Assembly (NCBI GenBank): GCA_002786785.1
Contig: PCUD01000045.1
Location: forward strand, 100,781 to 136,248
Reading direction: 5' to 3'
Origin: Ignavibacteriales bacterium CG18_big_fil_WC_8_21_14_2_50_31_20
GTDB lineage: Bacteria > Bacteroidota > Ignavibacteria > Ignavibacteriales > Melioribacteraceae
Length of the DNA stretch: 35,468 nucleotides
The position numbers and the translations under genes were made by a program. Below, in pieces: positions 1 through 35,468 of this stretch (its first letter is position 1; each line of letters opens with the position of its first letter). The notes beneath the pieces are model-generated. The model worked only from the letters and a program-made list of their open reading frames with translations, made no database searches and was not told the DNA's origin.

Positions 1-65
1 CTGATAATGAAGCGTATGAATTATTATTAGCTTTTGGCGTTCCTTTTAAGAAAAAACAAGCTTAG
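1..65 (+). CDS. rplE: 50S ribosomal protein L5, C-terminal end (partial)
   Basis: Only the last 20 codons are in the window, read in frame from base 3 to the TAG at 63-65. The peptide ends in an ELLLAFGVPFKKKQA tail, which resembles the usual L5 ending (EEA-x-ELL-x-x-FGMPF). L5 binds 5S rRNA in the central protuberance of the large subunit. The position just before rpsN is the standard spc-operon order, which supports the call. The rest of the gene lies off the left edge. Confidence 0.85.
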   Translation, partial: DNEAYELLLAFGVPFKKKQA

Positions 66-78
66 GTGGTATATTTAG

Positions 79-348
79 ATGGCAAAAAAATCAATAATAG
101 CTAGAGAAGCTAAAAGAAGAAAAGTTGTGGAACAATATGCAGCTATTAGAAAAGAACTAAAAGAAAATAACGATTATGAAGCATTACAAAAACTACCTAA
201 AAATGCTTCTCCTGTTAGATTAAAAAATAGATGTACTATGACAGGAAGATCAAGAGGTTATTACAGAAAATTTGGAGTTTCAAGACTTATTTTTAGAGAA
301 ATGGCTCTTAAAGGTGAAATTCCTGGAATTAAAAAAGCCAGTTGGTAA
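79..348 (+). CDS. rpsN: 30S ribosomal protein S14, zinc-free type
   Basis: S14 binds the head of the small subunit near the 3' domain of 16S rRNA. The 89-residue protein has the long-form S14 layout: a basic N-terminus ([14 protein letters not shown]), then [19 protein letters not shown] and the C-terminal KASW. It lacks the two CxxC pairs of the short zinc-binding form (only one Cys, in RCTMTGR), so it is the zinc-independent type. An AGGTGG Shine-Dalgarno at 64-69, partly inside the rplE stop, sets the ATG at 79. It lies 13 nt after rplE and 20 nt before rpsH and is surely co-transcribed with them. Confidence 0.97.
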
Positions 349-368
349 AATATTAGGAGATTATAAAT

Positions 369-764
369 ATGCCAGTTACTGATCCAGTTGCTGATTTTTT
401 GACTAGAATTAGAAATGCAATAAGCGCAAAAAAAAGATTTGTAGATATACCATCTTCTAATCTAAAAGTTGGTTTAGCAGAAATTTTGAAGAAATCAAAA
501 TTTATTGTTGATTATAACATTATGGAAGATAACAAACAAAATGTGTTGCGAGTATTCCTTAAATATGTTGATGGCGAACCTTCTATTAGCGGATTAAAGA
601 GAATTAGCACTCCTGGTCTTCGAAATTATGTTGATTTTGAAAATATTCCAAGAGTGTTAAATGGTTTAGGAATAGCTATTATTTCTACTTCTAAAGGTTT
701 GTTAACTGATAAAGAAGCTAAAAAAGCCGCTATTGGTGGCGAAGTAATTTGTCACATTTGGTAA
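369..764 (+). CDS. rpsH: 30S ribosomal protein S8
   Basis: S8 is a primary 16S rRNA-binding protein of the central domain. In E. coli it is also the translational repressor of the spc operon; whether that holds here is not visible. The 131-residue length is typical. The N-terminus ([17 protein letters not shown]) and the C-terminal [22 protein letters not shown], of which the last part is the family's conserved GGE-x-x-C-x-x-W ending, are clear S8 hallmarks. A TAGGAG Shine-Dalgarno at 355-360 precedes the ATG. The gene sits between rpsN and rplF in standard order. Confidence 0.97.
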
Positions 765-786
765 AATTTTTAACGGAGAAAATTAA

Positions 787-1320
787 GTGTCAAGAATAGG
801 TAAAAATCCAGTTAATATAAAAGATATTACTTTTACTCAAAATGGTCAAACATTAAAGGTTAAAGGTAAATTAGGCGAACTTGAAATGACGGTTCATCCA
901 AATATTGCTGTTGAAGTTGATGGTGAAGAAGTTTTAGTTAAACGTGAAAACGATCAGAAAGAAAATAGAGCTTTACACGGTTTAACAAGAGCCTTAATTC
1001 AAAATATGGTTATTGGTGTTACAGAAGGTTTTGGTAAAACCTTAGATATAGTAGGTGTTGGTTATAAAGCTGAGTTACGAGAATCAAATCTGTTTCTAAA
1101 CATTGGTTATTCTCATCCAATTTATTTTATGCCACCAAAGGAAATTACTTTGGAAGTTCCAACTCCGACACAAATTAAAATAAGTGGTATCGATAAAGAA
1201 TTAGTTGGTCAGGTTGCTGCAAAAATAAGATCATTTAGAAAACCTGAACCTTATAAAGGAAAAGGAATAAAATATAGTAACGAAGTTATTGTTAAAAAAG
1301 CTGGAAAAACTGCTAAATAA
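787..1320 (+). CDS. rplF: 50S ribosomal protein L6
   Basis: L6 binds 23S rRNA near the factor-binding site below the stalk base. The 177 residues are the usual length. The start (SRIGKNPVNI) matches L6, and the C-terminal PEPYKGKGIKYSNE block is the family signature. The start codon is GTG at 787, set by a CGGAGA Shine-Dalgarno at 774-779; there is no better ATG nearby. It lies 22 nt after rpsH. Two tandem L6 folds are expected over about residues 1-80 and 85-175. Confidence 0.97.
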   Translation: MSRIGKNPVNIKDITFTQNGQTLKVKGKLGELEMTVHPNIAVEVDGEEVLVKRENDQKENRALHGLTRALIQNMVIGVTEGFGKTLDIVGVGYKAELRESNLFLNIGYSHPIYFMPPKEITLEVPTPTQIKISGIDKELVGQVAAKIRSFRKPEPYKGKGIKYSNEVIVKKAGKTAK

Positions 1321-1349
1321 TTTATTAAGGTAAGAGATTAGAGTTAAAT

Positions 1350-1715
1350 ATGTTAAAGAGAATTAAACAACGCAAAGAAAGAAAAATTAAAAGAGTTAGA
1401 AAGAATCTTTTTGGAACTCAGGAAAGACCACGTTTAACAGTATTTAAGAGTTTGAATCATATTTATGCTCAAATTATTGATGATACTCAAGGTAAAACTT
1501 TAGCTGCCGCGTCTACTTTATCAAAAGAAATTGTTGATGAAATAGCTAATGCTAAAACTAATATTGAAAAAAGTAAAATAGTTGGTAATTTAATAGCTAA
1601 AAATGCTATAGAAAATAAGATTGAAAAAGTTGTTTTTGATCGTGGAATTAATAAATATCATGGTCGTGTGCAGGCTATTGCCGAAGGTGCACGTGAAGGT
1701 GGATTGAAGTTTTAA
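1350..1715 (+). CDS. rplR: 50S ribosomal protein L18
   Basis: L18 binds 5S rRNA with L5 and helps dock it to 23S rRNA. The 121-residue protein has the basic N-terminus expected of the family, then [20 protein letters not shown], and the C-terminal FDRG[22 protein letters not shown] block typical of L18. The ATG at 1350 follows purine-rich TAAGAGATTAGAG (1331-1343), a rather loose ribosome-binding region. The stop at 1713-1715 is only 4 nt before the mature 5' end of a tRNA gene, an unusual junction for this operon. Confidence 0.97.
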
Positions 1716-1719
1716 TATT

Positions 1720-1790
1720 AGTCCCATGGTGTAATGGTAGCACATCAGTTTTTGGAGCTGAGAGTTTTGGTTCAAATCCAGGTGGGACTG
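1720..1790 (+). tRNA. tRNA-Gln (anticodon TTG)
   Basis: A 71-nt cloverleaf can be folded by eye. The acceptor stem is AGTCCCA (1720-1726) with TGGGACT (1783-1789), 7 of 7 pairs, with discriminator G at 1790. The D arm is GTG/CAC around a loop containing GG. The anticodon stem is TCAGT/GCTGA with loop TTTTGGA, giving anticodon TTG, which reads CAA (and probably CAG) glutamine codons. The T arm is TTTGG-TTCAAAT-CCAGG. CCA is not encoded (GCAA follows). It lies between rplR and rpsE on the same strand, so it must be cut out of the ribosomal-protein mRNA or have an internal promoter; none is evident in the 4-nt gap upstream. Confidence 0.93.
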
Positions 1791-1821
1791 CAAAAAAAAT
1801 ATGTAATTATTGGAGATAAAA

Positions 1822-2328
1822 TTGAAGCCAAAAAAAGTACAAAATACAGATGGATTAAAAGAAAAAGTTGTACACATTAACCGTGTTGCAAAAGTGGTTA
1901 AAGGTGGTAGAAGATTTAGTTTTAATGCAATTGTGGTTGTTGGTGATGGTAAAGGTACTGTTGGTGTTGGTCTTGGTAAAGCTAACGAAGTTACTGATGC
2001 AATATCAAAAGGAATAGATGATGCTAAGAAAAATGTAAAATCTGTAACTTTAGTTAAAGGAACAATCCCTCATCAAATTATTGGAAAATATGGTGCTGGT
2101 AAAGTATTATTAAAACCTGCTTCTCCTGGTACTGGTGTTATAGCTGGTGGTGGAGTTCGTGCAGTTCTTGAATCAGCTGGAGTTGAAAATATATTAACTA
2201 AATCATTGGGTTCAAGTAACCCGCATAATCAAGTAAAAGCTACATTAAATGGATTATTAGATTTAATTGATGCTAATAAAATGGCTGCAAAACGTGGTAT
2301 GGCAGTTGAAGAATTGTTTAACGCCTAA
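1822..2328 (+). CDS. rpsE: 30S ribosomal protein S5
   Basis: S5 lies at the mRNA entry side of the small subunit and affects decoding fidelity. The protein has the N-terminal double-stranded RNA-binding S5 domain ([20 protein letters not shown], then [17 protein letters not shown]) and the C-terminal domain ([29 protein letters not shown]). I place the start at TTG 1822, giving 168 residues starting MKPKK. The GGAG at 1812-1815 is then a Shine-Dalgarno six bases upstream. An in-frame TTG at 1810 would add four residues, but it overlaps that Shine-Dalgarno and is probably not used. The gene begins 31 nt after the tRNA-Gln. Confidence 0.96.
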
Positions 2329-2340
2329 TTGAGGAACGGA

Positions 2341-2529
2341 ATGGCTAAGAAATTAAACATTACACAAACTAAAAGTGTTATTGATAGACCTAAAACTCAA
2401 AAATTGACTATTGAGGCTTTAGGTTTAGGAAGACCAAATTATAGTATAATTCATAACGATACTCCTCAAATTAGAGGAATGATAAATAAAGTATCGCATT
2501 TATTAAAAGTTGAAGAAATTGAAGAGTAG
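2341..2529 (+). CDS. rpmD: 50S ribosomal protein L30
   Basis: L30 is a small large-subunit protein. The 62-residue product begins [14 protein letters not shown] and contains [13 protein letters not shown] and [21 protein letters not shown], the L30 signature (GL-x-x-x-x-x-x-x-x-D-x-P-x-x-RGM). The start is ATG 2341, preceded by GAGG at 2331-2334. An in-frame TTG at 2329 would swallow that Shine-Dalgarno and is unlikely. It lies 12 nt after rpsE and is followed by rplO after 8 nt. Confidence 0.96.
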
Positions 2530-2537
2530 GCAATTGC

Positions 2538-3002
2538 ATGGATATTCTAAGTAATCTTAAAGCCGCTGATGGCGCAACAAAAAATAGAAAACGAATTGCT
2601 CGTGGTGAAGGATCTGGACGTGGCGGTACTGCTACAAAAGGTTCTAACGGTCAAAAATCAAGATCTGGTTATAAATACCGTGCTTGGTTTGAAGGTGGAC
2701 AGATGCCTTTACAACGCCGTGTACCAAAAAGAGGTTTTACAAGCCCCTTTAAAATATATTATCAAGTTGTTAATGTTAGCGATATTCAAAAACTTGTAGA
2801 TGATAAAAAAGTTCTTGATGGTATAATAAATGATGTTGTTCTTTATAAAAATGGAGTAATATCTAAAGGTGGTGCTCCATTTAAAGTTCTTGGAATGGGT
2901 GAGATATCTGTTAAAGTTGAAGTTAATGCTCATCGTTTTAGTAATTCTGCAAAAGAAAAAATTGAAGCTGCTGGCGGAACAATTAAAGAGATTAAAGGAT
3001 AA
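2538..3002 (+). CDS. rplO: 50S ribosomal protein L15
   Basis: L15 is a late-assembly 23S rRNA-binding protein. The glycine- and arginine-rich N-terminus (KRIARGEGSGRGGTATKGSNGQ) and the FEGGQMPLQRRVPKRGF block are diagnostic. The 154-residue length is close to the usual 145-150. The start ATG at 2538 has AGTAGG just upstream, overlapping the rpmD stop. The stop TAA at 3000-3002 shares its last base with the secY ATG (TAATG), which suggests translational coupling. Confidence 0.97.
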   Translation: MDILSNLKAADGATKNRKRIARGEGSGRGGTATKGSNGQKSRSGYKYRAWFEGGQMPLQRRVPKRGFTSPFKIYYQVVNVSDIQKLVDDKKVLDGIINDVVLYKNGVISKGGAPFKVLGMGEISVKVEVNAHRFSNSAKEKIEAAGGTIKEIKG

Positions 3003-4351
3003 TGGGAAAATTACAAGACACTTTCAGAAATATTTTCAAAATTCATGAGTTAAGACAAAGAATACTTTACACATTAGCTTTGCTTGTTGTTGTAAGACTT
3101 GGAGCTCATATTACTTTGCCTGGTATTGATTCTTATTTATTATCAGAAGCTATGGCTAATAAAACTTCTGATAATTTATTAGGACTTTATGATTTATTTG
3201 CTGGCGGTGCTTTTAGTAATGCAGCAATATTTGCTCTTGGAATTATGCCGTATATTAGTGCTTCTATTATTATTCAACTTGGTGGCGCTATTATTCCTTA
3301 TTTCCAAAAATTGCAAAGAGAAGGTGAAGAAGGTAGAAAAAAGATTACTCAATTAACACGTTATGGAACTGTTATTATTTCTTTGTTTCAGTCAATTGGT
3401 GTTGTTACTGGTGTAATTATGAATTTATCGTATAATGGAGTATCTGTTGTACCAGTTGAAGTTCAAGGTTTTGGTTTTGTATTTACCTCAGTAGCTATTC
3501 TGGTTGCTGGTACTGTATTTATGATGTGGATTGGTGAGCAAATTACGGATAAAGGAATTGGAAATGGTATTTCACTCATTATTTTTATTGGCATCATAAA
3601 TAGATTACCTTTTGCACTTCTTGATGAATATCGGTTAATTGCAGCTGGCACTCGTAACATTGTTATTGAAGTTATAATTTTAGCTTTGATGGTCTTAATT
3701 ATTGCAGGAATTGTTTTAGTTACTCAAGGAACTAGAAGAATACCCGTTCAATATGCAAAAAGAGTAGTTGGTAGGAAAGTTTATGGTGGAGTTACTCAAT
3801 ATATTCCTCTAAAAGTAAATACGGCTGGTGTAATGCCAATTATTTTTGCTCAAGCAATTATGTTTATTCCTAGTACTGTGTTGTCATTTTTCCCAGATAA
3901 TGAATTTGTTTCAAACGTAGCAGGATATTTTGATTACACATCCTTTACTTATTCTTTTATTTATGCATTGATGATTGTTTTCTTTACATATTTTTATACG
4001 GCAATTGCATTTAATCCTCAAGATGTTGCAGAAAATATGAAAAAACAAGGTGGATTTGTTCCAGGAATTAGACCAGGAAAGCATACATCTGAGTTTATTG
4101 ACAACATTTTGACAAAAATTACTTTGCCAGGATCCATATTTTTGGCTATCATTGCTATTCTTCCAGCATTTATTTCTAGATTAGGAGTATCTGGAAGTTT
4201 TGCTCAGTTTTTTGGTGGTACAAGTTTACTAATTATGGTTGGTGTTGCTTTAGATACTTTGCAACAAATAGAATCTCACTTATTGATGCGTCATTATGAT
4301 GGATTTATGAAATCAGGTAAGATGAAAGGCCGAAAAGGCGGTGGTATTTAA
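3002..4351 (+). CDS. secY: Protein translocase subunit SecY
   Basis: SecY is the channel-forming core of the SecYEG translocon in the inner membrane and works with SecA, encoded at 28770-31820. The 449 residues fit the family's ten transmembrane helices. Visible hallmarks are the N-terminal KIHELRQRILYTLALLVVVR, the plug and TM2 region GLYDLFAGGAFSNAAIFALG with IMPYISASIIIQL, the cytoplasmic loop GTRRIPVQYAKRVVG, and the PQDVAENMKKQGGFVPGIRPG loop that contacts the ribosome and SecA. It overlaps the rplO stop by one base and abuts map. adk, often found here in other phyla, is absent. Confidence 0.98.
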   Translation: MGKLQDTFRNIFKIHELRQRILYTLALLVVVRLGAHITLPGIDSYLLSEAMANKTSDNLLGLYDLFAGGAFSNAAIFALGIMPYISASIIIQLGGAIIPYFQKLQREGEEGRKKITQLTRYGTVIISLFQSIGVVTGVIMNLSYNGVSVVPVEVQGFGFVFTSVAILVAGTVFMMWIGEQITDKGIGNGISLIIFIGIINRLPFALLDEYRLIAAGTRNIVIEVIILALMVLIIAGIVLVTQGTRRIPVQYAKRVVGRKVYGGVTQYIPLKVNTAGVMPIIFAQAIMFIPSTVLSFFPDNEFVSNVAGYFDYTSFTYSFIYALMIVFFTYFYTAIAFNPQDVAENMKKQGGFVPGIRPGKHTSEFIDNILTKITLPGSIFLAIIAILPAFISRLGVSGSFAQFFGGTSLLIMVGVALDTLQQIESHLLMRHYDGFMKSGKMKGRKGGGI

Positions 4352-5113
4352 TTGATCTTAATAAAATCAAAAACTGAAATTGATTTTATTCGTGCAAGTA
4401 ATAAAATTGTTGCTGAAACTCTAAAGTTAGTAAAACATCATACAAAACCAGGAGTTAGTACATTAGAGTTAGATCAAATTGCTGAAGATTGGATTAGAAG
4501 TAATGGAGGAGTTCCTGCTTTTAAAGGTTATAAACAATATGGTACTATAGATTTTCCAGGTACAATTTGTGCATCTATAGATGAAGAGGTTGTTCATGGA
4601 ATACCAGGAAATAGGATACTTAAAGAAGGTGAAATATTTTCTGTTGATATTGGTGTTCTTAAAAATAATTATTATGGTGATGCAGCTATTTCAATTGCTG
4701 TAGGTGAAATATCTGAAGAGAAAAAGCTTTTAATGAAAGTTACTGAAGAATCATTATACAAAGGAATTGAAGTTGCAGTTGCTAATAATAGAATTGGAGA
4801 TATTGGTGCAGCAGTGCAACAATATGTAGAAAGTTTTGGTTTTTCTGTTGTACGAGATTTGTGTGGACATGGTGTTGGAAGAAAACTACACGAAGATCCA
4901 CAAATTCCCAATTATGGTAAAAAAGGAACCGGAGCTTTAATTAAAAATGGTATGACAATAGCAATTGAGCCAATGGTTAATATTGGTACTTATAAGGTAA
5001 ATGTTGCTGATGATGGATGGACTGTTTATACAGCTGATAGAATGCCATCGGCACATTTTGAACATACAATTGCAATTATAAATGGTAAACCAGAAATATT
5101 ATCGGTTAGTTAA
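4352..5113 (+). CDS. map: Type I methionine aminopeptidase
   Basis: This cytoplasmic metalloenzyme removes the initiator methionine from nascent proteins. The 253 residues match the short type I form without an N-terminal extension. All five metal ligands can be placed: D99 (VDIG), D110 (YGDAA), H173 (CGHGVGR), E206 (AIEPM) and E237 (HFEHT). The start is TTG 4352, directly after the secY stop; the GGCGGTGG run at the secY end can serve as the Shine-Dalgarno. Its place between secY and infA is common in Bacteroidetes-related genomes and couples N-terminal processing with translation genes. Confidence 0.96.
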
Positions 5114-5118
5114 AATAT

Positions 5119-5337
5119 ATGGCAAAACAAGGTCCAATAAAAATTGATGGTATTGTGACAGAAACATTACCTAACGCAAATTTCAAAGTAAAATTTGATA
5201 ATGGCCATGAGATATTAGCGCATATTTCTGGAAAAATGAGAATGCATTTTATTAAAATTTTAGTTGGTGATAAAGTAGCTATTGAATTATCACCTTATGA
5301 TTTGAATAAAGGTAGAATTACCTACCGATATAAATAG
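5119..5337 (+). CDS. infA: Translation initiation factor IF-1
   Basis: IF-1 occupies the ribosomal A site during initiation and stimulates IF-2 and IF-3. The 72-residue single OB-fold protein shows the family blocks [40 protein letters not shown] and [15 protein letters not shown], and its length is exactly typical. It starts 5 nt after map, so its own ribosome-binding site is weak and it may depend on coupling. rpmJ follows after 12 nt, the usual infA-rpmJ-rpsM order. Confidence 0.98.
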
Positions 5338-5349
5338 TTGGAGATAGAG

Positions 5350-5463
5350 ATGAAAGTAAGTGCATCTGTTAAGAAAATATGTGAACATTGTAAAATAATT
5401 AAACGCCACGGTGTTGTTCGTGTGATTTGTAAAAATGCAAAGCACAAACAACGTCAGGGTTAA
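5350..5463 (+). CDS. rpmJ: 50S ribosomal protein L36, zinc-binding type
   Basis: This short gene encodes 37 residues beginning [20 protein letters not shown] and ending [10 protein letters not shown], which is unmistakably L36. The zinc ligands C11, C14, C27 and H32 are all present, so this is the C+ form. L36 binds 23S rRNA near the peptidyl-transferase region. The ATG at 5350 is set by a TTGGAG Shine-Dalgarno at 5337-5342, overlapping the infA stop. rpsM follows 17 nt downstream. Confidence 0.97.
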
Positions 5464-5480
5464 TTTAGGAGGTAATTAGT

Positions 5481-5858
5481 TTGGCTCGTATCGCAGGAAT
5501 CGATTTACCAAAACAGAAAAAAGTATATATTGGTTTAACCTATATATACGGAATTGGTCAGTTTACAGCTAGAGAAATTCTTAAATCAGCAAATATAAAT
5601 GCTGAAAAGAAAATTTCTGAATTGACTGAGGAAGAAGTTGCAGCAATTCGTTCTATTATGACTTCTGAATATAAAGTAGAAGGTGCTTTAAGAAGTGAAG
5701 TTCAACAAAATATTAAACGTCTTATGGATATTGGTGCATACCGTGGATTAAGACATCGTAAAGGTTTGCCTGTTAGAGGTCAAAGAACTAAAACTAATGC
5801 GCGAACAAGAAAAGGTAGAAAAAATACTGTAGCAGGTAAAAAGAAAACTACCAAATAA
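5481..5858 (+). CDS. rpsM: 30S ribosomal protein S13
   Basis: S13 lies in the head of the small subunit, contacts the P-site tRNA and forms bridges to the large subunit. The 125 residues include the N-terminal [20 protein letters not shown], the helix-two-turn-helix region with YGIG, and the C-terminal [20 protein letters not shown] block followed by a basic tail. The start codon is TTG at 5481 behind a perfect AGGAGGT Shine-Dalgarno (5467-5473), so the non-ATG start is well supported. It is the first small-subunit gene of the alpha-operon part. Confidence 0.97.
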
Positions 5859-5889
5859 TTATTATTAGGTAATTAAAGGAGTAAAAGTT

Positions 5890-6276
5890 TTGGCTAAAGT
5901 TGTTAGGAAAACTAAAAAGAAAGTTCATATTGATGCTGTAGGCGTGGCACATATAAAAGCCACTTTCAATAATATTATTGTTACTTTAACAGATGTATAT
6001 GGAAATGCTATATCTTGGTCGTCTGCTGGTAAAAACGGTTTTAAAGGATCAAGAAAAAACACACCATTTGCAGCTCAAGTATCTGCTGAAAATGCTGCTA
6101 AAGAAGCTTATGCTTTAGGATTACGCAGAGTAGATGTATTTGTAAAAGGTCCTGGTTCTGGTAGAGAAGCAGCTGTTAGAGCATTAAATACTGCAGGTTT
6201 ACAGATATTATCAATTAAAGATATTACACCTATACCTCACAATGGTTGTAGGCCACCCAAAAGAAGAAGAGTATAA
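5890..6276 (+). CDS. rpsK: 30S ribosomal protein S11
   Basis: S11 lies on the platform of the 30S subunit near the E site. The 128-residue protein contains [50 protein letters not shown] and the C-terminal [17 protein letters not shown], all family hallmarks. The start is TTG at 5890 with AAAGGAG (5875-5881) upstream, the second TTG start in a row in this operon. It lies 31 nt after rpsM and 13 nt before rpsD. Confidence 0.97.
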
Positions 6277-6289
6277 AGGGAGAGATTAG

Positions 6290-6916
6290 ATGGCTAGATA
6301 TACAGGCCCAAGCTGCAAGTTGTGCAGAAGAGAAAAACAAAAATTATTTTTGAAAGGTTCAAAATGTCTTTCACAAAGTTGTCCATTAGAAACTAAAAAT
6401 TACATTCCTGGTCAACATGGTTTAAGTAGAAGAGTTAAGTTTTCTGAATATGGTGTTCAGCTACGAGAAAAACAAAAAGTTAAAAGAATGTATGGTTTAT
6501 TAGAATCTCAATTCCATTCTTACTTTGTTACTGCTAATAAACAAAAAGGTGTAACAGGCGAAAACTTAATTAAGTTATTAGAAAGTAGATTAGATAACGT
6601 TATATATAGATTTGGATTTGCTCCTTCACGTAAATCTGCAAGACAACTACTTTTGCATCGTCATTTTTTAATAAATGGGAAAGTTGTTAATATACCTTCA
6701 TATTTATTAAAACCAGGTGATGTTGTTTCTGTTAAAGAAAAAAGTAAAAAATTAGATATTATTCACAACACGTTAAGAAGAACAAAAGATTCTGTTTATG
6801 AATGGTTGATTGTTGATAAAGCAACATTAACAGGCACTTTTAATCAAGTTCCTGCTAGAGATCAAATTCCTTTAGTTGCCAACGAACAGCTTATTGTTGA
6901 ATTGTACTCTAAATAA
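6290..6916 (+). CDS. rpsD: 30S ribosomal protein S4, zinc-binding type
   Basis: S4 is a primary 16S rRNA-binding protein and, in E. coli, the repressor of the alpha operon. The 208 residues include an N-terminal zinc module with C9, C12, C26 and C31, the GQHG motif (residues 41-44), and a central S4 RNA-binding domain (LESRLDNVIYRFGFAPSRKS, then a QLL-x-HRHFLINGK segment). The Shine-Dalgarno AGGGAGA (6277-6283) precedes the ATG at 6290. It stands between rpsK and rpoA in standard order. I cannot see an mRNA pseudoknot for S4 autoregulation. Confidence 0.97.
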   Translation: MARYTGPSCKLCRREKQKLFLKGSKCLSQSCPLETKNYIPGQHGLSRRVKFSEYGVQLREKQKVKRMYGLLESQFHSYFVTANKQKGVTGENLIKLLESRLDNVIYRFGFAPSRKSARQLLLHRHFLINGKVVNIPSYLLKPGDVVSVKEKSKKLDIIHNTLRRTKDSVYEWLIVDKATLTGTFNQVPARDQIPLVANEQLIVELYSK

Positions 6917-6941
6917 AAATTAAATTAAGAAGAGGAATTAG

Positions 6942-7937
6942 ATGAGTTATCCGTTCATTAAAATGCCGGAAAATGTTAAATTAGAAGAATCATCTTCAAC
7001 AACTAACTCTGGTAGATTTGTAGTTCAACCATTGGAAAGAGGTTTTGGTGTTACACTTGGCAATGCTTTTAGAAGAATTTTGTTATCTTCTATTGCTGGT
7101 GCAGCTATTACTGCTATTAAAATTGATGGTGTTTTACACGAATTTTCAAGTGTTCCAGGCGTTTCTGAAGATGTTACAGAAATAATTCTTAACCTTAAAA
7201 AAGTTAGAATTAGAATTCTAAATAGCAAAACAACAAAGATGGAATTATCTTTAAGTGGTGCTCAAACATTTACAGCAAAAAATTTACAAGATCAATGCCC
7301 AGATATTGAAGTGCTTAATCCTGATTTACATATTGCTACTTTGAATGAAACAGCAAAATTAAATATGGAAATTAGATTTGGTTTTGGTAAAGGATATGTT
7401 GCATCTGTTGATCAAAATATTTCTGATAAAACAATTGGCTTAATTGCTATCGATTCAATATATACTCCTTTAACTAAAGTTACTTACGACATAAAAAATG
7501 TTAGAATTGGAGAAAGTAACGATTATGAGCAGTTAAGTTTGGAAATTCACACAGATGGTTCAATTACACCTGAAGATGCATTATCCAATGCTGGTCAAAT
7601 TTTGCGTGATCATATTAACTTGTTTATAAATTTTGATTTGGAACAAGAAGAGCAAACTGTTGAACCAGAAATTGACCATGAAACTGAAAGAATTAGAAAA
7701 ATTCTTATAACAAGCGTTGATGACCTAGAGCTAAGTGTTAGATCTCACAATTGTTTAAAAGGTGCTGATATTAAAACTCTTGGTGATTTAGTACGAAAAG
7801 ATGAAACTGAAATGTTAAAATTTAGAAATTTTGGTCGTAAATCACTTTCTGAATTAACTGAAATTGTGGAAAATTATGGTCTTGACTTTGGGATGGACGT
7901 TGATAAATATATAAATTACGGTAAAGAAAACACTTAA
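6942..7937 (+). CDS. rpoA: RNA polymerase alpha subunit
   Basis: Alpha dimerises to nucleate core RNA polymerase assembly, and its C-terminal domain contacts promoter UP elements and activators. The 331-residue protein has the N-terminal domain (residues about 1-235, with PLERGFGVTLGNAFRRILLSS), an acidic linker, and an intact C-terminal domain (about 246-325; ELSVRSHNCLKGADIKTLGD, FRNFGRKSLSELTE). The Shine-Dalgarno AAGAGGA precedes the ATG at 6942. The partner sigma factor is encoded at 12565-13419. The gene lies 25 nt after rpsD and 21 nt before rplQ. Confidence 0.98.
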   Translation: MSYPFIKMPENVKLEESSSTTNSGRFVVQPLERGFGVTLGNAFRRILLSSIAGAAITAIKIDGVLHEFSSVPGVSEDVTEIILNLKKVRIRILNSKTTKMELSLSGAQTFTAKNLQDQCPDIEVLNPDLHIATLNETAKLNMEIRFGFGKGYVASVDQNISDKTIGLIAIDSIYTPLTKVTYDIKNVRIGESNDYEQLSLEIHTDGSITPEDALSNAGQILRDHINLFINFDLEQEEQTVEPEIDHETERIRKILITSVDDLELSVRSHNCLKGADIKTLGDLVRKDETEMLKFRNFGRKSLSELTEIVENYGLDFGMDVDKYINYGKENT

Positions 7938-7958
7938 AATATTTGAAAAGGTTGTATC

Positions 7959-8519
7959 ATGAGACACAGAGTACGAGGACGTAAATTAAATAGAACAGCA
8001 TCGCATCGTTTAGCTACTTTTAGAACGTTGGCTACTGCATTATTTAGAGAAAAGAAGATTAAAACTACTATTTCAAAAGCAAAGGAATTGAGATGTTTTG
8101 CTGAACCATTAATTTCAAAAGCAAAAACAGATACTGTAGCTAATAGAAGATTAGTGGCAAGACACATTCAGGATAAAGATGTGTTGAAAGAATTATTTAG
8201 TGAAATTATACCAAAAATTGGTGATAGACCTGGTGGATATACTAGAATTGTTAAATTGGGTCAACGCCGTGGTGATGCTGCTGAAATGGCTATTATTGAA
8301 TTAGTTGATTATAACGATGTTAATTCAAAAGTAAAATCTCCAAAAGTAAAAATTAAAAAAGAATCTATCCAAGAAGCTCAAGTTATAGAGGAAACTTCAG
8401 TAGAGAAAGTTCCTGAAGTTGAAGACGCTACTAACGAAGAAGTTAAAGCTGAAGAATCTTTTGAAGAAGAAGTGAAAACTGAAGAAAATAGCTCTTCCGA
8501 TAAAAAAGAAGATAAATAA
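7959..8519 (+). CDS. rplQ: 50S ribosomal protein L17 with acidic C-terminal extension
   Basis: L17 lies near the polypeptide exit tunnel on the outer face of the large subunit. Residues 1 to about 118 are canonical (MRHRVRGRKLNRTASHR at the start; GDRPGGYTRIVKLGQRRGD and AEMAIIELVDY at the end). A tail of about 68 residues follows. It begins with a short lysine-rich stretch (KVKSPKVKIKKE) and is then dominated by Glu, Lys, Val and Ser, probably disordered. L17 is usually about 115-130 residues; tails of this kind occur in Bacteroidetes-related species. The gene ends the alpha operon, and a terminator follows 21 nt after the stop. Confidence 0.95.
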   Translation: MRHRVRGRKLNRTASHRLATFRTLATALFREKKIKTTISKAKELRCFAEPLISKAKTDTVANRRLVARHIQDKDVLKELFSEIIPKIGDRPGGYTRIVKLGQRRGDAAEMAIIELVDYNDVNSKVKSPKVKIKKESIQEAQVIEETSVEKVPEVEDATNEEVKAEESFEEEVKTEENSSSDKKEDK

Positions 8520-8540
8520 TTATTAATTTATATTTTTATG

Positions 8541-8576
8541 AAAGAGTAATCGATTTTTTCGGTTACTCTTTTTTTT
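8541..8576 (+). terminator. Rho-independent terminator of the ribosomal-protein operon
   Basis: AAAGAGTAATCG (8541-8552) pairs with CGGTTACTCTTT (8560-8571) through 12 base pairs, including one T-G pair, around a 7-nt T-rich loop, and runs into T8571-T8576. It lies 21 nt after the rplQ stop and 37 nt before ysxC, so it should end the long operon. Confidence 0.88.
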
Positions 8577-8613
8577 ATCTTCACATAATCTATTTCTTAG
8601 GATTTAATTAATT

Positions 8614-9195
8614 ATGAAGAATATTGAATTTATTAAGTCAGTTTCTGTGCTTAACCAATTACCAGTAACTGAATTTAAAGAAATAGTTTTAGCTGGAAGA
8701 TCAAATGTTGGGAAATCCACTTTTATCAATTCTCTTTTTAAACGAAAAGGACTTGCGAAAACAAGTTCTACACCAGGTAAAACCAGAACCATTAATTATT
8801 ATCTTGTAGATTCCAAATATTATATTGTTGATTTACCAGGATTTGGTTATGCTAAGGTCTCTAAAAAGGAGAGGGATTATTGGGAGAGATTATTAATTAC
8901 ATATTTTTCTCAAAATAAAAATATTTCCCGGGTTATACATTTTATTGATAGCAGGCATAAACCTACCCAATTAGATATTTTATTAAATGATTATCTTCGC
9001 GAATTAAATCTGCCCTATATAGTAATTTTAAATAAAATTGATAAATTAAAACAAGCCGAATTAGTTCAAAGTAGAAAAGATGTTATAAAACAATTTCCCG
9101 AATTAAGTTTAGGTGATAATTTATATCTTAATTCAAGTGTTATTGAAATTAGTAATAAAGAAATATATTCTTTGATTAATAATTCTTTAATGTAG
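8614..9195 (+). CDS. ysxC: Ribosome biogenesis GTPase YsxC/EngB
   Basis: This is a small TRAFAC-class GTPase (YihA/YsxC/EngB family) needed for maturation of the large ribosomal subunit. The motifs are clear: G1 GRSNVGKST (residues 28-36), the switch with STPGKTRTINYY (52-63), G3 DLPGFGYAKV (73-82) and G4 NKID (140-143). The 193-residue length is normal. The ATG at 8614 has AGGA at 8599-8602. It follows the rplQ terminator, so it either has its own weak promoter or depends on read-through. Its job fits the adjacent ribosomal genes. Confidence 0.95.
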   Translation: MKNIEFIKSVSVLNQLPVTEFKEIVLAGRSNVGKSTFINSLFKRKGLAKTSSTPGKTRTINYYLVDSKYYIVDLPGFGYAKVSKKERDYWERLLITYFSQNKNISRVIHFIDSRHKPTQLDILLNDYLRELNLPYIVILNKIDKLKQAELVQSRKDVIKQFPELSLGDNLYLNSSVIEISNKEIYSLINNSLM

Positions 9196-9328
9196 ATTAT
9201 AAAACAATTATTTTGGCTTGATTATTAAACTTAATGTGAAATATTCCAGTTTTAATTTAAGAACAAGAAAGTTTCATAAAGATTTATTATTATTCCATAT
9301 TAATTTTTAACTATTTGGTATTAAATAA

Positions 9329-11200
9329 ATGGATAGTGCAAGCAGAAATAGAAAACGTATTCTAATATTTTTAATTATTCCTATACTTGCAGTAGTTCCA
9401 TTCTTTACCGATGATTTTATCCTTCGTATTATCTCAGCATTTATTTTAATTATTTATTCGGCATTTATTATCTTTTTACGTGATTCATCAAGGACTGATG
9501 AACATTTTGATGAAGCCTTTGCCCATAATTATGATAAAACTGATTTTAATTCAAGAGTTATGGAAACAGATGAAGGAGAAGAATTTAAAATAATTTCCCC
9601 AAATAAAACAATTGAAGTTCGAAAATCAACAGAAATTATTGGTGGAAATTTAAGTAATAATTCTGGACGGAACTTTTTCAAATCTCCCGATTTGAAAATT
9701 GAATTTGATAGAATTGCCACCGAAAAAATTCCTGATGATATTAGTGAAGACCAACATTTTGGCTTTGCGCTCGAAAAAATCCTCCTAGTCATTAAAGACG
9801 CATTTAATGCTCATAGTTCTATATTCTTTTGGTATAACCCCAAAACCCAAAAAATTGCGTTAGAAAAATATGCGTCCGCAAGCGGTGATATTATAAAGCA
9901 AAAATTTGATCTTGAAGATGACGTTTTAAGTAAAATTGTACTTAAAAAAGAGCCAGAAATAATTTCTGATTTGGCATTAAATGCCGAAAGTGACAATATT
10001 CGATATTATTCATCACCGCAAGGTATTAAAAGTTTTGTTGGCGTTCCGTTGTATTATGGTAAAACATTAGCCGGAATACTTGCTATGGATTCAAAAGAAA
10101 ATGATACTTTTGGAATAGAAACTATTTATTCTCTTGGAAGGTTTGTACGAGTTATTTCGCTTTTAATATCACTTTTTGAAGAAAAACATGCTGATTCGCA
10201 AGCTGATAAGAGACTAAAATCTTTGCTGGATATTGTTTCAACTGATAAGAAATTTGAAGATGAAAATGAATTGTTTTCTACTATAGAAAATTCAGTTAAA
10301 AAACTATTAGCTTGGGATATTTTTACTTTTGTTTATTTTGATCCATCATCCAAAAGTTTTAAAACTTTTAAAATAATTAATAAAACATCACTTAAATATG
10401 TTGGCGAAAATAAAAATATTGATCTTGCTGGAACAATAGTTGGTAAAGCAATTGTAAATGCTTCACCAGTTAAGGTTGATGACACCAATATTGAAAGATT
10501 AGCAAGATTTGCAAAGGATGAGGATATTACTTTTGGCGGTTCATTTTTGGCAATTCCACTTTCTTACGATGGACAAATTTATGGATTGTTTTGTTTTGAT
10601 TCATTAAAAGCAAATGTATATAGTGATGCTGAGTTGTCTTTTATTAAAAAAGCAATTAAAATTTTCTCATATATTGTTTATTCATTTACTAATCAAAAAT
10701 TATTAAAGAATTTACTATCGGTTGATATTGAAACAAAATTATTGAATGCCAAAAGTTTTCTTAAAATAGCAAATTCAGATTTGATGAAAGCAAAAGCAGC
10801 TACTCTTTCTAGTACATTAGCAATTATAAAAATTGATAAATTTATAGATGACGAATCATTATTTGAAAGTAACCCTTTCCCCAAAGTATTGAAATCAATG
10901 ACTGAAATGATTATCGAAGCTACTTCAGAATTAAATGTTGTTGGAAGAATTAACAGAGATGTTTTTGGTGTATATTTCTTTAACACTGAATCTAAGGATG
11001 TATTTTTATGGGCAGAAAAATTAAGAATAAAAATTGCCCGCACTCCAGTTACTGTTTCAACAAAACAAAGTACTTATACGGTATCGGTTGGAATTGCATC
11101 AGTTAGAGAAAACATGGATATTAATGCTCTTATTGAAAATGCTGAACTAGCTCTTAAAAAAGCTTTAGAAAAGGGCGGTAATTCCGTTACTAAAATTTAA
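9329..11200 (+). CDS. Membrane protein with two GAF domains and a degenerate GGDEF domain
   Basis: The 623-residue protein has two N-terminal transmembrane helices (about 11-26 and 31-50), a charged linker, a first GAF-like domain (about 145-285), a second GAF-like domain (about 310-455) and a C-terminal domain with the fold pattern of a diguanylate cyclase (about 465-623). In the last domain, VVGRINRDVFGVYF occupies the place of the R-x-GGDEF-x-x signature. The GG and E are replaced (NRDVF, 542-546), so c-di-GMP synthesis is unlikely; it may act as a signal-sensing or protein-binding module. The later TVSVGIAS and AELALKKAL segments are still GGDEF-like. The stop abuts the deoB ATG with no gap. 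Domain calls rest on reading the sequence only. Confidence 0.75.
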   Translation: MDSASRNRKRILIFLIIPILAVVPFFTDDFILRIISAFILIIYSAFIIFLRDSSRTDEHFDEAFAHNYDKTDFNSRVMETDEGEEFKIISPNKTIEVRKSTEIIGGNLSNNSGRNFFKSPDLKIEFDRIATEKIPDDISEDQHFGFALEKILLVIKDAFNAHSSIFFWYNPKTQKIALEKYASASGDIIKQKFDLEDDVLSKIVLKKEPEIISDLALNAESDNIRYYSSPQGIKSFVGVPLYYGKTLAGILAMDSKENDTFGIETIYSLGRFVRVISLLISLFEEKHADSQADKRLKSLLDIVSTDKKFEDENELFSTIENSVKKLLAWDIFTFVYFDPSSKSFKTFKIINKTSLKYVGENKNIDLAGTIVGKAIVNASPVKVDDTNIERLARFAKDEDITFGGSFLAIPLSYDGQIYGLFCFDSLKANVYSDAELSFIKKAIKIFSYIVYSFTNQKLLKNLLSVDIETKLLNAKSFLKIANSDLMKAKAATLSSTLAIIKIDKFIDDESLFESNPFPKVLKSMTEMIIEATSELNVVGRINRDVFGVYFFNTESKDVFLWAEKLRIKIARTPVTVSTKQSTYTVSVGIASVRENMDINALIENAELALKKALEKGGNSVTKI

Positions 11201-12358
11201 ATGAATAATTTCTTAATAATACTACTCGATGGTGTTGGGGTTGGTGAGTTGCCAGACGCTGTTAATTACGGTGATGTTGGCAGTAACACTCTCGCAAATA
11301 TTGCAAAAAAACTAAATGGTATTTCATTACCAAATCTTCAAGAATTAGGTCTTGGTAACATAATTGATATTTTAGGTGTTCCAAAAGCTAATTCACCATT
11401 AGCATCATTTGGTAAAATGATTGAAAAATCTCAAGGAAAAGATTCTGTTTCGGGGCATTGGGAAATTTCTGGTTTAGAACTTGATTTTGATTTTCCATAT
11501 TATCCAAATGGATTTCCCCCAAAAATAATTGACAAGTTTCTTGAACTTACTGAATTTGTTGGTGTACTTGGTAATAAAGCCGCTTCAGGAACTGAAATTA
11601 TTGTTGAGCTTGGTGACGAGCATGTTAAAACAGGATTACCAATAATTTACACTTCAGCTGATTCGGTGTTTCAAATTGCAGCTCACGAAGATATTATTTC
11701 TTTACCAAGACTTTATGAAATTTGTGAAATTTCCAGAAATGAAATATTTGTTGGAGATAATAATATAGGAAGAATTATTGCCCGCCCATTTATTGGCAAT
11801 AGTGGAAATTATAAACGAACAACAAACAGAAAAGATTATGCAATTTCACCACCAGATGAAACTGTTTTAGATTTGCTTAAAAAAAACAATATTGAAACAG
11901 TTGCAATTGGTAAAATAAATGATTTATTCAACCATAGAGGAATTACTCAACCAATCAAAACAAAATCAAACGAAGAGGGGATTGAAAAAATAATTGATTC
12001 TATTAAGAAAAGTGAAAACTCATTTATTTTTGCTAATTTGGTTGATTTTGATGTTTATTATGGGCATAGAAATGATCCACTTGGTTTTGCAGAAGCATTA
12101 AAAGTTTTTGACAATAAACTTCCTGAGATATTAAAGTTTTTAGATGAAAAAGATGTGTTAATAATTACAGCCGATCATGGCAACGACCCTACAACACTAA
12201 GCACAGACCACAGCCGAGAATTTATACCATTATTGTTCTATCAAAAAGGGAAATTGGGGGCTAATTTAGGAATTAGAAAAACATTTTCTGATATAGGAAA
12301 ATCTGCTGCAAATTTTTTTAATGTTCCAAATAATTTAAAAGGAACATCCTTTCTTTAG
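11201..12358 (+). CDS. deoB: Phosphopentomutase
   Basis: DeoB interconverts ribose (or deoxyribose) 1-phosphate and 5-phosphate, linking nucleoside salvage to the pentose phosphate pathway; the enzyme is manganese-dependent. The 385-residue protein opens with LLDGVGVGELPDA, whose first Asp is a metal ligand, followed by GDVGSNTLANIA and KDSVSGHWE. It ends with the alkaline-phosphatase-superfamily metal site in ITADHGNDPTTLSTDHSRE. The length is normal for the family. It starts directly at the stop of the GAF protein, so the two are probably co-translated, although I see no functional link between them. Confidence 0.95.
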   Translation: MNNFLIILLDGVGVGELPDAVNYGDVGSNTLANIAKKLNGISLPNLQELGLGNIIDILGVPKANSPLASFGKMIEKSQGKDSVSGHWEISGLELDFDFPYYPNGFPPKIIDKFLELTEFVGVLGNKAASGTEIIVELGDEHVKTGLPIIYTSADSVFQIAAHEDIISLPRLYEICEISRNEIFVGDNNIGRIIARPFIGNSGNYKRTTNRKDYAISPPDETVLDLLKKNNIETVAIGKINDLFNHRGITQPIKTKSNEEGIEKIIDSIKKSENSFIFANLVDFDVYYGHRNDPLGFAEALKVFDNKLPEILKFLDEKDVLIITADHGNDPTTLSTDHSREFIPLLFYQKGKLGANLGIRKTFSDIGKSAANFFNVPNNLKGTSFL

Positions 12359-12403
12359 TTGGAAATTATTTAATTCTTGCCATTATTAATAAATATTTAA
12401 TCG

Positions 12404-12435
12404 TTTGAAAAAAACAATTTACATAAGTATATTAA
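12404..12435 (+). promoter_or_regulatory. Possible promoter of the sigma factor gene (weak match)
   Basis: TTTG (12404-12407) is followed after 20 nt by TATATTAA (12428-12435). The first element and the TA of the second fit the Bacteroidetes consensus TTTG-N19/21-TAnnTTTG, but the last four bases do not. Another imperfect candidate, ATACTTTG, lies closer to the gene around 12487. The 206-nt gap before the sigma gene probably contains a promoter, but I cannot tell which candidate is real. Confidence 0.25.
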
Positions 12436-12564
12436 TATTATATCAATAATAAATGCTTTTATAACTTGTTAAATAAATTTAAAAATTATACTTTGGTCTT
12501 AATCCTTTAATTTTTATTGTGTAATTGTAGCTAATTATTATTTTGAAGACGTTTGGAGTTTCTC

Positions 12565-13419
12565 TTGAAGATTTCAAAGCAATATACGAATCATGATAGT
12601 AAAGCACTTGATAGATATCTTCTTGAAATAAGTAAAGTTGAACTTATTTCACACGAGGAAGAAATTGAGTTAGCTAAGGAGATTAAAAATGGTAATCAAA
12701 AGGCTTTTGAACGACTCGTAAACTCTAATTTACGTTTTGTCGTTTCTGTTGCAAAGCAATATCAAAATCAAGGTTTATCACTTGGTGATTTAATAAACGA
12801 AGGAAATATTGGGCTAATTAAAGCTGCAAGAAGGTTTGATGAAACACGAGGTTTTAAGTTTATTTCTTATGCGGTTTGGTGGATTAGACAATCTGTTTTG
12901 CAAGCGTTAGGTGAAAATGGAAGAATTGTTAGGCTTCCACTTAATAGAATTGGAATTCTTAGTAAAATTAAATATTTAAACACGGAGTTTGAACAAGAAA
13001 ATGGAAGAGAACCTTCAGCAAATGAAATTGCAGAAAAATTGCAAGTTAATGGAAGTGATGTTTTAGAAGCCTTGCAAATATCTTCAAGAAATATTTCACT
13101 TGATGCACCCATAAAAGAAGGTGAAGAAAGCAATTACTTAGGGATTTTAACAAACTCAATACAATCGTTTCCAGATGATAATTTAATTACAAGTTCTCTT
13201 AAGCAAGAAATTGAAGTTTCTTTAAAAACTCTTCCTGAAAGAGAAGCTGATGTTCTAAAACTATATTTTGGATTGGATTCTGATTATCCTTTAACTCTTG
13301 AAGACATTGGTGAAAAGTTTCATTTAACTCGAGAACGAGTTAGACAAATAAAGGAGAAAGCAATAAGAAGGTTACGTCATAAAAAGCGCTCTAACACTCT
13401 TAGAAAATATTTAGGCTAG
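12565..13419 (+). CDS. rpoD: Primary sigma-70 factor, short Bacteroidetes type
   Basis: This is the housekeeping sigma factor that directs RNA polymerase to promoters. It lacks region 1.1 and the non-conserved region, as in Bacteroidetes and Chlorobi. It begins MKISKQYTNHDSKALDRYL (region 1.2), followed by region 2 (NLRFVVSVAKQYQNQGLSLG, LINEGNIGLIKAARRFDETR, FKFISYAVWWIRQ), region 3, and the region 4.2 helix-turn-helix (TLEDIGEKFHLTRERVRQIK). With TTG 12565 as start the product is 284 residues, and GGAG at 12555-12558 lies six bases upstream. An in-frame TTG at 12553 would add four residues but overlaps that site. An NlpC/P60 gene follows after 7 nt. The promoters at 17470-17500 and 28712-28743 carry the sequence this sigma type reads. 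Confidence 0.95.
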   Translation: MKISKQYTNHDSKALDRYLLEISKVELISHEEEIELAKEIKNGNQKAFERLVNSNLRFVVSVAKQYQNQGLSLGDLINEGNIGLIKAARRFDETRGFKFISYAVWWIRQSVLQALGENGRIVRLPLNRIGILSKIKYLNTEFEQENGREPSANEIAEKLQVNGSDVLEALQISSRNISLDAPIKEGEESNYLGILTNSIQSFPDDNLITSSLKQEIEVSLKTLPEREADVLKLYFGLDSDYPLTLEDIGEKFHLTRERVRQIKEKAIRRLRHKKRSNTLRKYLG

Positions 13420-13426
13420 TATATTT

Positions 13427-14071
13427 ATGATTTCTGCTAAATATATTTTATCTCTATCATTTTTACTTATATTTTATGCATGTTCTTCAACCAGTATTGA
13501 ACAACGTTATAATAAGCGTGTAGAAAAACCGGACACTTTAAGTAAATCTTCAAGATTCACATCGGGAAATGATGAAAAAACTTTTCAAAAAGAGTTTGAT
13601 GAAGAGCCAATTGAAGAAAATCCAGTTGATGTTGAAAAATTTGTTGAAAAAACAAGTACTGCTTTTAATTCAACTTCAGTACTTACTGATAGAGAAAAAG
13701 TTATGATTGAAATAGTAAAATATTTAAATACTCCCTATCAATATGGAGGTAATAATAATTTTGGAATAGATTGCTCAGCATTTACTCATAACGTATTTTT
13801 TAATTCTCTTAATTTTGAACTACCAAGAACTGCAAGTCAACAATATTTAAATGGTGAAAGTATAATTAGCAGAAATTCATTAAAATTCGGAGATTTAGTT
13901 TTTTTTAATACAACAAAAAATAGTTTTCCTGGTCATGTGGGAATTTATTTAGGAGAAGATTTGTTTGCACACGCAAGCGTTTCAAATGGTGTTACTATTT
14001 CGTCAATTGAAAGTAATTATTATAAGGTAAGATTTGTTGGTGCTAGACGCAATTTGAAAATAGTGGATTAG
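13427..14071 (+). CDS. NlpC/P60 family cell-wall endopeptidase, lipoprotein
   Basis: NlpC/P60 enzymes are cysteine peptidases that cut peptide stems of peptidoglycan. The 214-residue protein has a lipoprotein signal peptide ending in FYAC (Cys19), a variable linker rich in charged residues (about 20-85), and a C-terminal NlpC/P60 domain (about 90-210). The catalytic triad can be placed at C116 (GIDCSAF), H170 (GHVGIYLG) and H182 (FAHAS). LPRTASQQ and FGDLVFF are typical of the family. It is expected to be membrane-anchored in the periplasm or outer membrane. It starts 7 nt after the sigma factor stop, with no Shine-Dalgarno of note, so co-transcription with rpoD is likely. Confidence 0.9.
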   Translation: MISAKYILSLSFLLIFYACSSTSIEQRYNKRVEKPDTLSKSSRFTSGNDEKTFQKEFDEEPIEENPVDVEKFVEKTSTAFNSTSVLTDREKVMIEIVKYLNTPYQYGGNNNFGIDCSAFTHNVFFNSLNFELPRTASQQYLNGESIISRNSLKFGDLVFFNTTKNSFPGHVGIYLGEDLFAHASVSNGVTISSIESNYYKVRFVGARRNLKIVD

Positions 14072-14099
14072 CAATATAATTCTTTTAGGATATGTATTT

Positions 14100-14732
14100 A
14101 TGGAAAAAAATATTAATCTAGATAATTGGAAAAGAAAGGAGCATTTTAATTTTTTTTCAAAATATGACGAGCCTTTTTGGGGTGTTGTTACAGAGATTGA
14201 TTGTACCAAAGCTTATGAAAACACAAAAAAACATAATCAATCTTTTTTTCTTTACTATCTGCATCAATCCATAATTGCTATTAATCAAATTGAAGAATTT
14301 TGTTTTCGAATTAAAGATGGAAAAGTTGTTTGTTTTGACATAATTAATGTTGCAACAACTATAGGGCGCAGTGATGAATCTTTTGGATATTCCTTTATGG
14401 AGTATAAAGATGATTTTGAAGCTTTCACAAATCTTGCAAAAAAGGAAATATCAAGAATAAAAAATAATAGTGGATTATGCCTTAATGAAGATTCAGAAAG
14501 AGTTGATGTAGTTCATTATTCAACTTTACCTTGGACAAAATTTACTGGTTTAACGCATGCAAGAAATTTTAAGAAAGTTGATTCTATTCCCAAAATAGTA
14601 TTTGGGAAATATTACAATACTAGTGATGGTAAAAAAATTATGAATGTTTCTTTAAATGCCCATCATGGATTAGCAGACGGAATTCACGCAGCTAAATTTT
14701 TTGACTTATTTCAAAAATTGATGGATAATTAA
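14100..14732 (+). CDS. CatA-like chloramphenicol acetyltransferase family protein
   Basis: The protein has the trimeric acyl-CoA-dependent acyltransferase fold of type A chloramphenicol acetyltransferases. The catalytic motif H-H-x-x-x-D-G is intact (H188, H189, D193, G194 in NAHHGLADGIHAAKFF), and the N-terminal NWKRKEHFNFF resembles the CatA start. The 210-residue length is typical. Such genes occur on chromosomes of many Bacteroidetes-related species without known resistance, so the natural acceptor may be another small molecule. No mobile element flanks it and its base composition matches its surroundings. AGGA at 14087-14090 precedes the ATG. Function as a resistance gene is not shown by sequence alone. 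Confidence 0.85.
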   Translation: MEKNINLDNWKRKEHFNFFSKYDEPFWGVVTEIDCTKAYENTKKHNQSFFLYYLHQSIIAINQIEEFCFRIKDGKVVCFDIINVATTIGRSDESFGYSFMEYKDDFEAFTNLAKKEISRIKNNSGLCLNEDSERVDVVHYSTLPWTKFTGLTHARNFKKVDSIPKIVFGKYYNTSDGKKIMNVSLNAHHGLADGIHAAKFFDLFQKLMDN

Positions 14733-14786
14733 TCTAAAAATCATTTTAATATATATTTAATTTTAACATAATCTATGAGGATAAAT

Positions 14787-15284
14787 ATGAAAACAAAAAG
14801 TATTGAATTATTAAACAAAGCAATTGCTGATGAATTATCTGCTGTTCATCAGTATATGTATTTTCATTTTCGTTGTGACGACCAGGGCTATGATTTAATT
14901 TCAAACCTATTTAAAAGAACCGCTATTGCTGAAATGCTGCATATTGAATTACTTGCCGAAAGAGTTTTATTTCTTAAAGGCGAAGTTGAGTTAAAGGCAG
15001 AACAAGAAGTAGAAAAAATTCACGATATTAAAGAAATGCTATTAATGGCTTGTGAAATGGAAGCCAGCAGTGCAAATGATTACAATAAATGGGCAAATGA
15101 ATGTTCTCAAAATGCTGATTCAGTTTCTAAAAAGATTTTTGAATCATTAGTTGCGGATGAAGAAATGCATTTTGACCAATTTGATACCGAAATGGAAAAT
15201 TTGAAGAAATTTGGTGATAATTATTTAGCACTTCAATCTATTGAAAGAAGCAAAAACATGGGAATTAATCGACCAACAGAATAA
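14787..15284 (+). CDS. bfr: Bacterioferritin
   Basis: Bacterioferritin oxidises Fe2+ at a di-iron site and stores the mineral in a 24-subunit shell, with haem at two-fold interfaces. The 165-residue protein shows the di-iron ligands expected from E. coli Bfr: E16, E49 and H52 (EMLHIE), E92 (EMEAS), E125 and H128 (DEEMH). M50, the equivalent of the axial haem ligand, is also present, favouring Bfr over non-haem ferritin. The start is ATG 14787, six bases after a GAGGAT Shine-Dalgarno; an in-frame ATG at 14775 overlaps that site and is less likely. It stands alone between an acyltransferase gene and a carbonic anhydrase gene. Confidence 0.9.
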   Translation: MKTKSIELLNKAIADELSAVHQYMYFHFRCDDQGYDLISNLFKRTAIAEMLHIELLAERVLFLKGEVELKAEQEVEKIHDIKEMLLMACEMEASSANDYNKWANECSQNADSVSKKIFESLVADEEMHFDQFDTEMENLKKFGDNYLALQSIERSKNMGINRPTE

Positions 15285-15372
15285 ATATTTTATCTTATAA
15301 TTTTTATTCCGAGTGCCATTTTAATTAACATCCTTTTTTTTGTTTTGAATAAAAAAAATATTTGAGGAAATA

Positions 15373-16182
15373 ATGAAAAAAAAATTACAGTATGGTTTAT
15401 TTTTTGTTGCAATATTTTTCTTTTTTTCGTGCAATAATTCCAAAATTGATGAAAAATTAAACCATCAAGTTAACCACGAATTAAACAAAGATTGTGGTGA
15501 AGTGCATTGGACTTATAATGAAGATGAACACGGACCAACTAATTGGAAAAATTTATGCGATGGTTTTTCTGCATGTGGTGAAAAGTCACAATCACCAATT
15601 AATATTATTACAAATGAAGGAATAGTAGATTCAAATTTATTAGCTTTAGAAATTAATTACATTTCCACACCAGTAAATATTGTTAACAATGGGCATACAA
15701 TTCAATTTAATGTTTCTGGAAATAACACAATTTCAATTAGTGATAAAGATTATAAGTTGTTGCAGTTCCATTTTCATGCAAAAAGTGAGCATACTATGAA
15801 TGGTAACCATTATCCAATTGAAGTTCATTTTGTAAATCAATATTCATCTTCAGATTATTCCGTTATTGGGGTTATGTTTGAAGAAGGTGAAATTAACGAA
15901 TTACTAACTGAATTTTTACCAATATTTCCAGAATCGAAAGGCGAATATAATTCGGAAAAAATTATTGATTTGAAAAAACTATTCCCAAACAATTTAAGCT
16001 ATTATAATTATAATGGTTCTTTAACAACACCACCTTGTTCGGAAGTTGTAAATTGGATTGTGTTAAAAAATACTATCGAAGCCTCAAATGAACAAATTGA
16101 AAAATTTTCAAAGATACTAAATGGAAATTACAGACCAATTATGCCATTGAATGAGCGAAAAATTTTGATGTTTAATGAATAA
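15373..16182 (+). CDS. Alpha-type carbonic anhydrase, lipoprotein
   Basis: This zinc enzyme hydrates CO2 to bicarbonate, here probably outside the inner membrane. The 269-residue protein has a lipoprotein signal peptide ending FFSC (Cys20). The catalytic domain (about 45-268) includes SQSPINI and zinc ligands H133, H135 (QFHFHAKSEH) and H152 (IEVHFVNQ). The later block GSLTTPPCSEVVNW holds the substrate-site Thr and a Cys likely to pair with the upstream Cys in SACGE. GAGGAAATA precedes the ATG. It is convergent with the aminotransferase gene, with a hairpin between them. Confidence 0.93.
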   Translation: MKKKLQYGLFFVAIFFFFSCNNSKIDEKLNHQVNHELNKDCGEVHWTYNEDEHGPTNWKNLCDGFSACGEKSQSPINIITNEGIVDSNLLALEINYISTPVNIVNNGHTIQFNVSGNNTISISDKDYKLLQFHFHAKSEHTMNGNHYPIEVHFVNQYSSSDYSVIGVMFEEGEINELLTEFLPIFPESKGEYNSEKIIDLKKLFPNNLSYYNYNGSLTTPPCSEVVNWIVLKNTIEASNEQIEKFSKILNGNYRPIMPLNERKILMFNE

Positions 16183-16206
16183 ATGATTAACAAACAAAAA
16201 ATATAG

Positions 16207-16232
16207 TTTGGTGGAATTTTCATTCCACCAAA
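16207..16232 (-). terminator. Hairpin terminator between convergent genes
   Basis: TTTGGTGGAAT (16207-16217) pairs perfectly with ATTCCACCAAA (16222-16232) around TTTC. Read on the minus strand the hairpin is followed by CTATATTTTTTG, a T-rich tract suited to ending the aminotransferase transcript. On the plus strand the downstream bases are mostly A. It may serve both directions but looks better for the minus strand. Confidence 0.7.
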
Positions 16233-16254
16233 ATTGTAAAAAAACACTTATCAC

Positions 16255-17409
16255 TTATTTCAATATTCGATTTAATACTTCAGCTACTTTATCTAATTGT
16301 TCATAAGTAATAACAGCGGGAGGAAGCATGCGCAATACAATTTTTCCTGCTGGCATTGCTAAAATATTTTCTTCCATTAATTGTTGTAAAATTGGTTGAA
16401 CTTTTTCCTTTAGTTCAATTCCAATCATTAAACCTTTATGCCTAACTTCTCTAACTTTTGAAAGTTCATCTACATTTAATTTGCTAACAAAGTAATCACC
16501 TTTTTCTTTAGCTTGCTTTGCGAGGTTGGCTTTTTGCATAAATGTAATGGCAGCTAAACCAGCAGCTGAAGCAAGTGGATTTCCACCAAAAGTTGTTCCA
16601 TGCTGACCAAATCCTATTTTAACTTTATCCGAACATATTGCAGCGCCCATAGGAAATCCACCAGCAATACCTTTAGCCACAGTAATAATATCAGCTTCAA
16701 TTCCAAAATGATTTATTGCAAACATTTTGCCTGTTCTACAAAAACCAGATTGAATTTCATCAATTATCAAAAGTACATTGTTTTTATCACAAAGTGAGCG
16801 AACACCCTCAAGATATTTTTGTGAAGCAATATTAATTCCCCCTTCACCTTGAATTACTTCCAAAATAATACCAGCTGTTTTCGGTGTAATCGCTTCTTCC
16901 ATTTTTTCGAGATTATTGAATGGAACAAAAGTAAATCCAGGAACGAGTGGTTCAAAGGGAGTTCGGTATTCTTCTTTATAAGTCCCACTTAAAGCGCCCA
17001 TAGTTCTTCCATGAAAACTATTCACAGTTGTAATAAAATCTGTTTTGCCAGTTGAAACACGTGTAAATTTAATCGCTGCTTCCATTGCTTCCGTGCCAGA
17101 ATTTGTAAGGAACGAACGTTTTAAATTTGAAGGTGTAATTTCATTTAGTTTTTCTAACAAAAGAGCTCTTGTATCATTATAAAAAACACAAGCGTTTGTA
17201 ATAAGTGTTTCGGCTTGCTTAGTTATAGCTTTAACTAATTCTGGATTTGAATGACCGATTGTTGCTACACCAATACCAGCAGCACAATCAATAAATTCCT
17301 TACCATTTTCATCCCAAACAGTTGCATCTTTTCCTTTTACAATAACTAAATCTCTCTTTGGATAAACTGCAACTTCATAATTGTCAATTAATTCTCTAAA
17401 ATTTTTCAT
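16255..17409 (-). CDS. LysJ/ArgD-type aminotransferase (LysW-lysine or acetylornithine aminotransferase)
   Basis: This is a class III PLP-dependent aminotransferase of 384 residues. Motifs: [13 protein letters not shown] (103-115, PLP phosphate contact), [19 protein letters not shown] (217-227) and the Schiff-base lysine K246 in TVAKGIAGG. The family transfers an amino group from glutamate to N-acetyl-glutamate semialdehyde (ArgD) or to the carrier-bound aminoadipate semialdehyde (LysJ). From memory, the segments [29 protein letters not shown] and [10 protein letters not shown] look closer to Thermus LysJ than to E. coli ArgD. A LysW-type carrier gene lies 238 nt upstream on the same strand, which strongly suggests a carrier-bound substrate. 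It has its own promoter (17470-17500) and an AAGGA site before the ATG. Whether it makes lysine, ornithine or both is not settled by sequence. Confidence 0.88.
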
Positions 17410-17469
17410 TGGATTATGGTTCCTTCACCATTTATTGCATTTGTAATTGGATTATTTTTTCGACCATCA

Positions 17470-17500
17470 CAAATGTAAACAGAAGTTTTTCTTTTTCAAA
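17470..17500 (-). promoter_or_regulatory. Bacteroidetes-type promoter of the aminotransferase gene
   Basis: On the minus strand TTTG (17500-17497) is followed after exactly 19 nt by TACATTTG (17477-17470). This is a full match to the Bacteroidetes primary-sigma consensus TTTG-N19/21-TAnnTTTG. Transcription would begin near 17463, leaving a leader of about 55 nt with an AAGGA ribosome-binding site before the ATG at 17409. Confidence 0.75.
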
Positions 17501-17540
17501 TGATTTATAATTGAACGGAATTAAATTTAACTAACTAACA

Positions 17541-17561
17541 TGGATTTTGGGGCAAAATCCA
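17541..17561. other. Perfect 9-bp hairpin between lysW and the aminotransferase gene
   Basis: TGGATTTTG (17541-17549) and CAAAATCCA (17553-17561) form a perfect inverted repeat around GGG. It lies 86 nt after the lysW stop in the direction of transcription and upstream of the aminotransferase promoter. Neither strand has a clear T run after it, so it is a poor intrinsic terminator. It could instead be an operator or an mRNA-stabilising stem. Confidence 0.4.
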
Positions 17562-17647
17562 AATTTTAAGTTGAAAACTCATTATCATGCGGTTTAAATG
17601 TGATAAAAATATCTTTTTAAGTCATTTCAAAAAAAATAAAAAATTAT

Positions 17648-17812
17648 TTATTCGTCCCAATCTTCTTCTTCAATTGTAGCTTCTGAGATTTTAAATGGGC
17701 TCATTTTAATAACTTCTAATTCAATACCGCAATCTGGACATTCAAATAATTCGCCAACTACCATTCCAGGTTCTTTTTCAACTTCAGCTCCACACATAGG
17801 ACATTTAGCCAT
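17648..17812 (-). CDS. lysW: LysW-type amino-group carrier protein
   Basis: This small gene encodes 54 residues, exactly the length of Thermus LysW. The N-terminal half has two Cys pairs (MAKCPMCGAEVEK and FECPDCGIELEV; C4, C7, C25, C28) forming the LysW zinc-ribbon. The C-terminus is acidic and ends EEEDWDE, close to the LysW signature EDWGE. In known systems the side chain of the terminal Glu is joined to the amino group of aminoadipate or glutamate. The intermediate is then carried through LysZ, LysY and LysJ and released by LysK. AAGGAAA lies 7 nt before the ATG. The LysJ-like aminotransferase lies just downstream. The Gly-to-Asp change at residue 53 is unusual to my knowledge. Ligase, kinase, reductase and hydrolase partners are not in the window. 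Confidence 0.88.
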   Translation of the reverse strand: MAKCPMCGAEVEKEPGMVVGELFECPDCGIELEVIKMSPFKISEATIEEEDWDE

Positions 17813-18132
17813 GATTGTTTCCTTTTTTTTTAAGTTTGTAAAATAATAGTTGCTAAAATATATTATTCCAATTGAAGACGCAAATTAATATTCACAAAAT
17901 AGAAATGCTTAAATTTGACCCATTTTAGTATTATAGTTGAAGATAATAAGAAAATTTTGAAATGAAATATTGAATAAATGATTCAATTTAATTATTTATT
18001 AATCTATAATAGAAAAAATTGTGAAAGATTTATACTAATAAAAAGAGTCTATAATATTTTTATATTTTTGGAATTTGTTTGAATTTCACTTAATTTTTAG
18101 AGTGTAAATTAAATTTATCAAAAGGAGTAAAA
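17813..18132. other. AT-rich divergent intergenic region (lysW / fumC)
   Basis: This 320-nt gap separates the divergent lysW and fumC genes. I see no credible coding frame. It holds the lysW ribosome-binding site at its left end and the fumC site AAAAGGAG (18119-18126) at its right end. A TATTTTTG at 18063-18070 matches the TAnnTTTG promoter element for fumC, but without a TTTG at the right distance. A 7-bp inverted repeat, ATTGAAT/ATTCAAT (17969-17975 and 17981-17987), could be an operator. Promoters for both genes must lie here, but none is convincing. Confidence 0.5.
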
Positions 18133-19524
18133 ATGGAATACAGAATTGAAACTGATTCAATGGGCGAAATTAAAGTGCCAACAGATAAGTATTATGGAGC
18201 ACAAACAGCTCGCTCATTAATGAATTTCAAAATTGGTGGTGAAAGATTTCCGCGTGAATTAATTAGAGCATTGGGAATATTAAAAAAAGCGGCAGCATTA
18301 ACAAATGGTGAGCTTAAAATGCTTTCGCAAGAAAAAGTTGAACTGATTATTAGAGCTGCCGATGAAGTAATTGAAGGAAAACTTGATGAACATTTTCCAC
18401 TTGTTGTTTGGCAAACTGGTAGTGGAACTCAAACAAATATGAATTCTAATGAAGTTATTTCGAACCGAGCTATTGAAATGGCTGGCGGTGAAATGGGAAG
18501 TAAAAAGCCAATTCATCCAAACGATGATGTAAATAAAGCTCAATCGTCAAACGACACTTTCCCAACAGCAATGCATATAGCTGCCGTTGAAGAGGTAAAT
18601 CGCAGATTAATTCCTATGGTAACAAAGCTTCGTGATGCCCTTGCTGATAAATCGGAAGAATTTAAAAATATAATTAAAATTGGAAGAACTCACTTAATGG
18701 ATGCTACTCCACTGACTCTTGGGCAAGAATTTTCTGGATATACACAACAATTAACAAATGGTTTGGCAAGAATTAATGGTGCTTTACCAAGACTTTCGGA
18801 ATTAGCTTTGGGTGGAACTGCTGTTGGAACAGGCTTAAATACACACAAAGATTTTGCCGTTTTATCTGCAAAAAAAATATCAGAACTTACGGGGCTTCAA
18901 TTTACAACAGCACCAAATAAATTTGAAGCACTTGCTGCGCACGATGCAATTGTTGAATTTAGCGGTGTTTTAAAGACAATTGGTGCTTCACTTCATAAAA
19001 TTGCTAACGATATTCGTTGGATGGGCTCTGGTCCAAGAAGCGGACTTGGAGAATTGGCACTACCGGAAAATGAACCAGGAAGCTCAATTATGCCAGGTAA
19101 AGTGAATCCTACACAAGCAGAGGCTATAACAATGGTTTGTGCTCAAGTTTTTGGAAATGATGCTGCTATTGGTTTTGCTGGAGCAAGTGGAAACTTTGAG
19201 CTAAATGTATACAAGCCAGTAATGATATTTAATTTACTCCAATCAATTAAATTAATTTCTGATTCTTGTGAAAGCTTTACTGACAATATGGTTGTTGGAA
19301 TTAAACCTAACAAAAATAAAATTGATGAACTGCTTCGCCAATCTTTAATGTTGGTTACTGCACTAAATCCACACATTGGATATGACAATGCAGCAAAAGT
19401 TGCTAAAAAAGCATTTCATGATAACTCAACTTTAAAAGAAGCTGTTGTTGAACTTGGACTTTTAACTGCTGAAGAGTTTGATGCAAAAGTTAAACCAGAA
19501 GAAATGATTGGTCCAAAAGCCTAA
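18133..19524 (+). CDS. fumC: Class II fumarate hydratase
   Basis: FumC reversibly hydrates fumarate to L-malate in the TCA cycle and needs no iron-sulfur cluster. The 463-residue protein belongs to the fumarase/aspartase superfamily. Visible motifs are [17 protein letters not shown] near the N-terminus, [20 protein letters not shown], the NDTFPTAMH block, [16 protein letters not shown] and the signature [13 protein letters not shown]. The homotetramer is cytoplasmic. A strong AAAAGGAG Shine-Dalgarno sets the ATG. It is monocistronic, with a perfect 15-bp terminator 6 nt after the stop. Aspartase has a similar sequence, but length and local motifs favour fumarase. Confidence 0.96.
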
Positions 19525-19530
19525 ATTATA

Positions 19531-19569
19531 TTTAATAAAAGAGATTCTATCTGGATCTCTTTTATTAAA
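19531..19569 (+). terminator. Terminator of fumC, 15-bp perfect stem
   Basis: TTTAATAAAAGAGAT (19531-19545) is the exact reverse complement of ATCTCTTTTATTAAA (19555-19569), with a 9-nt loop. The T-rich 3' arm serves as the release tract. Being symmetric, it could stop transcription from either side. Confidence 0.88.
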
Positions 19570-19631
19570 ACTTACCAACCTATTCATATTAATTTTTGTA
19601 AATTTATGTTTTAAAATTTAAATGGAGTTAA

Positions 19632-20309
19632 ATGGAAAACTTTCCAGGAATAATTTCCTTACTAATTGCATGTATTGAAGTTGTTTTGATAATTAATCTA
19701 ATAATATTTGCTGAAAAAAATAGTGAAAACAAGTTAATCATTGGAATTATAACTCTTCTTTTTGGGTATCAATTTATGGAATTTTTCATGTGTTACTTTG
19801 ATAATTATTCTAATACATTGGTCTATATAGCATTTTTTATTATTTCATTTTTACCACCACTTGTACTTTTATTAGTATTAACTTTTTATAAAGTTGAGAG
19901 CAAATTGAAATTCTTAATATTTTTACCAATAGTTTTGCTTTTATTTTATTATATATTTGTTCTAAATGGATTTGAAATAACAAGATGTACAATTCTTTTT
20001 GTTGCTTATGAAATGCCACTTGGTGATTTATATGGTGTTATTTATTATTCCCCTATACTTTTATCAATTATAATACTATTTAAAATGATTAATAATCCTA
20101 TTTTTATTAACAAAAAACTTAATTTTCAAATAGTACTAGGTGGAATATTATTAGCATTTATTCCAGTTGCTTTAATTATTGCATTATTTCCATTTTTAAT
20201 TGATTATGTCGAAAGTTTCTTCTGTAAAGCAGCATCTTTAATTGCTTTAACTTTAACTATTTATGCAATGAGAAACAATAATAAAATAAATGAGAATACT
20301 AATGAATGA
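19632..20309 (+). CDS. Seven-helix membrane protein of unknown function
   Basis: I do not recognise this 225-residue protein. Hydropathy by eye gives seven transmembrane segments, at about 5-27, 34-56, 62-86, 92-113, 134-153, 165-190 and 192-212, with a short polar tail (NNNKINENTNE). The arrangement recalls the seven-helix sensor modules found at the N-terminus of some histidine kinases, but no signalling domain is attached. A TGGAG Shine-Dalgarno precedes the ATG at 19632. The end of the gene overlaps the next small gene by 8 nt (or 20 nt with its upstream start), and transketolase follows, so the three are probably one operon. I see no functional clue linking it to transketolase. Confidence 0.65.
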   Translation: MENFPGIISLLIACIEVVLIINLIIFAEKNSENKLIIGIITLLFGYQFMEFFMCYFDNYSNTLVYIAFFIISFLPPLVLLLVLTFYKVESKLKFLIFLPIVLLLFYYIFVLNGFEITRCTILFVAYEMPLGDLYGVIYYSPILLSIIILFKMINNPIFINKKLNFQIVLGGILLAFIPVALIIALFPFLIDYVESFFCKAASLIALTLTIYAMRNNNKINENTNE

Positions 20310-20634
20310 AACTATATTAAATATTTTTTTGGAAATTGAAAATGACTATGTAGTTGGTTTCAAAGCAAAATCACATTTAAGTGATGAAGGTGACCAGGAA
20401 AAAATATTATTTTTAAAAGAGAAGGCTAAAACAGATTACACAAACTCTTTCCATTTTGATGCCCCACATGACAAAAATGGAAATTTTATTAAATACAGAA
20501 ATTTTTCAAAACTTGAAAATCGTGGAATGCATTTTCAATTATTTGAAGAAATATTTTCAAGTTTTGATGTACCAGAAAGTCCATTAGTTTGTGTAACCCC
20601 TGTAGTTGATGGAAAAGTATTAATAAATGAATAA
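20302..20634 (+). CDS. Small protein of unknown function upstream of transketolase
   Basis: I do not recognise this soluble protein of about 110 residues. It has an N-terminal strand-rich segment (ILNIFLEIENDYVVGFKAKS), a charged middle with NSFHFDAPHDKNGNFIKYRN, and a hydrophobic C-terminal end (SPLVCVTPVVDGKVLINE). The reading frame overlaps the preceding membrane-protein gene: ATG 20302 overlaps by 8 nt, ATG 20290 by 20 nt. I prefer 20302, where TGAGAA lies six bases upstream, but the evidence is thin. The stop lies 19 nt before the transketolase start. The overlap suggests translational coupling with the membrane protein. Confidence 0.6.
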   Translation: MNETILNIFLEIENDYVVGFKAKSHLSDEGDQEKILFLKEKAKTDYTNSFHFDAPHDKNGNFIKYRNFSKLENRGMHFQLFEEIFSSFDVPESPLVCVTPVVDGKVLINE

Positions 20635-20653
20635 AAATATTAGTGAGGAAAAA

Positions 20654-22660
20654 ATGAATAACCAATCAATTGAATTAAAATCAATAAATACGATAAGGTT
20701 GTTAGCAGCAGATGCTGTTCAAAAAGCAAATAGCGGTCATCCAGGAATGCCTATGGGAATGGCACCTGTTGCGTATATGCTATATAAAAATTTATTGAAC
20801 CACAATCCTAAAAATTCAAAATGGTTAAACCGAGATAGATTTATACTTTCTGGTGGTCACGGAAGCATGCTTCTTTATTCTGTTTTGCATTTATCGGGTT
20901 ATGATGTTTCTTTGGAAGATCTTAAAAATTTTAGACAGTGGGGAAGTAAAACTCCCGGTCATCCAGAATATGGTCATACTGATGGCGTAGAAACTACTTC
21001 GGGACCATTAGGACAAGGTTTCACAAATGCTGTTGGTATGTCTGTGGCTCAAAAACATCTTGCAGCTATTTTTAACAAAGCTGGTTTCAAAATTCTTGAT
21101 CATTTTGTTTACGTTGAAGCTGGTGATGGCGATTTAATGGAGGGGATTTCTCACGAGGCTGCTTCCTTTGCTGGGCATAATAAACTTGGCAACTTAATAC
21201 TTTTTTATGATAGTAATAAAATTACAATTGATGGAAATATTTCGCTTTCAAGTTCGGACGATGCTGCTAAAAGGTTTGAAGCATATAATTGGCATGTTCA
21301 AACAGTTGAAGATGCAAACAATTTGGAAGCACTTCAAAATGCAGTTCAAATGGCAAAATATGTTATTGATAAGCCTTCAATTATTATTACGAAATCAATT
21401 ATTGGTTTTGGAAGCCCAAATAAACAAGGTAATTCGTCCTCTCATGGCGCACCACTTGGTGAAAATGAAATTATTTTAGTTAAAAGAAATTTTGGCTTTC
21501 CTGAAGATGAAAAATTTTATGTGCCCACTGAAGTAACTGAACATTTTGCTGATTTAATTAATAAAGGTGCAGATTTAGAAAGCAAATGGAACGACTTATT
21601 TGAAAAATATTCAGAAAAATATCCAGCAGAAGCAGAGTTATTTATTAAAGTAATGAATGGCAATTTTGGTGTAGACTGGAAAAATCTTATGCCAAAATTT
21701 GAAAATTATGGCGAAGCAATGGCAACAAGAAATTCATCACAAACAGTTTTGAATGCAATTGCACCAGCATTACCAACATTATTTGGTGGCTCTGCTGATT
21801 TAACACCATCTAACAATACTGATGTTAAAATATGGAAAGATTTTACTTCAGAAACTCCAGAAGGCAGTTACATCCACTATGGAATTAGGGAGTTTGCAAT
21901 GGCAGCAATTATGAATGGAATGGCTATCTATGGTGGAGTTATCCCTTATGGTGGAACTTTTTTAGTCTTCTCTGATTATTTGCGACCAGCACTAAGAATT
22001 GCTTCATTATCCAAAATTAAAATGATATATGTTTTTACACACGATAGCATTGGTGTTGGAGAAGACGGCCCAACTCATCAACCAGTTGAACACTTTGCTG
22101 CATTAAGATCTATCCCAGGAGTTGTATTCTTGCGACCTGCAGATGCTAATGAGACATCTGAAGCGTGGAGTTATGCAATAGCTCACAAAGGCGGCCCTGT
22201 TGCCATTGCATTAACACGGCAGAAATTAACAATTCTTGACAGAACTAAATACGCACCAGCAAATGGTTTGCATAAAGGTGGATATGTAATTAAAGATGTA
22301 GTTGGAACTCCAGATTTAATTATTATGGCAAGTGGTTCTGAAGTTGAAATTTCAATTAAAGCCGCCGAAGAGCTTGGTAATACTGGCATTAAAACCCGTG
22401 TTGTTTCATTCCCAAGTTGGGAAGTTTTTGAAAATCAATCCGAAGAATATAAAAATTCTGTTTTACCAAATGAAGTTAGAGCACGCCTTTCTGTTGAAGC
22501 GGGTGTAAAATTTGGATGGGAAAAATATGTTGGATTGGATGGAAGTTCAATTAGTCTTGAGCATTTTGGGGCTTCTGCACCAGCGGAAAAACTATTTGAA
22601 GAATTTGGATTTACTGTTGCAAATATAGTTTCTGAAGGGAAAAAGATAACAAATAAATAA
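20654..22660 (+). CDS. tkt: Transketolase
   Basis: Transketolase moves two-carbon units between sugar phosphates in the pentose phosphate pathway, using thiamine diphosphate. The product is 668 residues. Motifs in order: NSGHPGMPMGMAP, FILSGGHGSMLLYS, TSGPLGQGFTNAVGMSVAQK, the ThDP motif GDGDLMEGISHEA, then the Pyr-domain signature DSIGVGEDGPTHQPVEH and the C-terminal domain with SVEAGVKFGWEKYVG. GTGAGGA at 20643-20649 sets ATG 20654. An in-frame ATG at 20627 would overlap the previous gene and lacks such a site. A perfect 17-bp terminator follows. The enzyme shares ribose 5-phosphate with the deoB product. Confidence 0.97.
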   Translation: MNNQSIELKSINTIRLLAADAVQKANSGHPGMPMGMAPVAYMLYKNLLNHNPKNSKWLNRDRFILSGGHGSMLLYSVLHLSGYDVSLEDLKNFRQWGSKTPGHPEYGHTDGVETTSGPLGQGFTNAVGMSVAQKHLAAIFNKAGFKILDHFVYVEAGDGDLMEGISHEAASFAGHNKLGNLILFYDSNKITIDGNISLSSSDDAAKRFEAYNWHVQTVEDANNLEALQNAVQMAKYVIDKPSIIITKSIIGFGSPNKQGNSSSHGAPLGENEIILVKRNFGFPEDEKFYVPTEVTEHFADLINKGADLESKWNDLFEKYSEKYPAEAELFIKVMNGNFGVDWKNLMPKFENYGEAMATRNSSQTVLNAIAPALPTLFGGSADLTPSNNTDVKIWKDFTSETPEGSYIHYGIREFAMAAIMNGMAIYGGVIPYGGTFLVFSDYLRPALRIASLSKIKMIYVFTHDSIGVGEDGPTHQPVEHFAALRSIPGVVFLRPADANETSEAWSYAIAHKGGPVAIALTRQKLTILDRTKYAPANGLHKGGYVIKDVVGTPDLIIMASGSEVEISIKAAEELGNTGIKTRVVSFPSWEVFENQSEEYKNSVLPNEVRARLSVEAGVKFGWEKYVGLDGSSISLEHFGASAPAEKLFEEFGFTVANIVSEGKKITNK

Positions 22661-22674
22661 TCCAAAAAATTTAA

Positions 22675-22717
22675 AGTTAGGTGTAAATTAAGAAATAAAA
22701 TTAATTTACACCTAACT
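22675..22717. terminator. Bidirectional terminator between tkt and glnE
   Basis: AGTTAGGTGTAAATTAA (22675-22691) is the exact reverse complement of TTAATTTACACCTAACT (22701-22717), a 17-bp stem with a 9-nt loop. T-rich sequence follows on the plus strand (ATTTTTATT) and A/T-rich sequence on the minus strand (TTTAAATTTTTTGG). It lies between converging genes, 4 nt from the glnE stop, and probably serves both. Confidence 0.9.
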
Positions 22718-22721
22718 ATTT

Positions 22722-25517
22722 TTATTCATTAACCAAAGTTTTAGCTAAAATTGTATAATTGTCTTTCGCTATTTTCATAATAGTTTGCATAAATACTGAA
22801 GAATTATCAAACCCTAGTGTTTTAATAAGATTATCATTATCATTTTCATTCTGCTTTAGTTTGTACCCATAATTATTTAAGTAGTTTTGAGTTTTAAGTA
22901 AAATACTCTTGAATATTTTATAGTTATTTCCAATGTTTTTTGTGTCAACACAAATTTCAATTTTCCTTTCCAAAATATTTATTTTTTCAAAATAATTTTT
23001 CCCAATTAGCAGTGGTGCAATATCAAAATATTGTGTTAATAATCCGTGGAAAATATAGTCTATTGTTAAAAAGCCACCATTACTTTTCTTTAAGTCAAAT
23101 GTAAAAAATGAAGAAAGTTTATTTATTTGTGTCGATTTATCGTGCATTTCTTTAATACGTGAAAAAGAAATTTGTTTGAATCTTTTAACCATTAATGACA
23201 AAATAATTTCACAAAAATCATTAAATAGTATAATATCGCCATATACAAAATTTATTTTCATTAAAGTCTGATATTCCCAAAAATCAGCCCTTTCGGATAA
23301 GTAATTAGCGTAATTATTTATATCCCAAACTAACAAAGATGATTTTCCCTCAGGTCTTAATCTAAAATCAATTTCTAGATTTGAAAATTTAGTACGTGCA
23401 ATTTTTAGAAAATTTTGAAAATCATTTTCCATCGCCTTCCGATTAGTAATTTTACTAACCACAACAATTAAATCAACATCGGAAAAAAAGTTCATCTCTT
23501 TTATTCCAAAACTTCCTAATCCAGCAATAAAAAAAGCGTAATTAATTTTTAAGTTTTCAATTATCTGTGATAAATGCAAGGCAATATAGTTTGAAAACAA
23601 CTCAGAAATTTGCTTTTCGTCTATTAATTTTAAGGAATATTGAAGTGCAAGAATAAAACGAAGCTCGGAATAATTAAAGCTAAAAATATCATACTTTGAA
23701 ATATCAATAAAAGCTTTTCGAGATATAATCATATCAATCAATGATTTATCAAAACTTAATAAATCAATTGCAATTTGGGAATATTCACAAATTGTTAAAA
23801 TTCTTTCAAAAAAAGTGGAGTTAGTAAATTCTGCGTACAAAATATTTCTAAAAGGATAAGCCGCAATTAACTTAACAAAATTATCTAAAACTCGGTCTGG
23901 GTTCAAAGACTTCATTAAATAATTTATAAGCGTTGGTTCAATTTTATTAAATATTGTAATAGTTTTTGAATCAAAAGATTTATTTGTGGATAATCCGCTT
24001 CCAATTCTTAAATATCCAATATTTTTATATGCTCTATTTTTGTTGGAAAACTTGATTTTATCAAATGTGTTGGATACCTCATTTCCATCAATTTCAAAAA
24101 TAGAATTGAATATTTCTCTTGTTTTGTTTCTGCTTTTGTTCAGATTTTTTCTAAATTCATCAACATTCTTAAAACCTAAGTAAGTTGCAACTTTTGCTAA
24201 TATTTCAAAATTCTCTGGAATTGAATGAGTTTGCGAATTATTCATTAATTGCAAAAAATGCTCAATTTTGCGAAATAATTCATAAGACTCTGTAAAAACA
24301 GAATACTCATTTTCAGTGATAATATTGTTTAATTTTAAGTGATGCAAAGCGTCAAGAGTGTTTGGAGTTCGGAGTTCGGGAATATTTTTCCCGTTTAATA
24401 ATTGCAAAGCTTGAACGGAAAATTCTATGTCTCTAATTCCACCCCAGAATGTTTTAATATTTGAATTATCGTTGTCACGTTTTTCAATTTCGTATTTCAT
24501 TTCCTTAATTTTGGAAATTGGTGAATCAGAAAATGACTTATTAAAAGTGAAATAATTTCTGAATTTTATAAACTTATCATAAATCCCTATATTTCCAGAA
24601 AGGAAAGAGGATTTAATTAACATTTGTTTTTCCCAAAGCTCGCCGCGTGATTCGTAATAATTAATTGAATCATTTAGTGTGCGGGCTAAAGGTGCAAAAT
24701 TCCCATCTGGTCTTAACCTAAAATCAACTCGATAAAGAAATCCTCCATTTGTAACTTGAGATGTTAATTGAGTAAAAATTTGAATTGCAGAATTTAGAAT
24801 TTCAAAGTAATCTTTGTTTCCCTTAATCTTTTCATTTTTATCAAAAAATACAATTAGATCTATGTCGGAACTATAGTTTAATTCATTTCCACCCATTTTC
24901 CCTAATGCAATTATCATATGCTTATTAAGGATTGGCAAAGTATCAGTTTTATTGAAAGCATTTACGAGAGAAATTTCAAAAATAGATGAAGTAATTACAA
25001 AAGCAAGTTTGGAAATATCCGTAGTGGTTTCAGCTAAAGTTGCAATGCCCAGAATGTCTCTTAATCCAATTTTTAGAATGTATTTACGCTGAATAAATTT
25101 TAGAAACTCAATAAAAGAAACTAATTGTGGAAATCTTTTATTTGCATTATCTACTTCAATTTCAAGATCTATCTTAGAAATACTATCTTTTAGGAAGTTA
25201 TCTTTTAGAATTAGATATACCAATTCGGGATTTCTAACCAATATATCTGTTAAAAAGTTGCTATATGATGCAACCGAAATTACAATTTCTACAAGATGGG
25301 GGTATCTTGCACAATCCGAAAAGAACGATCCCTTATCAAAAATTGAATTGAAAATTCTTAATAAATTTGATTCTGACGAAAGTGTAAATGAAAAGTTATT
25401 TGCTTGAGTTTCAAAATTAATAATGAGCTTGTCAAGTTCAATTGGTGAAAGAAAACCACTTGCATTAATGACAATACTTCTAATTACGCTTTCGGAAAAT
25501 TTATACTTTTTTTTCAA
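22722..25517 (-). CDS. glnE: Bifunctional glutamine synthetase adenylyltransferase/deadenylylase
   Basis: GlnE adenylylates and deadenylylates glutamine synthetase in response to P-II and glutamine. The 931-residue protein has two nucleotidyltransferase halves. The first contains ALGKMGGNELNYSSDIDLIV (204-223), then DFRLRPDG (266-272) and FWGGIRDIEFSVQ (357-369). The second contains GLGSFGIKEMNFFSDVDLIV (666-685) and DFRLRPEGKSS (717-727). The S-D-x-D metal-binding pattern is kept in both halves, although the second has lost the GKLGG form. The start is TTG at 25517 with a poor ribosome-binding site. It lies 64 nt downstream of the radical SAM gene. The P-II gene at 31886 encodes the likely partner; glutamine synthetase and GlnD are not in the window. 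Confidence 0.93.
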   Translation of the reverse strand: MKKKYKFSESVIRSIVINASGFLSPIELDKLIINFETQANNFSFTLSSESNLLRIFNSIFDKGSFFSDCARYPHLVEIVISVASYSNFLTDILVRNPELVYLILKDNFLKDSISKIDLEIEVDNANKRFPQLVSFIEFLKFIQRKYILKIGLRDILGIATLAETTTDISKLAFVITSSIFEISLVNAFNKTDTLPILNKHMIIALGKMGGNELNYSSDIDLIVFFDKNEKIKGNKDYFEILNSAIQIFTQLTSQVTNGGFLYRVDFRLRPDGNFAPLARTLNDSINYYESRGELWEKQMLIKSSFLSGNIGIYDKFIKFRNYFTFNKSFSDSPISKIKEMKYEIEKRDNDNSNIKTFWGGIRDIEFSVQALQLLNGKNIPELRTPNTLDALHHLKLNNIITENEYSVFTESYELFRKIEHFLQLMNNSQTHSIPENFEILAKVATYLGFKNVDEFRKNLNKSRNKTREIFNSIFEIDGNEVSNTFDKIKFSNKNRAYKNIGYLRIGSGLSTNKSFDSKTITIFNKIEPTLINYLMKSLNPDRVLDNFVKLIAAYPFRNILYAEFTNSTFFERILTICEYSQIAIDLLSFDKSLIDMIISRKAFIDISKYDIFSFNYSELRFILALQYSLKLIDEKQISELFSNYIALHLSQIIENLKINYAFFIAGLGSFGIKEMNFFSDVDLIVVVSKITNRKAMENDFQNFLKIARTKFSNLEIDFRLRPEGKSSLLVWDINNYANYLSERADFWEYQTLMKINFVYGDIILFNDFCEIILSLMVKRFKQISFSRIKEMHDKSTQINKLSSFFTFDLKKSNGGFLTIDYIFHGLLTQYFDIAPLLIGKNYFEKINILERKIEICVDTKNIGNNYKIFKSILLKTQNYLNNYGYKLKQNENDNDNLIKTLGFDNSSVFMQTIMKIAKDNYTILAKTLVNE

Positions 25518-25581
25518 ACTGCTTATATTTAATAATTAAAAAAGCAATTTACTAAATAGATAAATCTGAAATCCATGATTT

Positions 25582-27342
25582 CTAATTAAATCGCTTTTTT
25601 TTACTATACACTTTTGTTTTATTATTGCTTTTACGATTATTTGCTTGTTTTATTTCACGCTTTGACGTTGCAATATTTTTTTGAATAATCATTTTATTTG
25701 GGTCTTTTTCCACAAATAATTTCTTGCCAGTAAAAGGATCAATTTCAGTATAATACATCAAAGTTGAATATGTTGATGGAGTTGGAGTAAAAATTTGAAC
25801 TTGTTCTGGTGAAATTTCAAGTTTTTCTGATGTAAATTCCTTTAATTTATGCATATCATTTTCAGTACATCCTGGATGTGCAGCAATCATATAATAAGTC
25901 AAAAACTGATTTTTCCCGACTTCCTTTGAATATTTATAAAATTTATCACGAAAATCTGTTAAATATCTTTTGCCAGGTTTTCCCATCAATTCCAAGACTT
26001 TATCTTCGGAATGCTCAGGTGCTATCTTCATTTGTCCAGAAGTGTGATGTTGAACAATTTCTTTTAAATATTCTTCACCATATAATTTATCATCTAAAAC
26101 CATATCATATCTAATTCCCGAAGCGACAAATACTTTTTTTATTCCATCCAATTTTCGTAATTTTTTTAGCAAATCAATCTGAGGTTTATGAGTTGGTTTT
26201 AACGCTTTACAAGTTGTCGGTGCAACACATCTTTTGTCGTCACAATTGCCAAGTTTTATTTTTTTAGCGCATTCAAAACCATACATGTTGGCAGTTGGTC
26301 CGCCTACATCAGAAATATTTCCTTTAAAGTTTTTGAATTTTGTAAACTCTTTTGCTTCATTTAAAATTGATTTTTCACTACGCCCGCTTATGGTTTGTCC
26401 TTGATGCACAGCAATGGCACAAAAGTTACATTCTCCGTAACAACCGCGATGTGTATTTATTGAAAATCTAATTGTATCAAGTGCTTTTACTTCGCCCCAT
26501 TTTCTGTAAAATGGATGTGTTTCGCGTTCGTATTGTAAATCGTGGTAATAATCCATTTCTTCAGTTGTTGGATTAAATTGAGGTGGATTTTGAATTAAAA
26601 ATTTATCACCATGCTTCTGCACTAATCCTTTGGCTGAAAGAGGGTCGTTATTAAGATAAAATGTATTAAACATTTCTATGAATTTATTTTTATCCACTAC
26701 TGTTTCTTCAAAAGATGGAAGCTGCAGATATTCATATTTATTTTCATCGGAGATATATGACAAGCCTCTAATTCCAACAATAGTTTTCTCTTTTTTAAGT
26801 TTCTGAGCAATTCCAATTATCGTTTTTTCGCCCATTCCATAAACAAGATAATCTGCTTTTGAATCAAAAAGAATTGAGCGTCTTAGTTTATTTGACCAAA
26901 AATCGTAATGGGTTACACGGCGCAAACTTGCTTCAATTCCACCAATTATAATTGGTTTGGTGTTTTTGAAATTTCTGCGAATTAAATTTGTATATGCAAT
27001 TACGGCTCTATCTGGGCGACGATTATTCTCACCACCTGGTGTATAATCATCATTTCTTCTTTTCTTTTTGGATGCTGTGTAATTTGCAACCATCGAATCC
27101 ACACTTCCACCAGTAACACCCCAAAACAATTCTGGTTCACCAAGTCGGGTTATATCATTACTTGTGTTAATATCGGGTTGAGCAATAATTCCCACGCGAA
27201 AGCCTTTATCCATAAGTATTTTGCCGAGAATAGCAATTCCTATGTAAGGACTATCTACATATGTGTCACCGCTGACAAGTATAATATCTAGCTTATTCCA
27301 GCCAAGTTCTTTCGCTTCATAAACAGTTGTAGGTAAAAACAT
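25582..27342 (-). CDS. YgiQ-family radical SAM protein (UPF0313)
   Basis: The 586-residue protein matches the YgiQ family: FLPTTVYEAKELGWNKLDII and SGDTYVDSPYIGIAILG near the N-terminus (a B12-binding-like region), the radical SAM cluster motif C-x3-C-x2-C in HRGCYGECNFCAI (C301, C305, C308), and MIAAHPGCTENDM near the C-terminus. The C-terminal end is basic. The substrate of the family is unknown to me. I start at ATG 27342; an in-frame TTG at 27351 overlaps the TTGGA that can serve as the Shine-Dalgarno. It follows two unknown genes by 46 nt and precedes glnE, all on the minus strand. Confidence 0.92.
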   Translation of the reverse strand: MFLPTTVYEAKELGWNKLDIILVSGDTYVDSPYIGIAILGKILMDKGFRVGIIAQPDINTSNDITRLGEPELFWGVTGGSVDSMVANYTASKKKRRNDDYTPGGENNRRPDRAVIAYTNLIRRNFKNTKPIIIGGIEASLRRVTHYDFWSNKLRRSILFDSKADYLVYGMGEKTIIGIAQKLKKEKTIVGIRGLSYISDENKYEYLQLPSFEETVVDKNKFIEMFNTFYLNNDPLSAKGLVQKHGDKFLIQNPPQFNPTTEEMDYYHDLQYERETHPFYRKWGEVKALDTIRFSINTHRGCYGECNFCAIAVHQGQTISGRSEKSILNEAKEFTKFKNFKGNISDVGGPTANMYGFECAKKIKLGNCDDKRCVAPTTCKALKPTHKPQIDLLKKLRKLDGIKKVFVASGIRYDMVLDDKLYGEEYLKEIVQHHTSGQMKIAPEHSEDKVLELMGKPGKRYLTDFRDKFYKYSKEVGKNQFLTYYMIAAHPGCTENDMHKLKEFTSEKLEISPEQVQIFTPTPSTYSTLMYYTEIDPFTGKKLFVEKDPNKMIIQKNIATSKREIKQANNRKSNNKTKVYSKKKRFN

Positions 27343-27388
27343 TTTTTCCAAAAATTGTTATTGCAAAAATACTGAAAATAATGTGGGA

Positions 27389-27973
27389 TTATTCACTTAA
27401 TACTTTTACCAAGTTTAGAAAATAGTTCGAAACTATCTGGGGGATGGATTCAATTTGCTCAAGTGGAATCTTTTTGCTCAATTTTATAAATTTTGATTCT
27501 TCAAAAAATTCTTTGTGTTCATTGGATAATTGAACATAATTATCTTTACCAAAATGATATTCCCAAGGAGTTTCACCTACACAAATGTAAATGTTTTGAT
27601 TAAGCAACAGTTCAAAATTGGATAACAAGTTAGCTTTGTATAGCTCCAAATATTTTCCTTGAAGATGAAGAGTGGTGCTAAAAAAATTTCCCCACCAAAA
27701 CATAGATCTAAAGGCAAAAATATTTTTGGAATCAAAAACTGCTGGAAAGTCAAGTATCACGAATGGAAGAGAGCGGTAATTTTCACCTTTTGAAATTTTA
27801 CTTTTGCTAAACTCATTATTTAATAAAAAAACATCATCCCTTTTTTTTATTATTTCCAATAATCTAATTTTTGTTTCGGCAAATAAATTTTCAATTTCTG
27901 CAATAATATTAATTTTGGATGTAAGAAAATCGGTATCCTCAATCATCATTAATTCTTTGTCAGAAAGGCTCAT
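27389..27973 (-). CDS. Unknown protein, second gene of a two-gene module
   Basis: I cannot assign a function to this 194-residue protein. It has no signal peptide or membrane segment. The N-terminal third looks helical (LTSKINIIAEIENLFAETKI, then RLLEIIKKRDDVF). The middle has an aromatic-rich block, SLPFVILDFPAVFDSKNIFA then FRSMFWWGNFFSTTLHLQGK, that looks conserved-protein-like. From memory, similar small proteins occur in Bacteroidetes, but I cannot name the family. It lies 12 nt downstream of the next gene on the minus strand and 46 nt upstream of the radical SAM gene, so the two unknown genes are very likely co-transcribed. Confidence 0.65.
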   Translation of the reverse strand: MSLSDKELMMIEDTDFLTSKINIIAEIENLFAETKIRLLEIIKKRDDVFLLNNEFSKSKISKGENYRSLPFVILDFPAVFDSKNIFAFRSMFWWGNFFSTTLHLQGKYLELYKANLLSNFELLLNQNIYICVGETPWEYHFGKDNYVQLSNEHKEFFEESKFIKLSKKIPLEQIESIPQIVSNYFLNLVKVLSE

Positions 27974-27985
27974 TTTATAAGATCC

Positions 27986-28576
27986 TTAATTATTTAGTCG
28001 TTTTAGTACTTCCATAAGCCGAGCCAAAATCTCATCTGGAGTTTCGTTATATCTAATTTGCATCTCATCAATTAAACCAGCAACTTTATTAAGTGCACGG
28101 TTCAAATAATCAAATTTTTGTCTTAATAATAATTTGTCACCAGTTTCCCAAAATTCACCTTCATCATTTACTTCAAGATTAGAAATAAATTTAGATTTAA
28201 TATACTTTAATAGATTTATAATTGTAATATGTATTTCAATTGGTGCAAATTGCGTTTTAATGGATGTGGAATTGGGCTTAATTTCATCTTCCTTACTTAA
28301 ACAAGCCGAAATTAAATTTCTTAGATTTCCATTTTTATCAAAATAAAAGTATAATCTTTCTGCTTTTGGATGAATATTTATGGAAATACCTCTTAACGGG
28401 AGATGGCCTGAAATTATGCCGTTTTCAATTTTGGAAGTGTTTGGTAAATTAATGTCATTTTCAAATAAATTATAATCCCAATTCATGTCTTTTGAAATAT
28501 CTTCTACTTCATCAATAAAAGATTGCAATAGAGTTGTATTGTTTAATTTGCCTTTATAATGAATACTTATTCCCAT
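27986..28576 (-). CDS. Unknown soluble protein, first gene of a two-gene module
   Basis: The 196-residue protein begins MGISIHYKGKLNNTTLLQSF and has no signal peptide. A distinctive block, KTQFAPIEIHITIINLLKYI (about 109-128), is followed by EVNDEGEFWETGDKLLLRQK. From memory, proteins of this type are scattered among bacteria, but I know no function. The C-terminal 50 residues look helical. An ATG at 28576 is used; the upstream region is AT-rich and lacks an obvious promoter match. It is divergent from secA (193 nt between starts) and leads a minus-strand set ending with glnE. Confidence 0.65.
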   Translation of the reverse strand: MGISIHYKGKLNNTTLLQSFIDEVEDISKDMNWDYNLFENDINLPNTSKIENGIISGHLPLRGISINIHPKAERLYFYFDKNGNLRNLISACLSKEDEIKPNSTSIKTQFAPIEIHITIINLLKYIKSKFISNLEVNDEGEFWETGDKLLLRQKFDYLNRALNKVAGLIDEMQIRYNETPDEILARLMEVLKRLNN

Positions 28577-28695
28577 ATCATGCCTTATTTGTTTTCTTTA
28601 ATTTAACAATATTTTTTTCTGGTTACAAATTTTAGCATATAAATTCTTAAAATTCTTGTCTATTTTTATATCAAATAATTGAAAGTTAAGATTTT

Positions 28696-28712
28696 AAGAA
28701 AGACGCTTTCTT
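28696..28712. repeat. 7-bp inverted repeat beside the secA promoter
   Basis: AAGAAAG (28696-28702) and CTTTCTT (28706-28712) are perfect inverted repeats around ACG. The right arm overlaps the first base of the TTTG promoter element of secA. The position suits a repressor or activator site, but a short hairpin without function is also possible. Confidence 0.4.
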
Positions 28713-28743
28713 TTGTAATAGAATGCACTTTTCAGTAACTTTG
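28712..28743 (+). promoter_or_regulatory. Bacteroidetes-type promoter of secA
   Basis: TTTG (28712-28715) is followed after exactly 20 nt by TAACTTTG (28736-28743), a full match to TTTG-N19/21-TAnnTTTG. The start site would fall near 28749, about 20 nt before the ATG, and the leader carries an AGGAG ribosome-binding site (28759-28763). Confidence 0.75.
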
Positions 28744-28769
28744 GTGTTGTTAAAATTCAGGAGATATTG

Positions 28770-31700
28770 ATGTTACAAAGTTTGTTTAAAAAATTATTTG
28801 GTGATAGAAATGAAAAGGCTATGAAAGAATTATGGCCCATAGTTACAGAGATTAATAATGAATATGAAAAAATAAAACTTTTAAGCGATGATGAATTAAA
28901 AGCAAAAACAATAGAATTTAAAGAGAAAATTGAAAATCATACTGCCGAGACAAGAAAAAGTATTGAAGATATTAAAAGCAAATTACGTGCTGATGATTTT
29001 GAGGGAGATAGATTAGCTCTTTCTGATGATTTAGATGTGCTTAACGAAACTTTAGATGAAGAATATGAAACAATTCTTGATGAACTTTTACCAGAAGCCT
29101 TTGCTGTAGTTAAGGAGACTTCAAAAAGATTAGTAGGCAAATCGTGGGATGCCTCTGGTTATAAAGTAGTTTGGGATATGGTTCCTTACGATGTTCAGTT
29201 AATTGGTGGAGTTGTTCTGCATCAAGGTAAAATTGCAGAAATGGCTACTGGTGAGGGTAAAACTCTTGTTGCTACCATGCCTATTTATCTTAATGCTCTT
29301 ACTGGACGCGGGGTTCATGTTGTTACTGTTAACGATTATCTTGCAAAACGTGATAGTGAATGGATGGGAGAAATATTTAAGTATCATGGCTTAACTATTG
29401 GATGTATTCTTAACACAATGAGTCCCGAAGAACGTAAAATTATGTATGCTTGCGATATTACATATGGAACTAATAACGAATTTGGTTTTGATTATCTTCG
29501 AGATAATATGGCTACTTCATTAGAAAATCGTGTTCAACGTGTTCATAATTATGTAATAGTGGATGAAGTGGATTCTGTGCTTATTGATGAAGCTCGTACT
29601 CCGTTAATTATATCAGGGTCTGTTGGAACAACGGATCAAAAATTTGATGATTTAAATCCAAAGGTTGAGCGACTTTTAAGAAAGCAAACTGCACTTGTGG
29701 CTCAACTAGTTCAGGAAGCTGAAACTCTTCTTACTACTCCAGGTGGAAACAAATCTGAGGCTGGAAAAGCTTTGCTTAGAGCAAGTAGGGGATTACCAAA
29801 AAACAAAAGATTAATAAAATTATTAAATGAACCAGAATATCAAAAACTGCTTAATTCTACTGAGTTAGAATACTTAAGAGAAAATGCAAAGTATATGCCA
29901 GAGATTGACGAAGAACTTTATTTTGCAATTGATGAAAAACAAAACTCAATTGACCTTACTGAAAAAGGACGAGAGGAACTTGCTGATGGTTCAAGTGAGG
30001 GAAAAGAATATTTTGTTCTTCCAGATTTAAGCAGTGGCATTGGCGATATTGAAAGAGATGTAACTTTATCGGTAGAAGAAAAAGTTAGACGTAAAGATGT
30101 TTTATATCATAGATATGGTGAACGAAGTGATAGAATTCATACTTTGAATCAGTTGTTAAAAGCATACACTTTGTTTGCAAAGGATGACCAATATGTAATT
30201 ACTGAGGATGGCAAAATTGCAATTGTGGATGAGTTTACTGGACGTGTGCTTCCGGGACGTCGTTATTCTGATGGACTTCATCAAGCAATTGAAGCAAAAG
30301 AAAAAGTAAAAGTTGAACGCGATTCGCAAACTCTTGCTACTATTACACTTCAGAACTATTTTCGTCTATATAAAAAGATTTCTGGAATGACTGGTACTGC
30401 AGAAACTGAAGAAGGTGAGTTTTATGAAATATATAAACTTGAAGTTGTTGTAATTCCAACAAACAAACCTATTATTCGTGAAGATGCCGAAGACGCTATT
30501 TACCGAACCAAGCGTGAAAAATATAATGCAGTAATAGAAAAAATTAAAGAACTTCAAGAAATGAAACGTCCAGTTCTTGTCGGAACTGTAAATGTTGAGA
30601 TTTCTGAAACTTTAAGTAGGATGCTTAAACGACAAGGAATTCCGCACAATGTTCTTAATGCTAAAAAACATAAAAGTGAAGCTGAAATAGTTGGATTTGC
30701 TGGACAACCAGGCGCTGTTACAATTGCAACCAATATGGCAGGTAGAGGAACAGATATTAAACTTGGTGCTGGAGTTGTTGATAAAGGGGGTTTGTTTATT
30801 CTTGGAACTGGTCGCCACGAATCACGACGTATTGATAGACAGCTTCGCGGACGTTCTGGTCGTCAAGGTGACCCTGGTACATCCAAGTTTTATATTTCTC
30901 TTGAAGATGATTTAATGCGTCTCTTTGGTGGTGATAGAGTTACTTCCATTATGAGCAAGTTAGGAATGGAAGATGGCGAAGCTATTGAACATCCTATGAT
31001 TACAAAATCGGTTGGTCGTGCACAGAAAAAAGTTGAGGAAAATAACTTTGCTATTCGTAAACGTCTTCTTGAATATGACGATGTTATGAACCAACAACGA
31101 GAAGTTATTTACGATAAACGTAGAAAAGCCCTTGAAGGTGAAAGGTTAAAAGATCAAGTTTTCGATGATTTGGATGACTATATTGACGGACTGTTGGAAA
31201 AATATTATGAAGATGCTCTAATAGATCAGTTAAAAGAAGATTTAATGCAGCATCTTTTAATTGATGTGAAATTAGATACAAAAACCTATCAAGATCTTGG
31301 AAGAGATGGTGTAAAAAATTTAATTGTTGAAGAAGCTCATAATTTCTATAAACGAAAAGAAGAAATGATTACCACAGAATTGATGGCAAGACTTGAGCGC
31401 TATGCTGTGTTGCATGTTATTGATGAAAGATGGAAAGATCACTTGCGTGAAATGGATGATTTGAAAGAAGGTATTGGACTTCGCGCATACGGTCAGAAGG
31501 ATCCACTACTTGAATACAAAGGAGAAGCATTTAATTTATTCCTAAACTTAGTTGAAGTTATGAGAAACGAAATTGTTTCTTTCTGTTTTAAATTTTTTCC
31601 ACAGCAGCCTGATGAAATTCAACAAAGAAGAATTCCAATTCAGAGAATGAATATGGTAAAAGACAACGTTGGCAATTTAGGTATGCGCGAGGGAGAAGAC

Positions 31701-31820
31701 GAGGGTGGTAAAAGAGGTAAACAGCAACCTGTAAAAGTTGAAGTAAAAATTGGTAGAAATGACCCATGTCATTGTGGAAGTGGTAAAAAATATAAGCATT
31801 GTCATGGAATAAATGGATAA
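28770..31820 (+). CDS. secA: Protein translocase ATPase SecA
   Basis: SecA is the ATPase motor that pushes preproteins through SecYEG. The 1016-residue protein has the Walker A motif MATGEGKT (near residue 160), the DEAD-like VDEVDSVLIDEART, TNMAGRGTDIKLG and GRSGRQGDPG helicase motifs, and the C-terminal zinc motif C-x-C-x8-CH (DPCHCGSGKKYKHCH). It is longer than the usual 840-900. One insert lies near residues 57-108, and another holds LLRASRGLPKNKRLIKLL and ELYFAIDEKQNSIDLT, both typical of Bacteroidetes/Chlorobi SecA. ATG 28770 follows AGGAG by six bases; the in-frame TTG at 28767 is less likely. It has its own promoter. SecY is encoded at 3002-4351. Confidence 0.97.
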   Translation: MLQSLFKKLFGDRNEKAMKELWPIVTEINNEYEKIKLLSDDELKAKTIEFKEKIENHTAETRKSIEDIKSKLRADDFEGDRLALSDDLDVLNETLDEEYETILDELLPEAFAVVKETSKRLVGKSWDASGYKVVWDMVPYDVQLIGGVVLHQGKIAEMATGEGKTLVATMPIYLNALTGRGVHVVTVNDYLAKRDSEWMGEIFKYHGLTIGCILNTMSPEERKIMYACDITYGTNNEFGFDYLRDNMATSLENRVQRVHNYVIVDEVDSVLIDEARTPLIISGSVGTTDQKFDDLNPKVERLLRKQTALVAQLVQEAETLLTTPGGNKSEAGKALLRASRGLPKNKRLIKLLNEPEYQKLLNSTELEYLRENAKYMPEIDEELYFAIDEKQNSIDLTEKGREELADGSSEGKEYFVLPDLSSGIGDIERDVTLSVEEKVRRKDVLYHRYGERSDRIHTLNQLLKAYTLFAKDDQYVITEDGKIAIVDEFTGRVLPGRRYSDGLHQAIEAKEKVKVERDSQTLATITLQNYFRLYKKISGMTGTAETEEGEFYEIYKLEVVVIPTNKPIIREDAEDAIYRTKREKYNAVIEKIKELQEMKRPVLVGTVNVEISETLSRMLKRQGIPHNVLNAKKHKSEAEIVGFAGQPGAVTIATNMAGRGTDIKLGAGVVDKGGLFILGTGRHESRRIDRQLRGRSGRQGDPGTSKFYISLEDDLMRLFGGDRVTSIMSKLGMEDGEAIEHPMITKSVGRAQKKVEENNFAIRKRLLEYDDVMNQQREVIYDKRRKALEGERLKDQVFDDLDDYIDGLLEKYYEDALIDQLKEDLMQHLLIDVKLDTKTYQDLGRDGVKNLIVEEAHNFYKRKEEMITTELMARLERYAVLHVIDERWKDHLREMDDLKEGIGLRAYGQKDPLLEYKGEAFNLFLNLVEVMRNEIVSFCFKFFPQQPDEIQQRRIPIQRMNMVKDNVGNLGMREGEDEGGKRGKQQPVKVEVKIGRNDPCHCGSGKKYKHCHGING

Positions 31821-31882
31821 TAATAGTTTTCATTAATTGTGTTTATTAATTATATGAATATTAAAATAAATGGAAATAATAA

Positions 31883-32224
<342 letters not shown>

Positions 32225-32241
32225 AATTTTAGGTAAAAATT

Positions 32242-34500
32242 GTGAACAGTAAAATCAAGAAATATTTATTAGTATTTGGACTTTTTACCTCATTTACTTC
32301 TTTTAATAGTTGTAGCCTGTGGAATAACTTCACTGTTTATTATAACCGTTTTTATCTAGCTGAAAAAGCTTTTGAGGATGCAGAAGAAGAGATTAAACTA
32401 AATCCTAAAAAAACACTTTTTCAATTTAAAGAAGATAAATTGCCCGCCACAGCCAATAAAAATTTTGATGAAGTTATTAAATTTTCTTCAAAGATTTTAC
32501 AATTTAATAAAGATACTAAGTATGTAAATAAAGCAATTTATATGATTGCTAAATCATACTATTATAAGGAAATGTATAACAAAGCTGTTCGTAATTTCTA
32601 TGAGTTAGATAAATTGAAAGATGAGGATTTAGGTCTTTCAACAAAATTGTGGATTGCAAAATCTGAAATGCAAATGAGAAATTTTACTACTGCACTAAAA
32701 CTTATTGAAGAAGTAAAAAAAACTGCTGTAGCATTGGAAGAAGACGAAATCTTATTTCAAGTGTATATCACAGAAATTAGTTATTTAATTTATCGTGAAG
32801 ATTTTTCTAAAGCCATTAGTAAAATTGAAGAATTAACTCAACTTGATTTTGATGATGATGTTAAAAGTGCAATTACTTATGAACTTGGACTCCTTTATAT
32901 TACCCTTGAAAATTATGAAAAAGCAGTAAATGCATTTGAAATAGTTAATGAAGGCTCACCATCATTTGAAATAGAAGTTAAAAGCAAAATTGAATATGCC
33001 AAAGCTATTAAGCACCTTGGTCGAAATGAAGAATCAATGGAACTTCTTACAACATTAGTTGATGATACAAAATATGAACAATATTGGGATGTAATCAATT
33101 TGGAAATAGCTCAAATTGAGTTAGAGACCGGTAAACCAGATATTGCATTAGAAATATTTTATTCTATTGATACAGGGTATTCTAAGAATGAAAGTAGTGG
33201 AATTGCAGCATTTATGCAAGGCGATATATTAGAGCATATTTATATGAACTACGATAGTGCAAAGTTCATGTACGATAAAGTTGCTTCAAAAAAAGCACCA
33301 GATGAATATAAAAAAGAGGCACTCGCAAAATCTAATTTACTCAAAACACGAAAAGAGTATAGTGATTTAATCTTTTCTTCAACAAGGGGATATAAATATC
33401 TTATTGATACAACACTTTTCATAAGTGATTCAATAGCATATGCTGGATATTTGGCAAGGAGAGATTCTGCAATGCAAGTTGAAAACGAAAATGATATTTC
33501 CCAATCAAAAGTTAAAACTTCAACACGAAACAAAAGACCAGTGCGAGGAACTCAAGCGGCTCTTAAAGAACAATTTAAGTATTATGAGGACTCCCTTTTT
33601 ACTTATGAGCCTAAGCTTCCACTAATTTCTATCGACTCGGTTAAAAATCAAATTTCAAAAAGTAAATATGATTTAGGTAACTTATATTTCTCAGATTTGT
33701 TAGTTCCAGATTCAGCATATTTTTATTATCAAGATATTATTGCAAATCATTCTGATACTAAATTTTATCCTAAAGCATTATATGCTCTTGGCAGCTATTA
33801 TTTAACTTTGGATAATAAAGAGAAGGCAGATTCTCTTTTTAAATTTGTCTATGATAACCATAGCAGTGACCCAATTGCTAAAATTGCGGGAATTAGATTG
33901 GGAATTGATATGAAAGAATTAAGCACTGATCCAGCACTTGAAGAATACCACTTTGCTGAAATATTGTTGGAAGAAGAAAAATACAATGCTGCTATCGAAA
34001 AGTTAGATTCAGTATATAATAAATTCCCAAATTCTCAATATTCTCCAAAAGCCTTGTATTCAATTGGTTGGATTTACGAAAATAAATTGTCAGATTATGA
34101 TACGGCTGTTTTATATTACGATACACTGAAAGCTAAATTCCCTAATACTGATTACGTAAGAGATATAAATTTTAAGTTAGCTTTTTATCATAGCGAAAAG
34201 AAAGCAGTTAAAGATTCAATTGCAAGAGTTGAAAAAGCTTTACAAGATTCAATTTTTCAATTTGAAAAAGCCATTAAAGATAGTATAAAAGCAGATAGTC
34301 TTTCTCAAAATAGAACTATTATTATCCCAGATTCAACCCAAAGTGATAAATCAATATTAGATTCAAACTCGGTAATACTTAATGGTTCCCAAAGAACATT
34401 AAAATTGGAGGAAGCCAATAATAATACTAGTGATTCTTCTAAAATAATAGATCTGTTTGAACAGGCGAAAGAACTTCAAAAAAAAGAAAAGAATAACTAA
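32242..34500 (+). CDS. Large TPR-repeat lipoprotein (possibly SprE/PorW-like)
   Basis: The 752-residue protein has a lipoprotein signal peptide ending FNSC (Cys24), followed by NNFTVYYNRFYLAEKAFEDA and many TPR-like helical pairs, for example AIYMIAKSYYYKEMYNKAVR, ALYALGSYYLTLDNKEKADS and ALYSIGWIYENKLSDYDTAV. A low-complexity polar stretch lies near 410-435, and the C-terminus (about 650-752) is charged and Ser/Asp/Lys-rich. The YYNRFY-type segment just after the lipid anchor recalls SprE/PorW, a TPR lipoprotein of the type IX secretion and gliding system, but this is from memory. A BamD/YfiO-like role is the alternative. The start is GTG 32242 behind TAGGTAA, 17 nt after glnB. Confidence 0.7.
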   Translation: MNSKIKKYLLVFGLFTSFTSFNSCSLWNNFTVYYNRFYLAEKAFEDAEEEIKLNPKKTLFQFKEDKLPATANKNFDEVIKFSSKILQFNKDTKYVNKAIYMIAKSYYYKEMYNKAVRNFYELDKLKDEDLGLSTKLWIAKSEMQMRNFTTALKLIEEVKKTAVALEEDEILFQVYITEISYLIYREDFSKAISKIEELTQLDFDDDVKSAITYELGLLYITLENYEKAVNAFEIVNEGSPSFEIEVKSKIEYAKAIKHLGRNEESMELLTTLVDDTKYEQYWDVINLEIAQIELETGKPDIALEIFYSIDTGYSKNESSGIAAFMQGDILEHIYMNYDSAKFMYDKVASKKAPDEYKKEALAKSNLLKTRKEYSDLIFSSTRGYKYLIDTTLFISDSIAYAGYLARRDSAMQVENENDISQSKVKTSTRNKRPVRGTQAALKEQFKYYEDSLFTYEPKLPLISIDSVKNQISKSKYDLGNLYFSDLLVPDSAYFYYQDIIANHSDTKFYPKALYALGSYYLTLDNKEKADSLFKFVYDNHSSDPIAKIAGIRLGIDMKELSTDPALEEYHFAEILLEEEKYNAAIEKLDSVYNKFPNSQYSPKALYSIGWIYENKLSDYDTAVLYYDTLKAKFPNTDYVRDINFKLAFYHSEKKAVKDSIARVEKALQDSIFQFEKAIKDSIKADSLSQNRTIIIPDSTQSDKSILDSNSVILNGSQRTLKLEEANNNTSDSSKIIDLFEQAKELQKKEKNN

Positions 34501-34590
34501 ATTTTTAGCGTATAAAACTAATACTTATTTCAGTGTAAATTTTGATTATAAGTTCATTTTAAATGCTTGTAAATTGTGTATCAAACCAAA

Positions 34591-35244
34591 ATGAACATTA
34601 AAAAAACAAAAGAAATTATTGCTGAAGGGGAGGGATTAACAACCGAATTTAAGCAACGATTTTCAACCCACAATAAAATTGCTAAAGAAATTATAGCATT
34701 TGCAAATACAAAAGGCGGACTCCTTTTGTTTGGAGTTGATGATGATGGTTCAATCTACGGTGTTGAGAGTGAAAAGGAAATTTCTGAACTCGTAAAAGAA
34801 ACAGCTGAGCAATACTGCGAACCAAAAATTGAATATCAAATTAAATTTTTAGAACTACTAGGACGTGAGATAGTAATAGTTGAAATTCATTCCTCAAATA
34901 ATAAACCTCATCGTATGCAAGATTATAAAAACGAACTGGATTTAAATACCGCAGAAGTTTATGTACGCGTAAATGATAAAAGCGTTCCAGTTGGTAAGGA
35001 AATGATAAAAATTTTGCAAGCAGAATCCAATAATTCCAAACTTGATAAATATTCCATGGGCAAAGAGGAACAAATAGTATTTAATTATTTAAACGAAAAC
35101 GATTCAATATCAGTGCTTGAACTAAAACAATTAGCAAATATTTCGGCTCGACGAGCTTCGCGCACTTTAATTAAATTAGTTAGAGCAAATTTGTTGTGCA
35201 TTCATACAAAAGAAAATGGACAGAATTTTTTCACTAGTTTATGA
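34591..35244 (+). CDS. AlbA_2/Schlafen-like domain protein with C-terminal helix-turn-helix
   Basis: The N-terminal domain (about 1-130 of 217 residues) has the AlbA_2 (formerly AAA_4, Schlafen-like) pattern: EGEGLTTEFKQRF, then KEIIAFANTKGGLLLFGVDD-x-G and later EVYVRVNDKSVPV. The C-terminal 60 residues form a probable winged helix (EEQIVFNYLNEN, ELKQLANISARRASRTLIKL). Such proteins are usually called putative transcriptional regulators; the role of the first domain is unsettled, with nucleic-acid binding or nuclease activity proposed. I start at ATG 34591; an in-frame GTG at 34576 would add five residues, and neither has a good Shine-Dalgarno. It is 90 nt after the TPR lipoprotein gene. Confidence 0.8.
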   Translation: MNIKKTKEIIAEGEGLTTEFKQRFSTHNKIAKEIIAFANTKGGLLLFGVDDDGSIYGVESEKEISELVKETAEQYCEPKIEYQIKFLELLGREIVIVEIHSSNNKPHRMQDYKNELDLNTAEVYVRVNDKSVPVGKEMIKILQAESNNSKLDKYSMGKEEQIVFNYLNENDSISVLELKQLANISARRASRTLIKLVRANLLCIHTKENGQNFFTSL

Positions 35245-35268
35245 AAAAAAATCTAAGTCTAAAGATTT
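35244..35268 (-). terminator. Weak terminator for the minus-strand edge gene
   Basis: On the minus strand AAATCT (35268-35263) pairs with AGATTT (35254-35249) around an 8-nt loop and is followed by a T run (35248-35244). The stem is short and AT-rich. It lies 42 nt after the stop of the edge gene, where a terminator would be expected. Confidence 0.4.
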
Positions 35269-35309
35269 CCTAATTAAAAGAGATTTCAAAGTATTCAACA
35301 ATATAAATT

Positions 35310-35468
35310 CTATTTGATTAATAGATTTGAAGTTTCATAAAGAATGCCTCCATCAACTGGATGTTGTTGCGGGTTAACATCAAGAAATTCTGGATAACCG
35401 AATTGAGAATTATATTTTATAACAAGCGAATCATTTTCATTATTCTCTATTATCTTAAATAATTGATT
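35310..35468 (-). CDS. DUF6174-like protein, C-terminal part (partial)
   Basis: The last 52 codons of a minus-strand gene are open from the right window edge to a TAG at 35312-35310. The peptide starts NQLFKIIENNENDSLVIKYN, continues SQFGYPEFLDVNPQQHPVDG and ends GILYETSNLLIK. The Y-x-x-x-FGYP-x-x-x-x-x-(x)n-D-G pattern resembles the C-terminal end of DUF6174 proteins, small often secreted lipoproteins of unknown function. The match is from memory; the N-terminus, with any signal peptide, lies outside the window. Confidence 0.6.
   Translation of the reverse strand, partial: NQLFKIIENNENDSLVIKYNSQFGYPEFLDVNPQQHPVDGGILYETSNLLIK

Follow-up and report, generated by a model that had tools for sequence, protein, structure and literature searches.

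The window analysed here, a stretch of 35,468 nucleotides from the draft genome of Ignavibacteriales bacterium CG18_big_fil_WC_8_21_14_2_50_31_20 (3.81-Mb, 182 contigs, 99.4% complete), contains a gene for a LysW-type carrier protein next to a gene for a LysJ-like aminotransferase. This raises the question whether the organism synthesises lysine or ornithine on a carrier protein, as had been proposed for an Ignavibacteria-like host in a sequence-only reading of the window. The host was placed correctly; its relatives are Melioribacteraceae and other Ignavibacteria, e.g. Stygiobacter electus and Melioribacter. Carrier-based synthesis is supported for the close relatives, which have a full LysW operon, but not for the window genome, in which the pathway is broken. 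We regard it as quite likely that two events together explain these findings: a deletion in the window genome and, in the intact operon of the relatives, the use of an EgtC-like Ntn-hydrolase (GAT) as a substitute for LysK.

Remnants of a LysW operon in the window

The lysW gene (positions 17648 to 17812, minus strand) encodes a protein of 54 amino acids with four zinc-ribbon cysteines in two CxxC pairs, and its length, coordinates and strand are those predicted from the sequence alone. The protein belongs to the zinc-ribbon family PF21344 (53.1 bits, cut-off 27, E-value 2.5e-14) and matches the structure of Thermus LysW (3wwl, E-value 2e-10). With 52.3 bits it lies just under the TIGR01206 cut-off of 53.2, so that automatic naming may miss the gene; the LysW of the sister genome scores 62.4. 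The predicted acidic end (EDW-x-E) is present as EEEDWDE, which deviates from the canonical EDWGE, the motif recognised by LysX/ArgX (PMC10433800). The tail reads EATIEEEDWDE where the relatives have AP-x-EEEDWG[E/Q], with EDWG[E/Q] found in 20 out of 20 relatives, and the changes P46T, Q47I and G53D in this otherwise constant tail are specific to the window genome.

The aminotransferase gene (16255 to 17409, minus strand) encodes an intact protein of 384 amino acids, a LysJ-type [LysW]-aminoadipate-semialdehyde aminotransferase in which the catalytic lysine in TVAKG is kept. It scores almost equally against the Thermus LysJ model (432 bits) and a general ArgD model (435 bits), whereas the true ArgD of the same genome reaches 293 and 486 bits, respectively. 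The NCBIfam LysJ equivalog cut-offs of 700 bits, which are lineage-specific, lie above its 432 bits. The best match in the PDB is the Thermus protein 1vef. In a tree of 37 aminotransferases the LysW-operon enzymes are split from ArgD with a support of 99/98, and the window enzyme stands beside the LysJ of the sister genome G068. Its placement in the LysJ clade rules out an assignment as ArgD. The preference for LysJ over ArgD in the sequence-only reading is thus supported by tree and model scores, and a grouping with ArgD, which would have spoken against that reading, was not observed.

Between lysW and lysJ lies a gap of 238 bases consisting of 158 bases of A+T-rich filler (17490 to 17647, minus strand) and the last 80 bases of lysZ. 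This lysZ fossil (17406 to 17489, minus strand) includes a TGA overlapping the start codon of the aminotransferase gene and carries a GAAGGA motif resembling a ribosome-binding site ahead of that gene; it encodes 25 protein letters and is identical to G068 in 80 of 80 bases. The flanking genes in the window, namely an upstream class II fumarase (18133 to 19524, plus strand; PF00206/PF10415) and a downstream alpha-type carbonic anhydrase (15373 to 16182, plus strand; PF00194), are shared by the sister genome, in which all seven operon genes are present between them. In the window the genes for homocitrate synthase, LysX, LysY and the Ntn-hydrolase as well as most of lysZ are missing, and the filler stands in their place. 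Judged from these sequence comparisons the gap is a deletion scar and not ordinary intergenic space. The lysW and lysJ genes are almost certainly the two ends of a seven-gene LysW lysine operon the middle of which was deleted in the window genome.

No homologue of the filler was found by BLAST among the compared loci except for short chance matches, and a mobile element as its source was rejected since the compared sequences contain no copy of it. It includes a hairpin with a perfect 9-bp stem (TGGATTTTG CCC CAAAATCCA; 17541 to 17562), which occurs once in the window. The region from 16255 to 17489 shows a mosaic identity to the sister locus L053, with 94-100% at the lysJ ends and the lysZ tail, 76-92% in the middle of lysJ and far lower values just outside the region, a pattern that recombination at the locus might have left. 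A gene of the chloramphenicol-acetyltransferase family (PF00302, 86 bits) is located elsewhere in the window at 14100 to 14732 on the plus strand.

The intact operon of the relatives

LysW was detected above the Pfam cut-off in 43 of 146 genomes of the order. All 20 relatives whose neighbourhood was examined share the gene order lysW-homocitrate synthase-lysX-lysY-GAT-lysZ-lysJ, GAT being a protein of 212 amino acids; no LysK was found in this operon. The LysX proteins of the relatives contain GSWGR and NEVNYTMEFKNS, matching NEVNHTMEFKNS of Thermus LysX and unlike NELNDVPEFKGF of Sulfolobus ArgX, i.e. they carry the NxT...KNS signature and not the GF of ArgX. Since this aminoadipate-type signature occurs together with a homocitrate synthase, lysine formation from aminoadipate is indicated rather than ornithine formation, and the intact operon very probably serves to make lysine.

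In the proposed route homocitrate synthase would start the aminoadipate pathway and LysX would join aminoadipate to the gamma-carboxyl group of the C-terminal Glu of LysW. The carrier-bound aminoadipate would then be phosphorylated, reduced and aminated by LysZ, LysY and LysJ to give LysW-gamma-Lys, from which GAT would release lysine in place of LysK by a Cys2-dependent cleavage of the gamma-glutamyl amide linkage.

Carrier, ligase (GSWGR, NxT-MEFKNS), kinase, reductase, aminotransferase and homocitrate synthase, encoded in one operon, are common to this system and the LysW pathway of Thermus and Deinococcus. However, the operon of the relatives lacks LysK, has an EgtC-like Ntn-hydrolase gene between lysY and lysZ and encodes a LysW that may end in Gln, and the operon of the window genome is broken. 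A locus comprising LysWXZYJ and Hcs has been listed in a related phylum for Caldithrix abyssi (Cabys_3146-3153), with the remaining steps left open in the passage concerned (PMC5317091). According to that passage the operon is therefore not new in this part of the tree, but the extra hydrolase is not named there; a Caldithrix genome (L175) shows the same gene order including GAT.

A candidate lysine-releasing enzyme

GAT is not EgtC itself, as it reaches only 35 bits against the EgtC equivalog TIGR03442 (cut-off 218.65); against Pfam GATase_4 it scores 15.5 bits (cut-off 23). Its AlphaFold (AF2) model has a pLDDT of 96, and Foldseek identified EgtC as the best fold in the PDB (TM 0.82, E-value 2e-13), which places GAT among the Ntn-hydrolases by fold. 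The active-site pattern C2, R75, N101 and G102 is invariant in 49 sequences from many phyla.

The reaction catalysed by EgtC is the hydrolysis of a gamma-glutamyl amide. As the bond in LysW-gamma-Lys is of this kind too, an EgtC-type chemistry would fit GAT, and by analogy we propose it for this enzyme. Fold, N-terminal Cys nucleophile, Arg and Asn-Gly are shared with EgtC (gamma-glutamyl-hercynylcysteine-sulfoxide amidohydrolase; 4zfj, 4zfl), whereas the sequence identity amounts to 15-16% and the proposed substrate of GAT is the C-terminus of a protein instead of a small gamma-glutamyl compound.

In the alignment of the 49 sequences Gly116 is invariant as well, at the start of a helix. Compared by eye, it presumably occupies the position at which class-II glutaminases (GlmS/EgtC) keep an Asp binding the free alpha-amino group of the substrate. 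By this analogy an invariant Gly would be in keeping with a substrate in which the alpha-amino group takes part in a peptide bond.

A scan of 84,980 species genomes revealed 64 GAT loci in at least seven phyla, the hosts being Ignavibacteria, Calditrichota (including Caldithrix abyssi), KSB1, delta-proteobacteria/Desulfobacterales, SAR324, Woesearchaeota, other DPANN archaea and Patescibacteria. LysW-pathway genes adjoin 63 of these loci. The exception (L165:8001-8636), on a Woesearchaeota contig, is the sole GAT homologue located away from such genes and has a changed motif, HSRNAY. Within the order of the window genome GAT is present in 44 genomes; LysW occurs without GAT in the two genomes with deletions, in the orphan case of genome G044 described below and in one case at a contig edge. 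On the complete chromosome of archaeon GW2011_AR15 the genes form one run, W-HCS-HacA-HacB-HICDH-X-Y-GAT-Z-J, in which the large and small homoaconitase subunits (HacA, HacB) and homoisocitrate dehydrogenase (HICDH) are included.

A LysK-type peptidase was not detected with TIGR01902 in GW2011_AR15, in three other DPANN archaea and in one Parcubacterium. Overall, LysK exceeded the cut-off in 0 of 27 genomes of GAT lineages compared to 4 of 14 control genomes, absence being judged by this one profile, and an operon on a Deinococcus plasmid ends with LysK and lacks GAT. Mainly because of this mutual exclusion, GAT is likely to be the lysine-releasing enzyme that takes the place of LysK.

A different arrangement, in which an M20 or other peptidase frees lysine and GAT merely deamidates LysW-Gln or has a regulatory task, seems unlikely but is the alternative to be taken most seriously. 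M20 paralogues below the LysK cut-off are encoded in most bacterial relatives, and those found in several of them might release lysine; moreover, a Gln-ended LysW would need a deamidase anyway. However, LysW already ends in Glu in 41 of 57 GAT operons, so that deamidation alone does not explain the presence of GAT there, and GW2011_AR15, the three other DPANN genomes and the Parcubacterium have no M20 peptidase of the LysK family. The lysine-releasing step looks unassigned in Ignavibacteria, Calditrichota, several delta-proteobacterial and SAR324 lineages, DPANN archaea and Patescibacteria, and uncultured genomes of this kind could therefore be misread as those of lysine auxotrophs. If GAT does act as a lysine-releasing hydrolase, a short cassette including this candidate enzyme would close the gap.

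Glutamate and glutamine at the end of the carrier

LysX needs a C-terminal Glu, as has been established with the LysW of Thermus. Of the 58 distinct LysW-type sequences compared, 41 end in Glu, including that of the window, 16 in Gln and one, the G044 orphan, in Asp. The Gln-ended proteins, in which EDWGQ is followed by the stop codon, account for 16 of the 57 from GAT operons and show a patchy distribution over Melioribacteraceae, Calditrichota, Desulfosarcina, a DPANN archaeon and Patescibacteria. Mapped on the GAT tree, the Glu/Gln state changes 8 times, and at least 4 of these changes are forced by well-supported branches. The LysW proteins encoded without GAT in Deinococcus, Streptomyces and Staphylococcus (7 plasmid records, 6 distinct sequences) all end in Glu, but the contrast in Gln ends gives p = 0.10 in a small sample with 10 controls (plasmid records and structures).

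One of the loci examined, on the Staphylococcus epidermidis plasmid NZ_CP043848.1 (L218, 6989-14156), is a LysW-type cluster with a RimK ligase, a DegT aminotransferase, ArgC, an M20 hydrolase and a transketolase and resembles the carrier-protein natural-product clusters of Streptomyces.

Switching between Glu and Gln at the active residue of the carrier predicts a deamidation before charging. By analogy, with an enzyme of glutaminase chemistry encoded in the operon, it would not matter whether LysW is made with Glu or with Gln at this position. A precedent is known from Pup: Dop deamidates its C-terminal Gln and also cleaves the isopeptide to lysine. As in the Pup/Dop/PafA system, in which a small protein ends in Gln in some species and in Glu in others and one enzyme performs both deamidation and isopeptide cleavage, GAT may have a double role. 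In organisms whose lysW gene specifies a C-terminal Gln, GAT would first turn this residue into Glu, in parallel to the action of Dop on Pup. The folds are unrelated, however, and LysW is linked to the alpha-amino group of a metabolite and not to a lysine of a protein.

On the basis of this analogy we lean towards the view that GAT also deamidates LysW-Gln. With a similar degree of reserve we favour the wider proposal that a widespread, previously unrecognised EgtC-like Ntn-hydrolase of bacteria and archaea acts twice, in the deamidation of LysW-Gln and the hydrolysis of LysW-gamma-Lys; if true, proteins of other folds would here form a cycle resembling that of Pup and Dop. In the literature searched, with subscription papers mostly outside its range, no report was found that ties LysW to a glutaminase-type hydrolase or describes a Gln-ended LysW. 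Within these bounds both the replacement of LysK and the Gln-ended carrier appear new.

Loss of the pathway in the window genome

At the window locus lysZ is reduced to the 80-base fossil, and targeted searches of the window genome for partner enzymes of LysW covered the ligase, LysY, GAT, LysK and the homocitrate synthase. No LysX/ArgX (RimK-family) ligase was found above the cut-off, the best matches being biotin carboxylase-like; no second ArgC-type reductase that could represent LysY was detected besides the single ArgC of the arg operon; and no copy of GAT was identified. The best TIGR01902 match has 89.9 bits, compared to a LysK cut-off of 163. The search for an operon-type homocitrate synthase yielded nothing near the 333-351 bits of those enzymes, only two long paralogues (522-537 aa) of the 2-isopropylmalate/citramalate type. 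Lysine or ornithine synthesis on the carrier, as had been suggested, is thus contradicted for this genome: the ligase, LysY, the operon homocitrate synthase and GAT are absent and LysK is below the cut-off. The sequence-only reading had itself named missing ligase or LysK genes beside complete classical Dap and acetyl-ornithine routes as speaking against it. For the ligase, LysK and the arginine route this is the situation found; of the Dap route, LysA was identified but DapA and DapB were not. As LysX is missing and the motif it recognises is mutated, the window LysW can presumably no longer be charged, and LysJ would be stranded or employed in another role.

The middle of the operon has also been lost in G105, another species of the genus, while its lysJ is intact. 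Here lysW is cut after the codons for ...VEEAP and runs into lysZ, a junction that differs from that in the window. By comparison of the two junctions, the deletion in G105 is independent of that in the window genome. The cut falls at the stretch GAAGCTCC, which is also present in the lysZ of a relative and is likely to have served as microhomology.

A further genome, G044, contains an orphan LysW-like reading frame (L194:7738-7910) ending in EDWDD but no operon, no lysJ and no LysA match. This orphan may represent either another state of decay or a reused LysW.

In the window genome the loss of the pathway looks recent, as judged from its sequence. The window exemplifies an apparently recent and repeated pathway loss within one genus, whose remnants an automatic annotation would take for a functioning pathway.

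That the surviving LysW and LysJ were instead kept for a new shared function, such as a carrier for another ligase or a second ArgD/DapC, seems improbable. Both reading frames are intact in the window, the dN/dS of lysJ against the sister is low (0.057) and lysJ has stayed intact in G105 after that species' own deletion. On the other hand, LysW is truncated in G105 and mutated in the window genome, which also possesses a dedicated ArgD, and all 80 bases of the lysZ fossil still agree with the sister sequence. After so recent a loss, any decay may not yet have become visible, and for the same reason the low dN/dS does not prove a continued use of lysJ.

An assembly artefact, with a complete operon in the organism of which some 5 kb were left out of the contig, is very improbable despite the fragmentation of the draft into 182 contigs. 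The junction is no simple join but holds 158 bases of unique filler, the LysW tail is mutated at otherwise invariant residues, lysX, lysY, GAT and the operon homocitrate synthase were searched for and not found on other contigs, and a second species carries an independent deletion with another junction. Less probable still is carrier-based lysine or ornithine synthesis in the window genome by means of a ligase and further enzymes encoded at other loci, since the full length and C-terminal Glu of LysW and the conserved, intact LysJ are outweighed by the missing RimK/LysX-family ligase, GAT and operon-type homocitrate synthase, the single ArgC, the high completeness of the genome and the lysZ fossil still in place.

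Arginine and lysine biosynthesis outside the operon

For arginine synthesis in the window genome a complete acetyl operon, argCJBD-R-GH, was identified (argC, argJ, an argB-like kinase gene, argD, an argR-like gene, argG and argH), in which argB and argR were assigned from position and weak similarity. A LysW route to arginine or ornithine was rejected on account of this operon and of the aminoadipate-type LysX of the relatives.

As for the diaminopimelate (DAP) route, LysA was found (G000:C40:1130-2338, L112; 468 bits), whereas DapA and DapB went undetected in the window genome and in most relatives. All five genomes of the genus, the window genome among them, have LysA, even where the LysW operon is intact. 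The MurE of the window genome carries the DNPR motif, a mark of enzymes adding meso-DAP. The DAP genes may be so divergent that they escaped detection, or else the organism obtains its DAP from outside.

The idea that LysA cleanly replaces the LysW pathway is only partly supported. Strong LysA matches (>440 bits) occur in 6 of 41 family genomes with GAT and in 17 of 28 without it (p = 1e-4, uncorrected for kinship), but at the official cut-off the contrast vanishes (18 of 41 versus 18 of 28, p = 0.14).

The window genome also encodes a third ArgD-like aminotransferase (G000:C79:34559-35710; 382 bits), which is conserved throughout the family and forms a clade of its own.
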